A DNA stretch of 64,000 bases from the IMG/VR virus record IMGVR_UViG_3300010883_025067, positions 1 to 64,000 of that record. The stretch is one strand, 5' to 3'. The DNA comes from a virus. Positions within the stretch are counted from its first letter, which is position 1; the number at the start of each line of letters is the position of its first letter. This document shows positions 1-64,000 of this stretch, in pieces. A program made the translations under genes and the position numbers. Below the pieces are notes generated by a model. The model was not told the DNA's origin, did not search any database, and was given only the letters and a program-made list of their open reading frames with translations.

Positions 1-1
1 G

Positions 2-655
2 ATTAAGAGTAGCGCAGCCAAGGTTATTCAGTCCTCAGCTGCAACTGAAATTGAGACTACAGCAGGTGTGCTAACTATTGACGGTAAGACAGGAGTCAAC
101 TTACAGGTCAATGGGACACAGGTACTAGGGGTAGGAGCATCAGGTCTCTACGTATCAGGTAACGTATCCTCATTCACTGTAACAGGTGCAATTAGATCTC
201 CAGCAGCAACAGGTGTTCGATTCCCAGAAGGAATTAGTGGATCGATAACACGTCTATCCAGCGGTAAGTCATTCATCGAGGGAGGATCAAATATCTCAGT
301 AACCTCAGGTTCAAACACTGGGATTACTATAGCTGTGACGGGGATCGACGTGTCACCGACAGGAAGTAAGGCTAGAAACTTCTACGATGTCACAGGTACT
401 TACGCAAATGGATCTGAGGTCATCATACACGGTGATGGAGCTACATCCCAGACAGGCTTTAATAATCTTAAGGCTAGGCATGATTCATACGGAGCACTGG
501 ATGTCTACCTAAACGGTCAGTACATGCAATCTGGAACAAGCGCTGCAAATGGTGACTATTCAATTGGTCCTGGTTGTACAACGACAGGATCTATAAAGTT
601 CTTCTTTAATCTTGAGCAGGGAGATGTGATCGGAACATTTGAGATCAACAGATAA
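2..655 (+). CDS. Virion structural protein, C-terminal part (5' end outside window)
   Basis: The frame is open from base 2 to the stop at 655, so this is the last 217 residues of a longer gene; the GTG at 68 is probably internal. The visible part is rich in G, S, T and V, lacks Cys, and repeats short beta-strand-like stretches such as SGSNTGITIAVTG. This is typical of phage fibre or tail-surface proteins. The last hundred residues (from about SKARNFYDVTG) look like a compact beta domain. A strong terminator follows directly, so this gene closes a transcription unit. The exact role (fibre, baseplate or decoration) cannot be told from this piece. Confidence 0.7.
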   Translation: MKSSAAKVIQSSAATEIETTAGVLTIDGKTGVNLQVNGTQVLGVGASGLYVSGNVSSFTVTGAIRSPAATGVRFPEGISGSITRLSSGKSFIEGGSNISVTSGSNTGITIAVTGIDVSPTGSKARNFYDVTGTYANGSEVIIHGDGATSQTGFNNLKARHDSYGALDVYLNGQYMQSGTSAANGDYSIGPGCTTTGSIKFFFNLEQGDVIGTFEINR

Positions 656-674
656 GAAATGATACAAACTTACA

Positions 675-708
675 GGCCCTGTGTTTTAAAACACAGGGCC
701 TTTTGTTT
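675..708 (+). terminator. Intrinsic terminator
   Basis: A perfect 26-base palindrome (675-700, GGCCCTGTGTTTT and its complement) is followed by TTTTGTTT. It lies 20 bases after the virion gene stop. Confidence 0.9.
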
Positions 709-736
709 ATAGTTACTGTGTATGTGAGGTGATAGC

Positions 737-1225
737 ATGTCAGAATTTATTGTAGAATACCATATTAATGCCCTGAAAGATGTTCGGACCGGACTCGATG
801 AGAACATTCAAAAAGTTTCTAGACAGGTGCATATTGATCAGATAAAGCTAGAGGGAATAAATGTTCCTTGCTCAGCGATCCTAAAATTTATCAAAGATAT
901 CATGGTCCAGATAGACAATGCAGAGTCACTTGAGGATAAGCTCCAAACCTCAGTTTCTGCACTGATGAAACTAGAGAGCTATTCATCTGACTATATGTCA
1001 AATGAGAGGCATAACCTCTCTAAGAAAATAGGCATGATTGAAGGGTTCCAGGCATACACACAGTCAATTGATGAGAATATAGAAGAGAAAAAGGCAGAGA
1101 TTGAAAAAGATCGTCGTTTGAAAGAACGAATAGAAAATGGTGAAAATTTGGATAAACGACAAATAGGTACAAGACCAGAAAAGCTTAAAGATATAAGAAA
1201 CTTTAAAGAGCGTTCAAGTGAGTAA
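737..1225 (+). CDS. Hypothetical coiled-coil protein
   Basis: A 162-residue protein starting at ATG with GAGGTG about 7 bases upstream. It has no signal peptide or membrane segment. Charged heptad-like stretches run through residues 60-145, and the last third is very rich in K, E and R, so a helical, coiled-coil protein is likely. It is the first gene after the terminator at 675 and heads a run of three + strand genes. I do not recognise a family. Confidence 0.75.
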   Translation: MSEFIVEYHINALKDVRTGLDENIQKVSRQVHIDQIKLEGINVPCSAILKFIKDIMVQIDNAESLEDKLQTSVSALMKLESYSSDYMSNERHNLSKKIGMIEGFQAYTQSIDENIEEKKAEIEKDRRLKERIENGENLDKRQIGTRPEKLKDIRNFKERSSE

Positions 1226-1262
1226 TTTGACATATCATACATGTCAGAAATTGGGATAGATT

Positions 1263-1916
1263 GTGTCTAAAGATCACAAGATTCGTAAGCTTGTGTATCA
1301 AATCAAGTATCTAAGAGAAGAGCTTGCAGAGTGTCGGCAAATATATGAAAAGTCAAAGGTAGAGTTTTTTAATAATGCTATTGCGAAAAAAAAAGAAATG
1401 GGTGCTGACGATGACGAGATCTCTGATATATCACTAGATGCCGATGATTCAGACAATTCTAGTTCTGTAGATGAGGATCTTTCTCTTAGGGGACAAGATA
1501 ATAATGAATCTGAAGATTTTGAAATTTCTGATACAACCTCTACAAAAAATCAACCCAAGTGGGCTAAACAGCTATTTAGAGATGTTGCTGTCATAACTCA
1601 TCCTGATAAGATGCCAGATAGTCTTAGTAAAAAATTACGAGAGAAATTGGTGTCTCTTTACACGCTTGCAACTGATGCATATCAGAGTGGAAACTTTTCT
1701 GGATTAGTCGAAGCAGCATCTGAACTAGGCATTGAGATGCCGAGTGAAGGCGAAGAATTGGTGCAATATCTCAGCTATGAAATTTGTGATCTGGAAAATA
1801 AAACAGAAGAAATAAAGTCAACAATAATCTGGTTATGGTCACAGAGCAATACAGATGAAAGATCTGAAATCATGAATGCTTTCGCAGAGATGAGAGGCTG
1901 GAACGAAGACGTGTAA
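1263..1916 (+). CDS. J-domain (DnaJ-like) protein with acidic linker
   Basis: A 217-residue protein from a GTG start. Residues 1-40 are a basic helix; residues 55-95 are an acidic Asp/Ser/Glu linker; residues 98-150 resemble a J domain, with the diagnostic HPD in THPDK (His113), preceded by a helix (WAKQLFRDVAVI) and followed by a KLREKL-type helix. J domains stimulate the ATPase of DnaK-type Hsp70s. There is no zinc finger or C-terminal peptide-binding domain, so it would act as a specialised co-chaperone, perhaps for the DnaK encoded at 7250. The J-domain call rests on HPD and helix pattern only. Confidence 0.7.
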   Translation: MSKDHKIRKLVYQIKYLREELAECRQIYEKSKVEFFNNAIAKKKEMGADDDEISDISLDADDSDNSSSVDEDLSLRGQDNNESEDFEISDTTSTKNQPKWAKQLFRDVAVITHPDKMPDSLSKKLREKLVSLYTLATDAYQSGNFSGLVEAASELGIEMPSEGEELVQYLSYEICDLENKTEEIKSTIIWLWSQSNTDERSEIMNAFAEMRGWNEDV

Positions 1917-1954
1917 AGGTAATGTATACGGCTTAAGATTAAGAGTGTCGTATT

Positions 1955-2383
1955 ATGATGTGGAAGCCCCCTAGTTCGCCCTATAACCTAATTCAAGAGC
2001 AGCTTTGGCATGATCCCTGGAAGATATTCGTCGCCTGTATCTTTTGCAACCTGACAAAGCGGGTTGATGCAGAGCCGTATATATGGAAGTTCTTCAAGAT
2101 ATTTCCAACACCAGCTGCTGCTTCTACTGCTGATCCTGATGAGATCGCAGAGATGATACAGCCACTAGGATTGTCCCAGAGGCGATCTAAAGCACTCGTC
2201 AGAATGTCCAATGATTACCTACAGAAGGACTGGAGGGATAGCCCAGAGAATCTCTATGGGATCGGAAAGTATGCTTCTGATGCTTATCGAATCTTCTGCT
2301 TGGGTGATTGGAGAGATGTAACACCAAAAGATGGTGCATTAGTCAATTATCACAAATATTTGCAATCTTTGAATACATTATAG
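1955..2383 (+). CDS. MBD4-like HhH-GPD DNA glycosylase
   Basis: A 142-residue protein that matches the catalytic domain of vertebrate MBD4 almost end to end as I recall it: KPPSSPYNLIQE, HDPWKIF, PLGLSQRRSKALV, GIGKYASDAYRIFC, then TPKDGALVNYHKYL. GIGKYASDA is the helix-hairpin-helix. Asp126 in PKDGAL lies where MBD4 has its catalytic Asp. MBD4 removes T, U or 5-hydroxymethyluracil from mispairs with G. No methyl-CpG domain or Fe-S cysteines are present. It converges with the phosphoesterase on the other strand (6-base overlap). The substrate in the phage is unknown. Confidence 0.85.
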   Translation: MMWKPPSSPYNLIQEQLWHDPWKIFVACIFCNLTKRVDAEPYIWKFFKIFPTPAAASTADPDEIAEMIQPLGLSQRRSKALVRMSNDYLQKDWRDSPENLYGIGKYASDAYRIFCLGDWRDVTPKDGALVNYHKYLQSLNTL

Positions 2384-3037
2384 CTCAAATTTTTTCAATC
2401 TAGCAACACCATCAGTCACAGTTACATAAGTTTGATGTGTCACCCAATCTCCAGCGTTGATGTAGGTTTTTATGTGTTGATCTTCGTCTATCCAGACAAG
2501 CGCTTCAGGATTGTGTGTGTGACCCATAATGAAGACATCAACATCCTCGTTGTGTCGAAGAATGTGAATTACTCTTCTTAGTTTATGCTTTTTTATCTGT
2601 CTCTTTGTCCACCAAGTCGTAATGTCAAAGACAAGGGCTATCTCTAGAATATTTTGAATAACAGAGAGAAGCTTTATTAGAATTCTATTATGTATGACAC
2701 CTCTGTCATATTCATCACCGTGTTCGATTCTAAATTTTCTTCCTGACTCAAAGAATTCGTACCGCTTTACGAAATTAATTCCGAAAAAATTTTTCCCAAC
2801 TAAGCTGACAAGACTCTCATCATGATTTCCAACAATGTAGATGACATCTTTCTCGCAGCTAATCACATCAAAGATCTCCATACATCTTTCTGTAAACACA
2901 GGAATCTTGATAAAGTCAATAATATCACCTGCAAGAATAAGCTGATCATACTCTTCATATTTCAAAAATCTAAGCAATTCCTCTGACTTATAGAATTTGC
3001 TACCAATATGTGTGTCTGAAATGATGATTCTTTTCAT
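2378..3037 (-). CDS. Calcineurin-like metallophosphoesterase
   Basis: A 219-residue protein with all metal-binding motifs of the family: SDTH near the N-terminus, AGDIID around residue 37, GNHDE around residue 70, an EHGDEYD segment, and GHTHNPE near residue 172. The arrangement is closest to LpxH (UDP-2,3-diacylglucosamine hydrolase)-type enzymes, but the substrate is not predictable. It is one of few minus-strand genes. The 104-base gap to the next + gene holds a divergent promoter region with AT-rich -10-like sequences on both strands. Confidence 0.88.
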   Translation of the reverse strand: MKRIIISDTHIGSKFYKSEELLRFLKYEEYDQLILAGDIIDFIKIPVFTERCMEIFDVISCEKDVIYIVGNHDESLVSLVGKNFFGINFVKRYEFFESGRKFRIEHGDEYDRGVIHNRILIKLLSVIQNILEIALVFDITTWWTKRQIKKHKLRRVIHILRHNEDVDVFIMGHTHNPEALVWIDEDQHIKTYINAGDWVTHQTYVTVTDGVARLKKFEL

Positions 3038-3141
3038 GTGAACAAGCTATCATTAAATGATATTATAACTTTAACTATTAAGGTGTACCGAGTCAAAAGA
3101 CCAGTAAATTAAAGAAATTAATAACAGACGTAGGAGATAAA

Positions 3142-3390
3142 ATGTCTGAATTTAAACTAGCAGATGAAGTAATTGGGCAGGTAGGAAAGTTGGTCCAACT
3201 AGCGATGATTACAGGAACAGATGTAATTGATCATCTTAGAATGATCAGAGTTACAAGCTCAGAGACAGATAGTAGCGTAATGGTGCTGACACCAGAATAT
3301 CGTGAGATCTCTGAGAACCAGGTGACACAGCTATTAGAAGAGGCCTCACAGATTCAGGATGCAGAGGAAGATGAAAGACAGACTGATTAG
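3142..3390 (+). CDS. Hypothetical protein
   Basis: An 82-residue acidic protein with GGAGAT 7 bases before the ATG. It has no recognised domain; the C-terminus is a Glu/Asp tail. It is transcribed with the dUTPase-like gene that starts one base after its stop. Confidence 0.7.
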   Translation: MSEFKLADEVIGQVGKLVQLAMITGTDVIDHLRMIRVTSSETDSSVMVLTPEYREISENQVTQLLEEASQIQDAEEDERQTD

Positions 3391-3391
3391 C

Positions 3392-3745
3392 ATGTTTGAT
3401 CTTCGAAAGTCATTCATGCAGGAATTGAGAAAAAGCTTTCCAGAGGCATATCCGGAACTGCCAATTGACCTGAAGAAAAAAGAAAATCAGCAACTTTGTC
3501 GAGACATGGCATTGCGAGGTGTTGAGGAAATGTTCGAAGCATTGCAGCACTTAAAAAACTGGAAACCTCATCGTGTTACAAATATTGAAGAATTTGATGA
3601 TAGAGAGTTTTTGGAAGAGATAGTGGATGCCTTCAATTATTTTTTCTCCTTAGTGATCCTTGCAGGTTATGATGCAGATGATCTATACAGATCGTATGTT
3701 GAAAAAGATAAAATCATCCATGACAGATTGAAAAACGGGTATTAG
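3392..3745 (+). CDS. dUTPase/MazG-like all-alpha NTP pyrophosphatase
   Basis: I place the start at the ATG at 3392, directly after the upstream stop, giving 117 residues; a longer in-frame start at 3359 would overlap. The helical layout fits the dimeric dUTPase/MazG superfamily: GVEEMFEAL (metal-binding Glu pair), then EEIVDAFNYFFSL (second acidic motif), AGYDADDLYRSYVEKDKI and DRLKNGY. Such enzymes hydrolyse dUTP or dCTP to the monophosphate, keeping uracil out of DNA and feeding dUMP to thymidylate synthesis. The neighbours (ThyX-like, HAD) support this. Confidence 0.75.
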   Translation: MFDLRKSFMQELRKSFPEAYPELPIDLKKKENQQLCRDMALRGVEEMFEALQHLKNWKPHRVTNIEEFDDREFLEEIVDAFNYFFSLVILAGYDADDLYRSYVEKDKIIHDRLKNGY

Positions 3746-3746
3746 A

Positions 3747-4688
3747 TTGCCAACTATCGATGATCTTTTTAATAGACAGAAAGTTTTTAATGATTTGTTC
3801 TATAATTCTGATACAATGTCAGATAAGCAAAAAGAAGAAATTACTAAATCTCTCTCGCTAGCTTTGCATGCAGAAGTTTCTTCATTGGTGTCTGGATTGA
3901 ATTACAGGGACCACACTAATGAGATAGTGCCTGTCAACAAGACAAAAATTCTGTATGAGTCTGTTGATGTATTTCGGTATGTTTTAGCAATTCTAAATTT
4001 ATGGAAAATCTCAAGCGATCAATTTGTTTCTGCTTTTCATGACAAAGATCTTTTTCTTCATACACGCCACCAGTCCTCACAGAGTCAGTGGTCTGGGCAA
4101 AATGTTATAATTTTTGATCTCGATGACGTCATTATTGAGTTTAGGACCGGATTCATAGAGTGGCTAGAGAGAACACACAATCTTAAAATTGATAGAAATT
4201 CCTCTGAATACTATACAACAGCAGAGGTCAAGGCAGCTGGCTTGAATCCCGAGCAGGTCTTTTTTGACTTTATCAGGGAAAGAGAGCTTCGCAGCTTGGC
4301 ACCAAACAGTGATATGATTTCTGTTATAAACCAGCTCCGAGATGCGGGATACTGGATTCATATCTTAACTGCAAGACCCAGAGAAAATTTGCTTTGTTGT
4401 TATGATACTTTTCACTGGATAGATGAATCTGGGCTGCAATATGATAGAATCAGCTTTAGCTCCGAAAAATACAGATGGATTACACAGTCAGATTATTTTG
4501 ATTCTGGAAAGGTCGTTTGTGCAGTTGATGATTCAGCAAAGCATGCAGCAGAGTATGCAAAGCATGGTATTCATGTTTATGTGCCAAGAGCATCATACAA
4601 CACAGAATTAGAAGGTCGTGAGAACATATCGATGTATGATAGTTCAAAAGACTTTTTACGATGTTTTCTAGATAAACATTCTCTATAA
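3747..4688 (+). CDS. Fusion of MazG-like helical domain and HAD nucleotidase-like domain
   Basis: A 313-residue protein from a TTG start. Residues 1-110 are helical and resemble the preceding dUTPase-like protein (EVSSLVSGLNYRDH, ILYESVDVFRYVLAIL), but the acidic motifs are weaker, so catalysis is doubtful. Residues 123-300 are a HAD domain: FDLDDVI (nucleophile Asp), LTARPRE (motif II Thr), a Lys in the SSEKYRW region and VDDSAKHA (motif IV acids). The pattern is close to 5'(3')-deoxyribonucleotidases. Together these suggest a dNTP-cleaving and dNMP-dephosphorylating or regulatory pair. Confidence 0.75.
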   Translation: MPTIDDLFNRQKVFNDLFYNSDTMSDKQKEEITKSLSLALHAEVSSLVSGLNYRDHTNEIVPVNKTKILYESVDVFRYVLAILNLWKISSDQFVSAFHDKDLFLHTRHQSSQSQWSGQNVIIFDLDDVIIEFRTGFIEWLERTHNLKIDRNSSEYYTTAEVKAAGLNPEQVFFDFIRERELRSLAPNSDMISVINQLRDAGYWIHILTARPRENLLCCYDTFHWIDESGLQYDRISFSSEKYRWITQSDYFDSGKVVCAVDDSAKHAAEYAKHGIHVYVPRASYNTELEGRENISMYDSSKDFLRCFLDKHSL

Positions 4689-4718
4689 TGATATACAATT
4701 ACTACAAAGGATTTGCAA

Positions 4719-5699
4719 ATGCCACAGAATAAAAATCTTGAACCTGTAACGCTTCCAATGACACTTCGATTTGATGAAGATCCGAGCACACAATTTTTAA
4801 ATGATCTTGATGCTCTAGATATCGAGCTAGTGGATCACCCGACATCACAGCAAATGAGAGATGTTGCGTGGCGATATGTGAAAGCGACGTGGGCAGATGA
4901 ACCCAGTTACACAAATCCGAAAGGAGTTTCACAATCAGAGCTAAGTGAAAATCTTGAAGATGTTCTTTGCTTTAGAGCATTACCCACTCCTATGGAAATT
5001 TTTAGCTTCACTTTTAAGTTTGCTGGCATTGATTTTCAAACTGTAACTCATCTGATTCGTCATCGAGCCGGATCCTTTGCTGCACAGTGTACGGGTGATA
5101 GATTCTTGCACAACGAACCGTGTCTCGTTCCTTCTGCAGTTGAAAATAGTCCTGAGCTTTATCGTCGGTGGAAACGGCACGTCGACGACTCGAAACAGCT
5201 TTATGCCGACATGGTCGATACTCGCCAGATTTCCATGATGGATGCGCGAACAATTTTACCAAAATGTTTATCAACATTCTATTACGGAAGGTTTAATCTA
5301 AAGGACATAATCGGTCTCGTCAAACAGCGTGCAGATAAGCAAATTCAGCCTGTAGTTGACAATTTAATTGCAGCGAAGATGGCCCTTGAAATAATCAAGG
5401 TTCTTCCTGAAGCTAGTGCTGTAATTGGCACAAAGACTTTGACAGCTCCTGCATGGCACTACGTTAGAAATCTTAGGTCTGGAACAGGCACAAATCTATA
5501 TTGGCCTGATTCTGATAGTGATGAACACATAGAATATCATCCAAACGATACAATCTATCAAGCTCATCGATATGATTTAAACGGAACCCATCCACCGATT
5601 GAGGAAGCCAGCGGAAACACAAAGTTTCGCCAGATTTGGAATGAATTAATGGGAGAAATTACTGATCTTGAAACAGCTTACAAGAATACAAAGGAATAA
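4719..5699 (+). CDS. thyX: Divergent ThyX-family flavin-dependent thymidylate synthase
   Basis: ATG at 4719 with AAAGG 8 bases upstream is preferred to the TTG at 4713; 326 residues. The ThyX core is clear: FKFAGIDFQTVTHLIRHR, then a long helical domain with PKCLSTFYYGRFNL and KQRADKQIQPVVDNL. ThyX methylates dUMP with methylene-tetrahydrofolate and FAD. The signature RHRx7S is changed: RHR114-116 is followed by AGSFAAQ and Cys124 where the canonical Ser sits, and the next Arg is displaced by two residues. Extra N- and C-terminal sequence is present. It may be a true synthase or make another 5-substituted dUMP. Confidence 0.82.
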   Translation: MPQNKNLEPVTLPMTLRFDEDPSTQFLNDLDALDIELVDHPTSQQMRDVAWRYVKATWADEPSYTNPKGVSQSELSENLEDVLCFRALPTPMEIFSFTFKFAGIDFQTVTHLIRHRAGSFAAQCTGDRFLHNEPCLVPSAVENSPELYRRWKRHVDDSKQLYADMVDTRQISMMDARTILPKCLSTFYYGRFNLKDIIGLVKQRADKQIQPVVDNLIAAKMALEIIKVLPEASAVIGTKTLTAPAWHYVRNLRSGTGTNLYWPDSDSDEHIEYHPNDTIYQAHRYDLNGTHPPIEEASGNTKFRQIWNELMGEITDLETAYKNTKE

Positions 5700-5701
5700 A
5701 A

Positions 5702-6142
5702 ATGAAAGCATATATTGCAAGTTCTTGGTTCACACCTTCAGCTTTTGAGGAGGTTGAAACCATCAAGGAGTTATTGATAAAAAATGGTTACGATTATTTT
5801 TCACCAAAAGATTTTTTCATCTGTCCTCCAACCGCTGATTTGCAAACACAAAAGGATACATTTGAGGGTAATGTAGAGCACATTATTGGAAATGACTTTG
5901 TGATTTGTAATACACGTGATAAGGATATGGGAAGTATCTTTGAAGCAGGCGTTGCACATCACTCAGATACACCTATTATTTATTTTTGCGCAGGTTTACC
6001 ACAAGGTGCAACTTTTAACCTGATGCTTGCACAGTCTGGTGTGAAGGTTTGTACGTCATTTCAGGATCTCGATGACTATCTTTCGAGGTGCAAGGATAGT
6101 GATGAGCTTCTATTCGAGCCGTACTACGGATCAATAGAGTAG
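5702..6142 (+). CDS. Nucleoside 2-deoxyribosyltransferase-like protein
   Basis: A 146-residue protein with AAAGGA before the ATG. It has the family's N-terminal strand (KAYIASSW), an internal [15 protein letters not shown] and the signature [18 protein letters not shown], in which the Glu is the likely nucleophile. Members transfer deoxyribose between bases or hydrolyse nucleoside monophosphates. Its position directly after thyX-like suggests handling of dNMPs, either salvage or removal of an unmodified nucleotide. Confidence 0.75.
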
Positions 6143-6152
6143 GGGTAGAGTT

Positions 6153-7187
6153 TTGTCTGATTGTTACAGTGTGTTAGGTGTTGGCAAGAGTGCAACACAG
6201 GATGAGATCAAAAAAGCTTATAGGGAATTAGCTTTAAAGTATCATCCTGATAGAAATTCAGATAATTCAGATTCAGAAGTAAAGTTCAAAGAAGTGTCTG
6301 AGGCGTACGAGACGCTATCTGATCCTGAGAAAAGAAAGCAATATGATCTGGGAGGCACTCAAATGTTTTCAACATTTTCAGGTGATCCTTCTGAAATATT
6401 TGAAAGTTTTTTTAAAGATTTTGGATTTGAGACATTCTTTAGAGGTCATAGACAACCAGATATCGGACCTCAAATAGGTGAGGATGTCGAAATATTAGTA
6501 AACATTTCTTTGGAATCAGCATTTTCGGGCACTGAAAAGCAAATAACCTATAATAGTCTGATCATATGTGAACAGTGCACCGGAAAAGGTGTTCAAAATA
6601 CGTCTGATGTTCAAGATTGTCCACATTGTGATGGCTCTGGCAAGATTCATCAGAAAGCTGCATTCTTAAATATATCAATGACATGCGCACACTGCCAGGG
6701 ATCTGGTAGTCGCATTAAGAATCCGTGCGGTGTATGTCATGGGCTGGGAAGAGTGCAAGAGTTACGGGTGATAAAGATTCCAATTCCTATAGGAATTATG
6801 AGTGGAGAGAGAATAAGGATTCAGAATCTTGGTAATCATCACCCAGTATCGAATAATCCCGGTGATCTGTATGTCAGGGTTGATGTTATTCCTCATAACA
6901 AGTTTGAGAGAGAGATGAATGACATACACAGCCGTAAGTTTATATCATACCCAACTGCTGTTTTAGGAGGGACTGTTAGTGTTGAGACACTAGCAGGTGA
7001 TGTTTCTCTTAATGTGCCCGCCGGCACACAACATGGCACAGTATTTAAGTTATCCGGGAAAGGAATGAAGAGAGAGGGAGTCATGGGTAACCAAATGGTT
7101 CACCTCTGCATAGAAGTACCTGTCGAGGTAACTGAGAAGGAGAGAGACCTGATTTTGAATTTGAAAAAAATTCAAAAAGAACAATAA
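6153..7187 (+). CDS. dnaJ: Chaperone DnaJ
   Basis: A 344-residue full-length type A DnaJ from a TTG start with AGGGGTAG before it. In order: J domain (1-68) with HPD in KYHPDRN; a short Phe/Gly linker; a zinc-binding domain with four CxxCxGxG repeats ([32 protein letters not shown], residues 136-200); and the C-terminal substrate-binding domains. It delivers clients to DnaK. The Gly/Phe region is shorter than in E. coli DnaJ (376 residues). dnaK follows after 62 bases. No grpE is seen in the window. Confidence 0.95.
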
Positions 7188-7249
7188 AAGGGTTTTCTTT
7201 CTAAATTTGGTGTCTACATTTATATGGTCGTCATAAGGAGACGTGAATA

Positions 7250-9127
7250 ATGAATAAAGTAATTGGAATTGATCTTGGCACAACAAACTCTTGTGTCGCG
7301 CTGATGGAGGGCGATTCGCCCAAAGTTTTAACAAATGCAGAGGGAAGTAGAACAACACCTTCAATTGTTGCATACACACAAGATGGTGAAAGAATTGTCG
7401 GCGAGGCAGCTCGCCGCCAGGCCATCACAAATCCTGAAAGGACAGTCTACTCTGTGAAGAGATTTATGGGAATGAAGACAGCTGACGTCAAAAAAGAGAT
7501 TGACAGAGTTCCTTACACAGTTGTGAAAGGAAAGTCAGGAATCTGCAAAATAAAAATTAACAATAAGTCTCACACACCACAGGAAATTAGTGCACAAATT
7601 TTAGCCAAGCTTAAAAAGTCAGCTGAGGTCTACTTGGGACATGAGGTAAAAGAAGCTGTAGTTACAGTTCCTGCGTATTTCAATGATGCACAACGCCAAG
7701 CAACAAAGGATGCAGGGAAGATTGCAGGGCTCGAAGTTAAGAGAATTATTAATGAACCTACAGCGGCTGCACTCGCGTATGGGCTTGACAAGAAGCAAGA
7801 GCAGAAGGTTGCTGTTTTTGACTTGGGCGGCGGTACTTTTGATATATCAATCCTTGATATAGCAGAAGGTGTTGTTGAAGTGTTAAGCACTAATGGTGAT
7901 ACACATCTTGGAGGTGATGATTTTGATCAAGTTGTTATTGACTGGTTAGTTGCCAAATTTAAAGATGACAGTGGTGTCGATATAGCTGGTGATAAAATGG
8001 TTATACAGAGACTTCGTGATGCAGCTGAAAAGGCAAAAATTGAGCTTTCAAGCACACAAAAAACTGATATAAATCTTCCGTTTTTGACTGCAGATTCAAC
8101 AGGACCAAAACACTTACAGGTGACATTGCTTCGCTCCACATTTGAACAGATGATTGATAAGACCGTGAAGCGAACAATGGTCCCAGTTAAAAATGCGCTA
8201 AAGGATGCAGGCCTGGCAGCAAGTGACATCGACGAGATACTCTTGGTGGGCGGTTCAACGAGAACACCCATGGTTAGACAGACCGTAGAGAAGTTTTTTG
8301 GAAAATCTGCAAATAGTTCAGTTAACCCTGATGAAGTGGTTGCACTAGGCGCTGCTGTCCAGGGTGGTGTATTTAGTGGAGATGTCACAGATGTGCTTCT
8401 GCTAGATGTTACACCACTTTCTTTAGGAATAGAAACTTTAGGTGGAGTGATGACTCATTTGATTGAGAGAAATACAACAATTCCGTGTTCTAAGAGTGAA
8501 ACATTCAGCACAGCTGCAGATGGTCAAAGCTCTGTTGATATTCATGTTCTGCAAGGAGAGAGACAGTTTGCAAAGGACAATAAGCCGCTTGGAAATTTTA
8601 GGCTTGATGGGCTACCTCCAGCACCAAGGGGAATACCACAGATTGAGGTAACTTTTGATATTGATGCAAATGGAATCGTTAGTGTGTCTGCAAAGGACAC
8701 AGCTACGAACAAGGCACAGTCAATTAGAATTGAGGATAGTGCCTCTCTATCTGATGAGGATATTAAGGAGATCATAAAAGATGCATCTTCTTACGAGGAG
8801 GATGATAAGAAGCGCCTCACAGAGATACAGGATAGGAATAAGCTAGAAACACTGTCCTATCAGGCAGCAAATTTTCTTCGAGAGCACGAGATCACAGACA
8901 TGACAAAAGAAGAGCTAGAGAGTGCTCTCAATAATGGAAGATCAGCTCTTGAGGGTGATGAACACCAAGCAGTTTCTGATGCGCTGATAGAGCTTGAGGC
9001 TAGCTTGATGATAGCTGGAAAGGAAATTTATGATACTGCAAACAACACACAGGAGGTCGACCAAGAAACTGACTTCACCGCAGATACAGTTGAAGCAGAA
9101 CACGCAGAAGATCACAGTAGCGTGTAA
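7250..9127 (+). CDS. dnaK: Chaperone DnaK (Hsp70)
   Basis: A 625-residue protein, close to the usual 638, with AAGGAGA before the ATG. The ATPase domain starts [10 protein letters not shown] and has FDLGGGTFD and the LVGGSTRTP motif. The interdomain linker is [14 protein letters not shown], which is very well conserved. The substrate-binding beta domain and helical lid follow. The end is acidic and lacks the EEVKD-type tail. It would fold phage proteins or remodel complexes with the adjacent DnaJ. Confidence 0.97.
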
Positions 9128-9193
9128 ATTTCCCGCAACAGATATAGAATGATTATGAAGGGAGTAATGTTTATGCTCCTGCTTGGAAGGTAA

Positions 9194-12100
9194 ATGGAAA
9201 AATTTAAGAAGAGCCTGGATAGTGTTTGTGGACCTCCAAAAAGATTTGCTGGATTACATGCGCATGATGGATCAAGTGTTTATGATGGACTGGGCTATCC
9301 GAATGAGCACATAGATTTTGTTCTAGAAAATGGAATGAATGCTTTTGCTCTGACAAATCACGGCCACATGAATTCAGCAGCTCATGCTCACAATTATGCA
9401 AAGAAGCTAAAGGCGAACGGACAACAGTACAAGCACATTTATGGTTGTGAATGCTATTTTGTTGATGATCTAGATGAGTGGCGAAAGGAGTATGAAGACC
9501 ATAGAGAGTCAGTGAGGCTAGAGCGGGAAGCTAAAAAGCAAAGTGTGATTATTGAAAAAGATGACGATAATGAAGGGCTTGTCATCGAAAATGAGAATGA
9601 AACTAAATCAGAGAGAGGAACATATCCTGAGTGGAAGCGACGCTATCATCTTGTTGTATTGGCAAAAAATTATGTCGGATTACAAAATCTATTTCGATTG
9701 GTGAAGCGATCATACAAGGAGGGATTTTATCGCTTTCCGAGAATCGATTATAAAATGCTAAAGGAACATTCTGAGGGGCTTATTGTCTCAACTGCATGTG
9801 TGGGAGGAAGACCATCGGGCTTGATTTTTCAGGAGTTTCCAGATGCAAAGTTTGATGATCTCACACCTTCTCTTGTTGATGATCCTGCTGTGCTTTCCGC
9901 TGTTATGTCGAAGCTAGAGAATATGACAGATAGGTTTGTTGACGCCGTGGGACGTGAGAATTTTTTTCTTGAGCTGCAGTTTAACAAGCTCGAGGCTCAA
10001 AATCTAACAAATAGATGTCTACTAGAGCTTTCTAAGAAAACAGGTGTTCCACTCATTGCAACTGCTGATTCACACTATTGTAATCCAGATCTGTGGGAAG
10101 CTCGTGAAATGTATAGGCTGCTAGGGAGAATGGGATCTCGTGGAGATGAAATGCCCACACTACCGGAGAAGGAGGACCTCAAGTGTGAGTTGTATCCAAA
10201 AAATGCACAACAAATGTGGGATGAATTTCGCCACAGTTACGATCACTATGATTTTTACGAAGGCAGTGAAGAACTTGTTAAGTCTGCAATTGAAAGATCA
10301 AGTGATATTGCCTTGGATAAGTGTGAAGAGGTGTGGTTTGACGGAGAGGCAAAGCTTCCAAACTTCAGCACGCATAAAAATTCTGCATTCAAGCAACTTG
10401 CTAAACAAGTAAAAGATGGAATGGTAAGGGACAATTTACATAAAGACCCTGAATACGTCAAGCGCATCAAGGAAGAGATGTCTGTTATCAAACAGCTAGG
10501 GTTTGAAAATTACTTTTTAACACTTACAAAGGTGTTTGAAAAATCTAAGTCGCGCACATTGTTGGGACCAGCAAGAGGCTCTGGGGGAGGTAGTCTTGTC
10601 AATTATGTACTTGGAATCACACACATAGATCCGATACAGTATAATTTGCTCTTTGAGAGATTTCTGGGTCTTCACAAGGTGGCATGGCCTGATATCGACT
10701 CTGACGTCGGAGACCGAGATGTTTTGATTGATGTGGCAAGAGATCTTTTTGGTGAGGATTCTGTGATTCCAGTATCAAACTTTAACACATTGAAGCTTAA
10801 GTCTCTTATTAAAGATGTGTCAAAATTTTATGGAATACCCTTTGAAGAAGTAAATGTGCTAACGGGCCCCCTTGAAAGAGAGGTAATGCCACGTGCAATG
10901 GGTGATCATGAGGAAAAGTCAACCTATGTGCTAACTCATGAAGATTGCACAAAGTACAGTGAGCCATATCGTCAGTTTATGCAGAAATATCCGAAAATTG
11001 CTGATCATATCCAGACGCTATTCATGGAGCCGAGATCAATAGGCCGGCATGCAGGAGGAGTTCTTGTATGCCCTGATCTTGAGAGTCACATGCCTGTCAT
11101 CAAAGTCAGGGGAGAGTTGCAAACGCCATGGTCTGAAGGAATGAATTTCAGACACCTAGAAGAAAATGGTTTCTTAAAGTTTGACTTTCTCGGTCTGACA
11201 ACTTTAAAAATGGTCGAGGACAGCATTCGACTTATTCTGAGAAACCAAGATATTGAGGAGCCCACATTCGATCAGATCAATGAATTTTTTGATGCGAATA
11301 TAAATAGTCGTTATCATAAGATGGATGATCAGAAGGTCTGGGAATACATTTATCACGGTGGAAGATTTGTACAGATCTTCCAGTTTACAAACTCTGGAGC
11401 TAGAAATTTCTGTGTGCAAGCAAAGCCAAGGTCTATTGAGGATCTCGCAACAATCACAGCAATTTACAGACCCGGCCCGCTTGCAGCAAATGTTCACAAA
11501 AAGTATGTCGCAGCCGGAAAGTCTCTCGATTCAATCACATATGAACATCCTGTTCTTGAGGAAATACTGAAGGAGAGTCGAGGTTTTGTTGTTTTTCAGG
11601 AGCAGTTCATGCTTATTGCACAGAATCTCTGTGGTTTCGACAAGGGTGCATCTGACAAGATGAGAAAGACGCTTGTGAAGAAGTCTCTTGATATGAATGA
11701 GAAAAAGGCAAAGGAGAGGATCGAGCTTCGAGAAAAATTTGTGAGAGGTGCAACTGATCTATCTGGGATGGATGAAGATAAAGCAATCAAGCTATACGAG
11801 ACAATTGAAGCATTTTCTTCTTATGGGTTTAATAAATCACACGCCGTCGCGTATGCAGCCGACTCTTACTATTCAGCATGGCTTCACACTCATTACGAGA
11901 AAGAATGGCTCGCAACCTGTCTTCAAACGTGGAATGGTTCACCAAAGTTTGGTAAAATTATTTCTGAGATAAAGTCATTGGGTTACAAGATTTTACCACC
12001 CGATATCAATTCATCTTCAGATGTTTGGGTTTATAATGAAGAGAGAAAAGGCTTTGTTCCACCTCTCACAGCAATCAAGGGTGTGGGCAAGTCAGCGGTT

Positions 12101-12796
12101 CAGGAAATTATGACACGCCGGCCCTTTACATGCATAGATCAGATGCTTTTCACTGAGGAGGGTCAGTGGCGACCTTCAAAGATGAATAAGACATGTTTTG
12201 ACTCACTTTGCAAGGTTGAAGCCTTTGGATCTCTGGATGAAATGTCAAGAGGTGATATCAAAAATCATAGACATCTTCATGAAATTATAGTTGGAAATTA
12301 CGATCTTCTTAAGAAGGGAAGATTTGGAATGTCGAAGACAGCTGCAAAGAAAATGATGAAGGAGACAGGTAGGGTTCCCGAATTTATTCCTGAGAAGATA
12401 AGAGAAAGCTTTGATGAGCATGACTGGTCAAGGTCAACTAAGATAGCATTTAGTGTAGATCTCATGGCAGGAGCGGATGATGACATGGTATTTCCTCCTG
12501 CCTTGATGCAAAAAATTGAAAAATCACAGGTAAAAGCTATCACGAAAATGGAAGGCAACAAGAAGGATGTCGCTTGGTTCTGCATCCAGTCAATTGAAGA
12601 AAGGACAACAAAAAACGGAAAGACATTTTATCGTCTGAAGGTATGTGATAGCAGCTCTGAGAGCGTGTGGCTCCGTGTGTGGGGTAGGTTTAATCAACTC
12701 CCTGACCTGTATACAATCTGGCTCGCAGAGGTGGCTTCTAGCGAGGCGTGGGGATGTTCAACTTCTGCCTACAAAATGAAACAAATTAAAGTATAA
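9194..12796 (+). CDS. dnaE: DNA polymerase III alpha subunit (C-family replicative polymerase)
   Basis: A 1200-residue DnaE-type polymerase with GGAAGG before the ATG. The PHP domain (about 1-350) has LHAHDGSS (His22, His24), LTNHGHM, YGCECYF, STACVGG and ATADSHY, so the metal ligands look intact and proofreading is possible. The palm has ARGSGGGSLVNY, PDIDSD (Asp502, Asp504) and the third acid in LKFDFLGL (Asp664). Fingers/tandem HhH (YRPGPL, KSHAVAYA) and a C-terminal OB fold (from about 1120) follow. It lacks a clear beta-clamp motif that I can identify. No other Pol III subunits are in the window. Confidence 0.95.
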   Translation: MEKFKKSLDSVCGPPKRFAGLHAHDGSSVYDGLGYPNEHIDFVLENGMNAFALTNHGHMNSAAHAHNYAKKLKANGQQYKHIYGCECYFVDDLDEWRKEYEDHRESVRLEREAKKQSVIIEKDDDNEGLVIENENETKSERGTYPEWKRRYHLVVLAKNYVGLQNLFRLVKRSYKEGFYRFPRIDYKMLKEHSEGLIVSTACVGGRPSGLIFQEFPDAKFDDLTPSLVDDPAVLSAVMSKLENMTDRFVDAVGRENFFLELQFNKLEAQNLTNRCLLELSKKTGVPLIATADSHYCNPDLWEAREMYRLLGRMGSRGDEMPTLPEKEDLKCELYPKNAQQMWDEFRHSYDHYDFYEGSEELVKSAIERSSDIALDKCEEVWFDGEAKLPNFSTHKNSAFKQLAKQVKDGMVRDNLHKDPEYVKRIKEEMSVIKQLGFENYFLTLTKVFEKSKSRTLLGPARGSGGGSLVNYVLGITHIDPIQYNLLFERFLGLHKVAWPDIDSDVGDRDVLIDVARDLFGEDSVIPVSNFNTLKLKSLIKDVSKFYGIPFEEVNVLTGPLEREVMPRAMGDHEEKSTYVLTHEDCTKYSEPYRQFMQKYPKIADHIQTLFMEPRSIGRHAGGVLVCPDLESHMPVIKVRGELQTPWSEGMNFRHLEENGFLKFDFLGLTTLKMVEDSIRLILRNQDIEEPTFDQINEFFDANINSRYHKMDDQKVWEYIYHGGRFVQIFQFTNSGARNFCVQAKPRSIEDLATITAIYRPGPLAANVHKKYVAAGKSLDSITYEHPVLEEILKESRGFVVFQEQFMLIAQNLCGFDKGASDKMRKTLVKKSLDMNEKKAKERIELREKFVRGATDLSGMDEDKAIKLYETIEAFSSYGFNKSHAVAYAADSYYSAWLHTHYEKEWLATCLQTWNGSPKFGKIISEIKSLGYKILPPDINSSSDVWVYNEERKGFVPPLTAIKGVGKSAVQEIMTRRPFTCIDQMLFTEEGQWRPSKMNKTCFDSLCKVEAFGSLDEMSRGDIKNHRHLHEIIVGNYDLLKKGRFGMSKTAAKKMMKETGRVPEFIPEKIRESFDEHDWSRSTKIAFSVDLMAGADDDMVFPPALMQKIEKSQVKAITKMEGNKKDVAWFCIQSIEERTTKNGKTFYRLKVCDSSSESVWLRVWGRFNQLPDLYTIWLAEVASSEAWGCSTSAYKMKQIKV

Positions 12797-12804
12797 TAAC
12801 AGAC

Positions 12805-13710
12805 ATGCTAACATACCCAACACAGACACTATTTGTTGAAGGACCAGACTGTTCTGGAAAGACAACTCTGATCAGTAAGATCCACAGTGTATCAGATTAT
12901 CGATGGCACGTGATGGATAGGTCACAGCTCTCTCGTGATGTATTCAGTCGACTATACAGCAGGTCTCTCAGTTTTATTGACAGTGACTTACATAACGAGA
13001 TGTATAATCTTAACAATAGATACGTGATGCTTGATTTACCGTGGAGTGTTATTGAGAGAAGGTTTCTTAGCCGTGGTGATCCACTTCACGATCATACTTC
13101 CATGAAAAAAGTTCATGATGCTTTTACAATTAGATTTGGCAATGTGAAGATGTTTCCTAATATTATTCATGTGAGCAGAGAGACAGATGTTGATGAACTT
13201 GCAGATAGTGTTGTCGCTTTGTTGTGTGTAAGAGAGAGAGCGTTGCTCAAAGAAGTAGCCAGCGAGGTGATTCAGGCAGCTAATACATCTCCGACAAAGG
13301 AAGTCTTTCCTCTATCCTTTACACTGTATGACACCGGTGAATTCGAGGAGGCTGACCCTAGCATTCTTGACTATGAGCCAGAAACAGAATATTATGAAAC
13401 AGTTTATCGTGCACTATTAGAAAAAATAGATAATGAACTTGCAGGAAATAATGTGTACAATCGAAAAGAAGATCTGTCATCTAGGAGATTCGTATACACA
13501 GGAGATTCATGCATTTCTTTTATTCATGTAAGCCAGAGAAATTCTGTGATGGATTTTCACTGTGTGATTCGATCATGCAATGTAGCGACACTTTTTGAAC
13601 ATGATTTGAGATTTTTATATTTTTTGGCATCTGTGTGCTGGAAGAAGATTGGGAGAGATTGTGATCAGGCTAGATTAAGATTTAATTTAAATTCTGCTCA
13701 CATTATTTAG
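12805..13710 (+). CDS. Thymidylate kinase-like P-loop protein with ThyA-like C-terminal domain
   Basis: A 301-residue protein. Residues 1-150 resemble thymidylate kinases: Walker A in FVEGPDCSGKTTL, a DR in VMDRSQLSR, MLDLPWSVIERR, and a lid-like region. Residues 160-301 end with VIRSCNVATLFEHDLRFLYF and RLRFNLNSAHI, which follow the C-terminal half of thymidylate synthase/hydroxymethylase (RSxDxFLGxPFD, then GSLHIY). The catalytic Cys region of ThyA is not seen, so this half may only bind a nucleotide. A TATAAT at 12792-12797 overlaps the upstream stop, leaving almost no leader. Confidence 0.6.
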   Translation: MLTYPTQTLFVEGPDCSGKTTLISKIHSVSDYRWHVMDRSQLSRDVFSRLYSRSLSFIDSDLHNEMYNLNNRYVMLDLPWSVIERRFLSRGDPLHDHTSMKKVHDAFTIRFGNVKMFPNIIHVSRETDVDELADSVVALLCVRERALLKEVASEVIQAANTSPTKEVFPLSFTLYDTGEFEEADPSILDYEPETEYYETVYRALLEKIDNELAGNNVYNRKEDLSSRRFVYTGDSCISFIHVSQRNSVMDFHCVIRSCNVATLFEHDLRFLYFLASVCWKKIGRDCDQARLRFNLNSAHII

Positions 13711-13725
13711 AACGGAGTAAATGGT

Positions 13726-14718
13726 ATGAAAAGAGCACTTGTAACTGGCGGCTGTGGTTTTGTTGGATCAAGTTTGACACACAGACTTGTAAAAGAGGGC
13801 TGGCAGGTTGACATTGTTGATGATATGTCGAATGGTCATTTAGAGTTACTGGAAGGCCTAAATATGAGAGTTGTGTTAGTGGATCTGCTCTCAAACTTCT
13901 ATGAGTCGGACGTGGTAAGAGAGGTATCAGATGTGCATGTAATTCAGGGAGATTTCGCACACTCAGCTGTATTATCGAATATAAAGTCAGAAATATATGA
14001 TGTTGTCTTCCACCAGGCGGCAATTCCCAGGGTTCTTTTTTCTGTTGAAAATCCAGGAGTGACAACAGATGTCAATATCAGTGGTACAGTTAGATTACTT
14101 GAAGCCTGTAGGGGTAGTGTTAACAGAGTAGTCTGGGCATCCTCTTCTTCTGTCTACGGCGCCGCAGACATTCTTCCCACATCCGAGGCAACTACAAAAA
14201 ATCCCAAGTCACCGTATGCGTGGCAGAAGAGTGCAATTGAAGATATTGCAAGTCTCTTTGGTGAGCTTTATGATCTTGACATTGTGTGCCTGCGGTACTT
14301 TAATGTTTTTGGGCCAGGCCAGTATGGTGATTCACCTTACTCGACAGCTGTGTCTGCGTGGTGTCATGCAACTAAAAACGGTCTAACACTTAGAAGTGAC
14401 GGTGATGGTAGCCAATCAAGAGACATGTGTTATATTGACAACACTGTTGATGCCAACATTCTCGCTGCAACAGCAGATATGAAATTTTACGGAAAGACAT
14501 ATAACGTTTCTTGCGGTGACCAGACAACAAATCGAGAAATTCTAGAGTTTTTCACAAACAGATTTGGTCATGTTATTGTGAGGGATGCACCGTGGCGTCC
14601 GGGGGATGTAATGCATACCCGTGCTGACATTTCAAGTATTTCAAATGATCTTGGATATGAACCAACAGTTAGATTCTGGGAGGGTCTGGAGAGGACGCTT
14701 GCATGGTGGGGTATATGA
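13726..14718 (+). CDS. NAD-dependent nucleotide-sugar epimerase/dehydratase (extended SDR)
   Basis: A 330-residue extended short-chain dehydrogenase with the Rossmann motif VTGGCGFVGSSL, substrate Ser/Tyr/Lys in SSSSVYGAA and SPYAWQKSA (YxxxK), and RYFNVFGPGQ. It is of the GalE/UDP-glucuronate 4-epimerase group; substrates are usually UDP-sugars. GGAG precedes the ATG. A cupin follows after 4 bases, suggesting a sugar-nucleotide step for glycan or DNA-base decoration. Confidence 0.88.
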   Translation: MKRALVTGGCGFVGSSLTHRLVKEGWQVDIVDDMSNGHLELLEGLNMRVVLVDLLSNFYESDVVREVSDVHVIQGDFAHSAVLSNIKSEIYDVVFHQAAIPRVLFSVENPGVTTDVNISGTVRLLEACRGSVNRVVWASSSSVYGAADILPTSEATTKNPKSPYAWQKSAIEDIASLFGELYDLDIVCLRYFNVFGPGQYGDSPYSTAVSAWCHATKNGLTLRSDGDGSQSRDMCYIDNTVDANILAATADMKFYGKTYNVSCGDQTTNREILEFFTNRFGHVIVRDAPWRPGDVMHTRADISSISNDLGYEPTVRFWEGLERTLAWWGI

Positions 14719-14722
14719 GAAA

Positions 14723-15142
14723 ATGATGAAAACTAAGAAGCACGTAAAGTCAGCGTGGATTACAAGGATTACTTCTAAGAAGGTTTATCAAAAGCCCTGG
14801 GGCAAAGAGCAAAACTGGTCAGGATTTCAAGGTATTCACGGCAAGACCCTGTTTATTAGAGAGGGCGAAAGAACGAGTCTTAAATACTATCCTAGAAAAA
14901 CTGAGATGCTATTTGTTAGATCTGGTACAGTAGAAGTAACATTTGGAAATGAATGCTCTCTCTTGGATCCAGTTGCAAATCCAATGAAAAATGAGACGAT
15001 GGCGGAAGGTGACACACTGATGGTGCAATCTTGCTGCCCGTATAGAATTTCTGCTCTAGTAGATAGTGAAATTATAGAGATTGGAGATAATATGTCTGAT
15101 AAACCGATAAGACTTGAAGATGATTATGGAAGAGATACATGA
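14723..15142 (+). CDS. Cupin-fold protein, mannose-6-phosphate isomerase type II-like
   Basis: The ATG at 14723 follows the epimerase stop by 4 bases, giving 139 residues; an upstream in-frame extension lies inside the epimerase and is rejected. The double-stranded beta-helix is seen in KPWGKEQNW, FIREGERTSLKYYPRKTEM, LFVRSGTVEVTFG, EGDTLMVQSCCPYRI and EIIEIGD. It looks like the cupin half of ManC/ManA-type isomerases. One expected metal ligand, His (usually LHYH), is replaced by KYYPRK, so activity is uncertain. Confidence 0.7.
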   Translation: MMKTKKHVKSAWITRITSKKVYQKPWGKEQNWSGFQGIHGKTLFIREGERTSLKYYPRKTEMLFVRSGTVEVTFGNECSLLDPVANPMKNETMAEGDTLMVQSCCPYRISALVDSEIIEIGDNMSDKPIRLEDDYGRDT

Positions 15143-15699
15143 TTTCACCTGAATTTATTATTTTTACAGGTCCAATGTTCGGATCTAAGACAACAAAACT
15201 CCTTGCAACAGTTGACAGGTATGGCTATCAGCATAAGGTGATCATGGCATTTAAGCCAAAATTAGATGATAGATATGCTAGTGGAGACATTTCTACACAT
15301 AATGGTGGAAGTTTAAAGGCAGTTACTGTAAATAGTGGTTTAGATGTTGAAAGGCACGTGTTAGGTGCTGAAGAAAAAGTTGATATAATTGCTGTAGATG
15401 AGGCCTTTATGCTAGACGGAATTGCCAATTCTCTCATAAAATTATTTCAGATGGGAAAAACTATTGTTGTTTCATCCCTGCAGCTGTCAGCAAGCTGCAG
15501 TATTTTCGAAGAGGTGAGGGATATGATGCCATTTGCTACGAAGATTGAGATTTGTCCTGCTGTTTGCACAGTAACAGGTCGTAACGCCTACTACACTCAC
15601 AAGAAGTATGATAATATGAGTGAGATAGAAATAGGTGGAGCAGAGATTTATGAGCCTCGTTGCTGGGAACATCACATTCATATGAACAAGCTAAGCTAG
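15139..15699 (+). CDS. tdk: Thymidine kinase
   Basis: A 186-residue type II thymidine kinase that overlaps the cupin stop (ATGA). It has the P-loop (GPMFGSKTT), VDEAFML, a zinc-site region (CPAVCTVTG, and YEPRCWEHH with His in place of a Cys) and the lasso EIGGAEIYEPRC. It phosphorylates thymidine to TMP. The P-loop reads GSKT where the family has SGKT. Context: salvage arm of the phage dTTP pathway. Confidence 0.88.
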   Translation: MISPEFIIFTGPMFGSKTTKLLATVDRYGYQHKVIMAFKPKLDDRYASGDISTHNGGSLKAVTVNSGLDVERHVLGAEEKVDIIAVDEAFMLDGIANSLIKLFQMGKTIVVSSLQLSASCSIFEEVRDMMPFATKIEICPAVCTVTGRNAYYTHKKYDNMSEIEIGGAEIYEPRCWEHHIHMNKLS

Positions 15700-15700
15700 A

Positions 15701-16615
15701 ATGATTGAACCAACAAGTATTGATACAGTGATTTATCACGCAGATTGCTCGGACGGCTTTGGCGCAGCGTATGCTGCATGGAAGCTCTTGGGTAATAGGG
15801 CTGATTATTATGCCTGTAAGCATGGAAAACCACCGCCAGATGTGACAGATAAAGTTGTAGCAATCCTTGACTTTTCTTTTGATAATGCAACTACAAAGAA
15901 GATGATAGAGGATGCAGCAGGATTGATTGTTATCGATCACCACAAATCAGCGATGGTCGAATTACACGATATTTCTAACACTATATTTGATATGACAAAA
16001 TCAGGTGCCATACTATCATGGGAATTTTTTCATCCAGGCAAGGAGTCGCCAAAATTTATTGAATACATCCAGGATCGAGATATTTGGAAGTGGGAGCTTC
16101 CCTACTCGAGAGAATTCGCTGCAGCATTTGATATGGTTCCTTTTGACTTTGAAGAATTTGAAAAATTCGAGGATGATTCTGTATTCGATGATGCTGCTAA
16201 GAGAGGATCGTATATTCTTGCTTATTCTAAGACAGTTGTTAAAAAGGTTTGTGAGAAGGCATCAACGAGAAAGTATAAAGGTATGGATGTTCTTGTTGTG
16301 AATTCCTGTCACTGGATATCTGAGATCGGGGCTCGGCTTGCTCCGGATTGCGATTTTGCAATGATCTGGTACTACGATCACGATGACAGGATAATCAAGG
16401 TGAGCCTTAGATCATTTCATGATGCTGTTGATGTGTCTGAGCTCGCGAAAGAGTTTGGTGGTGGAGGTCATCGCAAGGCAGCAGGTTTCCAGATACCTGG
16501 TGATATGAGAGTTGATGAGATCTTTGATGATGATCCTGATCTTGAATTTTTCGAGGATAAGGCACTTGATGAAATGGAAGATGTTCAAAATGCTAATCAA
16601 GAGGAAGAAGAATAG
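15701..16615 (+). CDS. DHH/DHHA1 family phosphoesterase
   Basis: A 304-residue protein with YHADCSDGFGAAYAAW, ILDFSF, VIDHHKS (DHH motif), YIQDRDIWKW and the DHHA1 signature FGGGGHRKAAGFQ. This set is typical of NrnA-like enzymes, which degrade short oligoribonucleotides, pAp or cyclic dinucleotides. The acidic C-terminal tail is not part of the family. Either nucleotide recycling or removal of a signalling dinucleotide fits a phage. Confidence 0.85.
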   Translation: MIEPTSIDTVIYHADCSDGFGAAYAAWKLLGNRADYYACKHGKPPPDVTDKVVAILDFSFDNATTKKMIEDAAGLIVIDHHKSAMVELHDISNTIFDMTKSGAILSWEFFHPGKESPKFIEYIQDRDIWKWELPYSREFAAAFDMVPFDFEEFEKFEDDSVFDDAAKRGSYILAYSKTVVKKVCEKASTRKYKGMDVLVVNSCHWISEIGARLAPDCDFAMIWYYDHDDRIIKVSLRSFHDAVDVSELAKEFGGGGHRKAAGFQIPGDMRVDEIFDDDPDLEFFEDKALDEMEDVQNANQEEEE

Positions 16616-16747
16616 GTGAAATTGCCCTTTCCAGAAGAGGAACCCGGTATTTTATCAATACTTTTTGATGCCACTGGTGAGGGATCATGGAATGAGAGAG
16701 TGAATAGATTGCCAGAAGAAATAGCAACTTTATTAAATCGATTTTAA
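16616..16747 (+). CDS. Small hypothetical ORF, possibly frameshifted
   Basis: A GTG ORF of 43 residues right after the DHH stop. It has PFPEEEPGILSILF and WNERVNRLPEEIATLL. It ends at a stop, but a second frame is open from just before that point to 16863, so the two pieces may be one broken gene. Confidence 0.4.
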   Translation: MKLPFPEEEPGILSILFDATGEGSWNERVNRLPEEIATLLNRF

Positions 16748-16752
16748 ATTAT

Positions 16753-16863
16753 TTGAATCATGAATGTGATACGATTACAACGTTTAATGATTATTGTAAA
16801 AGAATAATTTCAACTATTGAATCATCATATTATGACTTTATGAGACCTGTAAATGAGCCATAG
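16753..16863 (+). CDS. Small hypothetical ORF, possible second half of the preceding frame
   Basis: A TTG-started 36-residue frame (includes TFNDYCKRIIST and YDFMRPVNEP). It overlaps the deaminase start by 11 bases. It has no clear ribosome site of its own, so it may be the tail of the 16616 gene after a frameshift. Confidence 0.3.
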   Translation: MNHECDTITTFNDYCKRIISTIESSYYDFMRPVNEP

Positions 16864-17278
16864 ACTAAGCTGGGATGAGATATGGATGGATGTTGCCTTC
16901 GGAATTGCTCGAAGGTCATACGATCCTCGTTATCAAGTTGGAGCAGTTGTTGTGACTGATGACAACACACAGGTGCTAGCAGTCGGATATAATGGCAACT
17001 ACACTGGTGGGCCTAATGAGGTTGAATCTGATACACCTGGTGAGTCTGGAATGCTTCACGCAGAGATAAATGCTCTTCTCAAGATGGACTATAATAATCC
17101 CAAAAGAAAGAGGCTCTATCTCACGTTGTCTCCGTGTCGAATGTGTGCTAAGGCAATCATCAATGCAGGAATAGATGAAGTGCTGTATGCAGAAGAGTAC
17201 AGAGACACATCAGGAGTAGAGCTTCTTCGTAAATCTGATGTTATTGTAAAAAAGCTAACACTTGCTGGCGATATTTAA
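16853..17278 (+). CDS. dCMP/cytidine deaminase
   Basis: A 141-residue zinc deaminase: HAEINAL (His ligand and catalytic Glu) and SPCRMCAKAII (two Cys ligands), with GYNGNYTGGPN as in dCMP deaminases. It would convert dCMP to dUMP, feeding the ThyX-like enzyme. The extra zinc site of T4 dCMP deaminase is absent, and the protein is shorter than T4 Cd (193 residues). Confidence 0.88.
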   Translation: MSHRLSWDEIWMDVAFGIARRSYDPRYQVGAVVVTDDNTQVLAVGYNGNYTGGPNEVESDTPGESGMLHAEINALLKMDYNNPKRKRLYLTLSPCRMCAKAIINAGIDEVLYAEEYRDTSGVELLRKSDVIVKKLTLAGDI

Positions 17279-17322
17279 TACAATAGAGTATTGCTTATTC
17301 GAGTGATCTGGAGTTTTGTACA

Positions 17323-18564
17323 GTGCCTAGATTTAAGGAGATAGCCGCTTCCGACATCAGAGTGGGAGAGGATCTTTTACACCAGTTAATTGACATTCCC
17401 CAGCGATATATGTCAGGGTCAGCTTCAAGGAAAAAGCGAGCCACATTTACAACAGGTGGTATCGGACCAGGAATCACGTCCTCCCTGTTTCACACTGTTT
17501 ACGATAATGATTATAGACTACAGTCTGCGAATCCTGTATTTGACATAACAGTCGGACTATTCAGCGGCAGCGACACAGTAAAAGAGTCGGCATTCGCACA
17601 AGATAGTATTGGAAAACTTGTTTTCCCGTCGCAGTCTGTGATGATGCATCAGAAAATGGATATTTACCAGCAATTTTCACAATTATTGCTAGGCAGTGCT
17701 GATAAGCCATTTTTTCTCTCTTCAAGTGGTAGACCCGACGAACCAATTGGCTCGACAGACTCGAGAGTCGATGAGGCTCTCTTCATAAGCTTTAGGCGTA
17801 GTTTTGCAAGGGACAGAATAAAAGCTGAAACCTTTGCGATGCGATTCTGGACAACAGCATCACTTCCTAACACTTCATCTGATGACTATAATTTATTTAA
17901 AACATCTGAGACAGGTTCTACGATTTTTACCGATGTGGGTGCTAACTCTACATCAAGGACCGAATTTTCTGGCAGGGTTGGAAACATCATTAATGCAGAT
18001 GCGTCCAATTCAACTGTTGGTAATTTGTTTTACCGTCAGGGTGTTGCTGTTTTGGATCTTTCTAGAATTATGTCTGGTAGCCAGCATGTCTCAGGTGTTA
18101 TTGATGCGATGAATTCAGCAAGCCCTGGAGATACAGCACCCCCAGGCACAATGATAATTGGATCATCAGGTTCTGGAAACCCAAATGCTTACTTTATTCC
18201 AGATCTGATGGTATCCGCATCGATTGATAATATTCTTGATCACATTTGCAGCTGTAGGTTTAGTTCTGGATCTGAGACAGCAATCACATTCCAGAATACC
18301 ACAGAGATAAATTCGACGCTGATTTTTTGCAGATCGACTTCTGATGAGTTTAATTATTCCACCAATCCCACCTATGTGGACGATGATAATTCCATACAGG
18401 TTCTCGAGGCAGGATCTGAGAACATACAGCAGTCTTTTTCCTATGTGACCTCAGTTGGACTTTACGATGCACATGACAACTTGCTTGCAATTGCGAAGCT
18501 AAGTCGACCTGTGGAGAAAAATAATGAAAAAGATCTGACATTTAGAATCAGGCTTGATTTTTAG
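17323..18564 (+). CDS. Virion structural protein (baseplate/tail-surface type)
   Basis: A 413-residue protein from GTG. It is rich in Ser, Asn and Asp with beta pattern, and ends SYVTSVGLYDAHDNLLAIAKL then SRPVEKN and RIRLDF. This ending recurs in virion proteins of marine T4-like myoviruses as I recall them. No enzyme motif is seen. It starts the block of probable virion genes that runs to about 25.6 kb. Confidence 0.65.
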   Translation: MPRFKEIAASDIRVGEDLLHQLIDIPQRYMSGSASRKKRATFTTGGIGPGITSSLFHTVYDNDYRLQSANPVFDITVGLFSGSDTVKESAFAQDSIGKLVFPSQSVMMHQKMDIYQQFSQLLLGSADKPFFLSSSGRPDEPIGSTDSRVDEALFISFRRSFARDRIKAETFAMRFWTTASLPNTSSDDYNLFKTSETGSTIFTDVGANSTSRTEFSGRVGNIINADASNSTVGNLFYRQGVAVLDLSRIMSGSQHVSGVIDAMNSASPGDTAPPGTMIIGSSGSGNPNAYFIPDLMVSASIDNILDHICSCRFSSGSETAITFQNTTEINSTLIFCRSTSDEFNYSTNPTYVDDDNSIQVLEAGSENIQQSFSYVTSVGLYDAHDNLLAIAKLSRPVEKNNEKDLTFRIRLDF

Positions 18565-18599
18565 ATGACAGCAAAAATGCTGTGGCTTCCAATAATTAA

Positions 18600-18611
18600 T
18601 GTAGTATGAAT
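18600..18611 (+). promoter_or_regulatory. Putative phage promoter (TGTAGTATGAAT)
   Basis: Matches the recurring TTGTRGTATnAT element, 16 bases before the start at 18628, with no clear -35 box. Confidence 0.35.
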
Positions 18612-18627
18612 ATCACCGGAGCATCTG

Positions 18628-18915
18628 TTGGAAATTTATACTGAAGATAAGATAAGCGAGATTGTGAGTCACATCAAGCGTGAAAATATTAGTATGTCTG
18701 AAAAGCTTGATCTTTTTGTGGGCCCTTCTACAGACAAGGATAGAAGACTTGTTATAAAGCCAGGGCTCAAGATAAAACATAAGAAGTCAGGCGTCGTTTA
18801 CACTGTACAAGCAATTGATCTATCTGATTTATCAAACCCAACATTGATTTGCAATCGTCCAGGGTTTGTAATGGAAATCACAAAACAGCACTTTAAAGAC
18901 TATGAGAGGCAATAA
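18628..18915 (+). CDS. Hypothetical small beta-barrel (SH3-like) protein
   Basis: A 95-residue protein from TTG with GGAGC upstream. The second half (IKPGLKIKHKKSGVVYTVQ) looks like a small SH3/KOW-like barrel. The stop overlaps the next ATG. Confidence 0.65.
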   Translation: MEIYTEDKISEIVSHIKRENISMSEKLDLFVGPSTDKDRRLVIKPGLKIKHKKSGVVYTVQAIDLSDLSNPTLICNRPGFVMEITKQHFKDYERQ

Positions 18916-19610
18916 TGTCAGACTTTACTAACAAGAATCTGCGAGACAACATACGTGAATCATTAAGACTTGATGACAATGAAGAGCTAAATGAGGCATA
19001 TGTTGCACAGCTAAAGCAGTATAGCCTGCCCACTGAGATGTTAAGCGTAGCCAACAAGAGGAATCATGTTGAGCTTTATGAGGGTTACATCGAAAACTTT
19101 AATCGTGTGAGTGCTGAGCTGGATACTGCTGATAGATCTGTAGCAAACTCTAACCACTCACAGTACAGATCATTGAAGATTGATGAATCATACAATATGA
19201 ATGCAGCATATCTTCATGAGCTTTATTTTGCTAACATTAGTGATCTCCACAGTCAGATACCAATGGATTCACTTTCATACATGAGACTTTCTCGCGATTT
19301 TGGTGGTTTTGATAAATGGCAGGAGGATTTTATCGCATGCTGCAAGGCATCAAGATGTGGATGGGCTGTGACTGTTTATAGCACATATCTTCAGAGATAT
19401 ATGAATTGTGTCGTTGATTTACATAGCTTGCAGATTCCAATCGGTGCGTATCCTGTTGTTGTTATGGACGTATGGCAACATGCATATTATCGAGACTACT
19501 TGAGAGATGTGAGAACATATGTGCATGCAATGATGAAGCAACTCAATTGGACAGTTATTGAAGAGAGGTTTCGTAAAGCTGACAAAATTCAAAAGGCACT
19601 GAGGACTTAA
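18915..19610 (+). CDS. Fe/Mn superoxide dismutase-fold protein
   Basis: A 231-residue protein that follows the Fe/Mn SOD pattern. NHVELYEGYIENFN (His51) matches the first helix; AAYLHELYFANI (His101) matches NHxFYW; WQEDFIACCKASRCGWAV matches the FG-SGW region; and MDVWQHAYYRDY (Asp185, His189) matches DVWEHAYY. All four metal ligands are therefore present. The Glu of DVWEHAYY is Gln. Residues 1-45 contain the tag-like NLRDNIRESLRL. It lies among virion genes, so it may be packaged or structural rather than a free antioxidant enzyme. Confidence 0.72.
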   Translation: MSDFTNKNLRDNIRESLRLDDNEELNEAYVAQLKQYSLPTEMLSVANKRNHVELYEGYIENFNRVSAELDTADRSVANSNHSQYRSLKIDESYNMNAAYLHELYFANISDLHSQIPMDSLSYMRLSRDFGGFDKWQEDFIACCKASRCGWAVTVYSTYLQRYMNCVVDLHSLQIPIGAYPVVVMDVWQHAYYRDYLRDVRTYVHAMMKQLNWTVIEERFRKADKIQKALRT

Positions 19611-19612
19611 AA

Positions 19613-20224
19613 ATGGAAATCAATAAGAAAATGATCAGAAGACTTATTCTGGAACAGATGGAAGATATGCTATCAGCAGAGGATGAGACTGATAGAACAA
19701 GATTGGGAGTTGATTCTGTGGATGACCAGATAGATTCTTTTTTGATAAAGTTTGAGAAAGACTCAGTTTCTCCTGAGGGTGCACTTTCAGAGATGAGTGC
19801 AAGATCATTAGTAGACCTCTTGCTTGAACAAGAAGAGGAGGCTGAGGATACACCTTCTGAAGAAGAACCAGCTGAGGCAGAAGAGGCAGAAGTTCCAGAG
19901 CCTGAGGATAGCACAAAGATCGATGTGACAGAGCCTGTTGAAGAGATTCAAAAGCTTCCATTAAATATCGATGCCTTTACAAAGAGAGTTGCAAGACTTG
20001 TAATGAATAATGTTATTTTACTCGATGTGAAATCAGTTATTTTGAATCGTGCGAAAAATTATCTACTTGAGAATTATGACCAAGGCCACGTTGACCAGAT
20101 GAGAGAGATCCTTGATACACAGTTTGATTTCAATCTTGAGGGAAGGGAAGACACTCCTACTGCCCCATACGCTGTAGGTGCATATGCAGGAGGAACCGGA
20201 GGCTCGGGAGGCGGCGGCGGATAA
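19613..20224 (+). CDS. Tagged acidic virion-type protein
   Basis: A 203-residue protein whose N-terminus (INKKMIRRLILEQMEDML) carries the tag shared by many proteins here. Residues 75-110 are a Glu/Pro/Ala acidic linker. Residues 115-170 are helical (FTKRVARLVMNNVILLD). The C-terminus is a Gly-rich tail ending in five Gly. It is coupled to its neighbours (2-base gap upstream, overlap downstream). Internal or scaffold-like virion protein is a guess from context. Confidence 0.65.
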   Translation: MEINKKMIRRLILEQMEDMLSAEDETDRTRLGVDSVDDQIDSFLIKFEKDSVSPEGALSEMSARSLVDLLLEQEEEAEDTPSEEEPAEAEEAEVPEPEDSTKIDVTEPVEEIQKLPLNIDAFTKRVARLVMNNVILLDVKSVILNRAKNYLLENYDQGHVDQMREILDTQFDFNLEGREDTPTAPYAVGAYAGGTGGSGGGGG

Positions 20225-20511
20225 TGTCTGATAGCTACATTGACTTTGAGACAAAAAAGACAATCCATTTCAATATCACACGTGCCACCCATGCAGAGTT
20301 AAGAATTGCCTGCTTTAAGAAAAGACTTTCTATGCAAGAGGTGTTTGAGGAAATGTCACAGAGAATAGCAGCAGGGTCACCTGATGTGATTCATATTCTT
20401 GATGATCTTTCACAGAAGAAGAGAGATAGAACAATCAGAAAGCTATCACAGACAGATGCAGAGTCTTTATTTGACGTAATTGCGCAGGAAAGTCCACTCT
20501 CAGAAGACTAG
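20224..20511 (+). CDS. Ribbon-helix-helix-type DNA-binding protein
   Basis: A 95-residue protein. Residues 9-50 (KKTIHFNITRATHAELRIAC, then FKKRLSMQEVFEEMSQRI) have the strand-helix-turn-helix pattern of RHH proteins (Arc/ParG/CopG). The C-terminal half is polar and helical. It could be a phage regulator or a DNA-binding protein linked to packaging. The call rests on pattern only. Confidence 0.6.
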   Translation: MSDSYIDFETKKTIHFNITRATHAELRIACFKKRLSMQEVFEEMSQRIAAGSPDVIHILDDLSQKKRDRTIRKLSQTDAESLFDVIAQESPLSED

Positions 20512-20519
20512 GATTGAAG

Positions 20520-20813
20520 ATGTTTAACAAGCTGAAAAAGTTGTTTGTTAGCTTATTTGAAAGAATTTTTACAATTTCTTCAAAGGCAGCTGAGTTAACC
20601 AAAATTGTCAATGATCTTGAGGTAAGAATTTTTAAACTTGAAGATATTGTTATGAAGCAAACATATGTTCTGACAGCCTATACTAAGATCCAAGAAGGCA
20701 TAGTTGATCATATACTTGGTACAGTAACAAAAGGCCACACTAAAGACAATATATCATCGCAGAGCAGCGGAATGATAATTTTTTCTGAGGACGACGACGA
20801 TCTCATAAATTAG
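20520..20813 (+). CDS. Hypothetical coiled-coil protein
   Basis: A 97-residue protein from ATG 20520 (TTG at 20514 also possible). It has a basic amphipathic N-terminus (FNKLKKLFVSLFERIF), a short coiled coil (ELTKIVNDLEVRIFKLEDIV) and an acidic end. Possibly membrane-associated. Family unknown. Confidence 0.6.
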   Translation: MFNKLKKLFVSLFERIFTISSKAAELTKIVNDLEVRIFKLEDIVMKQTYVLTAYTKIQEGIVDHILGTVTKGHTKDNISSQSSGMIIFSEDDDDLIN

Positions 20814-20836
20814 ATTGGTTTAACTTTTTTAGTAGC

Positions 20837-20846
20837 TTGTTATAAT
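20837..20846 (+). promoter_or_regulatory. Putative promoter (TTGTTATAAT)
   Basis: Perfect -10 TATAAT preceded by TTGT, 25 bases before the likely lysis cassette. No convincing -35 box. Confidence 0.45.
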
Positions 20847-20871
20847 TTGTCATGCTTTTGGAGGTGATATT

Positions 20872-21135
20872 ATGAAAAAGCTAAAAGAACTTTTGAGCAA
20901 GTGGAAGGTGCATATCTCTGTTGTTGGGGGTGCGCTTGTGATAGCAACTGCATACGGTCAGTGTACTGTTGAGCCTGATCTTGATGTACTAGAGGAATCG
21001 GCAGAGGAAGCCACAGAGACAAGTGCCAGTACTGACGAGTCTACAACTGTTACAGTGTCTGATGAGACTGTTACAGCGTCTGATAATGATGCTGCTAGCG
21101 CAAGTGAAACAACTGCAGAATCTCATGACGATTAA
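20872..21135 (+). CDS. Small membrane-anchored or exported acidic protein
   Basis: An 87-residue protein with GGAGGTGATAT before the ATG. A basic start is followed by one hydrophobic segment (VHISVVGGALVIATAYGQC, residues 13-31). The rest is a Thr/Ser/Glu/Asp-rich acidic tail. The Cys follows Gly-Gln, so it is a poor lipobox. It is the first gene of a run of four membrane proteins that looks like a lysis cassette. Confidence 0.65.
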   Translation: MKKLKELLSKWKVHISVVGGALVIATAYGQCTVEPDLDVLEESAEEATETSASTDESTTVTVSDETVTASDNDAASASETTAESHDD

Positions 21136-21322
21136 AGTGAAAGGTTTCACTGATCGTGTTCTTGAAAAGGTCGTTTCTAGAAAGCTGCTAGTATTTGCTA
21201 CAGCAACTGGGCTGATGATTTGGGATGGTCTTGATTCTGAAACATGGGGCATGATTGCAATTTGCTATATTGGTGGGCAAGCTGTTGTTGATGCGATGAC
21301 AGCATATAGACACGGTAGTTAA
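21125..21322 (+). CDS. Holin-like small membrane protein
   Basis: ATG at 21125, overlapping the upstream stop, gives 65 residues. There is an amphipathic N-terminus and two hydrophobic segments (KLLVFATATGLMIW and WGMIAICYIGGQAVVDA). Small two-helix proteins of this shape next to spanin-like genes are usually holins or holin-like. No direct family proof. Confidence 0.6.
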   Translation: MTIKVKGFTDRVLEKVVSRKLLVFATATGLMIWDGLDSETWGMIAICYIGGQAVVDAMTAYRHGS

Positions 21323-21732
21323 TGATGATTTATCTGAAGATGCGCTATCTCGTAAAGCGGCTTGTGCTTTGGATAAAGACACACTGGGAGATCGCTCTTG
21401 CTGTAACAGCAATCATTACTGTCAATGTTGTTACCCGTAGAAGAACAAGAAACATATCAGCTCTCCTGTCTGGTGCTCAAAAAGTGCATAATGATGAGGT
21501 TGAAATTTTAAAATCATCACACAGAAGTGAAGTTGAGAGCATTCTTTCCACACATAAAAGATTGCGCAACACACTTGCTTCAATTGAGTCAAAGTACAAG
21601 AGTGAAAATAAAAAACTTGACGCAAAGAGAAAGAAAGAGATTGAGACACTTATCAAGAATAATATTGATGATCCCGATGCAATCACTGAGAAACTTTCAG
21701 CACTAACTGGATTTAAAATTGAGGTAGAATAG
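21322..21732 (+). CDS. Inner-membrane coiled-coil protein, spanin-like
   Basis: A 136-residue protein with an N-terminal transmembrane helix (WEIALAVTAIITVNVV, residues 18-33) and a long charged coiled coil (45-125). This is the topology of i-spanins, which link the inner and outer membranes during Gram-negative lysis. The start overlaps the holin-like stop. Confidence 0.6.
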   Translation: MMIYLKMRYLVKRLVLWIKTHWEIALAVTAIITVNVVTRRRTRNISALLSGAQKVHNDEVEILKSSHRSEVESILSTHKRLRNTLASIESKYKSENKKLDAKRKKEIETLIKNNIDDPDAITEKLSALTGFKIEVE

Positions 21733-22173
21733 ATGCTTTTTGTAGCCATAGTTGTTGCTACACTGGGAGCTGCATATGCAGATGAGACTCAAGAAGAAGC
21801 AATAGTAACATTGCAAGAGGGAGATGTTGCGCCTTTTTCTGGGACTTTGTTTAGCACAGCTGCTTCAGCTAAGCTTGCTGTAGACCTTGAGAATGCACAA
21901 CAGACATGCCAGCTCAAGATAGATCAAGCAGTAGAAGTAAAAGAGGCTGAAATGCAATATCTAGCTGATGTCGAGAAGATCAAGTTAGAATTTTGTGAGA
22001 AACGCAGTGAAGAAATTTTAATCATAAAGAATGATCATATCGATCTTCTTAACACGCAAATTAAAAGAAGAGGAAGCCCGTCATCATCAGCCTGGTATGT
22101 CGGTGGAATTGTCACTGGTATTTTGGCGACGTCTTTTGGTGTCTTGGCAGTTTCAAAAGCCTCAGCAAATTAA
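21733..22173 (+). CDS. Exported coiled-coil protein with C-terminal membrane helix
   Basis: A 146-residue protein with a signal peptide (LFVAIVVATLGAAYA), the segment EGDVAPFSGTLFSTAASAKL, a coiled coil with two Cys, and a C-terminal hydrophobic helix (WYVGGIVTGILATSFGVLAV). It is adjacent to the holin- and spanin-like genes. A lysis or envelope-spanning role is inferred from this. Confidence 0.6.
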   Translation: MLFVAIVVATLGAAYADETQEEAIVTLQEGDVAPFSGTLFSTAASAKLAVDLENAQQTCQLKIDQAVEVKEAEMQYLADVEKIKLEFCEKRSEEILIIKNDHIDLLNTQIKRRGSPSSSAWYVGGIVTGILATSFGVLAVSKASAN

Positions 22174-22208
22174 AGCTACAGCAGATATTTATCTGTGAGG
22201 AGTCTTGT

Positions 22209-23975
22209 ATGCGTGTCATAGTAAAGAAAGATGCTTTGGAAGAAGCACTTTTAAAGATCATAAGTGAGGATCGAAGTCATCAATCAGCTAGAATTGATAC
22301 GATTGTAGGTGCAGATGATGATGAACCTATCGAGCCAACACCGCAAATGGCTGTGCAGCTATCAGTTGATAAGCCTCCTGTAGATGATCCAGCATATATG
22401 CCCTCAAATGTCGAGGAGCTAGGTCGTGCAGCCTCTGTTATATCTGCTGAGGTGCCTTCAGATCAAATTGAATTTTTTTATAGAAAGCTCCACAGACTTT
22501 TAGACAGTGCCCTAGACAGACATGATGCCAAAACTTACGAACAGTCTCTGTCTGAATCGAAAATTCGAGAAAGTGTTCGAATGATTCTGGAAGCCGATGA
22601 CGATGATCTCGATGATATTAAGCTTGCTATAGAGGATCCTGTCTCTGAGACAGCTGATAAGATAATTGATTACATTGTAGCCAACCCATCATTTTTTCAA
22701 GACATCATTGGTCTAGATCCTGAAACTGGTAAGCCGATGACCAGAGCTGCAGATCCACGGCTTGTGCAACTTCGTGTTTTGAGTCAGATGCAAAAAAATT
22801 CAGTCATTCAGAATATTCTACGAAAGAGTGAGATGTCAGAAGATGAGAAGAAAAATGTTAGAGTAGCTGTTGCTAATGAAATGCTTAGATTTGCAAAACG
22901 AGAGGTTACACCAGAAGAAGTTTCTGGATATATTGAAGCAGGAAAGGCAGAGACAGCAGCCCGTATTCCAGCTAAAGAGATGGTTAAGGTAAGAAAGGAA
23001 ACTGGGTTTGAAGGCCTCGAGCTTATTGCAGCGCTCAGAGATCGTGCTGATGAGATAGAAGCAATGGGAATGGAGGATAATGCAAGCGGGCTTAGAAAAC
23101 TTGCAGACGAAACTGAGCAAGAAATTACACATCCTGAGGAATCTGTTGATCCAATTGCAGCAATAGAGAAAATCAATCCGCATGAGGCAGCAAAGATTCG
23201 CAAGCAGCTAAGAGATGAAATTCTGGAAAAAGAAGGGATAGAGCTTAGGATGTCACAACAAGCATTACAAGCACTAAAGGAAAAAATTGCGGATGAGACA
23301 GGATTAAAAGTCAACAATATTCAGAATATTCTCTATGATGACCTTAAAGTATTCGGATTCAACCCAGAGGATGCTATTAAGCTAGGCTTTCCAACTGATA
23401 AAAAAATTCCAAGCACATACGATCCAATGAAGTTAATTGCGCAGAAGAAGATCGTCGGCACTGTCTATGATCTATTCAGATCAACAATACGAGACTATAT
23501 TGAGAGTATTGGGTATGATGATGAGGCTGAAGCCAGTGTCTTAGCTTCACTGCTTGATGATGATATCGCAACCTTTCCTGGAGATGGAATCGACGGATAT
23601 GTGAAGGTTCAGAACACAGCTATTACTCATAGAGATATGGATCCTGATTCACAGCAATACCTTAGTGTTAGAAATTCATTTGAAGCTGTTGTGGCATTTA
23701 TTCAGGGCGTCGCAAAGGCCATCCTCGATCCTGAAAAAACAAAGGGTGCTAAAGAGGGAGGAGTCAGAGCGTTTATGCAACAGATGAACACAGATGGTGC
23801 ATTTCGTCGCCAGTCATCAGATGAAGTGTTAACAACAAGGAATTTTGAACAGTACATGAATGGTTTGATCGATAACATTCAGAATGTCATTTTGGATGAG
23901 AATATAGCATATAATATTCTTGAAAAGGCACTGAAGACTGCTCCTAAAAGAACTAAAAAGTTTTTAAGGAAATAA
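22209..23975 (+). CDS. Large tagged virion-type protein
   Basis: A 588-residue mostly helical protein with GAGG before the ATG. The N-terminus (KKDALEEALLKIISED) and residues 118-128 (KIRESVRMILE) each resemble the shared tag. It has acidic patches (GADDDEP, ADDDDLDD) and a long Glu/Lys-rich middle with no Cys. No enzyme motif is seen. A virion or scaffold component is likely from position and tag. Confidence 0.65.
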   Translation: MRVIVKKDALEEALLKIISEDRSHQSARIDTIVGADDDEPIEPTPQMAVQLSVDKPPVDDPAYMPSNVEELGRAASVISAEVPSDQIEFFYRKLHRLLDSALDRHDAKTYEQSLSESKIRESVRMILEADDDDLDDIKLAIEDPVSETADKIIDYIVANPSFFQDIIGLDPETGKPMTRAADPRLVQLRVLSQMQKNSVIQNILRKSEMSEDEKKNVRVAVANEMLRFAKREVTPEEVSGYIEAGKAETAARIPAKEMVKVRKETGFEGLELIAALRDRADEIEAMGMEDNASGLRKLADETEQEITHPEESVDPIAAIEKINPHEAAKIRKQLRDEILEKEGIELRMSQQALQALKEKIADETGLKVNNIQNILYDDLKVFGFNPEDAIKLGFPTDKKIPSTYDPMKLIAQKKIVGTVYDLFRSTIRDYIESIGYDDEAEASVLASLLDDDIATFPGDGIDGYVKVQNTAITHRDMDPDSQQYLSVRNSFEAVVAFIQGVAKAILDPEKTKGAKEGGVRAFMQQMNTDGAFRRQSSDEVLTTRNFEQYMNGLIDNIQNVILDENIAYNILEKALKTAPKRTKKFLRK

Positions 23976-23976
23976 T

Positions 23977-24381
23977 ATGAAAGCTTTGATAGACCTTGTG
24001 GATAAGAGATTGCTAGAGGGTAATTCCTTATCTAACAGTGTGGGTCAAGCACTGGGATCGTTGAAGACCACACTACCTGATCCGTTACCGATAGAGGTAA
24101 AAAATCCGGAATGGATTCTCTTACAAGATCCTGAGAGAATCGCCAAAACTTTTGAATTTGATAGCTTTGGTAACATGAGATATTTCATTGATGAGTTATT
24201 GCTTGAACAAGAGAGAATGAATCATCACTCTTTGATTATGATAGACCATATGACAGTCAGTGTAGAGACATATACACATTCACTAAATGCAGTGACAGAG
24301 CAGGATTTGCTGCTGGCTAAGTTTTGTGATGAAATATTTGAGGATACGAGATATTTTGAAGGAAAAAATAAAGATGTCTAA
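23977..24381 (+). CDS. Pterin-4a-carbinolamine dehydratase-like protein
   Basis: A 134-residue protein. Residues 45-125 follow the PCD/DCoH family: WILLQDPERIAKTFEFDSF, then MNHHSLIMIDHMTVSVETYT with His83-His84, THSLNAVTEQDLLLAKFCDE. The signature HHP is HHS here and the second His lies in YTHS. PCD recycles biopterin; in phages the fold also occurs in proteins of unknown role. It sits between virion-type genes, so a structural or regulatory use is possible. Confidence 0.65.
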   Translation: MKALIDLVDKRLLEGNSLSNSVGQALGSLKTTLPDPLPIEVKNPEWILLQDPERIAKTFEFDSFGNMRYFIDELLLEQERMNHHSLIMIDHMTVSVETYTHSLNAVTEQDLLLAKFCDEIFEDTRYFEGKNKDV

Positions 24382-24739
24382 TTCTACAATTTTTATGAGT
24401 GATGCCCTAAAAGGAAGAGTGAGTATGTTGCAACTTAGTGATGAGATAGCTCCTTCAGAAATTTTTTGCCATCTAGAATTGGGTGATAATGTTCTTGATC
24501 TCATACCACAAAAGATAGTAACATCTCCAGGCATCGTCGCATTAACCTTTCCATGCAATGCTGAGCAGGTTCTTACAATGCTTGAAAATAGAACGGTTAC
24601 GCTAAAGATTCTTCATAGTACTTCTGATAAAGCAGTTCTGTCATATGAAAATGTCAGTGTTCTCGAAACATGTATTAATGTGTCAGGTCTCGATTCATAT
24701 CAGGTAGAATTAACTGTAACAACAAGAAACTCCGCATAA
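24374..24739 (+). CDS. Hypothetical beta-rich virion-type protein
   Basis: ATG at 24374 overlaps the previous stop; 121 residues. Alternating hydrophobic strands (VALTFPC, TVTLKILHS, YQVELTVTT) suggest a beta-sandwich. No known family. The longer in-frame start at 24326 lies inside the previous gene and is rejected. Confidence 0.65.
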   Translation: MSNSTIFMSDALKGRVSMLQLSDEIAPSEIFCHLELGDNVLDLIPQKIVTSPGIVALTFPCNAEQVLTMLENRTVTLKILHSTSDKAVLSYENVSVLETCINVSGLDSYQVELTVTTRNSA

Positions 24740-24759
24740 TTAATTCATGTGAGGCAATA

Positions 24760-24909
24760 ATGAGTAAAGAATTTGAATTTGAAAAGTTTATGGATGATAT
24801 CTGCAAAAAAGAATCAGTGACTAATAGTGAAAATCAGGTGCAGGAAGATGAATCTCCTCAAAGAAATTATCGTAAGCTATACCGAGAGCTGTGGCAAAAT
24901 AGAATTTGA
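24760..24909 (+). CDS. Small protein ending in RNYRKLYRELWQNRI
   Basis: A 49-residue protein with GTGAGG 5 bases before the ATG. It has an acidic first half and a basic aromatic C-terminus. The C-terminal segment recalls small proteins of marine myoviruses. Function unknown. Confidence 0.65.
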   Translation: MSKEFEFEKFMDDICKKESVTNSENQVQEDESPQRNYRKLYRELWQNRI

Positions 24910-24923
24910 TACGGAGAAAAGAA

Positions 24924-25643
24924 ATGAGCGATATAAGACTTGATAGTGCCAGAGATGTAGAGCTATTCCTTAAAATCTTAGCTGAGGAGAGTGTCAGGGA
25001 GGCACAACGATCAGTCTCGTCTATTGACCCGATGCAGAGTCAAATTGAAAAACAGGTGAAGCAGGACAAATCAATCTATGATCTAAGAGAGCAAGATGGA
25101 CCGCCATCGGGTGAAGATGAGGTAGCAAAACCTGCTGAGGATTCTGAGGCTGGGGCAGAAGCTGAGACTGAGACAGGGGAAGACGATTCTGGAGAGGGTC
25201 TTGAGGTTTCACTTGACAGTGTTGCAGACAGCATCAAGACACTGCGAAGCGGTCGATCTGTTGATGACAGAGAAATTAAGGCACAGATGCGTGCCTATTT
25301 TGATAGACTAGATGCACCAGAAAGACAGGCGCTGCAGGCCTTTATGGGAGCATTTGCAAAAATTTTAACAAGTAACGTCACTGGAGCAGATGCGCAGGAT
25401 CCAAGTGATCCACCTTTGAATATAGCCATGTCTGGTGATGAGCCCGAACCTCAAGGCACTAAGGCAGCAGCACAGGAAGAAGAGCCAGTAGCTACCGAAC
25501 CTACTGAAGAGGAAGAAGAGGAAGAAGAGGAAGATGAGAAAAAGGGTGCTGAGGACACCACACCCCCAGTCCCAATTACTCCTGGTGGACCCCAGCGTGT
25601 TGCTGAGATTAGAAGACGCGTTCAAAAGCTAATGATCAGATAA
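24924..25643 (+). CDS. Acidic tagged virion/scaffold-type protein
   Basis: ATG at 24924 with GGAG upstream; 239 residues. The N-terminus (DVELFLKILAEESVREAQ) resembles the shared tag. Two very acidic low-complexity stretches (about 62-95 and 180-215, with runs of Glu) flank a helical domain (MRAYFDRLDAPERQALQAFM). It has a basic C-terminus (RRRVQKLMIR). Scaffold-like composition; function inferred. Confidence 0.65.
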   Translation: MSDIRLDSARDVELFLKILAEESVREAQRSVSSIDPMQSQIEKQVKQDKSIYDLREQDGPPSGEDEVAKPAEDSEAGAEAETETGEDDSGEGLEVSLDSVADSIKTLRSGRSVDDREIKAQMRAYFDRLDAPERQALQAFMGAFAKILTSNVTGADAQDPSDPPLNIAMSGDEPEPQGTKAAAQEEEPVATEPTEEEEEEEEEDEKKGAEDTTPPVPITPGGPQRVAEIRRRVQKLMIR

Positions 25644-25662
25644 TCATGTAATTTTCTCTTTT

Positions 25663-25674
25663 TTGTGGTATGAT
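25663..25674 (+). promoter_or_regulatory. Putative phage promoter (TTGTGGTATGAT)
   Basis: Differs from the element at 40528 in one base of 12; lies 29 bases before the next ATG. Has TG-G-TATGAT, an extended -10 form. Confidence 0.5.
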
Positions 25675-25703
25675 TTAATCACGAGATAGATTCGGAGATT
25701 AGC

Positions 25704-25916
25704 ATGCAAAAAAGAAGAATAGGGTTACCGTCCGGCGGAGAGCTTGAGGTAGAGATGACACCTGATTTTTTGTGCTATGTCAGACGTCAGTTTAATCTCA
25801 CAGAGGAAGATGTGGTAACTGATGATCATATTCGAATGTTTGTTCACGGAAGTGTTAAGTGTGCACTCGATGATGTTGAGCATGATCCTGAATGGGTTGT
25901 TCGACGTGACCTGTAG
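25704..25916 (+). CDS. Hypothetical small acidic protein
   Basis: A 70-residue protein with a promoter-like element 29 bases upstream. It has GLPSGGELEVEMTPDFL and NLTEEDVVTDDHIRMFV. Family unknown; a tight gene with good start. Confidence 0.65.
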   Translation: MQKRRIGLPSGGELEVEMTPDFLCYVRRQFNLTEEDVVTDDHIRMFVHGSVKCALDDVEHDPEWVVRRDL

Positions 25917-25955
25917 GAACAGTTGTCTCATCATACTTATCAACAGGGGTAATGT

Positions 25956-27236
25956 ATGAGATCAGAAGAGCTTCTTAGACTGCTTATTCGTGAATCTGTA
26001 TTTAGACTTTATGATGGAACAGAAACAGAGTATGGCTCGTCGAGTCATGTCGAAGACCTTGATAGAATAGTCAACGAGCTTCAGCACTTAAAAAAGACAC
26101 TTAAGCGTGGTTCAAGAAGACTACAAAATAGAAAAGAAATACACAGGATCCAAAGCTCAATAGAGGCAATTCGATATCTAAGAAATGGTGTCAAAAGATT
26201 TGGAATTAGGAGTGGTTTGATCGCTGAGGGAGGATTAAAGATTCCCGGCGGTTCCGATAAAAAGTTAAATCCCACACTAGTGGGTCAGGCAATAAAGGTG
26301 TATGAGAATCTCTTGGGACAGTGGAATTCATATCTTGAGCTAGCAGGTCATGACCCTGTTAAGCCAATCAAGCCCGTAGGGTCTGTAAGCTACTATTCAC
26401 AGGACGCTTTAGAAAATCCCGACGCTGAATATGGAGACATTGATTACCTTGTAGAACTGCCAGTTATGCATCAGGAGAGTTCGGACGAGAAAAGTAAGAG
26501 ACAAATTGAGAATGCAATTAAGCGGGAATATGAGCAGTTGTTTGTCAATTTTTTGAATGCTGTTAAACCTGCTGAAGTTGACATAGAGCTTACATTAAAG
26601 CCAAGTGCTATTGGCAGTAAGGTCCCATCTAGTCCCTATATGGTCATTATTACATTGCCAGGTGGTGAGTCAGTTCAGGTAGACACAGTCACGACTTATC
26701 CGAGAAGTGCAGAGTGGATGGGAGGCAGGTATACACCAGAGCGTGGTGTCAAGGGATACCTGATAGGAAACATATATAAGTCTCTTGGTGACCATCTGGT
26801 GATGTCTATCGGTACCCAGGGGGTGGCAATTAAGTCTAGGGAGGGAAAGAGAGTACCTGCTAAGTTTCAAAAAGGTGTCAAGGTTGAAAATATAAGCACA
26901 GATATCGGTAATTTTCTGGTAGATATTGCTGCTTACCTTGTGGGAGATAATCTAGATCCTCATCCGCTTTTGGTTGGAAATCCTGGTGTTGACAAAGACA
27001 GTGTATCCATGAGATCTCTTGTGAAGGGAATAAAGGGATTAGCTCTGACTCTTGAAGCTGGAGGAGATTATGACGCGCTGGGTATGATGAATGCCATCAA
27101 GGCATACTATGAGGAAAATCTTAGAAGCAATGTAGAGCAGAAAAAAACCAGAGGCTTAAATGAGAAAGACTACCAGAAGCTATTAAAGATGAATGATGTT
27201 GCTGTTAAAATGATGTCGGAGGAGTTTGGTCTCTAA
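25956..27236 (+). CDS. Nucleotidyltransferase-fold protein with N-terminal tag
   Basis: A 426-residue protein with AGGGGTA before the ATG. Residues 1-18 (EELLRLLIRESVFRLYDG) are the shared tag and 25-75 are basic helices. The catalytic pattern of the Pol-beta-type nucleotidyltransferase superfamily follows: Gly142-Ser143 in VGSVSYY, Asp161 and Asp163 in GDIDYLVEL, and a third acid, Asp209, in EVDIELTL. The rest is helical. Such enzymes add nucleotides to RNA, protein or small molecules. It stands directly before a phosphoesterase and a giant nucleotidyltransferase/ligase-like protein. Confidence 0.72.
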   Translation: MRSEELLRLLIRESVFRLYDGTETEYGSSSHVEDLDRIVNELQHLKKTLKRGSRRLQNRKEIHRIQSSIEAIRYLRNGVKRFGIRSGLIAEGGLKIPGGSDKKLNPTLVGQAIKVYENLLGQWNSYLELAGHDPVKPIKPVGSVSYYSQDALENPDAEYGDIDYLVELPVMHQESSDEKSKRQIENAIKREYEQLFVNFLNAVKPAEVDIELTLKPSAIGSKVPSSPYMVIITLPGGESVQVDTVTTYPRSAEWMGGRYTPERGVKGYLIGNIYKSLGDHLVMSIGTQGVAIKSREGKRVPAKFQKGVKVENISTDIGNFLVDIAAYLVGDNLDPHPLLVGNPGVDKDSVSMRSLVKGIKGLALTLEAGGDYDALGMMNAIKAYYEENLRSNVEQKKTRGLNEKDYQKLLKMNDVAVKMMSEEFGL

Positions 27237-27883
27237 TGGACTTTTTCACATCAGACTTACATTTTGGACATAGAAATATTATCAAGCATTGTGATCGACC
27301 CTTTTCGAATGTTGATGAGATGAATAGTGCCCTGATTAACAACTGGAATAGCATGGTCAACAACGATGATCGAGTAATAGTTGTGGGTGACATGTTTTTG
27401 TGTGGCAAAGAAATAATGCCTGAGATAATGTCACAACTAAATGGTTATAAGATTCTTGTAAAGGGAAATCATGATCTGAGTCTCAAGAAGATGAAGGAGA
27501 TTGGATTTGATGAGTGTCATAGAAAAATGAGTTATACACTGCCTGGCGGTCAAAGAGCGCTTGTGCAACATCACCCGATACCCGAGAAGCTGCTTAGCGA
27601 TCATGATCTCTTGATTCATGGACACATTCATATATCACCAAAGGTCAGAGGTAAGAGAATCAATGTCAGCTGTGACATTTGGGATTTTTCACCAATTCAG
27701 GTCAACAGACTGTGTGGTCTAGTCTCGACAAAAAAGAGTGAAGTGTCAAGTGAATGGTGTGATATCCGTCTGGATGGCGAAAACCTTCTGATACACTTGT
27801 CAATTAACATGCAAGATTTTCCCGGTGCTGTTGAGGAAATATATAAAGTGATGCAAGGTCATTGGCCGAGGAGAAGAGAATGA
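27236..27883 (+). CDS. Calcineurin-like phosphoesterase
   Basis: A 215-residue protein with SDLHFGHRNIIKHC (Asp7, His9), VVGDMFL, VKGNHDLS, HHPIPEK and IHGHIHISP, the full metallophosphoesterase set typical of phage-type phosphoesterases. Residues 165-215 are an extension of unknown role. Its first base is the last base of the nucleotidyltransferase gene, and the next start overlaps its stop, so the three are translated together. Confidence 0.88.
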   Translation: MDFFTSDLHFGHRNIIKHCDRPFSNVDEMNSALINNWNSMVNNDDRVIVVGDMFLCGKEIMPEIMSQLNGYKILVKGNHDLSLKKMKEIGFDECHRKMSYTLPGGQRALVQHHPIPEKLLSDHDLLIHGHIHISPKVRGKRINVSCDIWDFSPIQVNRLCGLVSTKKSEVSSEWCDIRLDGENLLIHLSINMQDFPGAVEEIYKVMQGHWPRRRE

Positions 27884-30800
27884 AGCTTGGGCTTTACGGG
27901 GGAGGATTCAAACCCTTTACAACTGGGCATTTTGCAAGGTTGGCTGACGCGATACATGATAATGACAAGGTGTACTTATTTTACGGTATGCAGCAAGTAG
28001 AGCCAGCTAGGTATGGGAAGAAAGGCCAGCAGCTAAAATCGAAACAGAAGTTCAGAGATATTGGAAAAACCGGAAGAATGTATGATGAGAAAGTTGCTGA
28101 GTCTATCTTTCAAATATACAAGACTGCTCTTGAGAGAATCCCAGAAGTCGAGGTGATTCTGGTACAAAGTCAGGCTAGGGACGAACAAGGAAATCTCGCT
28201 GCAGTTCGAGCACCTGTAACAGCGATATTCAAGAATCTTGAGGAGTTTGTTAAGAATCCCGACATGTATGAAAAGGTTACTATCTATGGAGATAAATCCT
28301 CGATGGCACCGTACATGAAAAGTCCAAAGTTTAAAGACCTTGTGAGAGTGGGAAAGCTCCAATTCGGTGGTGCTATTCCTGAAAATCCAGAAGATTACCT
28401 GGATCCGGACAGGCTAGATAGACTAATGACTCGCGGCGAAGAAGAAGCCCGTGACGCACTAAAGGGATATTATGCAGACTTAGAGGGAGAAGATAGAAAG
28501 GAACTATCAGATGAGGATATCACACAGCTACAATCTGTCAGAGGTACTCGAGTTAGAGATCTTGCAGCTTCTCCAGAGACAACAGAAGAAGCTAAGCGCT
28601 ACCTTCCTCCTTTTCTTAACAGTGATGAAAAGGACAAGATCATTCAAATTCTTCTGGGTAGCATAGATGAGTCACTTATAAAGCCAGCAATTTCAGAAGC
28701 TGTTGTAAAAAGAGCAGCAACAAAGTTTTCTGCTATAAGGTTGCTATCAGAGCAAGATGATAAAAGTGCTGTTGGGCCTGGTGAGGAAGCACACATATAC
28801 AATCTGTATGAGGAGCTGGGAATGCCCCTCAAGGACATCATTGAGATAGGTCATTTAGGATTGAAAGGAAAGCTAGAGAATGTTCAGGAGAAAATGGACG
28901 GTCAGTTTCTGGCATTCACAGTTGTCGATGGTCAGCTAAGATTTTTCACCAAGATGGATCTTCAGAGTCAGAGGGCAAAGGATAAGCGGCTAGAGTCGAT
29001 TCGAGCAGGCGGACCCGGCGGAGGCATGACTTTAGATCAGATCATGTCTGCTTATACAGGAGATAGATCAAATATCGCAGATGGATTTGCAATCGCTTAT
29101 GAGGCATTGGAGCCTGTAGCACTACCATATCAGGATTCACTCTTCAGAAATGGAGAGGTTGTGATGGCATCACAGATAATGGTATCAAAGAACCCTAACA
29201 CAATTCTATATAACAAGGACTCTCTAAGGACAGTCCTTGCTATCTCTTTAACAGGTGAGCCTGTTAATCAAGATGCACTGTCATCCTTTAAGTCAGAGAT
29301 GCGTGATTCCTCGACGGATGCTTTTACCATGGACGAGGTACCCACAGCCTCTCTTATGAAAGGGCTTGACGAGGATGATAGTGAGCTTGAGCAATTAGAG
29401 AAAGATCTAGAGTCAGTTGTTGCAGAGGTGGGACTTTCAATTAGTAATAATACAGTTGGTGATTACGTCAATGCGAGATTAGAGGAGTTCATCAGGGAGA
29501 AATATGAGTTTATTCCCGATGACTTTGTCCCTGGAGTCGCTGACAGATTTATGACAGGAAAGGGAAGAATTGCCCTACAGCTTAAGAAGGTAGTATCACC
29601 TGAAGAGTACCAGCGCTTCCGATCGCTTGATAGTGTGAAGACCAGAGTGGTACAAGAGGCAATTGTTCCACTTGAGAACATTATTCAGAGGCTGGGCATC
29701 ATGATTATTGATAAGCTCGATCTCGCCCTTCAGGCTAGTAATCAGGAAGATCTGCTAGGATTTGTTAAAGACGTTAGGGGTGAATTTGAATCTGGGTTTA
29801 ATTTTGGTTTGGGATCTGAAGATGAGAAGACGTTAGAGGGGATTCGTGTAGCCTTGGCGAGACTTGAGGCCAATGAAGATTTATTTACTCGCGCCACAGA
29901 AGGTATCGTCTTTACACACAACAATAAGACATATAAGCTAACCGGTCTTTTTACACCCATTAATAGATTGCGTGGATTCTTCTCATACGGCAAGGCAAAA
30001 ATGCCAGACCGAGGAGAAAGTAAAGATCTAAGTGAAACAGTAAGCAAAATTTTAATGAAGATTCTTTCCGAAGGAGGAAAGGCCTTTAAGCATAAGGATG
30101 AGCAGGGAAATGAGATTGTTGCAACATCTGAAGATAGTATATCTAGACAGCAGGCTGACCGGATAATACAAGATCTTGAGAAGAATCTACTGGAGCCATT
30201 GGGCATCAAGTTTTTACCTGTAGGTAGTACAGCAACTGACAAGCAGATGATAGGTGACATCGATCTTGTTGTCAGTGAACCTGATAAGGGGACACTATAC
30301 CAGAAAATGTTGAGTGCTGCATATCTCAGTGATGAACTTGTCGAAGGTGTGCCACGCGTTCTAAAGGTCGGTCAACTTGTTGCTATCATGGTTAAGGATG
30401 CAGAGACAGGGCAATTATTTCAGGTTGATCTGTTTCCAAGTTCTAACATGGACGATACATCCTGGGAACTCTCGGGAGGAGGAGAAGGCAAGGTTAAGGG
30501 TGAGTATCATAAGCTAATGATTTCTCTTCTTGCTAAAATAAAAGGTGAGAGAGAATCAACACCAGACAGGGTTGTTAAGTACACAGTAGCTTTTCCGGGC
30601 GGCTTACGTGAAAAAGTTAATGACATCGAAGATGAGTCAGGAAGGATAGCTGATCCTGATGATTATCTGCCTAAGCTGGGTGTGCAGGTAGAAGATAAGC
30701 ATTCTGTTAAAATCTTTGAGGATCTCGTGTCTCACATGGTGGAGGCGGATACATCTGAATTTAGAGAAGCCTTAGAGAGATTTGAGGAGTATATTGGGAA

Positions 30801-32181
30801 TAGATTAAATGCCAAGTCAGAGAAGATAAAGGGCGAGGCCCAGAAGACTCTTGATGTGATCAATGTTGCATTTTTTAAAACCGCACCAGAAAGTGAATTA
30901 GCTGAGTTGCACTTTAGACAGAATGTTAGAGCGCTGCTATATGAGAATTCTGAAGCATATGAGAGCGCGAAATCATTCACTGAAAAGTCAAGAATCATCT
31001 TTAACATGTTTAAATCACCTGATTTTTTCGGAAGTGACATACAGAAAATAATCAATGTGTCAGGTGCAAATAAGTTAGTCAGACTTGGCTTGGCACCAGG
31101 TGCAGATGATCGTCATGATATCAGTAAGATATTAAATCTTATGTATGATAGCTTATCACCTGATCGTACGAGGGGTATCATCGAGCTTGCACCTGATGAG
31201 CATCCTAATCCCAGTAGCAAGTATCTCGCATATGTCATGCCTGATCTCGATGATCTCATGGTGATTTTTGGAATAGCCGGTGTCACCGGCGGCCAGCGCA
31301 AGGCTGGATATGTGTATGAGATCGATGTGGGTGAGAATCTTAAAGCAGCGGGAATCCAAGCACGAAGCGGAAAGGATAACTCTGTATCTGATGTCTATGT
31401 GCCCATGGTCAGCGGAATGCTTGGTATCGAGGTCAAGTTACCAAATGCTCAAGCTGGAGAGCCCACATTAAAGTATGACTTTGACAAGGGTGAATTCTTT
31501 GCTTCAAACCCTAAGCCGCAAAATCAGGATATTGCAGATCTTATAAATATGGATCCAACAGCACTTGAGGTGAATAGACGTCTGACACTTGTGAGAGATG
31601 TGATAAATGACTATCGGGCTGAGAATGACCTTCCTGAGATAGAGAGCATACTCGCTAAGATAAGCAAAAAGGAGTACAGGGATGTGGTGTTACCCGCTCT
31701 TCGAAGCAAGGGAGAGAATATTTCAGGTGCGTTGCTTGCTGTTTACACTGTTTCAGCAGATATACTTCGGAAATATTACATGCTTAAAAAAGCAGGTGTA
31801 GTCCAGGTGAAGGGAAAGGGATTATTTCACCTGCACCCAGACTTCAAGATAACGTTAACAGATGAGAGCGGCAACAGTAGATCATCAGAGTTTTTTGACT
31901 TCTCACCTGCGCAGGGTGCAGTTTACTTTAGAAATTTCAGAGGTGGGAACTATGGGATTAGATCGCAGCTCAAAAATTCACCACTGCGGAGATTAAAACA
32001 GTCTGGTATTGATCTTGATGCAGAGAGGGATCGCGATGAGTTTGCTAAGCTCGTGTCAACTTTAAATCTTCCAGATCCAATGTCAGTCGCTGCTGAGAGC
32101 TCTTCTGAGCCTACAAATGAGACTGCAATTGTGGCTCGGGCACTAAAGAGCTTAATTTTAAGGTACAATGGAAGAGTCTGA
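27880..32181 (+). CDS. Giant multidomain protein: NMNAT-like, ligase-like, nucleotidyltransferase and PD-(D/E)XK domains
   Basis: ATG 27880 with GAGGAG upstream; 1433 residues. Domain 1 (1-270) has GGGFKPFTTGH, the HxGH signature of NMNAT/cytidylyltransferases. Domain 2 (about 300-700) carries nucleotidyltransferase motifs of ATP-dependent ligases in order: KMDG (Lys338), NGEVV (Glu426), EGIVF (Glu674) and TYKLTG (Lys686). Domain 3 (about 750-950) is Pol-beta-like: GS at 782-783, GDIDLVV (Asp793, Asp795), QVDLF (Asp850). Domain 4 (about 1130-1290) fits a PD-(D/E)XK nuclease: Glu1147, Asp1171, and Glu1184-Val-Lys1186. Four catalytic sites in one phage protein suggest nucleic-acid end processing, cutting and joining, but substrates are unknown. 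Confidence 0.75.
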   Translation: MKLGLYGGGFKPFTTGHFARLADAIHDNDKVYLFYGMQQVEPARYGKKGQQLKSKQKFRDIGKTGRMYDEKVAESIFQIYKTALERIPEVEVILVQSQARDEQGNLAAVRAPVTAIFKNLEEFVKNPDMYEKVTIYGDKSSMAPYMKSPKFKDLVRVGKLQFGGAIPENPEDYLDPDRLDRLMTRGEEEARDALKGYYADLEGEDRKELSDEDITQLQSVRGTRVRDLAASPETTEEAKRYLPPFLNSDEKDKIIQILLGSIDESLIKPAISEAVVKRAATKFSAIRLLSEQDDKSAVGPGEEAHIYNLYEELGMPLKDIIEIGHLGLKGKLENVQEKMDGQFLAFTVVDGQLRFFTKMDLQSQRAKDKRLESIRAGGPGGGMTLDQIMSAYTGDRSNIADGFAIAYEALEPVALPYQDSLFRNGEVVMASQIMVSKNPNTILYNKDSLRTVLAISLTGEPVNQDALSSFKSEMRDSSTDAFTMDEVPTASLMKGLDEDDSELEQLEKDLESVVAEVGLSISNNTVGDYVNARLEEFIREKYEFIPDDFVPGVADRFMTGKGRIALQLKKVVSPEEYQRFRSLDSVKTRVVQEAIVPLENIIQRLGIMIIDKLDLALQASNQEDLLGFVKDVRGEFESGFNFGLGSEDEKTLEGIRVALARLEANEDLFTRATEGIVFTHNNKTYKLTGLFTPINRLRGFFSYGKAKMPDRGESKDLSETVSKILMKILSEGGKAFKHKDEQGNEIVATSEDSISRQQADRIIQDLEKNLLEPLGIKFLPVGSTATDKQMIGDIDLVVSEPDKGTLYQKMLSAAYLSDELVEGVPRVLKVGQLVAIMVKDAETGQLFQVDLFPSSNMDDTSWELSGGGEGKVKGEYHKLMISLLAKIKGERESTPDRVVKYTVAFPGGLREKVNDIEDESGRIADPDDYLPKLGVQVEDKHSVKIFEDLVSHMVEADTSEFREALERFEEYIGNRLNAKSEKIKGEAQKTLDVINVAFFKTAPESELAELHFRQNVRALLYENSEAYESAKSFTEKSRIIFNMFKSPDFFGSDIQKIINVSGANKLVRLGLAPGADDRHDISKILNLMYDSLSPDRTRGIIELAPDEHPNPSSKYLAYVMPDLDDLMVIFGIAGVTGGQRKAGYVYEIDVGENLKAAGIQARSGKDNSVSDVYVPMVSGMLGIEVKLPNAQAGEPTLKYDFDKGEFFASNPKPQNQDIADLINMDPTALEVNRRLTLVRDVINDYRAENDLPEIESILAKISKKEYRDVVLPALRSKGENISGALLAVYTVSADILRKYYMLKKAGVVQVKGKGLFHLHPDFKITLTDESGNSRSSEFFDFSPAQGAVYFRNFRGGNYGIRSQLKNSPLRRLKQSGIDLDAERDRDEFAKLVSTLNLPDPMSVAAESSSEPTNETAIVARALKSLILRYNGRV

Positions 32182-32449
32182 TCAAGGAATGAATAGAATT
32201 TTAGAGCAGTTACACTTTGTTGCATCCTATGTTGGAGATTCCGATGATTGGGTGACTGTAAAGAAGGAGATTCTTCGAGGAATACCCTCGCCGCTGCGCA
32301 AAAGATTCTCTCGTCGTGATTCGAGAACAAAGGAGCAGTGGTTGAATAATTTTGAGAAGGAGCTAATTATTTACTATAAGGAGCAGACAGGTGTCGACCT
32401 AAAGCTTCGTACACTTGCAGAGAGAAGGGAGATGTTTGGTGTCCTCTGA
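32168..32449 (+). CDS. Hypothetical small helical protein
   Basis: A 93-residue basic helical protein whose start overlaps the end of the giant gene; ATG 32189 is an alternative start. It has RKRFSRRDSRTKEQWLNNFE. It shares an overlap with the next gene, so it belongs to the same unit. Confidence 0.6.
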   Translation: MEESDQGMNRILEQLHFVASYVGDSDDWVTVKKEILRGIPSPLRKRFSRRDSRTKEQWLNNFEKELIIYYKEQTGVDLKLRTLAERREMFGVL

Positions 32450-33209
32450 TCGTGAACAGATAAAGTATATTGTGAGAAACCTCCTTAGTGAGAAAGTCGG
32501 TGATGTGGGTTTCAAGCTAGGCCAGCGTGGTCAGGAAAATAAATTTATGACATTTTTTGAGCTGTACGGACAGGCTCCGGCTAAAAAACAATTACTTTTT
32601 TTCAGAATTCCACAGTCACTAAAAACATTTGTGGGAGCAGCCACGTATTTGACGCTGATTGGAGGAAAGGATGTTGATAGAAAATTGGCTCAACATCTCG
32701 GAGTTGGTAGCGGTGATTTTGCGGCAGATTTTTCAAAAATTCTAGTAGGTATTAAAGAAAAAGGGAATGCAGGATTTAAAGAGGTCTTTCCAACCGTAGC
32801 TAAGCATTTTGCAGAAGTGCCGGGACAGGAGGCTGAGAAACTGAGCATAGGAGATATTTCTGCTTTGAAGGAAAGTGTATCAAGTGACTTAGAGCGTGTC
32901 ACGAGCAAATTGGGTGATATTGCAAATGCTAGTGATTTACAGGAAATTATCACTAAATACGGAAGCTTTGTCGGTGCTGATGTTGATATAAATGAAATCT
33001 CTGACTTTTTGGCAAAGCATAGCGCAGAGATAACAGGTGACTTAGCTGCTCTTGAAGATACACTGAGAAGAAAAGAAATTCCTGAATGGATCGATGACAT
33101 GTTTGGAGAGTGGCGCCAGGGGTTTAATGATCTGATCAAAGACTTTCCAGAGCAAAAAGATAATATGATGGAGATATTTGATCATGCTAGAGAAAAGCTT
33201 TCTCTCTAG
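32439..33209 (+). CDS. Hypothetical tagged helical protein
   Basis: I choose GTG 32439 (GGGAG upstream), giving 256 residues; a TTG at 32415 is possible. The N-terminus (EQIKYIVRNLLSEKVGD) resembles the shared tag. The rest is helical with no catalytic motif seen. It ends at a GCTAGAGA hairpin that spans the stop. Confidence 0.6.
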   Translation: MSSDREQIKYIVRNLLSEKVGDVGFKLGQRGQENKFMTFFELYGQAPAKKQLLFFRIPQSLKTFVGAATYLTLIGGKDVDRKLAQHLGVGSGDFAADFSKILVGIKEKGNAGFKEVFPTVAKHFAEVPGQEAEKLSIGDISALKESVSSDLERVTSKLGDIANASDLQEIITKYGSFVGADVDINEISDFLAKHSAEITGDLAALEDTLRRKEIPEWIDDMFGEWRQGFNDLIKDFPEQKDNMMEIFDHAREKLSL

Positions 33210-33222
33210 CAACTATAAACGT

Positions 33223-33240
33223 TTCCATTTATAAATGGAA
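33223..33240 (+). repeat. Perfect 18-bp palindrome
   Basis: TTCCATTTATAAATGGAA is its own reverse complement and lies 24 bases before the next start. Operator or hairpin possible. Confidence 0.6.
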
Positions 33241-33263
33241 TAATTCCGAGGTAGATAGGTGTG

Positions 33264-33614
33264 ATGATGAGTGAAAGCAATTGGATTCCTGAGATTCTCT
33301 ATGAGGAAAATTCAGACGGATCAACATCGAATATCCCGTTCGTTATCGTTCCAGTGGAAGAGGAGATGCCCTGTCTTCTCTACATGTTCGAATCTCGGGA
33401 AACGGGTGATTACGAACCGGGTCTTGAGGGAGAGGATGTTCCTGTGTCACAGTGGGATCTGCATCAGTATGCAGACATGACTATTCTGAAGCAAAATTTG
33501 GATGGTTACACATTTGATCTCGTTAGAGTTGCACTAGGTTTGGAGCCTCTTGTCACAGCAGTTCAAAAGGGTCATGCAATTTCTTCTAAGATCAGGCAGA
33601 ATTTAGATGATTAG
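33264..33614 (+). CDS. Hypothetical protein conserved-looking in large phages
   Basis: A 116-residue acidic protein (start ATG 33264; GAGGTAG upstream). It contains PFVIVPVEEEMPCLLYMFES, TGDYEPGLEGEDVPVSQWDL and HQYADMTILKQNL. I recall similar proteins in marine T4-like phages but no function. Well-behaved gene. Confidence 0.65.
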   Translation: MMSESNWIPEILYEENSDGSTSNIPFVIVPVEEEMPCLLYMFESRETGDYEPGLEGEDVPVSQWDLHQYADMTILKQNLDGYTFDLVRVALGLEPLVTAVQKGHAISSKIRQNLDD

Positions 33615-33633
33615 TGAGGGATGTTTTTCTCAA

Positions 33634-33647
33634 AGCTAAATACTTAA
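33634..33647 (+). promoter_or_regulatory. Putative late-type promoter (AGCTAAATACTTAA)
   Basis: A 14-base sequence found identically at 55454. It resembles the T4-type late element TATAAATACT and lies 20 bases before the next start. Confidence 0.45.
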
Positions 33648-33667
33648 TCTATGCTGGAGGATAAACA

Positions 33668-34072
33668 ATGAACTTTGATATTAACAGACTTGCTAAGCTT
33701 GCCGGGTTGTCTAGAGATGAACAGGTTGGCATGTTGCAGGAAGCAGGTAATCGTAGCAAGCACGAAGACCCAGGTCTAGAATCACATCTAGATGCTGAAG
33801 GTGGTGAGGATAATCTCAATGAGGATTCACAAGAAGGTGATGAGACGCTTGAGATAGACGATGGAGAGCTTAGTGAAGCAGTAGCACGATTTAAGCAGGA
33901 AAGGCTTGATGAGGCAAGACTTCGTGAGGCTGTGAGGGGAGAGATTCAAAGTATTCTAGACGATCTTGGTGTTTACAGATCTGATAGCTCTTGGGTCTAT
34001 GGTGATGATCAACCTCAGAATAGCAGGAAAGGCATTGTTAATATGATGTTTCCAGGAGTAGGATTTAAGTAG
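33668..34072 (+). CDS. Acidic virion/prohead-type protein
   Basis: A 134-residue protein with GGAGGATAA before the ATG. N-terminus INRLAKLAGLSRDEQ; acidic middle (residues 30-70); a tag-like internal helix RLREAVRGEIQSIL; and a C-terminus with WVYGDDQP and FPGVGFK. It sits between a late-type element and a strong terminator, so it forms its own unit, probably highly expressed. Function inferred only. Confidence 0.6.
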   Translation: MNFDINRLAKLAGLSRDEQVGMLQEAGNRSKHEDPGLESHLDAEGGEDNLNEDSQEGDETLEIDDGELSEAVARFKQERLDEARLREAVRGEIQSILDDLGVYRSDSSWVYGDDQPQNSRKGIVNMMFPGVGFK

Positions 34073-34091
34073 AGACTAGATTTCATCCAGC

Positions 34092-34120
34092 AAAAACAGC
34101 CCGCGATGCGGGCTGTTTTT
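34092..34120 (+). terminator. Intrinsic terminator, bidirectional
   Basis: AAAAACAGCCCGC-GAT-GCGGGCTGTTTTT: 13-bp stem, 3-base loop, T-run on both strands. Confidence 0.93.
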
Positions 34121-34137
34121 GTATATTGCTCAAGTTT

Positions 34138-34149
34138 TTGCTGTATAAT
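34138..34149 (+). promoter_or_regulatory. Putative promoter (TTGCTGTATAAT)
   Basis: Consensus TATAAT with TG directly in front, 17 bases before the next ATG and after a terminator, so a new unit must start here. Confidence 0.55.
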
Positions 34150-34166
34150 CTGCTCAGGAGTAATGG

Positions 34167-34580
34167 ATGGGTTATCAGGTTGGGCAGGTTGTGTATCTTG
34201 TGTCTAAGAAAGACACTCGAATTTTTCCTGCAATGGTCATTGAGCAAATTTCACGCCGAACACTTGCAGGTGAGGAAGAATCATATATTATTGAGCTTCC
34301 TGATAAAAAAGCGAGTCGAGTTCCTCTTGAGAACATAGATGCAGAGATCTTTGTGTCGCTCGATCTGTTAAAAGCGCATCTCTTGAACGAGGCCACATCG
34401 ACAATTGAAAAAGTTGTTGAAAATGCTGCAACTGTCCAGAAACGAGTATTTAAAAGTGAAGCAACAATTCAGGACTCAGTTTTACAGGATTCTGCTGATA
34501 GTGTTGAAATTGACATGGGTGATGGTGTGAAGGCAAGAGTGAATCTTGAAACTTTGGGCGATGTAAAGATTGCTGAATAG
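34167..34580 (+). CDS. Hypothetical protein with N-terminal beta-barrel
   Basis: A 137-residue protein with AGGAG before the [22 protein letters not shown] and [10 protein letters not shown] suggest an SH3-like barrel in residues 1-60, followed by helices. I recall similar proteins in marine T4-like phages. It precedes groEL by 5 bases. Confidence 0.65.
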
Positions 34581-34585
34581 GAATA

Positions 34586-36196
34586 ATGATGCAAAATAGC
34601 TTTAAGATTGTTAGGTTTGATATTGATGCCAGAGAGGATCTGCTACGAGGAGTTAATATTTTAGCAGATGCTGTAAGAATAACAATGGGACCTCGTGGTC
34701 GAAATGTTGTGATTGAGCAGCCGGGACAACATCCAATTCTAACCAAGGATGGTGTTACAGTTGCAAGGGCAGTTAATCTTAGAGATTCTTTTTCAAATCT
34801 AGGCGTTCAAATGATTAAGGAGGCTGCATCACGTACTGCTGATGTTGCCGGAGATGGCACAACAACAGCAACTGTGCTATCACAGGCAATTTATGCTGAA
34901 GGTTTAAAGATGCTTGCCGCTGGCTACTCTGCATCAATTATAAAAAAAGGAATAGACTTTGCAGTTCACCAGGTCATTGAAAACTTAAAGAATATCTCTA
35001 TTCCCGCTGCGGGTGATAATGAGATCAGGCAGATTGCAACAATTTCTGCAAACGGAGAAAAAGAGATAGGTGATCTAATATGCAAGGCAATTGAGTCAGT
35101 TGGAAAAGATGGTGTTGTGACAGTTGAGGAGGCCAAGGGATTCAATAGTAGCCTAACAATCGTTGAGGGAATGCAAGTTGAAAGAGGATACCTTTCTCCT
35201 TATTTTGTAACCAACCAGGACAAGATGACAGTAGAGCTTAACGATCCGTATATTCTTCTTTGCAACAAAAAGATAGACAGCATGAAGGAGATAACATTGT
35301 TACTAGAAAAGGTTCTGAATGAACAGCGTAGCTTACTTATTGTTGCAGATGACGTCGATGGAGATGCACTTCAAGGTCTTGTAGTTAATAAAATGAAAGG
35401 GTCACTTAGGATTTGTGCTATCCGTGCTCCAGGGTTTGGTGAATCTCGCGTAAGCATGTTGCAGGACTTAGCTGTAACATTGAATGGAAGGGTATTTACT
35501 GCAGTGTCTGGAGAATCGCTAGAAGGAGTAGAGCTTAAAGATCTTGGTGCATGTAAGAAGGTGATAATAGGAAGAGGTACTTCCGTTTTCATAGGTGGGT
35601 TAGGATCACAAGAAGCAATCAGCGCAAGAGTTCTTGAATTGCAAAGTCAGATGGAGTCTGACAATGCTGATGATGCTGAGGTTGATGCATTGCGACTTAG
35701 AATCTCAAAGCTAAGTGGTGGTGTTGCAATTTTACGCGTGGGCGGTGCAACAGAGTCTGAGTTGCGAGAAAGAAAGGATAGAGTGGATGATGCTCTTAGT
35801 GCAACTCGAGCAGCGATGCAGGAAGGAATTGTACCTGGAGGCGGCGTTGCCCTAGTCAGAGCGTCTGAATTCAAGCTAGACAGATCAGAGAAGCTTGATT
35901 ATGAGGTTGGAACTAATGTGGTTAAAAATGCGTGTCAAGCACCGTTACGACAGATAGTGGAAAATTCAGGTGGCACACCTGATCTCGTGCTGGCAAAGAT
36001 CAAAAGAATGAAGACAAATCACGGATATAACGCACTGACTGATGAATACGGTGATATGCTTGTCATGGGAATCATCGATCCTCTTAAGGTTGTTAGAGCA
36101 GCACTTGAAAATGCAGCATCTGCTGCAGGCATGATGCTAACTGTTGGATGTGCAATGATTGATGACATAAGTGAAGAACAGGGTAACGATTTCTAG
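34586..36196 (+). CDS. groEL: Chaperonin GroEL (Hsp60)
   Basis: A 536-residue group I chaperonin subunit. Equatorial and ATP-site motifs are present: [25 protein letters not shown], a catalytic Asp in [14 protein letters not shown], and [12 protein letters not shown]. The Gly-Gly-Met tail of bacterial GroEL is missing and the protein ends in EEQGNDF. No groES gene is in the window. It could fold capsid proteins with a host or phage co-chaperonin or alone, as the single-ring phage EL chaperonin does. Confidence 0.95.
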
Positions 36197-36239
36197 CCTT
36201 TCATCTTTCCCTTGATATTTATGACTGGGATAGCACATT

Positions 36240-36620
36240 ATGTCGAAAGAGTCAAAATTTAGAATGATTGTGAGTCACATTCTTGAAGAGCAGGAAGAAA
36301 TGCGGCTCAAAAGAGATCTTGTCAATGTCACATGCCTTTTGACGATGGTAACAGATGCTCATGTACCCGACACACTTACTCGTATTCGAGTGTTGCCGAC
36401 TGTTTCTGTTGTGGGTCAGAAGGAACCAGTACAAAGAACACCAAAGGGTAAGACCATGCTTGAAATTTACGTCAAGTATCTACCAAGATCTGGTAGTAAC
36501 TACAAAAATTTGCTATCTTTAAGCAAGCTCATCAGGAGATTACCTGGTGTGAAGATAGTTAGAATCTTGACATTGGATGGCAGGAAAGTAACATTCAAAG
36601 GAAACCCAATCGTGGTGTGA
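36240..36620 (+). CDS. Hypothetical ferredoxin-like-fold protein
   Basis: A 126-residue protein. It has a tag-like N-terminus (SKFRMIVSHILEEQEE), then alternating strands and helices (TLTRIRVLPTVSVV, MLEIYVKYLP, LIRRLPGVKIVRIL). I recall similar sequences in marine myoviruses. Function unknown. Confidence 0.6.
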   Translation: MSKESKFRMIVSHILEEQEEMRLKRDLVNVTCLLTMVTDAHVPDTLTRIRVLPTVSVVGQKEPVQRTPKGKTMLEIYVKYLPRSGSNYKNLLSLSKLIRRLPGVKIVRILTLDGRKVTFKGNPIVV

Positions 36621-36853
36621 TGAAAAAGCCTAACGCCAGGACAGCAACGATAGTTGCAGCTTATCTGACTGACTTACAATTGGGATTAAGATGGGCAAAG
36701 GCAAATAAAGTAATAAAGTCTGTAGGGATGATCAGAGAGATCGGTTTCAAGTCTGGAAAGCGTTATGCAGTTAAGGTTCGTGTAAGGACTAGCAAGAAAG
36801 ACCTTCGAAATCTTATCAAGGATAAATTTGGAAGCTTCATAAGAGTTGTCTAA
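36620..36853 (+). CDS. Hypothetical basic protein
   Basis: A 77-residue basic protein starting at the last base of the upstream stop (ATG 36620). KKDLRNLIKDKFGSFIRVV at the end. Nucleic-acid binding is possible from charge only. Confidence 0.55.
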   Translation: MKKPNARTATIVAAYLTDLQLGLRWAKANKVIKSVGMIREIGFKSGKRYAVKVRVRTSKKDLRNLIKDKFGSFIRVV

Positions 36854-36874
36854 TACGTGTAAACTTTGCTAATG

Positions 36875-36885
36875 TGTAGTAATAT
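36875..36885 (+). promoter_or_regulatory. Putative phage promoter (TGTAGTAATAT)
   Basis: Member of the TGTRGTAnnAT set, 27 bases before the next ATG. Confidence 0.35.
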
Positions 36886-36912
36886 TAAACTGTATCTAGC
36901 AAGGAGCAATAA

Positions 36913-37137
36913 ATGAGAATGTATAGCTTTAATGAGCTTAGTAAGATGGATGAAAGTGATCTGTCTAGGGTTTATGCAAATTTTACACATAGACTTCGTA
37001 ATAGTCGGCAGGGAGACTCTCGTAGTGAAATCGAGACAGAGCTTTGCTATGTTTATAGAGAGCTTGAATTAAGAAGTTCTCGCAAGATTGCACACATAAA
37101 TTATTTAGCTGCAAAGAATAATAGACAGTCTGCATAG
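36913..37137 (+). CDS. Hypothetical small protein
   Basis: A 74-residue polar, Arg-rich helical protein with AAGGAG before the ATG (YSFNELSKMDESDLSRVY, ELELRSSRKIAHI). No recognised family. A 120-base gap with an AT-rich promoter-like stretch separates it from the sigma gene. Confidence 0.6.
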   Translation: MRMYSFNELSKMDESDLSRVYANFTHRLRNSRQGDSRSEIETELCYVYRELELRSSRKIAHINYLAAKNNRQSA

Positions 37138-37258
37138 TTTTTAGCCTATGGGCCTTTTCACATGTCTGTGTGTGTCTATATTACCATAGTCAAATGACGT
37201 GCAAATAAAAAATAAATAGCGTAAAATAAGATTATCCAACCAAAGAACAGGAACCATA

Positions 37259-38116
37259 ATGTCACAATCACTTGATTCATATTTTAAAGATGTTTCTACA
37301 ACAAATCTTCTTACACGTGAGCAGGAGGTAACTCTCTCACAAAGAATTGAAAAGGGAGATCAGGAAGCAAGAAGAATCATGATCGAGTCCAATTTACGGC
37401 TTGCCATCAGTATTGCTAAAAAATATTACAGAAGCGGATGCAGCATTGAGGATCTGATTCAAGAGTCAAATATCGGACTGATGAAGGCAGTGGAAAAGTT
37501 TGACTGGCGCAGGGGATTTAAGTTCAGTACATACGCTAGCTGGTGGATTAAACAATCTGTTTGTCGTCACATTGGAACAAGTAGAAATACTGTCAAAGTT
37601 CCTGCGCATACAGCATCACTAGCCTGGAAGATTCAAACTGTCTCGAAGGAATATGAGAAAGATCTAGACCAAAAACCGAGCATCACTGAGTTGTCTGATA
37701 TCTTAGGTGTATCTGAGAATATGATCAATGCCAGTCTTGCATCAATCAAGTTTCAGAATATGATTTCTATTGACGGAACAATTGGAAATAAGGATGGTAA
37801 TCGCTCTATTTCTGAAGTTGTCGCTGATTTTAACCAAGTTGATGTTGATGGTGAAATTGACAAAGAAAAGATGCTGCTTGTCGTACGTGACTGCTTACAA
37901 AAGCTCAGTTTGCGTGAGGAGCAAATTCTTCGCTTACGTTTTGGAATTTCAGAGAACTTTAGTGACACAAGTGATTTTGATCTGACAAAATCTGAAGTTA
38001 GAGAAATTTCAAAAAAAGCTAGAGCAATTTCAAAAGAAGCTAGAGCAATTTCAAAAGAAGCTAGAGCAATTTCAAAAAAAGGAGAGAAAGTAAATGTCGA
38101 TGCCAAAGGGATTTAA
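37259..38116 (+). CDS. Sigma-70 family factor with abnormal, repeat-bearing region 4
   Basis: A 285-residue sigma factor. Region 1.2 is LTREQEVTLSQRIEKGDQEA. Region 2 is intact (NLRLAISIAKKYY, IEDLIQESNIGLMKAVEKFD, FSTYASWWIKQSV), which binds core RNA polymerase and the -10 element. Region 3 and 4.1 follow (KLSLREEQILRLRFGIS). Region 4.2 is not normal: its first HTH helix is about five residues short, a recognition-helix remnant (LTKSEVREISKKAR) remains, and then four 7-residue repeats (RAISKEA) replace the rest. -35 recognition is therefore doubtful. A separate HTH gene overlaps its end. Confidence 0.9.
   Translation: MSQSLDSYFKDVSTTNLLTREQEVTLSQRIEKGDQEARRIMIESNLRLAISIAKKYYRSGCSIEDLIQESNIGLMKAVEKFDWRRGFKFSTYASWWIKQSVCRHIGTSRNTVKVPAHTASLAWKIQTVSKEYEKDLDQKPSITELSDILGVSENMINASLASIKFQNMISIDGTIGNKDGNRSISEVVADFNQVDVDGEIDKEKMLLVVRDCLQKLSLREEQILRLRFGISENFSDTSDFDLTKSEVREISKKARAISKEARAISKEARAISKKGEKVNVDAKGI
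38000..38083 (+). repeat. Four 21-bp tandem repeats inside the sigma gene
   Basis: Units AGAGCAATTTCAAAAGAAGCT and near-copies at 38000, 38021, 38042 and 38063; two are identical. They encode heptads of the RAISKEA type. Confidence 0.9.
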
Positions 38117-38378
38117 GACAACACATGGATATGCAACAGTCAGGGCCAATGAAAGCGGCTTGGGTTATCGTGAGATAGCAGAGCACATGACAGAGAAAGG
38201 TGATAAGATGAATCACTCTACAGCTAGAAATATTTTTCTTTCAGCAATGTCTAAATTTGTATCAAACACCTGCTCGCTGTATGATGTTCAACCAACCAGA
38301 GAGGATATCACCCGTATTTCTGCAGACCCAAGATTCCAGTCAGCAATCCTAGATATGATCAAGGACATGGATGCTTGA
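38094..38378 (+). CDS. Small helix-turn-helix protein, sigma region 4.2-like
   Basis: A 94-residue protein with GGAGAG 7 bases before the ATG, overlapping the sigma stop by 23 bases in another frame. Residues 20-55 (GLGYREIAEHMTEKGDKMNH, STARNIFLSAMSKF) form a HTH like that of sigma region 4.2, with a longer turn. A C-terminal helical part (ISADPRFQSAILDMI) follows. It could supply the DNA contact missing from the sigma factor. HTH call by pattern. Confidence 0.65.
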   Translation: MSMPKGFKTTHGYATVRANESGLGYREIAEHMTEKGDKMNHSTARNIFLSAMSKFVSNTCSLYDVQPTREDITRISADPRFQSAILDMIKDMDA

Positions 38379-38441
38379 ATATCTTAGTTATGATTGCCCA
38401 CAATTACATAATTATTTCTGATGTGATATAAGGAGTTCGTC

Positions 38442-38831
38442 ATGGGAATGAGTTGGGATTTTTTTACTAAGAGAAGGCGGGTTGATCCTGGGACATTTAT
38501 TAAGAAGCATAAGATCAGAACACATGATGATTTTGTGAGTGCTCTTGCTAGAAGGGGTATCTCACCTCCCGCGGAGGAGGTGATTTCTGCTTTGCTTTCA
38601 GAGCACGCTCTTGGAGAAACTGATCTTTGGGATGCTTTTCGTCCTGATGTGCCTAAAGTCTGGGATGATTTTCGACCTGTAGTTCAAGAAGAACCTAAGA
38701 AAAAGTTAGAGTCATCAGATCCCATGAAGAAGGTGACGAAAACAGTGGAAAAGAAGGCAAAGACTAAAACAGCAAAACAGTCGGAAAAGAGACTGAGAAC
38801 ATCCAGAAAAAAGACATCCACAGAAAGCTAA
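38442..38831 (+). CDS. Hypothetical protein with Lys-rich tail
   Basis: A 129-residue protein with AGGAG before the ATG. Residues 15-60 form a helical domain (TFIKKHKIRTHDDFVSALAR). The last 45 residues are Lys/Thr/Ser-rich and unstructured, suggesting nucleic-acid binding. It precedes a methyltransferase. Confidence 0.6.
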   Translation: MGMSWDFFTKRRRVDPGTFIKKHKIRTHDDFVSALARRGISPPAEEVISALLSEHALGETDLWDAFRPDVPKVWDDFRPVVQEEPKKKLESSDPMKKVTKTVEKKAKTKTAKQSEKRLRTSRKKTSTES

Positions 38832-38848
38832 CAGAGCTATGGGACGGG

Positions 38849-39517
38849 GTGTCACCTGGTTGGCGACATATTAAGCTTGCCGGTGACGCAGTTCGAAAGA
38901 AGAAGTACTACACACAAATGGCATTCCAGAAATGCTTAGACGTGTGTGATTTATCACGAGTGCATTCTGTTCTTGACTGGGGACCAGGATCAGGGTGGAC
39001 GTCAGAAATGTTCTCTCCTGACACATCTATTCACTTTGTTGACGTGTCTAAGGAGGTGCTTGATGTTGCTACAAGATCAATTCCGCGTGCACAGACAGAC
39101 CTTATCTCTGATAAGCCATCATTCAATAGTGTTATTAGAAGCTTGATTCAAAAACGCTTTGATATGATTATCTCATTCTCTGTAATCTATCACTTTCCAT
39201 CATTTGAATATTTTGAAGCGATCGCAACATGCTGGAGAATGATATCACCAGAGTACATCGTCATCAAAACTATGATGTCAGACGTGAACACGTGGCAACG
39301 TTCGTGTTATAAAGAATATGTAGATTCAGAGAATTTTCTCAGAGGGTTGATCTTGTCAGAGTCAGATCTTACTGATCAATTTCCAGAGCACAAAGTAATA
39401 TTTTGTGCTCGTGATATCGACGTAGTGCCTGGGATACTAGGTAGAAAGTCTAAGAAGATAACAGCACAAGGTATGCCTGAATACACATCTGTGCTTTATG
39501 TTTTTCGCAAGGTTTAA
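38849..39517 (+). CDS. Class I SAM-dependent methyltransferase
   Basis: A 222-residue protein from GTG. It has the SAM motif I (VLDWGPGSGWTSEMF), the acidic loop (IHFVDVSKEVLDVA) and RFDMIISFSVIYHFPSF after it. The form is that of type-11/small-molecule or glycan methyltransferases; no DNA-methylase DPPY-type motif is visible. Substrate unknown. Confidence 0.75.
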   Translation: MSPGWRHIKLAGDAVRKKKYYTQMAFQKCLDVCDLSRVHSVLDWGPGSGWTSEMFSPDTSIHFVDVSKEVLDVATRSIPRAQTDLISDKPSFNSVIRSLIQKRFDMIISFSVIYHFPSFEYFEAIATCWRMISPEYIVIKTMMSDVNTWQRSCYKEYVDSENFLRGLILSESDLTDQFPEHKVIFCARDIDVVPGILGRKSKKITAQGMPEYTSVLYVFRKV

Positions 39518-39522
39518 TAAGA

Positions 39523-39750
39523 ATGAGATTGGGTCAAGAACACTATAGTTATTTACCGGGAACACTCGTTAAAAACGAGAGAGATGATGAATTAGGAGTA
39601 ATCATTTGTCAAGATGAGCCTCATAAACTTTACTGGCGAGTTCTAACAACAGACGGGATGAAGACATGGTCGCAGCACAATTTGCAGAGAGTCGAGAATG
39701 AAAGAGCCCAAGTTGTTAACAGAAAATGCGTGGCTAGAAGAGACGACTGA
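39523..39750 (+). CDS. Hypothetical SH3-like small protein
   Basis: A 75-residue protein; LPGTLVKNERDDELGVIICQ and YWRVLTTDGMKTWSQHNLQR look like a small barrel that recurs in several genes here (39523, 41682, 50186, 55472, 60784, 62159). Confidence 0.6.
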   Translation: MRLGQEHYSYLPGTLVKNERDDELGVIICQDEPHKLYWRVLTTDGMKTWSQHNLQRVENERAQVVNRKCVARRDD

Positions 39751-39949
39751 TTCAGTTGTCATAATGATAGATAGAATATCTGTCGCATTTTTAATTGAGG
39801 AATTCATCGACTTCTGCAACGAGATGGATGAGATTCGATCGAAGTTAATGTCAGATCCTAGATTCATGGTAGCACATGCCACATCCGGTAACAAAAGCGT
39901 CGAGTATCTGACGAGAAATAATTCTACTGATGATGAGGATTACAACTAG
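39698..39949 (+). CDS. Hypothetical acidic protein
   Basis: An 83-residue helical acidic protein overlapping the previous gene by 53 bases. VAFLIEEFIDFCNEMDEIRS suggests one amphipathic helix. Unrecognised. Confidence 0.5.
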   Translation: MKEPKLLTENAWLEETTDSVVIMIDRISVAFLIEEFIDFCNEMDEIRSKLMSDPRFMVAHATSGNKSVEYLTRNNSTDDEDYN

Positions 39950-40012
39950 TCTTCATAGTGAAAATACACAGGCTAGAGAATATTTAATAATGTTTTGCAG
40001 GGGCACACCACA

Positions 40013-40477
40013 ATGAAAATCAGTAAAGGTCAACTACGAAGAATTATCAGAGAGGAGCTAGAGCGGCACCTTCTATCAGAACAATCGGTGATGTCCGCTG
40101 AGGAAATCAAAAAGAAGTATCCCCCAGGTGGACCAGACCATAAGGCAGCACAGATGGTTCGCTTGGCAGCGAAGTTTCCTGCTGGGGCGGATTCTCAATA
40201 TGTAGCATCAGTAGATTCCGGTTCCGAGGCATACAATCCGAAACACGTGCTCGATGCAGCTAAGAAGAAAGGTGTAACACCTGATTCAGCATTTGAAAGT
40301 CATCTCGACACTCTCGGAAAAAGCCTCTCAGCTGCTGTCAGAGGGATGTTTACAGGTCACCGCGACACAGGAACCATGTCCAAAGCATCTCTTATTAACT
40401 ATGTTCTCAAAAATCATGGAAAATTTTCCAACGATGAAGTTAAGAAAGTAACGATGGCCTGGGCAAAATCTAACTAG
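40013..40477 (+). CDS. Tagged virion-type protein
   Basis: ATG at 40013; 154 residues. The N-terminus (KISKGQLRRIIREELERHLL) is the clearest copy of the shared tag. The rest is small and polar (PPGGPDHKAAQMVRLAAKF, SKASLINYVLKNHG), without an enzyme motif. The longer TTG start at 39995 is rejected because the tag normally starts the protein. Confidence 0.65.
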   Translation: MKISKGQLRRIIREELERHLLSEQSVMSAEEIKKKYPPGGPDHKAAQMVRLAAKFPAGADSQYVASVDSGSEAYNPKHVLDAAKKKGVTPDSAFESHLDTLGKSLSAAVRGMFTGHRDTGTMSKASLINYVLKNHGKFSNDEVKKVTMAWAKSN

Positions 40478-40527
40478 CATTACCACAGCACTCTGTGATG
40501 TCTTAGTTTCGTGCAACATACCAGGGC

Positions 40528-40539
40528 TTGTGGTATTAT
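40528..40539 (+). promoter_or_regulatory. Putative phage promoter (TTGTGGTATTAT)
   Basis: One base different from the element at 25663; 19 bases before the next GTG start. Confidence 0.5.
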
Positions 40540-40558
40540 CTTATAGGAGGTAATACCA

Positions 40559-41131
40559 GTGATTTTTAGGCTTTCCCTTATTTCTCTTCTTCTTGCATGC
40601 GCAGAACCGAGTCATGTGTCTCTTGTTTCGCAATCACGAACTAATGCAGGTCCGTATGTGGGATCTAGTCAGATTTTTACATCACCTGTTACGGGTGAGA
40701 CAATCGTATATTCTGATGCAACCACACAGGATGATTTTAAAAGGCTTAATGATCTAACAAGAAAGGCTGTGCCATTTATATCTAAGAGGGTATCTAGCCT
40801 TCAAGCCATTCCGTGCACAGATGGTCTGATTAATATTCACATCATTCCTGATAAAAAACTAAATGATAGAAGCATTATGACGTTTACAAAGGATGAACCT
40901 GCTGGAAAAGAATTTTACGGAATAACGACGTACGTTTTTCCTAATATTGCGTGGTCATTCATTTGTTCTGATTGTGACAAGCCGTCAGATGACATTCTTA
41001 TTCATGAGCTTACTCACTTCTACATGGCACAGTGTGGAATAGCACCGGAAAATCAAGATGAAAGTGACTGTCATGATATTGTTGAGGAATATAGGAAGTC
41101 CAAGACAGACACAAGACTAATCATAGAATAA
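40559..41131 (+). CDS. Lipoprotein with HExxH zinc-protease motif
   Basis: A 190-residue protein from GTG with TAGGAGG before it. The signal peptide has a lipobox (SLLLAC, Cys14), so the mature protein would be lipid-anchored. DDILIHELTHFYMAQCG carries HELTH, the zinc-protease motif. Paired Cys (FICSDCDK, ESDCHD) suggest an oxidising compartment. First of a group of exported proteins in this phage. Confidence 0.72.
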   Translation: MIFRLSLISLLLACAEPSHVSLVSQSRTNAGPYVGSSQIFTSPVTGETIVYSDATTQDDFKRLNDLTRKAVPFISKRVSSLQAIPCTDGLINIHIIPDKKLNDRSIMTFTKDEPAGKEFYGITTYVFPNIAWSFICSDCDKPSDDILIHELTHFYMAQCGIAPENQDESDCHDIVEEYRKSKTDTRLIIE

Positions 41132-41192
41132 TGAAGTTCACAACTATGCTTCGAGAGCATATAATTAATATTGCATGTTTGAGGTGTTTTAA

Positions 41193-41642
41193 GTGTCTAT
41201 CAACAACAGAGTAAAACAGGGAGCAAACTTTGTTCCAGCCTATGAGGTCTCGGGTGTTCCGTATGTGACTAGCTCGGCTGCGAATGAGGTCGTAACCAAG
41301 GCCATTCGGGTCAAGTTTCCATATGTGACACGATTCTTCGTCGTTCAGAACACGTCTGATAACTGGATAAGAGTAGGATTTACAGAGAACGGTGTTACGG
41401 GAACTCTTGGGGCTCACGAAACAAATAATTATCTTCTCGTATCGGGCAATCAGACAACACCCAGGCTTGAGCTTAGATGCAAAGAGCTGTGGTTTGCTGC
41501 TGATTCAGGGCTAGCACCAGCAAGCTTTAGTCTAATTGCAGGACTGACAGGCATAGAGAAAACACAGTTCCCAGTGCTAACAGGTGCACTTACAGGTTCA
41601 GATAATAACGTGATACTTCCCAAGTTTGAGGGCGTGGGATAA
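41193..41642 (+). CDS. Virion structural protein
   Basis: A 149-residue beta-rich protein from GTG. YEVSGVPYVTSS, VKFPYVTRFFVVQN, LELRCKELWFAA and SLIAGLTGIEKTQFPVLTG recall small structural proteins of marine myoviruses. It has no enzyme motif. Confidence 0.6.
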   Translation: MSINNRVKQGANFVPAYEVSGVPYVTSSAANEVVTKAIRVKFPYVTRFFVVQNTSDNWIRVGFTENGVTGTLGAHETNNYLLVSGNQTTPRLELRCKELWFAADSGLAPASFSLIAGLTGIEKTQFPVLTGALTGSDNNVILPKFEGVG

Positions 41643-41659
41643 TCTTTGTAAAAATCTCA

Positions 41660-41674
41660 TTGTAGTTGTAATAT
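41660..41674 (+). promoter_or_regulatory. Putative phage promoter (TTGTAGTTGTAATAT)
   Basis: Related to the TTGTRGTATnAT set; 7 bases before the next ATG. Confidence 0.3.
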
Positions 41675-41681
41675 CACTTCA

Positions 41682-41903
41682 ATGCAACCAGGAAATCTTG
41701 TGAAGCTGAATGAAACAGCAATGCTGTCCATTGGTCTAGAGCCCAAAGAAAAATATGGGCTCATTGTTGATACTAACGAAAGAGTCTTTGCAGGCCATTA
41801 TAATTCGAAAGGAACAGATGACTTGGTTAAGCTGATGGTGGTAATGTCATCAGAATTTATTGGTGAGTTTTTTGAGGATGATCTTATTTTAGTAGGAGTG
41901 TGA
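41682..41903 (+). CDS. Hypothetical SH3-like small protein
   Basis: A 73-residue protein (GNLVKLNETAMLSIGLEPKE, GLIVDTNERVF). Small barrel-like, acidic end. Overlaps the next gene's leader. Confidence 0.6.
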   Translation: MQPGNLVKLNETAMLSIGLEPKEKYGLIVDTNERVFAGHYNSKGTDDLVKLMVVMSSEFIGEFFEDDLILVGV

Positions 41904-41905
41904 TC

Positions 41906-42373
41906 ATGAGTGAAAGAAAGAAAGTGGCTGTTAGCGGTGGATTTGATCCTATTCATGTCGGACATGTGAGAATGATCTTAGAAGCTGCAGAATATGGAGA
42001 TGTAATTATTATTTTGAATAGTGATGAATGGTTGACAAGAAAGAAAGACTATGCTTTTATGCCGTGGCAAGAGAGAGCGGAAATTCTGCACTCAATTCGT
42101 GGTGTCATTGAAGTTGTCAAGGCATTAGATTATGATAATACAGTTTGTAAATCACTCACTGATTTAAAGAATGTTGTTAATCTGGACTACTTTGCAAATG
42201 GAGGAGACAGAGTAGACAAGAATACACCTGAGATGGATGTCTGTGAGAAGCTTGGAATAGAGATGTTATTCGGAATCGGAGGCGGAAAAATTCAGAGTAG
42301 CAGTTGGCTTGTAAAGGGTGTTAAAGATAAGGAGGGTGAAGATGAGAAATCCAATCACACAGCAGGGGTATAA
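41906..42373 (+). CDS. Cytidylyltransferase-like protein (HxGH family)
   Basis: ATG 41906 with TAGGAG upstream; 155 residues. GGFDPIHVGHVRM is the nucleotide-binding signature; ILNSDEWLTRKK, MPWQERAEIL and the ANGGDR motif match RfaE/TagD-type cytidylyl- or adenylyltransferases. Likely substrates are sugar phosphates or glycerol-3-phosphate; it may work with the epimerase and cupin genes in making an activated sugar. Confidence 0.82.
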   Translation: MSERKKVAVSGGFDPIHVGHVRMILEAAEYGDVIIILNSDEWLTRKKDYAFMPWQERAEILHSIRGVIEVVKALDYDNTVCKSLTDLKNVVNLDYFANGGDRVDKNTPEMDVCEKLGIEMLFGIGGGKIQSSSWLVKGVKDKEGEDEKSNHTAGV

Positions 42374-42815
42374 TGACCTTTTAGCTGAACTCAATCATCG
42401 CACATCGAAAGGTCGTCTCGAAATAGCTGATGAGATCGAAACAGCAAGAGGTCATGGCGACATCATTGAAAATGAGGAGTTTGACTATGCCAAGGATCGT
42501 CAGCAATCTAACGAATCACGCATTTCTTATCTTAAAAACTTTCTTTCTAGCGCTGAAATTATGACAAATTATAATCTAGCAAGGGACGGTCGGGTTGTCT
42601 TTGGTGTACGTGCAAAACTGCTTAACTGTGATAAAGACACACAGCATACATACAGAGTGGTGGGTGAAACCGAATCAGACATTCCGAATGGAAAACTAAG
42701 CTATAAGTCCCCTCTTGCCAGAGCAATTCTTGGCACCAGTGCAGGTGAAACAGTTGAATTTGAGACACCGAAAGGTGTCAGCTACTACGAAGTTCTAGAC
42801 GTGCTGTACGATTAA
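42342..42815 (+). CDS. greA: Transcription elongation factor GreA
   Basis: ATG 42342 with GGAGGGTGA upstream; 157 residues, the usual GreA length. The coiled coil carries the active loop (GHGDIIENEEFDYAKDRQ) with the catalytic Asp and Glu in place, and the FKBP-like C-terminal domain follows (YKSPLARAILGTSAGE). It rescues backtracked RNA polymerase. With the sigma factor it shows that the phage acts on host-type RNA polymerase. Confidence 0.92.
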   Translation: MRNPITQQGYNDLLAELNHRTSKGRLEIADEIETARGHGDIIENEEFDYAKDRQQSNESRISYLKNFLSSAEIMTNYNLARDGRVVFGVRAKLLNCDKDTQHTYRVVGETESDIPNGKLSYKSPLARAILGTSAGETVEFETPKGVSYYEVLDVLYD

Positions 42816-42946
42816 TACAGCGCAGAGGCTCTCAGACAGCACCAGATATTACTAGACATCTTAGATGATATGATAATCAGGTATGTTTTTACTAGGCATC
42901 TCAAGCTGAGTATCAATTACGCATACATGACAAATAGGAAAGAGTT

Positions 42947-43132
42947 ATGCAACAGGAAGATCTACAGAAAGCACTCAGAATTAGAGAGTCTGTGATGCAA
43001 CAATATAAGTTACTTGATGGTGGTCAGTCTCCATCTACCGCTGTGCTAAGGCAGGAGGATATCGCAGCGTTTTGTGAGTCTCTTATGAGTCTCGTTGACG
43101 ATTTATTAGGGCCATACGTCAACTTTTCATAG
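42947..43132 (+). CDS. Hypothetical small helical protein
   Basis: A 61-residue protein with AAAGAG before the ATG; helical, amphipathic, unrecognised. The 131-base gap before it shows no clear feature. Confidence 0.5.
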   Translation: MQQEDLQKALRIRESVMQQYKLLDGGQSPSTAVLRQEDIAAFCESLMSLVDDLLGPYVNFS

Positions 43133-43171
43133 CATTCTCAGCTGTAATGTATTTGCCTCATATGTATTTAC

Positions 43172-44116
43172 ATGGCAGATATGAATCTGAGCATCGTAGA
43201 AAGATTTAAACGATTAGAGATATATGCTGTTAGTGCAATCAAGCTCTTGATTGCTTTTGTGATTGTGTCAATTTTTACAGGTTGTACACAAGACTTTGCC
43301 ATCACAGATCAGTCAGAAACAAGAGTTGTCATTGATTCGTTTATGCAGGCGAATCAAGTTGAGAAGATCGATGTCTTAGTTGCTCTTGATACATCGTGCT
43401 CTATGATCGATAATTTTGCAAATGTTTCAAGCGGAATGGAGTTACTAAGAGCTGATATTGAAAGCTTGACTATAGATTATAAATTCGGATACATCACAGC
43501 CGATTCAACTCGGCTGGGGTTTGTTGGACCGTATGACTATAGTTCAAGTTCGATAGATATGATGCTAGCACCGGGATTGTTGCCACAGACAATGAATGAG
43601 GAAGGGTTTGCAGCGACATATACATTTTTATCCACAGAATCTGGTGACGAGTTTTCAAGATCTGATGCTGATTTTTTACTGTTCTTAGTCTCCGATGAGG
43701 ATGAGCAGAGTAGCATAACTGCACAGATGTTTCATGATTGGTTGCAAGCACTATTTGTTGATGTGAAGCATGATATTATATCGATCACTACGTTGCATGA
43801 GAGCGAAAGTGTGTGTAGTCTCACATGGGATTATGGCTGGAAATATGAGGAGCTTGCAGGTCTGTATAACAAGAGTGCATTGGATATCTGTGATGAGGAC
43901 TGGTCACTGTGGTTGTCTGAGTCATCCTTTATCACAAGTCGAGAGAATAGCATAGAGCTAACTGAGAGTGATCCAATTGTTCAGTCAATTGTTGTTTATA
44001 TTGAAAGAGTTCCGACATGGGATTGGGAGTATATTAAAGAGACCAACACAGTTCAGCTAGGTTTTACACCTGACTATGGAGAGCTTGTTGAGGTCGGATA
44101 TAAGGTTGAGATCTAA
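43172..44116 (+). CDS. VWA-domain lipoprotein
   Basis: A 314-residue protein. The signal segment (IKLLIAFVIVSIFTGC) ends in a lipobox Cys. The VWA domain follows: DVLVALDTSCSMID has the metal-site DxSxS, and DADFLLFLVSDEDEQSS has the later acids. The C-terminus (WDWEYIKETNTVQLGFTPDY) matches that of the lipoprotein at 53832, so they are paralogues. VWA domains bind proteins via a metal ion. Confidence 0.78.
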   Translation: MADMNLSIVERFKRLEIYAVSAIKLLIAFVIVSIFTGCTQDFAITDQSETRVVIDSFMQANQVEKIDVLVALDTSCSMIDNFANVSSGMELLRADIESLTIDYKFGYITADSTRLGFVGPYDYSSSSIDMMLAPGLLPQTMNEEGFAATYTFLSTESGDEFSRSDADFLLFLVSDEDEQSSITAQMFHDWLQALFVDVKHDIISITTLHESESVCSLTWDYGWKYEELAGLYNKSALDICDEDWSLWLSESSFITSRENSIELTESDPIVQSIVVYIERVPTWDWEYIKETNTVQLGFTPDYGELVEVGYKVEI

Positions 44117-44117
44117 G

Positions 44118-44285
44118 ATGGGATTTTTGCACCATCTTGTATTTTCGTATTTTCTCCTCGGAATAAACATTGTTGTAATGATTTTTTCACTCTCACTTGG
44201 TGAGAACGATGCTGTAATATTTAGTGCTGTTGCTAGCTGCTCGAGCCTAATAATGATTGATCTACTGAGTAGCATGCGAAAGTAG
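44118..44285 (+). CDS. Small two-helix membrane protein
   Basis: A 55-residue protein with two hydrophobic stretches (FSYFLLGINIVVMIFSL and AVIFSAVASCSSLIMI). It follows the VWA lipoprotein by one base. Function unknown. Confidence 0.6.
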   Translation: MGFLHHLVFSYFLLGINIVVMIFSLSLGENDAVIFSAVASCSSLIMIDLLSSMRK

Positions 44286-44305
44286 ACTCATAACGTGTAA
44301 ATCTC

Positions 44306-44323
44306 TTGTAGTTGAGTTACAAT
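44306..44323 (+). promoter_or_regulatory. Putative promoter before tRNA-Leu
   Basis: TTGTAGTTGAGTTACAAT, related to the recurring TTGTAGT element, ends 9 bases before the tRNA. Confidence 0.35.
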
Positions 44324-44332
44324 TAAGATTGA

Positions 44333-44417
44333 ACCGGAGTGGTGGAATTGGTATACACAAGAGACTTAAAATCTCTCGCCTTCGGGCTTACGGGTTCGAA
44401 TCCCGTCTCCGGTACCA
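44333..44417 (+). tRNA. tRNA-Leu (TAA)
   Basis: Acceptor ACCGGAG/CTCCGGT, anticodon loop CTTAAAA, long variable arm (GCCTTCGGGC), T-arm GGGTTCGAATCCC and an encoded CCA. Reads UUA. Confidence 0.95.
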
Positions 44418-44434
44418 TTTGGAGAAAAGAATGA

Positions 44435-44518
44435 GTGAAAGAAGGTGAATACTGGACTCCTCCCGATCGGGAGCATGTAGCCTATTGGCAAATGGATGAC
44501 TTCAGGAGATTAAAATGA
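44435..44518 (+). CDS. Very small hypothetical ORF
   Basis: A 27-residue GTG ORF after the tRNA (WTPPDREHVAYWQMDDFRRL); its stop overlaps the next ATG. Weak support. Confidence 0.3.
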   Translation: MKEGEYWTPPDREHVAYWQMDDFRRLK

Positions 44519-44571
44519 GCGGCGGACACTTTGAATACAAAGACTGTGTGGGACAAAAAGATGAATGGTAG
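44515..44571 (+). CDS. Truncated MSGGHF-type small protein
   Basis: An 18-residue ORF with AGGAG before the ATG that begins MSGGHFEYK, the start of a common phage and bacterial small protein, then stops. Possibly a remnant. Confidence 0.35.
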   Translation: MSGGHFEYKDCVGQKDEW

Positions 44572-44585
44572 CAAGGTAGATTCAT

Positions 44586-44753
44586 ATGAGCTTTAGTGAA
44601 GATAAACTACAGATCGATTATCGTCATGCATGTGATACACTAGTGAGATTACGTCAAAGAGTTGGTATGTTGCGAACAATGATTGAATTATGTGAGAGCA
44701 GGATGCAGCAGCTTGAGACCGGAACCGAAGAATGTGATAATGATGAAAATTGA
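44586..44753 (+). CDS. Small coiled-coil protein
   Basis: A 55-residue helical protein (LVRLRQRVGMLRTMIELCES) whose stop overlaps the helicase start by 14 bases. Translation coupling with the helicase is likely. Unrecognised. Confidence 0.55.
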   Translation: MSFSEDKLQIDYRHACDTLVRLRQRVGMLRTMIELCESRMQQLETGTEECDNDEN

Positions 44754-46344
44754 AGACTTCTTTCCATATCCGGAGATCAGAGATGCACAACGTACAGCGA
44801 TCGATTTTTGTATTCAAAGCTTAGTAGATAAGAGATACGTGATCATCGAGGCAGGAACAGGTGTTGGAAAATCTGCTATCGGTCTGACATCCTCTAGAAT
44901 GCTCTGCAAGAATGCTGAGAAGTATGTGGACTTTGGTGAAGGTGCATACTTTTTGACCACACAAAAGATCTTGCAAGATCAATATATTAGTGATTTCGGC
45001 AAGGACCATATGAGATCGATTAAGTCCTCATCAAATTATCAGTGTAGCTATTATAAGAGAAATACATGTCAAGAGTCACAGAGATTGTTGAGAAATGAAG
45101 AAAAAGGTTCTAGATTTTTTAAGGCATGTACATTCAGCTGTAAATATAAAAATGCGAAACAGCAATTTCTCGAATCGCCAGAGTCTGTTACAAACTTTCC
45201 ATATTTTCTAACTGAAGCAACATTTTCAGGAAAAATTACACCGAGAGATGTGCTGATCATTGATGAGGCTCATAATATTGAGGCTGAGCTTAGCAATTTT
45301 ATTGAGATCACAATTTCTGAAAGGTTTGTGAAATACGCACTAAAGATGCGGTGGCCAGATAAGTCAACACAGCTCCAGGCTGTTAAGTGGATTAGAGAAG
45401 CTTACTTTAATAAGATTAAATCACAGCTGTCACACATGGAGACGACACTTAAGAATACAGGGTTAAAGGATAGATTGTCAGACTTTAAGGCACTTGCAAA
45501 ACAGTATGACATGCTCAAGTCACATGTTGGAAAGATTGAGACATTTCTCAATGTCTACAATAAGGAAAATTGGGTCATGGACCTTGTGCCTGCTAGAGGT
45601 AGAGCGATGAGAAAGTTTACATTTAAGCCTATTGATGTATCTCCGTTTGCGCAAGGCTACCTGTTTCGCATGGGAAGAAAGGTGATCATGATGTCAGCCA
45701 CAATTCTTGATCATGAAACTTTCTGTCGCTCGTTAGGAATTGACAGAAGTGATGTAGCATTTATTTCTATTCCATCACCGTTTCCTGTTCAGAATAGGCC
45801 CATCTTTATCTGTCCAGTTGGCAGCATGAATGCAAGTAATATAGACCAGACACTGCCAAAAATGGCTGATGCTGTTAAGGAAATTCTTAAGGAGCACAAG
45901 GGTCAGAAGGGAATTATTCACTGTCATACTTACAAAATTGCAAATTACCTTGCAAACAATATACGATCAAAGCGCTTGCTAATCCACGATGGAAACAGTA
46001 GAGATGAGATTCTTCGCAAGCACATCGCTTCAAAAGATGACACAGTTTTGCTCTCACCTTCAATGTCTGAGGGTGTTGATCTCAGAAATGACTTATCAAG
46101 ATTTCAAATAGTAATGAAGATTCCTTATCCCTATCTTGGTGATCCACTAATAAAAAAGAGGATGAATAAGTGGGATGGATGGTATTCGATGCAGACTGCA
46201 AAGAGAATTGTGCAATCAGTGGGTAGAAGTGTTCGATCGATGGACGACCAAGCTGTGACATATATCCTTGATGCTGATTGGAGTAAGTTCTTTTATAGGA
46301 ATAGAAAGATGTTTTCTGATGACTTCAAGAGCTGTCTGGCTTGA
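44740..46344 (+). CDS. DinG/XPD-like superfamily 2 helicase with Fe-S cluster
   Basis: ATG 44740; 534 residues. The Walker A motif is EAGTGVGKSAIG, followed by a four-Cys Fe-S region (YQCSYYKRNTCQ, then FKACTFSCKYK), the DEAH box (LIIDEAHNIE), MMSATILD and the C-terminal helicase motifs (LLSPSMSEGVDL, QSVGRSVRS). These are 5'-3' DNA helicases of the XPD/DinG group, acting on forked DNA, R-loops or G-quadruplexes. Shorter than E. coli DinG (716). Confidence 0.92.
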   Translation: MMKIEDFFPYPEIRDAQRTAIDFCIQSLVDKRYVIIEAGTGVGKSAIGLTSSRMLCKNAEKYVDFGEGAYFLTTQKILQDQYISDFGKDHMRSIKSSSNYQCSYYKRNTCQESQRLLRNEEKGSRFFKACTFSCKYKNAKQQFLESPESVTNFPYFLTEATFSGKITPRDVLIIDEAHNIEAELSNFIEITISERFVKYALKMRWPDKSTQLQAVKWIREAYFNKIKSQLSHMETTLKNTGLKDRLSDFKALAKQYDMLKSHVGKIETFLNVYNKENWVMDLVPARGRAMRKFTFKPIDVSPFAQGYLFRMGRKVIMMSATILDHETFCRSLGIDRSDVAFISIPSPFPVQNRPIFICPVGSMNASNIDQTLPKMADAVKEILKEHKGQKGIIHCHTYKIANYLANNIRSKRLLIHDGNSRDEILRKHIASKDDTVLLSPSMSEGVDLRNDLSRFQIVMKIPYPYLGDPLIKKRMNKWDGWYSMQTAKRIVQSVGRSVRSMDDQAVTYILDADWSKFFYRNRKMFSDDFKSCLA

Positions 46345-46347
46345 AAC

Positions 46348-46983
46348 ATGAAAGATAAGAAGCCCAAAAAGATTAATCAGCTTTTTCGAACACCCATCAA
46401 GATCACGCTAGCATGTAGCGGTGGGCCTGACTCTATGGCCATACTCGACTTTCTTAGACTGGGAAGAAAGAAAGTTCAAGTTGCACACTTTAATCATTGT
46501 ACTGATCACGCCGACGAAGCCGAAGAGGTTGTTAGAGTTTATTGTAAACGATATGATATTCCAATTGTTAGAGACACAATTAAGCGAGAAAAACTTGCAG
46601 GTGAATCATATGAGCAGTATTGGAGAGAGGAAAGACTTCAATTTTTGCATGATGTTGAGGGCACTGTTTTAACAGCACATAATCTCGATGACGTCGCAGA
46701 ATGGTGGCTTTTTACATCCATGAGAGGCAATCCAAGAATTATGCCCTATAAAAATAAGAATATCTGTCGACCCTTTCTGTTAACAGAAAAAGAGGCATTG
46801 TGTGACTGGGCAGACAATAGAAATATTCCATATGTTTGTGATCCGTCAAATCAAAACTTTCGATTTGCGAGAAGTAGAATTAGACACAGTGTCATGCGAG
46901 ATGTCCTGGAGATCAATCCAGGGTTTAAAAAGGTTATCAGTAAGAAAATTAAGCAGTCTTATAGTGAGAGAGAAAAATGCTAA
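46348..46983 (+). CDS. tilS: tRNA(Ile)-lysidine synthase TilS, core domain
   Basis: A 211-residue PP-loop ATPase. SGGPDSMAILDFL is the PP-loop; VLTAHNLDDVAEWWLF and RPFLLTEKEAL match TilS; DPSNQNFRFARSRIRHSVM is the family's conserved tRNA-handling segment. TilS turns C34 of tRNA-Ile(CAU) into lysidine. The C-terminal domains of long TilS are absent, as in short forms. The phage also has a CAU tRNA at 49050. Confidence 0.85.
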   Translation: MKDKKPKKINQLFRTPIKITLACSGGPDSMAILDFLRLGRKKVQVAHFNHCTDHADEAEEVVRVYCKRYDIPIVRDTIKREKLAGESYEQYWREERLQFLHDVEGTVLTAHNLDDVAEWWLFTSMRGNPRIMPYKNKNICRPFLLTEKEALCDWADNRNIPYVCDPSNQNFRFARSRIRHSVMRDVLEINPGFKKVISKKIKQSYSEREKC

Positions 46984-48032
46984 TTAGTCCAGCTCGAAGC
47001 TCAGATAAAATGACATCGGTTCTCTGCTTTGATGACGTACTTCTAGTTCCAAGATATTCTGAAGTTGAAAGTCGAAAGGATATTAGTCTGGATATTGATC
47101 TTGGTCCGGGAGGTTCGTTATCACTACCTATAGTATCGTCTCCCATGGATACTGTGACTGAGTCGGCTATGACGATCGCGATGCACCGATCCGGCGGGCT
47201 GGGAATAATTCACAGGTATAACACCATCGAAGAGCAGGCTAGTCTCGTTAAAGAAGTACGTGCAAGCGGGATGTGTAATATTGGTGCAGCAATTGGTGTG
47301 ACAGGAGATTTTATTAATCGTGCCCGTGCTCTCTACGATGCCGGTGCCAGAGTAATCTGCGTCGATATTGCTCACGGACATCACGCAATGATGAGACATG
47401 CTCTTCAGGTTCTTCGGAATACTTTCGGTACAGATATCCACATCATGGCAGGCAATGTCGCAACACGTGAGGCATTTGACTCTTTGTCGGACTGGGGTGC
47501 AGACTCAGTTAGAGTGGGTATTGGTGGGGGATCGATTTGCTCAACTCGCATTCAAACTGGACACGGTGTTCCGACATTGCAGTCGATTCTAGATGTTGCT
47601 GAGTCTAAGCATGCGGGCCAGGTTAAGATTATTGCTGATGGTGGGATTCGAAATAGCGGAGACATCGTCAAAGCCCTTGCAGCGGGTGCAGACATTGTGA
47701 TGCTTGGATCGCTGCTGGCTGGGTCAGATGAGACACCAGGAGAGGAGATCTTCCTTCGTGGAGGAAAATTTAAGGAATATCGAGGAATGGCGTCAGTTGA
47801 AGCACAGATTCAGTGGAGAGGCCATGTCTCTTCAAGAGAGGGTGTGTCCACAACTATAGCATGCAAGGGATCTGCATCAGATGTCGTTGCAAATCTCGAG
47901 CTGGGAATTCGATCAGGCTTATCGTATTCGGGAGCAACAAGTGTTAGTGAGTTGCAACGCTGCGCAAGTTTTATTAGGCAGACATTGTCAGGTGCTGTTG
48001 AAAGCTCCACACACATTAACAAGATAATATAA
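46977..48032 (+). CDS. guaB: IMP dehydrogenase without CBS domains
   Basis: A 351-residue TIM-barrel enzyme overlapping tilS. FDDVLLVPRYS, PIVSSPMDTVTE, GGGSICSTRIQTGHGVP (catalytic Cys), ADGGIRNSGDIVKALAAGAD, YRGMASVEAQ and EGVSTTIACKGSASDVV fit IMP dehydrogenase better than GMP reductase. The two CBS domains (about 120 residues) are missing, so nucleotide feedback should be lost. It catalyses the rate-limiting step to GMP. Confidence 0.88.
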   Translation: MLISPARSSDKMTSVLCFDDVLLVPRYSEVESRKDISLDIDLGPGGSLSLPIVSSPMDTVTESAMTIAMHRSGGLGIIHRYNTIEEQASLVKEVRASGMCNIGAAIGVTGDFINRARALYDAGARVICVDIAHGHHAMMRHALQVLRNTFGTDIHIMAGNVATREAFDSLSDWGADSVRVGIGGGSICSTRIQTGHGVPTLQSILDVAESKHAGQVKIIADGGIRNSGDIVKALAAGADIVMLGSLLAGSDETPGEEIFLRGGKFKEYRGMASVEAQIQWRGHVSSREGVSTTIACKGSASDVVANLELGIRSGLSYSGATSVSELQRCASFIRQTLSGAVESSTHINKII

Positions 48033-48983
48033 GTGCATCTAGCAAATAAGAATTGGTGGAATAGAGTTAATAAAGAATTTAGATCTTTCTTTTCTGGCTG
48101 TAGGATACTTGAAGTCGGAAGCTACAGTGAAAATGGAAGTATAAGAGACTTTATTGATGATGATTATGCTGAGTATATTGGAGTCGATTGGAGACCAGGC
48201 CCATGTGTTGATGTGATTTCGCTGGCACATAAGATGCTTTCTGAATCTGAGAAAGATGAAAAGTTTGATGCTGTCATATCATCGTCAATGCTTGAGCACG
48301 ATCCACACTGGAGAGAAAGCATTTTAAGAATGTGTGAGCTTCTAGCAGATAATGGAGTTCTAATTCTCACCTGGGGAAATATTCATAATTTACTCCATGA
48401 GCTTGATACAGCACCGGATGGAAAGTTTCATCCATTATCAACACAAAATGTCAGAGGCTTACTTCAAGAGCTTAATATGCACATTCACATTTCTGCTTAC
48501 CCTAGTGAGCTGGGATTCACTGAGGGAGTATTGCTTGGATATGCTCCAGGCTTACTAGAGATATATGAATTCTCTGAGTTCGAAATAACGTTAATGGAAT
48601 ACTATTTCCGACAGGATAATCGATATATAACACTGGTAGAATACTTCACAAATAAAGAAATACAGATGACTGAGATTTGTATAGCATGGAAGCAATTCCA
48701 CAATGAGCTGATAGATTCAATGAAGAGAGATATAGATTTTCATCTAGTCCCGGAGTCCTGGCACCGGGCGTCTATGCTCTACCACTCTGTAAGTCCTCGA
48801 AACAGTCATACACACATAATTGAGATATTGACAGATTATGTTGATAATCATTGTGAATTCCCACAGGCTGAATCGATCATAGTTGCTTTTAAAAATAAAA
48901 GCCATGTACCTGCAGATAGCAGGCAATTGATTGGAAAGACTAATGAAACTATTCGTGCAGTTCGTAACACACTTTATGAATAA
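48033..48983 (+). CDS. SAM-dependent methyltransferase with extension
   Basis: A 316-residue protein from GTG. Residues 20-130 hold a class I SAM fold: RILEVGSYSENGS, YIGVDWRPGPCVD, FDAVISSSMLEHDPHW. The C-terminal 150 residues are helical and unrecognised. Substrate unknown; sugar or surface-glycan methylation is common for this form. Confidence 0.75.
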   Translation: MHLANKNWWNRVNKEFRSFFSGCRILEVGSYSENGSIRDFIDDDYAEYIGVDWRPGPCVDVISLAHKMLSESEKDEKFDAVISSSMLEHDPHWRESILRMCELLADNGVLILTWGNIHNLLHELDTAPDGKFHPLSTQNVRGLLQELNMHIHISAYPSELGFTEGVLLGYAPGLLEIYEFSEFEITLMEYYFRQDNRYITLVEYFTNKEIQMTEICIAWKQFHNELIDSMKRDIDFHLVPESWHRASMLYHSVSPRNSHTHIIEILTDYVDNHCEFPQAESIIVAFKNKSHVPADSRQLIGKTNETIRAVRNTLYE

Positions 48984-49049
48984 TCTTATTAGTCAGGTGC
49001 TGCAAACGGCATGTAAATTTTTATCTTTTAGTTTAATATTAAATCCTAC

Positions 49050-49126
49050 GGGGGGTTAGCTCAATCGGTCAGAGCAAGGGTCTCATAAGCCCTGGGTTCT
49101 GGGTTCAAGTCCCAGGCTCCCTACCA
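49050..49126 (+). tRNA. tRNA with CAT anticodon (Ile2 or Met)
   Basis: Acceptor GGGGGGT/GCTCCCT, D-arm GCTC/GAGC, anticodon loop CTCATAA, T-arm CTGGGTTCAAGTCCCAG and encoded CCA. The first pair is G-U rather than the initiator mismatch, so it is not an initiator. TilS nearby favours Ile2 (AUA) but Met is possible. Confidence 0.9.
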
Positions 49127-49146
49127 CTCACAAAGAGATGCTTTAA

Positions 49147-49222
49147 TGGGGTGTAGTTCAATTGGCAGAACGTCTGGCTGTTAACCAGGAAGTTGGTGGT
49201 TCGAGTCCACCTGCCCCAGCCA
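49147..49222 (+). tRNA. tRNA-Asn (GTT)
   Basis: Acceptor TGGGGTG/TGCCCCA, anticodon loop CTGTTAA, T-arm GGTGGTTCGAGTCCACC and encoded CCA. Confidence 0.93.
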
Positions 49223-49273
49223 TTTATAGCAAATTTTCCATACAAAAGGTCTGTCAAAGAGCTAAGTAGCTAT

Positions 49274-49492
49274 ATGAGCAATCTAATCGGTGTCAAAAAA
49301 GCAATCACACTTCTTAAAAAAGAAGTAATAGAGAAGTTAGAATTAAAGTGCACTGTAAAAGAATCATTCAGTGCTGGTGGACCTGTGATCGAAGTACATA
49401 CTGTTTCATCACAGTCTCTTGAAGTAAGAAAGAGTCTACCCTTGATTTTCAAAGGTTATCAGCTCATTGTGATTAAAAGTGATGAAAAGTAA
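49274..49492 (+). CDS. Hypothetical small protein
   Basis: ATG 49274 (upstream extension runs through the tRNA and is rejected); 72 residues with alpha-beta pattern (IGVKKAITLLKKEVIEKLEL, SLPLIFKGYQLIVIKS). Unrecognised. Confidence 0.6.
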   Translation: MSNLIGVKKAITLLKKEVIEKLELKCTVKESFSAGGPVIEVHTVSSQSLEVRKSLPLIFKGYQLIVIKSDEK

Positions 49493-49781
49493 GTACAGTC
49501 TTGGTGATCTGGTATTCATTTACGAAAATATCCAATTTCTTCACGGGTTTGATCCGGTCAAACAGGAGGGCTGCGATTCTCTTAGCATGTCAGTGGGCAT
49601 TGTTATAAACTCCCATCAGATGTCTATGTATGATCCGATGTCAAATGGGAGATCAACAACAACATTTCAGCATAGCGTCATGATTAACGATAAGAAGCAT
49701 AGTTTTTTTGAGGAAGAGTTAAATATTATGCAAAGATTGAATAAAGATGAACTTGATGCTTATAATACATGTAAGGAATAA
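49482..49781 (+). CDS. Hypothetical protein
   Basis: A 99-residue protein from ATG 49482, overlapping the previous gene by 11 bases. YSLGDLVFIYENIQFLHGF resembles the barrel-like starts of other small genes here. Unrecognised. Confidence 0.6.
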   Translation: MKSKYSLGDLVFIYENIQFLHGFDPVKQEGCDSLSMSVGIVINSHQMSMYDPMSNGRSTTTFQHSVMINDKKHSFFEEELNIMQRLNKDELDAYNTCKE

Positions 49782-49784
49782 ATT

Positions 49785-50144
49785 ATGTTACGTGTATTAA
49801 TAGCTTGCTCTCTACTTTGTATTTCAAACAGTGCAATTGCTCACACTCCTAAGGGTGTATCTCATTCTGCAAAACCCACCCATAATGCTGCATGTCACAA
49901 GGCAAGTACGGGATGGGTCTGGCATGCAGGTCATTGGAAATATCTTAAGGTTGGGAGGGGAAATCAGACAGTTGTTAGAAGGTGGAAGTGGATTCCCGGT
50001 CACTGGCAACATCATGTTCATGGGCAATCACATAGAGCCTATAGTGAAGTCCCACCAAGGATTCATCATAGCTCTCACTGGAAACCAGGAAGGTGGGTAG
50101 GTCATGGCCCACACCGTCGCTGGGTACCAGGTATGTGGAGTTGA
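49785..50144 (+). CDS. Exported His/Trp-rich repeat protein
   Basis: A 119-residue protein with a signal peptide (LIACSLLCISNSAIAH). The mature part repeats Trp/His/Gly motifs: WVWHAGHWKYL, WKWIPGHWQHHVHG, HWKPGRWVGHGPHRRW. About every fifth residue is His. Exported YXWQ/W-x-PGHW repeat proteins of bacteria look alike; metal or envelope binding is possible. Confidence 0.68.
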   Translation: MLRVLIACSLLCISNSAIAHTPKGVSHSAKPTHNAACHKASTGWVWHAGHWKYLKVGRGNQTVVRRWKWIPGHWQHHVHGQSHRAYSEVPPRIHHSSHWKPGRWVGHGPHRRWVPGMWS

Positions 50145-50185
50145 TAATATACAAGCTTTAGCAAAGTTAATATATTTACTAACAT

Positions 50186-50383
50186 ATGATAAAAATCGGT
50201 GATAGAGTTGCGCCAATTAGTAATATGTCTCTTTCGGGCGTCGTCATTGACATGCGTCAACAACAAAGTGACCAGTGGATGGTGGGTGGTGCTATGCAGG
50301 CTATCTTTATCATTAAGCTGAAACTAGACAGTGATGGATCTGAACCTGAATTTAGGGCAGATGATCTTATGAGACTTGACTGA
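50186..50383 (+). CDS. Hypothetical SH3-like small protein
   Basis: A 65-residue protein (KIGDRVAPISNMSLSGVVID, AIFIIKLKL) with small-barrel pattern. Its last base is the first of the next gene. Confidence 0.6.
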   Translation: MIKIGDRVAPISNMSLSGVVIDMRQQQSDQWMVGGAMQAIFIIKLKLDSDGSEPEFRADDLMRLD

Positions 50384-50649
50384 TGGGAACGAGACAGATT
50401 CGGCACAGTACACCCGATCTTGTTAATGAGAATGTAGTCTTTTTCCGAAAGCACGAGGATGGTTACTTTGAAAGAGTTGAGAAGATAATGATTCGCGATA
50501 CAAGAACAAATAAGCTAGTTACAAATGAGGAAACAGTCTCTGATGAAAAATATGAGATAACAACCGACTCCGACTATGAGCATGAGGTTAAATATCAGGA
50601 CGTAGATGGTAAAGAGAAATCGATTCGGTATAAACAAATTAGAGAATGA
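50383..50649 (+). CDS. Hypothetical protein
   Basis: An 88-residue charged protein (ENVVFFRKHEDGYFERVEKI, YEHEVKYQDVDGKEKSIRY). It overlaps both neighbours by a few bases. Unrecognised. Confidence 0.6.
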   Translation: MGTRQIRHSTPDLVNENVVFFRKHEDGYFERVEKIMIRDTRTNKLVTNEETVSDEKYEITTDSDYEHEVKYQDVDGKEKSIRYKQIRE

Positions 50650-50936
50650 AGCCTTGGTTTCTGTATGTAGTTGAATGTTCGGACAACACACTTTACACTG
50701 GAATCACGACAGATATCAATCGTCGATTGCATGAGCACAACAATACACGAAGAGGTGCAAGATATACAAGATCTAGGCGACCTGTTAGTCTTGTATATTG
50801 GAGAGATCTTAACGATCGATCAGAGGCTACGAGTGCCGAGCTAGCCTTTAAACGTCTTAGCAGAGCACAAAAGCTTAAAATGATTGCTAAGAGTGACCAT
50901 GAAGAGTACGATAAAAAGAGTTATCATCGAAACTGA
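50646..50936 (+). CDS. GIY-YIG nuclease-domain protein (YhbQ/UPF0213-like)
   Basis: A 96-residue protein with FLYVVECSDNTLYTGITTDI, RRLHEHN, then GARYTRSRRPVSLVYW and ELAFKRLSRAQKLKMI. This is the single-domain GIY-YIG family. The catalytic Tyr/Arg/Glu are present. Either DNA cleavage or a non-homing repair role; it is not an intron-type homing enzyme, as no DNA-binding tail exists. Confidence 0.85.
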   Translation: MKPWFLYVVECSDNTLYTGITTDINRRLHEHNNTRRGARYTRSRRPVSLVYWRDLNDRSEATSAELAFKRLSRAQKLKMIAKSDHEEYDKKSYHRN

Positions 50937-51306
50937 TGTAGATTCCAATGGTGTCGTGTATGCTGAAAAGTTCTTTCATTGGCTTTATGCTGAGGTGATG
51001 AAATATAGCTCTAACCTACTTAATAAACCCTGTTTGATCAGACATGTTTATGAGGTAGATATAAAAAGTCCTGTAAAAGCAGGTAATATCTTGGAGATAT
51101 CATTGAATCCGAAGGGTTTTGGCAGCACATCGATTAGTATTGATGTCAGGGTTAAGGATAGAGAATCAGATGTATCTTATCTTTCAATCAAGCAACTCGT
51201 ACTAGTAGCAGTTGACGAAGATCAGATGTCAATTGAACATGGTATAGCTAGTGAGAAGGATTGCTTCTTGCCATACGGCTGGTCAACCTATAAGTCCGAT
51301 GCTTAA
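50899..51306 (+). CDS. Hotdog-fold thioesterase-like protein
   Basis: ATG 50899; 135 residues, overlapping the nuclease gene by 38 bases. DSNGVVYAEKFFHWLYAEVM is the hotdog helix with the Asp/Asn typical of 4HBT/acyl-CoA thioesterases; VYEVDIKSPVKAGNILEI follows. It may hydrolyse acyl-CoAs, altering host lipid supply. Unusual in phages. Confidence 0.65.
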   Translation: MKSTIKRVIIETDVDSNGVVYAEKFFHWLYAEVMKYSSNLLNKPCLIRHVYEVDIKSPVKAGNILEISLNPKGFGSTSISIDVRVKDRESDVSYLSIKQLVLVAVDEDQMSIEHGIASEKDCFLPYGWSTYKSDA

Positions 51307-51357
51307 TCTTCTTGTAAACACTACAGCCATGTGCTTTAAAATTATTAAGGAGATGCA

Positions 51358-51573
51358 ATGAAGCAAGAATCAATTATAGCATACGAACCAACTGATGAGG
51401 AAATAAATGATGCCATATCGTTTATGCTCAAGTGCTCGTCTGCAGACTTAGCTGATGCCTGGAATCGAACCACAAATGAATGGTGTATTAATTCAGTAAT
51501 CAGATTGCACAGAGAGTTGTGTAAGACAGGTAGAATTAATCTTTTGATCAGCGAGATGTCACAGCAAGAATAA
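51358..51573 (+). CDS. Hypothetical small helical protein
   Basis: A 71-residue protein with AAGGAGATG before its ATG; helical (DEEINDAISFMLKCSSADLA). Unrecognised. Confidence 0.6.
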   Translation: MKQESIIAYEPTDEEINDAISFMLKCSSADLADAWNRTTNEWCINSVIRLHRELCKTGRINLLISEMSQQE

Positions 51574-51594
51574 ACGATTGTTTATTTAATAGCA

Positions 51595-52227
51595 ATGGCA
51601 AGAAACATGTTTTTATTTTGTGCTTTATTTTTTATCGGTTGCTCTAGTCAGGAAAGCGTCGATGTAGACGTCAGAGAGAGTGATTTTATTCTTTTGCTTA
51701 AAAGTACACCGAAAAAATTTGGTGATTGGAGATTGCTGCCTGAGGTCGTGATCTGCCAAAATGCACCAATCTCAGAAAAGCAAATTATGAATGCTGTTGA
51801 TTTTTGGAGATCTCTTGGGTATAGATTTGGAGTTATTAGTTCAAAATATTCTGAATCATGCTTCACACATGGTAGACCATACTATCATATAACCATTGAG
51901 ATGAATAATCGGGCTGTTGATGAGATGCATTGTGGTGAGACTGCTTTATATCTACAGGGTGAATCACATGAAATACTTGGTGCAAGAATTTATTTAAGAA
52001 GCGGTGATGGCAACAGCCCCGGTGTGATAGAGCACGAATTCGGGCACGCGCTCGGCTGGAAGCATTTTAGAAAAAATGGTCACTTGATGCATCCAGCTTT
52101 GCGGAACGGTGGGTTCGACACACAGGGATTAAAAAATAATATTGTCCCAGTTGTGGGATATGGGATCGCAAGTGATGTAAATGAATCTGATATGATTCAG
52201 GTGTGTAGCGATCGTCGAGAAAAGTGA
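51595..52227 (+). CDS. Lipoprotein metalloprotease of metzincin type
   Basis: A 210-residue protein. The signal peptide (MFLFCALFFIGC) has a lipobox. VIEHEFGHALGWKHF is the HExxHxxGxxH zinc motif of metzincins, and NGHLMHP gives the Met-turn. Cys pairs are present in the mature part. It would degrade proteins from the membrane surface or periplasm, either host envelope or competing phage components. Confidence 0.82.
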   Translation: MARNMFLFCALFFIGCSSQESVDVDVRESDFILLLKSTPKKFGDWRLLPEVVICQNAPISEKQIMNAVDFWRSLGYRFGVISSKYSESCFTHGRPYYHITIEMNNRAVDEMHCGETALYLQGESHEILGARIYLRSGDGNSPGVIEHEFGHALGWKHFRKNGHLMHPALRNGGFDTQGLKNNIVPVVGYGIASDVNESDMIQVCSDRREK

Positions 52228-52475
52228 CAGAAGATATTAAAGATACTATTGAGTGGTGGAAGCATAAAGCATTCTTGCTTGAAAAGAGAATAGAGCAGTT
52301 AGAGCTTGAAAATTTTGAATTTCGAAGAACAATATGTGAAACTGTTGACAGGCTTAAGACACATAACTTAGATATGAAAGTAGTCGTCGAATCTAATGTA
52401 GGTGTGCTAAGTGAATGTGACGATGATAATATCTTGAGACCAAAATTTAAAAAAGCCAAGTGGAAGAAAGATTAG
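52224..52475 (+). CDS. Hypothetical coiled-coil protein
   Basis: An 83-residue protein from GTG (ATG-free), overlapping the protease stop. AFLLEKRIEQLELENFEFRR is a short coiled coil; basic end. Unrecognised. Confidence 0.6.
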   Translation: MTEDIKDTIEWWKHKAFLLEKRIEQLELENFEFRRTICETVDRLKTHNLDMKVVVESNVGVLSECDDDNILRPKFKKAKWKKD

Positions 52476-52510
52476 TCGATATTAAGTCATATATTTATCT
52501 TTAGGGCAAT

Positions 52511-53263
52511 ATGAGACTCTTATTAATTCTTCTTCTGTCCGCAACAACAGTTGCTGATGCAACAGCAAAAAAACATATTGATATTGTTACTGACGACATT
52601 ACGTCATCTGTATTTATTTCTCGTGTATCAAATGAGCCTCTAACAGAATTTGAAAAGAAAGTTCGTGAGGCTGCTGTTAAGGTTATTGCAAAACGAGGTC
52701 ATGGTTCTGGAACCTATGTGAAGCTAAAGGGCTTTCATCTTGTCTTCACAGCAGCCCATGTTGTGACTGACGGAAGCAGACAATTTCTAGTGATGGGTGA
52801 TGGTGAGAAGGTAATCGGACATCTCGTATACTCAGATAAAAAACTTGATGTGGGAGTTTTGCTTATTCCAGAAATGAAGACTCGTAGTCCAATGAAATAC
52901 AAGCCACTGAAGGATCTCGCTGAAGTAGGTACACAGATCATGTATGCAGGGTTTCCAGCATCTCACAACCTTTTATCAATAAGAGGCATGATAGCTGGTC
53001 ACGAACTTGATAGATACGGAAACAAGGTTTTGCTGTTACATTCATATGCGTGGTTTGGATGTTCCGGATCAGGTGTGTATGACCAGCATGGAAATTTTGT
53101 AGGTGTGCTTTGGGGAATTGATTCACCACAAGGAAGATTGATTCCACAGATAGTCGAGGATATTGTCTGGGTGACACCGTCAAGTAACATTAATGAAGAC
53201 AAGATCATTGCTGGGATTTGTAAAAGCCTACTAACAGAATCTCGTGTTTGTTCTCTTTACTAG
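52511..53263 (+). CDS. Exported trypsin-like serine protease
   Basis: A 250-residue protein with a signal peptide (LLLILLLSATTVADA). The catalytic triad is visible: His in FTAAHVVTDG, Asp in KLDVGVLL, Ser in FGCSGSGVYD. GHGSGTYV and VGVLWGIDSPQG are typical of DegP/trypsin-like folds; no PDZ domain is present. It is exported to the periplasm. It converges with the thioredoxin-like gene (4-base overlap). Confidence 0.85.
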   Translation: MRLLLILLLSATTVADATAKKHIDIVTDDITSSVFISRVSNEPLTEFEKKVREAAVKVIAKRGHGSGTYVKLKGFHLVFTAAHVVTDGSRQFLVMGDGEKVIGHLVYSDKKLDVGVLLIPEMKTRSPMKYKPLKDLAEVGTQIMYAGFPASHNLLSIRGMIAGHELDRYGNKVLLLHSYAWFGCSGSGVYDQHGNFVGVLWGIDSPQGRLIPQIVEDIVWVTPSSNINEDKIIAGICKSLLTESRVCSLY

Positions 53264-53832
53264 GGCGTGATTATTTGAGCAATGCCCGCTTCAAGAGCTG
53301 ATTGACTATAGCCTCGTAGTATCTGCTTTATAACCATGTCCTCTGTTATAAAGAAGAATGTGGGCCATCCTGTTATGTTCCATCCAGTTGTAGAGGAGTA
53401 GTCTATCATATTTCTGCTTCCTGCTAGAACATGTGAATCTTCGATAACAAACAAATCTGCCCAATATGCACAATCATCAGATGTCGCAGGCTCACCTTCT
53501 GCTGTTTCAATGAGCACAGTTAGATATTCAAGATTCTCTGACGCATACTTTGCCTTCACCTGATCTACCTTAGATGCAGCATCCATACATGGGCCACACC
53601 ACATCACGCTGAAGTCTAGAACAATTGGCTGTTTGTAGAAGTCGTAAAGAGAGACGTCATTTCCATGCTGATCAACAAGTGTAAAATTGCAAGGATGATC
53701 TTCGATGTTTTGTGAGCATTCTTCCCACGGATATGGATTTTCTTGAACCTGACTGTCATCGCTTTTATCGAGACGAGGTGTGCATGCATTACATGCAGAT
53801 GTGAGAAAGAGAAAAAATAGAGACTTATACAT
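53260..53832 (-). CDS. Thioredoxin-like (TlpA-type) lipoprotein
   Basis: A 190-residue protein. The signal peptide (SLFFLFLTSAC) has a lipobox, and the thioredoxin fold has an active site VMWCGPCMDAA and the cis-Pro region GWPTFFFI. It would reduce or oxidise disulfides in the envelope. Its ATG shares a base with the stop of the VWA/ASH lipoprotein, so the two are co-translated; that protein is Cys-containing and might be its client. Confidence 0.85.
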   Translation of the reverse strand: MYKSLFFLFLTSACNACTPRLDKSDDSQVQENPYPWEECSQNIEDHPCNFTLVDQHGNDVSLYDFYKQPIVLDFSVMWCGPCMDAASKVDQVKAKYASENLEYLTVLIETAEGEPATSDDCAYWADLFVIEDSHVLAGSRNMIDYSSTTGWNITGWPTFFFITEDMVIKQILRGYSQSALEAGIAQIITP

Positions 53833-55421
53833 TATTCACAGTTTCCTAATATTGCGTATTCAACTTCTATTGTGCTATTCATTGCTGGAGGAGAGCTAAA
53901 GATAATTGAATTAGAGGTGATGCTGTAACTCCAGCTAGCTGATGAATATCCATTTACAGTTACAATAATTGTCTCTTCAATGGGAAAGTCTGTGAGCTGG
54001 AACGAACTCTTTGCCATTGATTCTCTGGCAAGTGTGTCCATTTGTGCACCCCAGTCAACTGCACAAATGGACATGAAGGTTCCACTTAAAGCTTGTACGA
54101 CTTCGTAATACCCACCACCAAACTGAGCATACATACCATTTGAATTGCATCCTGATGGAAAATCACCTGCTACAGCATGTGCAACAATTTGTTCAGTTGA
54201 AGTTTTTAGGCTTTGGAGGTGATTAGCATAATCTTGAGGAAGCATTGTCGAATATCTGCTAGAGGCATCAGTTTCATCTGAGACATAGATAATTACGAGT
54301 TTTGCATCCGATCGCAGAAAAGAGCTGCCAGGTCCAGCATCTGCCCCTGACTGTGTTGACTCATAAGACTCCCACAAGCCTCTCTCTAAACCACTTCCAG
54401 AGACACCAATGCTGTTGATGATATTTGTAACGGTTCCGATAGGGTCAGCATGATTGCTATCAATAATCCCTCCGACAAAATTTTCATTATCAGTTGTAAT
54501 AAATGCGAGTTGATAGTCCACACCTGATGTAGCAAAGACATTAATGAAAGAGCTAAAGTTGTTTGCCAGATTTGTCTGGTGTCTGTACATCGAGCATGAA
54601 TTATCAATGACAAATAGAATATCAGACTTTGATTCACCTGTTTGTTCGAATGATTCACTTACGATTGCTGCATACTTTCCTAGTGCGACTTGATCAGCAC
54701 TTGCAGTAGGTGAAACAGGATCACTCGATGAAACTTCAACATATGAAGAGTCATCCACTAGATCAGTTGGTATGTATTCAATAATCACGTCTATGCTGCT
54801 GCTTGGAGGAATGATCCAGGGAAGGCTTCCGTGTATGCTCTGGTTATCATTGAAATTAAAGTCAACTGGCAGTGTTGTGAAAAATTCTACGTCGTCGACA
54901 TGTAGATCAGCATCACCAACATTTGCAATGTTGACATTGATTTTTTCATCACAACCGACATCCACTTCACCAAAGTCATAATACTCAGGAGTTATTTCTA
55001 TGATGGGTGCATTTCCTGCACCATTTAGTGTCACCACTACTAGAGGACTATCTGGATCATTTGATTCAATAAAGATCCTATCTGTGTCTGTTGAGTATGT
55101 TATGGGTGTGTAAGCTATCTCAATGCTTGTGGCCTCACCTGCCTCTAGGGAGGATTCATCGGGTGGGATAAGTGTAAAAACAGATCTGCCTGATCTTAGG
55201 TAGATATCGTTAAGATCTAACGTATCAGTTCCTACATTGGAAACAATGATTTCACTAATATTTGTTTCAAATCCAGAGTGTAGTGACCCAAAATCAATTG
55301 ATCCAGGAGAGACGTGAATGTCTGGGATCATATCAATCTTCGGATTTAGTTCATAATCTGAGCAGCCGGTCAACGCTACTAACATTGTAAAAATTACGCA
55401 AGATCGTGAAGTATATGACAT
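53832..55421 (-). CDS. Lipoprotein with two ASH-like beta domains and a VWA domain
   Basis: ATG 55421; 529 residues. A signal peptide with lipobox (MLVALTGC) is followed by two Ig-like domains of the ASH/choice-of-anchor type (SPGSIDFGSLHSGFETN, then TPEYYDFGEVDVGCDEKIN), and a VWA domain with the metal site DILFVIDNSCSMYRHQ and KLVIIYVSDETDAS. The C-terminus resembles that of the lipoprotein at 43172. The architecture is known from Myxococcota surface proteins. It may bind a cell-surface target. Confidence 0.8.
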   Translation of the reverse strand: MSYTSRSCVIFTMLVALTGCSDYELNPKIDMIPDIHVSPGSIDFGSLHSGFETNISEIIVSNVGTDTLDLNDIYLRSGRSVFTLIPPDESSLEAGEATSIEIAYTPITYSTDTDRIFIESNDPDSPLVVVTLNGAGNAPIIEITPEYYDFGEVDVGCDEKINVNIANVGDADLHVDDVEFFTTLPVDFNFNDNQSIHGSLPWIIPPSSSIDVIIEYIPTDLVDDSSYVEVSSSDPVSPTASADQVALGKYAAIVSESFEQTGESKSDILFVIDNSCSMYRHQTNLANNFSSFINVFATSGVDYQLAFITTDNENFVGGIIDSNHADPIGTVTNIINSIGVSGSGLERGLWESYESTQSGADAGPGSSFLRSDAKLVIIYVSDETDASSRYSTMLPQDYANHLQSLKTSTEQIVAHAVAGDFPSGCNSNGMYAQFGGGYYEVVQALSGTFMSICAVDWGAQMDTLARESMAKSSFQLTDFPIEETIIVTVNGYSSASWSYSITSNSIIFSSPPAMNSTIEVEYAILGNCE

Positions 55422-55453
55422 CAATAATACCTATTCATCACGACATATCAAGC

Positions 55454-55467
55454 AGCTAAATACTTAA
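55454..55467 (+). promoter_or_regulatory. Putative late-type promoter (AGCTAAATACTTAA)
   Basis: Same 14 bases as at 33634; 4 bases before the next ATG, in the divergent gap with the lipoprotein operon. Confidence 0.4.
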
Positions 55468-55471
55468 AAAT

Positions 55472-55735
55472 ATGCGCTTTAAAAAGGGTGATCTAGTTAG
55501 ATATGTTGCTAATCCACTTTCAACAGCGCCCAGAATTATCCCGAAAGGAAGAGGTCTGATCGGGATTGTTATCAACACTAGAGAGTTTCGTGTGGGTAAT
55601 AAGGACGATGTAGATACACAAGCAATTATGAAAATAGTATCAGTACATTGGTCAGATATAACCTGGAATGAGAGTAATGGTCTTTCTGAGGAATATGAGC
55701 CGGATCTTAAAATTATTCAAGCATCTGAAAAATAA
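55472..55735 (+). CDS. Hypothetical SH3-like protein
   Basis: An 87-residue protein; FKKGDLVRYVANPLS and GLIGIVINTREFRVG give a barrel-like pattern seen in other small genes here. Unrecognised. Confidence 0.6.
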   Translation: MRFKKGDLVRYVANPLSTAPRIIPKGRGLIGIVINTREFRVGNKDDVDTQAIMKIVSVHWSDITWNESNGLSEEYEPDLKIIQASEK

Positions 55736-56075
55736 AATATTTTCAATCAAATCTACTCTGTATGAGACAGGTGAGATTGTTAGCATTGTGCCATGTCCGT
55801 CACCTGAAGGTTTTTCTTATGGATCAATTTCAAGTGAGTCAATATTAATATTTAAAAAAATAGATCTACAGTCTTACCCATCATTCCATGATTTCTTAGG
55901 ACCTCACACAGAGGCGAAACAAGGTGATATTGCAACTGTGATCCGATTTGTAGGAAGGCCTACAAAAATTCGGGAAGGAAAAAAATGGTCACACTACGAC
56001 GTATATGAGATCATGATTCACGGTTCACTCTATCAGACTTTTGCACAAACATTGGTTTGTAGAGAAAATATATAG
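55695..56075 (+). CDS. Hypothetical protein
   Basis: Start uncertain: ATG 55695 gives 126 residues, ATG 55668 adds nine more. A basic helix is followed by a beta-rich part (ETGEIVSIVPCPSPEGF, GDIATVIRFVGRPTKI). Overlaps the previous gene by 41 bases. Confidence 0.5.
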   Translation: MSRILKLFKHLKNKIFSIKSTLYETGEIVSIVPCPSPEGFSYGSISSESILIFKKIDLQSYPSFHDFLGPHTEAKQGDIATVIRFVGRPTKIREGKKWSHYDVYEIMIHGSLYQTFAQTLVCRENI

Positions 56076-56081
56076 TATAAT
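56071..56081 (+). promoter_or_regulatory. Putative phage promoter (TATAGTATAAT)
   Basis: Near-consensus TGTAGTATAAT, 27 bases before the lipoprotein ATG. Confidence 0.4.
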
Positions 56082-56108
56082 AAGAATAGAAGAACAGTAG
56101 CTGATATT

Positions 56109-56471
56109 ATGAATAAGTTTTCTTTAGTGATCCTTTGTATGATAGTTTCCTTTGCATCACAAGGTTGTGCATCAAAGCTACATTACGTGGGAAAAAATTT
56201 CGAACCCAGCCAAAGTCTTTGTGCTGATGCACTTGTTGTAAACTTAGATGCAGCTGGATGCAATGCGATTTATTACGGACATTCACCATCATATAACGCT
56301 TTCAAGGTGCGCTGTGTTAGTGCTGACTGGAATAATAACAACAATGAGTGGATTTCTTATTCTTTCTTTCTCAAGCCTGCAGGGCAGGATTTTGAAGTTC
56401 ACAATGATTTATTCATGCTTTGTTCTGATATTTCATCGAGCCTATATTTTCTCAATGAGAACAATAGATAA
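56109..56471 (+). CDS. Small lipoprotein
   Basis: A 120-residue protein with a signal peptide ending SFASQGCAS (lipobox at Cys20) and several Cys in the mature part. No known domain. Its stop overlaps the next start. Confidence 0.7.
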   Translation: MNKFSLVILCMIVSFASQGCASKLHYVGKNFEPSQSLCADALVVNLDAAGCNAIYYGHSPSYNAFKVRCVSADWNNNNNEWISYSFFLKPAGQDFEVHNDLFMLCSDISSSLYFLNENNR

Positions 56472-56674
56472 TGACAATTGACATATACTTTACAGGTTGC
56501 CCTGATGCGTTGACTAAGATGGTTAAGAAGCCTGAGTATCATAAGCTTCTTGCTGTAATGAAGCAGAATACCAAACAGGCAGATCCTGACTTATTTAAAT
56601 TCAATGATGGTTCTTTGATCAGATTAAGTCAAATCGAATATCTTGATGTAAAACCAGACGTTTCTTTTCACTAG
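56471..56674 (+). CDS. Hypothetical small protein
   Basis: A 67-residue protein (DIYFTGCPDALTKMVKKPEY, SLIRLSQIEYLDVKP). Unrecognised; co-translated with the lipoprotein. Confidence 0.55.
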   Translation: MTIDIYFTGCPDALTKMVKKPEYHKLLAVMKQNTKQADPDLFKFNDGSLIRLSQIEYLDVKPDVSFH

Positions 56675-56750
56675 ATAATATCAGATATAATAAATAACAT
56701 TCTTTAAATGGTGTAAATTTGAAGAATGTATATTATCTTTTTATATGCTT

Positions 56751-56836
56751 GCGCAAGTGGTGGAATTGGTAGACACACAGGTCTTAGGAACCTGTGCTCA
56801 TGTGGCGTGGGGGTTCGAGTCCCCCCTTGCGCACCA
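56751..56836 (+). tRNA. tRNA-Leu (TAG)
   Basis: Acceptor GCGCAAG/CTTGCGC, anticodon loop CTTAGGA, long variable arm, T-arm GGGGGTTCGAGTCCCCC and CCA. Reads CUA. A TATAAT (56686-56691) lies upstream of the cluster. Confidence 0.95.
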
Positions 56837-56839
56837 TCT

Positions 56840-56925
56840 GGAAGGCATCCGAATTGGTGAGGACACAGATTTGAAATCTGTTGCACTGCAAAGTGTTGGG
56901 GGTTCGAGTCCCCCGCCTTCCGCCA
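56840..56925 (+). tRNA. tRNA-Ser (TGA)
   Basis: Acceptor GGAAGGC/GCCTTCC, anticodon loop TTTGAAA, long variable arm (GCACTGCAAAGTGT), encoded CCA. Reads UCA. Confidence 0.93.
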
Positions 56926-56928
56926 TTT

Positions 56929-57003
56929 GCCACCGTAGCTCAATGGCAGAGCACCGCTCTTGTAAAGCGGGGGTCAAGGGTTCAAATCCCTTCGGTGGCT
57001 CCA
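56929..57003 (+). tRNA. tRNA-Thr (TGT)
   Basis: Acceptor GCCACCG/CGGTGGC, anticodon loop CTTGTAA, encoded CCA. Reads ACA. Confidence 0.95.
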
Positions 57004-57006
57004 TTC

Positions 57007-57079
57007 GGGGATGTAGCTCAATTGGGAGAGCATCTGCTTTGCACGCAGAAGGTTGCTGGTTCAAGTCCAGCTGTCTCCA
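57007..57079 (+). tRNA. tRNA-Ala (TGC)
   Basis: Acceptor GGGGATG/TGTCTCC with a G-U pair, anticodon loop TTTGCAC, discriminator A. The next three bases are CAA, so the CCA end is not encoded here, unlike the other tRNAs. Reads GCA. Confidence 0.9.
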
Positions 57080-57086
57080 CAAGAAT

Positions 57087-57163
57087 CGGGATGTGGCGCA
57101 GCCTGGCAGCGCATCTGCTTTGGGAGCAGAGGGTCGCAGGTTCGAATCCTGTCATCCCGACCA
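57087..57163 (+). tRNA. tRNA-Pro (TGG)
   Basis: Acceptor CGGGATG/CATCCCG, anticodon loop TTTGGGA, T-arm CAGGTTCGAATCCTG and CCA. Reads CCA. Confidence 0.95.
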
Positions 57164-57178
57164 CCTGATTCAATTTAG

Positions 57179-57388
57179 ATGAATGTAAAAAGAACAACTA
57201 GAATAGCTGTTGAATTAACTTGTGATGAGACAATAGAAGCAATTATTTGCTGGCTAACCAAGGGCGTAGGAAATAATCGGTCTTGTAATCTTGCAGCAAG
57301 AATTTTAAATGGTGATAAAAGGAAGTTACTGCTTAGAAATAAGAAGTTGATTGTCGAGTTTCAGGAGGAAGATAATGAAGAAACATGA
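57179..57388 (+). CDS. Hypothetical small basic protein
   Basis: A 69-residue protein right after the tRNA cluster (RIAVELTCDETIEAIICWLT). No clear ribosome site. Unrecognised. Confidence 0.55.
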   Translation: MNVKRTTRIAVELTCDETIEAIICWLTKGVGNNRSCNLAARILNGDKRKLLLRNKKLIVEFQEEDNEET

Positions 57389-57479
57389 AGTTTCGAGAAA
57401 TACAATAAGCTTCTTTTTTGTAGAATTAGATAACACCCAGCAGGAGAAAATATGGGCAACTGCAATGTTGGACGTCTAA
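57375..57479 (+). CDS. Very small ORF with strong ribosome site
   Basis: A 34-residue ORF with CAGGAGGAAGATA before ATG. It overlaps both neighbours (14 and 28 bases). NTISFFFVELDNTQQEKIWA. Real translation is likely from the ribosome site, function unknown. Confidence 0.45.
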   Translation: MKKHEVSRNTISFFFVELDNTQQEKIWATAMLDV

Positions 57480-57694
57480 AGATCGTTTCAAGAAATACGC
57501 AAGAAGGTGATGCAAGCTTTTATTATAATCGTTTTGTTTATGTGAATGTTCACGGAGAGATAGAACAGCTTCTTCTCACAGATCGAGAGACTGAAGCTGC
57601 GAAGATTCGTGCCGAGAAGAATGTGAAGTTACTTGCTCAACCGACATTTCTTGATCGCCTTGTTCGATGGTGCTTGTGTCTACTGGGCGCATAG
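57452..57694 (+). CDS. Hypothetical small protein
   Basis: An 80-residue protein with CAGGAG before the ATG (FYYNRFVYVNVHGEIEQLLL, ETEAAKIRAEKNVKLLAQ). Unrecognised. Confidence 0.6.
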   Translation: MGNCNVGRLKIVSRNTQEGDASFYYNRFVYVNVHGEIEQLLLTDRETEAAKIRAEKNVKLLAQPTFLDRLVRWCLCLLGA

Positions 57695-57719
57695 TTATAC
57701 ATCGGAGTGTTGCTGTCTT

Positions 57720-58199
57720 TTGAGTTTTAAAGATCATCTCTGGTTTTCAGGTAGCGGTCAATCACACAATTACACTGATATTCTATCATCTATAGAATCA
57801 CACGTCAGTAATCAGGGAGAGATCTTTATTGGTACTGATAGTATGATAGATAGAAGAGCATGCATCTTTGTCACTGCCATTTGTTTACACGGTGCTAATG
57901 ATCAATTGGGTGGAAGATATTTTTTCACACGAATAAAAGATAAGAGTGAGCCCTACGAGAATTTGAAAGTTCGAATAATGCAAGAGGTATTTAGCTCAAT
58001 TGAGACAGGACACAATGTAAAGGAAGTTTTTCCTGATGCTGATATCGAGATTCATATAGATGTTGGAACAACAATTCACTCACAAACTCGACACCTGGCA
58101 GATATCGTGACAGGGTGGACAAGGGCAGCAGGATTCATCTGTAGAATAAAGCCGTACTCCTGGGCTTCAACAGCAGTTGCTGATAAGCATACAAAATAA
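57720..58199 (+). CDS. RNase H-like YkuK/DUF458-family protein
   Basis: I choose TTG 57720 with CGGAGTG upstream, giving 159 residues; an upstream in-frame ATG (57633) lies in the previous gene. GEIFIGTDSMIDRRA (first acid), GGRYFFTRI, IEIHIDVGTT (second acid) and GFICRIKPYSWAST with VADKHT match YkuK as I recall it. Predicted RNase H-fold, nuclease activity unproven. Confidence 0.75.
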   Translation: MSFKDHLWFSGSGQSHNYTDILSSIESHVSNQGEIFIGTDSMIDRRACIFVTAICLHGANDQLGGRYFFTRIKDKSEPYENLKVRIMQEVFSSIETGHNVKEVFPDADIEIHIDVGTTIHSQTRHLADIVTGWTRAAGFICRIKPYSWASTAVADKHTK

Positions 58200-58208
58200 A
58201 ATGTTGCT

Positions 58209-58418
58209 CTAGTACAAGCCCAATAATGATGTGATGGACAATCCTGTCGCCATGCCAAAGAAAAATACAGTTACAACTGTTAAGATATCAGTTCTTTTTC
58301 TGTTATACCTGTGCATGTCTCTATCTAGCATGTGTACCTGATACTGAATGATAGGTGGTAGATTCTCGTTGCTAAATTGTTCCCTAGATCCTGTCGGGAA
58401 TTTAATTAGGTTAGACAT
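58209..58418 (-). CDS. Small tail-anchored membrane protein
   Basis: A 69-residue minus-strand protein: N-terminal IKFPTGSREQFSNENLPPII, a basic middle (RYNRKRTDILTV) and a C-terminal membrane helix (TVFFFGMATGLSITSLLGL). Membrane-facing like other small phage proteins. A -10-like TATAAT on the minus strand (58437-58432) lies just upstream. Confidence 0.7.
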   Translation of the reverse strand: MSNLIKFPTGSREQFSNENLPPIIQYQVHMLDRDMHRYNRKRTDILTVVTVFFFGMATGLSITSLLGLY

Positions 58419-58431
58419 CTTGTATATTTAG

Positions 58432-58439
58432 ATTATAAT
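58432..58439. promoter_or_regulatory. Symmetric ATTATAAT promoter element
   Basis: ATTATAAT contains TATAAT on both strands and lies in the 32-base divergent gap between the membrane protein and the HAD gene. Confidence 0.4.
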
Positions 58440-58450
58440 GGAGAGAGACA

Positions 58451-59248
58451 GTGCGTATCAAAGAATATAATATTGAACTTCTGTTTGAGAACGATGATGA
58501 TCCAACTAAGCTTCGTGTTCTTGATTTTGATGACACGATAGCTGATACAGTGGAACAGGTGATGATTACACAGACAGCTCCGGATGGAACTGTATCACAT
58601 AAGCCGATCAGTTCTAAAGAGTTCGCTGTCTATGAGTTGCAGCCCGGTGAATCGATCGATCCTGATATAGCATTTCAAGAATTTTCTCGAGTTGATATTG
58701 AGAAAGCCACACCGGTTCCGCTCATAGCTGACCTATTAAGAAAATTCGCATCAGCAGAAGGTAGAAGAAAACTCTTAATACTCACAGCACGTGGACAAGA
58801 AGTTGCTGATGATGTGATGGGTTTTCTTGAGAGAAGGGTGGGTATATCTGATCCAGCAGGAAAGATAGACTTTAGAGGTGTTAACAACAAGGATCCTGCA
58901 GCAAAGGTGTCGGTAATAGAGAGCTATCTTGATGATTATCCCAATATTCAGTTCGTTTCTTTTTATGATGATTCAGGACAGAATGTCAAGGCCGTCGCCA
59001 AGTTTCTTGATGATCGTGGGATAAAGAGGGATGTGAGACAGGTCGTAACAGATGAGGAGGGTAATGTTCGATTGGTTAGACCAAGGATTGACGAAGCAAC
59101 ACTAGTGACAGACTTTGGTATGATAACGCGTAATTTTCTTCGAGGAATAGTTGTAGAGGACAATGTTGACACTGTCACTGAAACATCTGAAGTTTTCGAT
59201 GAAAGAGATTTAGCACGTGACTTTTTCAGAAGAATGCTTAGTGAGTAA
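58451..59248 (+). CDS. HAD-superfamily phosphatase-like virion-type protein
   Basis: A 265-residue protein from GTG. After the tag-like start RIKEYNIELLFENDD come HAD motifs: LDFDDTIADT (catalytic Asp pair), LLILTARGQE (motif II), a Lys around DPAAKVS and FVSFYDDSGQNV (motif IV acids). C-terminal 70 residues form an extra domain. Substrate unknown. Confidence 0.78.
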   Translation: MRIKEYNIELLFENDDDPTKLRVLDFDDTIADTVEQVMITQTAPDGTVSHKPISSKEFAVYELQPGESIDPDIAFQEFSRVDIEKATPVPLIADLLRKFASAEGRRKLLILTARGQEVADDVMGFLERRVGISDPAGKIDFRGVNNKDPAAKVSVIESYLDDYPNIQFVSFYDDSGQNVKAVAKFLDDRGIKRDVRQVVTDEEGNVRLVRPRIDEATLVTDFGMITRNFLRGIVVEDNVDTVTETSEVFDERDLARDFFRRMLSE

Positions 59249-59435
59249 GTAACTCATGCAATTTGCTAACAGTAACTGATGCAGTATTGGAAAATATACC
59301 AGGGTGAATAGCATGCAAGCAGCATGCGATTCCTGCAGCTACTAGACGAATAGATACATGTTGTGCGAAAATAAAGTGTTGGCGGTAATTCATGTCAACA
59401 TCTTCAAGATGATCTCTAGCTGTTTTCAATACCAT
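59238..59435 (-). CDS. DUF6356-like small protein
   Basis: A 65-residue minus-strand protein. HFIFAQHVSIRLVAAGIACC, then LHAIHPGIFSNTASVTVSKL and HELL, recall the DUF6356 family pattern (HxxFA, HAxxPxxF, AS/V). Its end overlaps the HAD stop by 11 bases. GGAT precedes the ATG. Function unknown. Confidence 0.65.
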   Translation of the reverse strand: MVLKTARDHLEDVDMNYRQHFIFAQHVSIRLVAAGIACCLHAIHPGIFSNTASVTVSKLHELLTH

Positions 59436-59479
59436 ACATTTATCCTACTTTGAAATAGTTATTTCGTAAGGCTTCGAAT

Positions 59480-60133
59480 ATGAAAATGAGAGAAAAATTG
59501 TTGTCACAGGTGAGACGCTTACTAAGTGAGATTGCAACACAGGCATTTCCCAGTGCGCTACCTGTTGACATCAAGGACATAACAAAAGTCATCCAGCAGC
59601 TCCGACAGGAGCAGATGTCCAAGGAATCGGAGATTAGTGCAGCACAGAAAGAACCTGATCCTAATGTCCGCTCAACCAGGGTGGCACAACTACAAGGAGA
59701 GCTAGGTGATATCATAGCTCAAAAGAGCCAGCTTGTTCAGATGCAGAAAAAATCCACTACGTCAGAGGCAATCAGTCAGATAAGTTCTAATCTTAAGATT
59801 TCAAGAGTAGACCTTATGGAGCTTGTTAGAGAGCAACTTGATGATGATCAAGCTAAGCCCGTCGCCCGTCAGCAACACAGGAATAGATCTAGAGAAAGAA
59901 TGAAAATTACCAAGGCCCATCTCAGACAGATAATTAATGAGGAGATCAATCGTGTCCTTGATGATGATATTGATGAAGATACACAGGGCCTCAGGGCAAA
60001 GCTTGGCGGAGATGATCCTCTGTCTGTGGCTGGAGGAGATACTGAAGATGATCCGCTTGTCGATGAAGAAGCACTTACACTACCCACTGGAGACCGCGGA
60101 GGTTGGGAATACATGACCGGCGGTGAACACTAG
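59480..60133 (+). CDS. Virion-type protein with three copies of the tag motif and an amber end
   Basis: A 217-residue protein with tag-like helices at residues 1-19 (REKLLSQVRRLLSEIA), about 105-120 (KISRVDLMELVREQLDD) and about 140-158 (KITKAHLRQIINEEINRVL). A coiled coil lies between, and an acidic C-terminus ends in WEYMTGGEH. Translation ends at TAG 60131, but the frame stays open for 43 more codons to 60265, which overlaps the next ATG. The ATG at 59900 could also be an internal start. Confidence 0.7.
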   Translation: MKMREKLLSQVRRLLSEIATQAFPSALPVDIKDITKVIQQLRQEQMSKESEISAAQKEPDPNVRSTRVAQLQGELGDIIAQKSQLVQMQKKSTTSEAISQISSNLKISRVDLMELVREQLDDDQAKPVARQQHRNRSRERMKITKAHLRQIINEEINRVLDDDIDEDTQGLRAKLGGDDPLSVAGGDTEDDPLVDEEALTLPTGDRGGWEYMTGGEH

Positions 60134-60136
60134 GTC

Positions 60137-60208
60137 TCATCTAGCACCCAGCTTTCATCTAGCACCCAGCTTTCATCTAGCACCCAGCTTTCATCTAGCA
60201 CCCAGCAC
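60137..60208 (+). repeat. Four 18-bp tandem repeats
   Basis: TCATCTAGCACCCAGCTT three times and a fourth copy ending AC. In the frame of the upstream gene it encodes SSSTQL units after the amber codon. Confidence 0.95.
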
Positions 60209-60261
60209 TTATCACTCGATGACTCAGACGCTTCTAGTCAGAAGAGAATAGTTATTAGTAG

Positions 60262-60735
60262 ATGAATATCAAACCGCTAATAGATCTGCTGCTAAGTGAT
60301 GGAGCTTCTGATGAGGATTCACACAAGAATACTTCTGATCAGAATCAAGCGATAGAGAATATAAAGGAATCTTTGAGACACCGCAATGATGAGATGGATA
60401 GGAAGCTCGCTAAGATTGCACAGAATCAGGAAAGAATATACAGCTCACTTAACACTCGCGTCAAAAGTCTAGAGGACAATTTTTCAAAGCTGAGGGTATT
60501 TGTTGAGCAGAATACAGATGATTTACAGCATGAGTCATTAAGCACTATTGAAATTTTAGAAAGGCTGGACTTGTTAGAATACAGCGGCCGTCGTTTTAAA
60601 ATTCCTAAATGGGCTAGGGTTTCGTTTGAGAAAGTTTGTCATAGACTTCCTGAAATATACATGTTCTGCATAGGGTGCACACTTTCAGGGGCCGTTGCCG
60701 CTGCCATTTTCTGGATAGTCAGTAACACAAATTAG
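60262..60735 (+). CDS. Coiled-coil protein with C-terminal membrane helix
   Basis: A 157-residue protein: charged coiled coil (residues 25-105), then a C-terminal hydrophobic helix (IYMFCIGCTLSGAVAAAIFW). Tail-anchored topology. Its ATG overlaps the TGA (60263) that would end the read-through frame. Confidence 0.65.
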   Translation: MNIKPLIDLLLSDGASDEDSHKNTSDQNQAIENIKESLRHRNDEMDRKLAKIAQNQERIYSSLNTRVKSLEDNFSKLRVFVEQNTDDLQHESLSTIEILERLDLLEYSGRRFKIPKWARVSFEKVCHRLPEIYMFCIGCTLSGAVAAAIFWIVSNTN

Positions 60736-60755
60736 TCGTGCAAATGTATGTCATC

Positions 60756-60766
60756 TTGTGTATAAT
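60756..60766 (+). promoter_or_regulatory. Putative promoter (TTGTGTATAAT)
   Basis: Consensus TATAAT behind TTGTG, 17 bases before the TTG start at 60784. Confidence 0.5.
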
Positions 60767-60783
60767 GAAGATAGGAGGCAGCA

Positions 60784-61050
60784 TTGGCAGCAAGAATTCC
60801 TAAGAAGCTCAAGAAGCAGGCAAAACAAGGCATGCGACAAGCTGTCGATATTGGAAAAGCAAAGAAGCTCAAGAGAACCTGGTCGTTTTGTCTCGGTGAT
60901 CTTGTTCAGTACAGAGATCTTTGGGGGCTAATCATTGCACAGCCTACTCCTGATAGCTACACTGTTCTGACTACATCGGGCACATATCAGGTAAGGGCAG
61001 CTTCTTTGAGCAGGATTCAGCAGCTAGCACGTGCAAACACAGGTACTTAG
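60784..61050 (+). CDS. Basic SH3-like small protein
   Basis: An 88-residue protein from TTG with GGAGG upstream. Very basic N-terminus (IPKKLKKQAKQGMRQAV), then a barrel (FCLGDLVQYRDLWGLIIAQP). Nucleic-acid binding is possible. Confidence 0.6.
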   Translation: MAARIPKKLKKQAKQGMRQAVDIGKAKKLKRTWSFCLGDLVQYRDLWGLIIAQPTPDSYTVLTTSGTYQVRAASLSRIQQLARANTGT

Positions 61051-61091
61051 AGTTATAATAAACTGTAAACATACAGCACAGGAAACAAATC

Positions 61092-62162
61092 GTGGACATC
61101 AATACTTTTACAGCAGTCGTACCGAAGTTGCCAGCAGGTCAGGCAATTCTTCTCCGTGGGCCTCACGGTATCGGCAAGTCTCAACTCTTTCGTCAAATTT
61201 CTGAAAGTGTTGTTCTTGAGGATGGTTCCGTTGGAATTCCGCTTATCGACCGTCGGCTTGCTCAAATGACTGAGGGAGATATTATTGGACTGCCTGAACT
61301 TGTGGATGGTGTGACTCGATTTGCTCCTGTTGAATGGTTGTTGAGAGCTTGTCGTGAGCCGGTTGCGTTGATGCTTGATGAGATCAATCGAGCAACACCT
61401 GAGGTGATGCAGTGTGCATTCCAGCTTGTCCTGGACCGAGAATTGAATGGACATGTTTTGCACCCTGAGACTAGGATCTACTGTGCTGTGAATGCTTCTT
61501 CTGACTACCAGGTCAATGAGATGGATCCCGCACTTCTCGATCGATTCTGGGTCGTTGACCTTGACGTCAATGAGAGGGACTGGATTGATTGGGCAAAGAG
61601 TAGTGACATTGATCCTGTTATCGTTGAGTTCATTCGAGATAATCCTTGTCACCTTCGTCACAAGGGTACAATTGAGCCGGGCAAGGTGTACCCATCTCCT
61701 CGTTCTTATGATAGGCTTGATGTATCACTTAAGTCAGCCTCCTGGAACCCGGTTGATTTGGCTGGGCGTGACATTCCTGACGGATTCTACGCTATGTCAC
61801 TGGGCTTTCTTGGAACAGAGGCAGCAATCACATTTCGTGACTATGTAAAGAATTACGACATGCAGATCTCTGCAGAGGATATCTTGGAACGATGGGATGA
61901 GAACACTGAGATGGTGTTGAAGATGGGTGTTGATAGACACAATGGCCTGATTGAAAAGCTTGTTGACAATAGCCGTGATAATGAGTGGAGTGTTTCACAG
62001 ACCAAGAACGCTTGTGACTTCATTCGAGAGTTGTCTGATGAACTTCTTGTTAGCTTCTTCAACTCTATCATGGATACTAAAAACGTGCCAAACATCAGAT
62101 CGGTTCACAAGTTTATTGGAATGGCTGTTGTTGAAGCAGTAACAGCTGCTCAAAAGGCGTGA
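61092..62162 (+). CDS. MoxR-type AAA+ ATPase
   Basis: A 356-residue AAA+ protein from GTG. Walker A is LLRGPHGIGKSQ, Walker B is ALMLDEINRATPE, sensor 1 is AVNASSDYQVN and the arginine-finger region is MDPALLDRFWVVDL. MoxR ATPases act as chaperones with VWA partners; the next but one gene is a VWA/metallopeptidase-like protein. Possible role: remodelling or activating that partner. Confidence 0.88.
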   Translation: MDINTFTAVVPKLPAGQAILLRGPHGIGKSQLFRQISESVVLEDGSVGIPLIDRRLAQMTEGDIIGLPELVDGVTRFAPVEWLLRACREPVALMLDEINRATPEVMQCAFQLVLDRELNGHVLHPETRIYCAVNASSDYQVNEMDPALLDRFWVVDLDVNERDWIDWAKSSDIDPVIVEFIRDNPCHLRHKGTIEPGKVYPSPRSYDRLDVSLKSASWNPVDLAGRDIPDGFYAMSLGFLGTEAAITFRDYVKNYDMQISAEDILERWDENTEMVLKMGVDRHNGLIEKLVDNSRDNEWSVSQTKNACDFIRELSDELLVSFFNSIMDTKNVPNIRSVHKFIGMAVVEAVTAAQKA

Positions 62163-62371
62163 ATAGATACAGAGGAAGCAAGAGGTCACCTCAAAAGGGT
62201 GACCTCACAGTTATCATCCTAGAGGGAAATCGATACGATGGCAGACTTGGATTGATCATCATCCCAGGCCCAGGTGAAAAAGTAGATTTGATAGTATCTC
62301 CACCACACGGGAAAAGCCCTAGAAGCTTAGTGGTATCATCACAGCATTTGAAATACGTGCAATCAGCATAG
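62159..62371 (+). CDS. Hypothetical SH3-like small protein
   Basis: A 70-residue protein from GTG overlapping the ATPase stop (KGDLTVIILEGNRYDGRLGL). Basic start, barrel-like. Unrecognised. Confidence 0.6.
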   Translation: MNRYRGSKRSPQKGDLTVIILEGNRYDGRLGLIIIPGPGEKVDLIVSPPHGKSPRSLVVSSQHLKYVQSA

Positions 62372-62374
62372 TAG

Positions 62375-62387
62375 TGTAGTAAAATAT
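62375..62387 (+). promoter_or_regulatory. Putative phage promoter (TGTAGTAAAATAT)
   Basis: Member of the TGTRGTAnnAT set, 20 bases before the next ATG. Confidence 0.3.
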
Positions 62388-62407
62388 ATCTATAAAGGTG
62401 GAATCAT

Positions 62408-63727
62408 ATGTCACAGGATAAGGGAACATCAGTTGATCTTCCAACTGGTCAGCTTTCTTCTAAAGAGGAGGCAGCTAGGTTTAATATTGAACCGCATCTC
62501 GTTAATCTAATGCTTCACGAACCGTTTTATAGCCACGTTCTCAGAAGGGTTGCAAAGGTTCGCAGCACAGCATTGCCAACAGCGGGTGTGACAGTTAGAG
62601 ATGGTGAGTTCACAATGCTGTGGAATCCCCGCTTTCTTGCAGCGCTTGCTTCACTTCATGTCAGAGGATTGCTCAAGCATGAGTGTCTTCATCTTGTTTT
62701 CAAGCATTGTACGGGTAGAAGGCAGGATCCTCATGTTCTTTGGAACTGGGCGACTGATCTTGCGATTAATTCACTTATTCCAGAGAAAGAGTTGCCTGAA
62801 GGTGGCCTTTGTCCGGGACAGGCACTTGATCTGAGTAAGGTTGAGGATCCGAAGCAACTTGAAAAGTGGAAGAAGGTGTCTGAGCTTATTGAATCTTTTA
62901 CTCTTGGATTGGCAGCAGAGAAGTACATGGCATTGCTTCGACAGGATCCTGATGTGAGTAAGACCATTGAGCAACAGGGTGACCCAACAGGTCAAGGTGG
63001 CGAAGGTGGTGAAGGTGGCTCTCCTGGTCCCACTGATGATCACACCGGCTGGGGAGAGCTCACTGATGAAGAAAAGCAGATCGCTGAAGGGAAGATTCGC
63101 CAGGCAGTGAGTGAGGCTGTGAAGAAATGTGATCGAACTGGTCAGTGGGGATCACTATCAGGAGAGGCTCGTGAGTCGTTGCGTGCCTTGTGCAATAACG
63201 CTGTTAACTGGAAAAAGGTGCTCCATAACTTCTGTGGTCGAAGCCAGCGCGCTAACCGCTCCAGAACATTGAAGAAGATCAATCGTAAGTATCCGTATAT
63301 TCACCCAGGAACCCGCAGGGGACACAGTGCTTCAGTGGTTGTCTATATTGATCAATCAGGATCCGTCGGTAGCGATGAGATCAACATGTTTTTCGGTGCT
63401 TTGAATCAGCTTGGACGAATCACATCGTTCAGTGTTTTCTTCTTTGATACCGATGTTGATAAGAAGAATCAGATCAAGTGGCGACGCGGACAGAAGGTGG
63501 AAGCCAGTCGGACACGATCTGGTGGAACTTGTTTCTCAGCAGTTGAGAATCACTTGAAGAAGCACGGTTCAGAATTTGATGGTCACATCATTCTAACTGA
63601 TGGTCAGGCTGGTGACCCTGGACCCTCTATTAAGCGTCGTTGCTGGGTCCTGCTGCCTGGCTGTGATCTGTACTTCAAGCCTCACCCGAATGATGTTGTT
63701 GTGAAGATGGATAGCTTGCTAAGGTAA
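62408..63727 (+). CDS. VWA domain protein with metallopeptidase-like N-terminal domain (DUF2201-like)
   Basis: A 439-residue protein. Residues 40-150 hold GLLKHECLHLVFKHC, a zinc-type HExxH, and NWATDLAIN, as in the DUF2201 metallopeptidase-like domain. A Gly/Pro linker follows (residues 195-215). Residues 310-439 are a VWA domain with metal site YIDQSGSVGSDE and HIILTDGQAGD. Such proteins pair with MoxR ATPases. A terminator ends the unit. Confidence 0.85.
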   Translation: MSQDKGTSVDLPTGQLSSKEEAARFNIEPHLVNLMLHEPFYSHVLRRVAKVRSTALPTAGVTVRDGEFTMLWNPRFLAALASLHVRGLLKHECLHLVFKHCTGRRQDPHVLWNWATDLAINSLIPEKELPEGGLCPGQALDLSKVEDPKQLEKWKKVSELIESFTLGLAAEKYMALLRQDPDVSKTIEQQGDPTGQGGEGGEGGSPGPTDDHTGWGELTDEEKQIAEGKIRQAVSEAVKKCDRTGQWGSLSGEARESLRALCNNAVNWKKVLHNFCGRSQRANRSRTLKKINRKYPYIHPGTRRGHSASVVVYIDQSGSVGSDEINMFFGALNQLGRITSFSVFFFDTDVDKKNQIKWRRGQKVEASRTRSGGTCFSAVENHLKKHGSEFDGHIILTDGQAGDPGPSIKRRCWVLLPGCDLYFKPHPNDVVVKMDSLLR

Positions 63728-63745
63728 GAAGCTGCTGGTATCTAC

Positions 63746-63770
63746 GAGGGAGGGCTTTCCTCCCTTTTTT
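63746..63770 (+). terminator. Intrinsic terminator
   Basis: GGGAGG and CCTCCC stem around GCTTT, followed by six T. It ends the MoxR-VWA unit. Confidence 0.85.
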
Positions 63771-63806
63771 GTATTCTTTGTCATACTTAAGAGTGAGGTG
63801 GTGATA

Positions 63807-63905
63807 ATGAATCATTTAGCTGAAGCACTGGAAGAGTTGAGTGATGAGGAGATTCAAGAGTATGAGGAAGCTATCGAGCTTTGGATAACATACAGCGGAG
63901 ACTGA
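63807..63905 (+). CDS. Very small acidic ORF
   Basis: A 32-residue ORF with GAGGTGGTG before ATG (LAEALEELSDEEIQEYEEAI). A good ribosome site and a position after a terminator support it. Function unknown. Confidence 0.5.
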   Translation: MNHLAEALEELSDEEIQEYEEAIELWITYSGD

Positions 63906-63914
63906 AAATCACTT

Positions 63915-64000
63915 ATGTTTATCACAGATAAGAAATTGAGAATGTTGATTAGAGAGTCTCTATTAGAGAGATATGATGAACATTGGATGTCTGGTTTGAG
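63915..64000 (+). CDS. Start of a tagged protein (3' end outside window)
   Basis: Only 28 codons are visible: ITDKKLRMLIRESLLERYDE is the shared tag. The gene continues past the window. Confidence 0.6.
   Translation, partial: MFITDKKLRMLIRESLLERYDEHWMSGL

Follow-up and report, generated by a model that had tools for sequence, protein, structure and literature searches.

A small protein encoded by many uncultured phages probably supplies a part that is missing from their sigma factor and reads an unusual start signal, as far as sequence comparison can tell. A sigma factor tells RNA polymerase where to start, and its region 4.2 normally reads the -35 element. To our knowledge, sigma-70 factors almost always carry the readers of the -10 and -35 elements on one chain. 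The stretch of DNA analysed here (the window, 64,000 nucleotides, part of the 75,869-bp virus record IMGVR_UViG_3300010883_025067) holds a sigma gene followed by a gene for a 94-aa protein. With a probability of roughly 0.6, these two products form a two-subunit sigma of a large phage that acts on the host polymerase, in which the 94-aa subunit would replace region 4.2 and read a GTGYAA -35 element.

In such an arrangement the 285-aa sigma, with regions 1.2-4.1, would be the part that binds the polymerase core and opens the -10 element, as expected from its family. The 94-aa protein would sit beside region 4.1 and the beta flap in place of 4.2 and read GTG(T/C)AA, 17-18 bp upstream of TATAAT, so that the two would form a complex that contacts DNA. 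A phage-encoded multi-subunit polymerase was rejected: 13 phage records, 200-320 kb in length, gave no RpoB match, and the host polymerase is therefore the likely partner. The original prediction offered either a two-subunit sigma or a sigma working on -10 elements only. Comparison of phages supports the two-subunit form (co-occurrence in 94/95 cases, one natural fusion, no paired sigma with 4.2). The -10-only form is disfavoured, since a GTGYAA -35, set 17-18 bp from the -10, is strongly enriched in phages carrying the pair.

The sigma gene and its C-terminal tail

The sigma-70-family gene (37259-38116, plus strand, the same coordinates as first described; ORF call, Pfam, PHROG and family alignment) encodes regions 1.2, 2, 3 and 4.1 and lacks a complete 4.2. 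Its best PHROG is phrog_351 (RNA polymerase sigma factor, E=7.9e-60). Pfam regions 1.2 (E=7.6e-11) and 2 (E=4.6e-21) are both above the Pfam cut-off. Region 3 scores 15.2 bits, under its 25.3-bit cut-off, and region 4 scores 21.5 bits, under its 24.1-bit cut-off, with no complete 4.2 HTH. The tail that follows RLRFG (37946-38113, plus strand; alignment and tail comparison) is made up of an acidic loop, the 4.2 remnant FDLTKSEVREISKKAR, a set of repeats and an out-of-frame extension. In the family alignment FDLTKSEVREISKKAR lies against the RpoD 4.2 recognition helix FDVTRERIRQIEAKAL and is degenerate but recognisable. About 5 residues are missing from the first 4.2 helix, which agrees with the earlier description of that helix as shortened. 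As judged from this alignment, region 4.2 of the window sigma is decayed, with 4.1 and the remnant kept.

The four 21-bp tandem repeats in the tail (ISK[KE]ARA; 37995-38081, plus strand) are the top-scoring array of the window in Tandem Repeats Finder (period 21, 4.1 copies, score 146). In the nearest relatives, L001 and L002 (89% identical), the sigma ends ...FNLTGSEAKLVSQKEGK and the HTH gene comes directly after the stop. Alignment with L001 shows that the window carries a 64-bp insertion consisting of three extra repeats and one base. Because of this odd base, the window frame moves past the old sigma stop, giving the overlap with the HTH gene. The comparison of repeat number proposed in the original prediction, run against L001, thus finds the three extra repeats to be specific to the window record. 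The array described there is real but is a private insertion and not what replaces 4.2. Since the repeats are absent from so close a relative, they are not part of the mechanism, and a role for them as the replacement is ruled out.

The small HTH-type protein and its sigma partner

The proposed second subunit is encoded at 38094-38378 (plus strand; ORF call, alignment and AlphaFold2), in a different frame from the sigma ORF and overlapping it by 23 bp. A GGAGAG ribosome-binding site (38081-38086, plus strand; sequence) lies 7 bases ahead of its ATG. Both the overlap and the separate GGAGAG site had been noted originally, and both were found again. In the AlphaFold2 model the N-terminal arm (MSMPKGxK...GYATV) is disordered and is followed by helices at 25-34, 41-62, 69-76 and 79-93; the helical core is confident (block pLDDT 96-97). 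Y13, M39, H41, A44, R45 and N46 are invariant in the alignment of the protein (A4, n=70 sequences), with the M-H--ARN pattern in the long helix 41-62, and the HTH-like helix pair is the best-conserved part of the protein.

Similarity to known domains is harder to find. The window protein has no Pfam match, and Sigma70_r4_2 is matched by only 2 of 33 of its relatives, with a best E of 0.06. When the family is aligned to region 4 with hhalign the result is not significant (P=0.23), although the register matches the recognition helix. On that result the idea that its sequence is simply a stretch of 4.2 was rejected. The model gives no fold match better than E=3 in Foldseek against the PDB. Likeness to Sigma70_r4 and Sigma70_r4_2 lies in the HTH-like helix pair and, in one relative (L057), in an HTH domain that occupies the place of 4.2. 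The small protein differs in its longer turn, its extra N-terminal arm and its two C-terminal helices, as well as in lacking any significant match by Pfam, profile or fold. Its pattern is that of an HTH-like protein, and it is possibly unrelated to 4.2, its sequence being compatible with either a far-diverged 4.2 or an unrelated replacement.

The structure prediction of the complex that had been suggested was run as a single-chain pseudo-fusion, with the TAA of L001 read as Gly. It reached a pTM of 0.53 and placed the HTH domain without confidence. Foldseek with this model returned SigA, RpoD and RpoS, some of the alignments covering 290-350 columns, which by length alone is enough to reach the HTH domain.

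Homologues of the small protein were gathered from IMG/VR, for which the sigma, the HTH protein and alignments of the latter served as queries, and from GTDB genomes. Among the 95 distinct HTH proteins, 94 go with a sigma that ends 5-56 residues past region 4.1. The exception, L212, is on a 38.6-kb fragment where no sigma was found. In 93/95 the HTH protein is encoded by a gene separate from the truncated sigma, mostly adjacent to it (92 by script and L216 by eye). In these split pairs the truncated sigma is upstream of the HTH gene, usually directly. Most gaps are between -14 and +38 bp, the commonest being -4 (26/92), and a 4-bp overlap is typical of coupled translation. Six pairs have 488-1001 bp, holding one or two genes, between sigma and HTH gene, and one pair has 160 bp. 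In two clade 2 phages the truncated sigma is separated from the HTH gene by an ORF (L198:2351-2977 and L209:2288-2980) whose end resembles that of homing endonucleases (GKGFIWRFEK, GGFIWRYK). The frame relation of the two genes varies, with gaps of 0, 1, 2, 3, -1, -4, -14 and more. Because of this variation the two genes must give separate products, and a programmed frameshift or readthrough joining them was ruled out.

L057 carries a natural fusion (L057:4266-5339, 357 aa), in which sigma through 4.1 is followed by a linker and then the HTH domain where 4.2 belongs. It is a single case in one assembled bin, on a 157.9-kb contig of a Flavobacteriales genome bin, and no further copies, fused or split, were found in 398 genomes of the order of that bin. 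The two parts of the proposed sigma occur together in 94/95 distinct cases, one of which is the fused relative. Relatives that keep a full region 4.2 had been named as evidence against the original prediction; every sigma paired with the HTH protein is without 4.2. Conversely, phage sigmas that keep 4.2 (L013-L016, loci found with the L057 query) have no HTH motif in those loci, and the HTH family profile, which detected both known carriers in a check, had no match in 30 records of sigmas with intact 4.2. On a tree of regions 1.2-4.1 the labels truncated, intact and fused need 2 changes, compared with a mean of about 25 when shuffled. The truncated sigmas fall into two clades, clade 1 with the window and another that includes L056 and L057. 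No match was obtained with tblastn of four HTH proteins against 50,697 phage records, and therefore no representative of the system was found there.

The GTGYAA promoter class

Enrichment of 6-8-mers in the window did not reveal a promoter motif, which appeared only after anchoring on the -10. Anchoring on TATNAT upstream of genes in pair-carrying phages led to a -35 other than TTGACA. GTG[TC]AA-N17-TANNNT occurs in 46/293 upstream regions of the window's clade, compared with 0.33 in shuffles; the same regions show no enrichment of TTGAC. The window alone has 5 GTGYAA-N17 matches (0.0 expected). Control phages with an intact sigma have 0 (1.13 expected) and are instead enriched in TTGA[CT] (26 vs 11).

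Motif scanning predicts a promoter for the sigma operon at 37199-37227 (plus strand), with -35 GTGCAA (37199-37204), a 17-bp spacer and -10 TAAAAT (37222-37227). Another, GTGTAA-N17-TAATAT (36857-36885, plus strand; motif scan), precedes the 74-aa gene ahead of sigma. The sigma-gene promoter is seen in 24 phages and the one before the preceding gene keeps its position in 22, both counts including the window. Since its promoter is of the GTGYAA class, the sigma operon may control itself. The 65 motif matches with spacers of 17-19 divide into 24 in front of the sigma gene, 22 in front of the preceding gene and 19 elsewhere; with 46/65 at the sigma gene or its neighbour, the motif counts in part reflect orthologous promoters. 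A weight matrix trained solely on sigma-gene promoters was used to avoid this effect. At score 12 it found 11 matches before other genes in the loci (0.5 expected), 3 in the window (0.0 expected) and 6 in stretches of four other genomes chosen regardless of sigma (0.0 expected); control phages had 0 (1.6 expected). A scan open to every 5-mer and spacing returned TGTAA and TGCAA at 17 in the held-out regions and the window taken together (12 vs 0.4; 5 vs 0.04).

Motif and matrix scans also predict promoters in the window at 40511-40539 (GTGCAA-N17-TATTAT, plus strand, gene 40559) and at 60738-60766 (GTGCAA-N17-TATAAT, plus strand, gene 60784). The latter gene belongs to a cluster (60784-63727) encoding a MoxR-type AAA ATPase and a DUF2201/VWA-type protein, a pair that also follows a promoter of this class in G418 and G411. 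Genes found behind the motif include the sigma operon, the MoxR-AAA/VWA pair, a head-maturation-type Clp protease and a lipoprotein-like gene. A perfect 18-bp repeat (60137-60206, 3.9 copies) lies just after ORF 59480-60133. The window also has a lipoprotein-like ORF (53832-55424, minus strand) with HYDIN-like Ig and VWA-like parts by sequence, which may be unusual phage cargo and a hint at the host. DnaK- and GroEL-like chaperones are encoded at 7250-9127 and 34586-36196, with a DnaJ-like gene at 6153.

The motif varies with clade. A subclade within L038-L050 (L038, L039, L044, L046-L048 and L050) has an MKHSAARN helix and, at the sigma promoter, GTGCAA throughout, with an 18-bp spacer. Two MKHSAARN phages have the GTGYAA motif at sigma and none elsewhere. 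From clade to clade, the fourth base of the -35 may change together with the helix letters. Clade 2 shares the MNHATARN helix but GTGYAA promoters are absent from it, so that this helix alone does not set the -35; the open scan for a common clade 2 promoter gave only weak candidates. Motif-bearing phages span 31-57% G+C, a hint of varied hosts. We infer that the GTGYAA promoters are used by this sigma and not by some other factor.

Known split systems and competing readings

In the SigO-RsoA system of Bacillus subtilis, sigma-4 and sigma-2 functions are on different proteins (PMC10028694). It shares with the phage pair, whose partnership is deduced from the genes, the principle that two separate proteins make one working sigma. 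As a precedent it is fair in that principle but not in the position of the cut: the bacterial split is between sigma-4 and sigma-2, and that of the phage pair falls inside region 4, between 4.1 and 4.2. The late sigma gp55 of T4 and its coactivator gp33 have also been described as a split sigma (PMC2988020), and here too a phage sigma without full region 4 has a small partner. A T4-like reading, with the small protein on the beta flap like gp33, reading no DNA sequence, and the sigma using the -10 only, would fit the small partner's lack of sigma similarity in hhalign. T4 gp33 is not structurally related to sigma-R4 and reads no DNA sequence (PMC2988020, PMC7892883, PMC7408454). The reading is nonetheless improbable. 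T4 late promoters are without a -35 (PMC7408454), in contrast to the enriched -35 at fixed spacing in the phages with the pair (GTGYAA at 17-18 bp, if these promoters belong to this sigma). Moreover, gp55 consists of a sigma-R2 homology domain and a helix-loop-helix (PMC7892883), whereas the window sigma keeps 1.2-4.1, and the most conserved part of its small partner is an HTH-like helix pair. SPO1 is similar by description, in that two of its proteins act in late transcription.

The SPO1 proteins are gp33 and gp34, both serving late transcription. Of these, gp34 has been named as the late sigma factor (PMC9429907). A search of the openly available literature turned up no account of a phage sigma that is split within region 4.

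GTGYAA could also mark early promoters read by the host polymerase or another phage factor, with the pair serving another, unrecognised promoter set. Phage sigma genes are often expressed from early promoters, clade 2 has the pair without the motif, and the annotated genes downstream of it are not mainly structural. Against these points, GTGYAA is unlike the host-type TTGACA, which is the form shown by intact-sigma phages, and it spans phages of very different G+C content; the explanation is unlikely, if one to be taken seriously. It is rather doubtful that the HTH protein acts in the manner of T4 MotA, as an activator in its own right at the GTGYAA -35, touching polymerase or sigma, for which the loss of 4.2 made room. 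Its extra C-terminal helices, its conserved N-terminal arm and the lack of significant similarity to region 4 in hhalign and Foldseek would suit an activator, but L057 has the HTH domain in the 4.2 position, 4.2 is consistently lost wherever the HTH gene is present, and the constant spacer of 17-18 bp matches that of a sigma -35. Simple gene decay with an incidental HTH neighbour, for which the lineage-specific insertion in the window sigma tail might speak, is barely credible and is refuted comparatively by the same truncation point and partner in 94/95 distinct cases from very divergent phages.

The two-subunit sigma may extend to a general statement, offered tentatively: a large group of uncultured phages could have replaced the -35 domain of sigma-70 by a separate, possibly unrelated subunit with a new GTGYAA specificity, one whose presence or absence could work as a switch. 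As a ready promoter class, GTGYAA-N17-TATAAT can be put to the test and used to trace gene regulons of uncultured phages. If the two-subunit reading is true, this natural split in region 4, which many phages keep and one shows as a fusion, would illustrate how the exchange of a single small subunit can alter promoter specificity.
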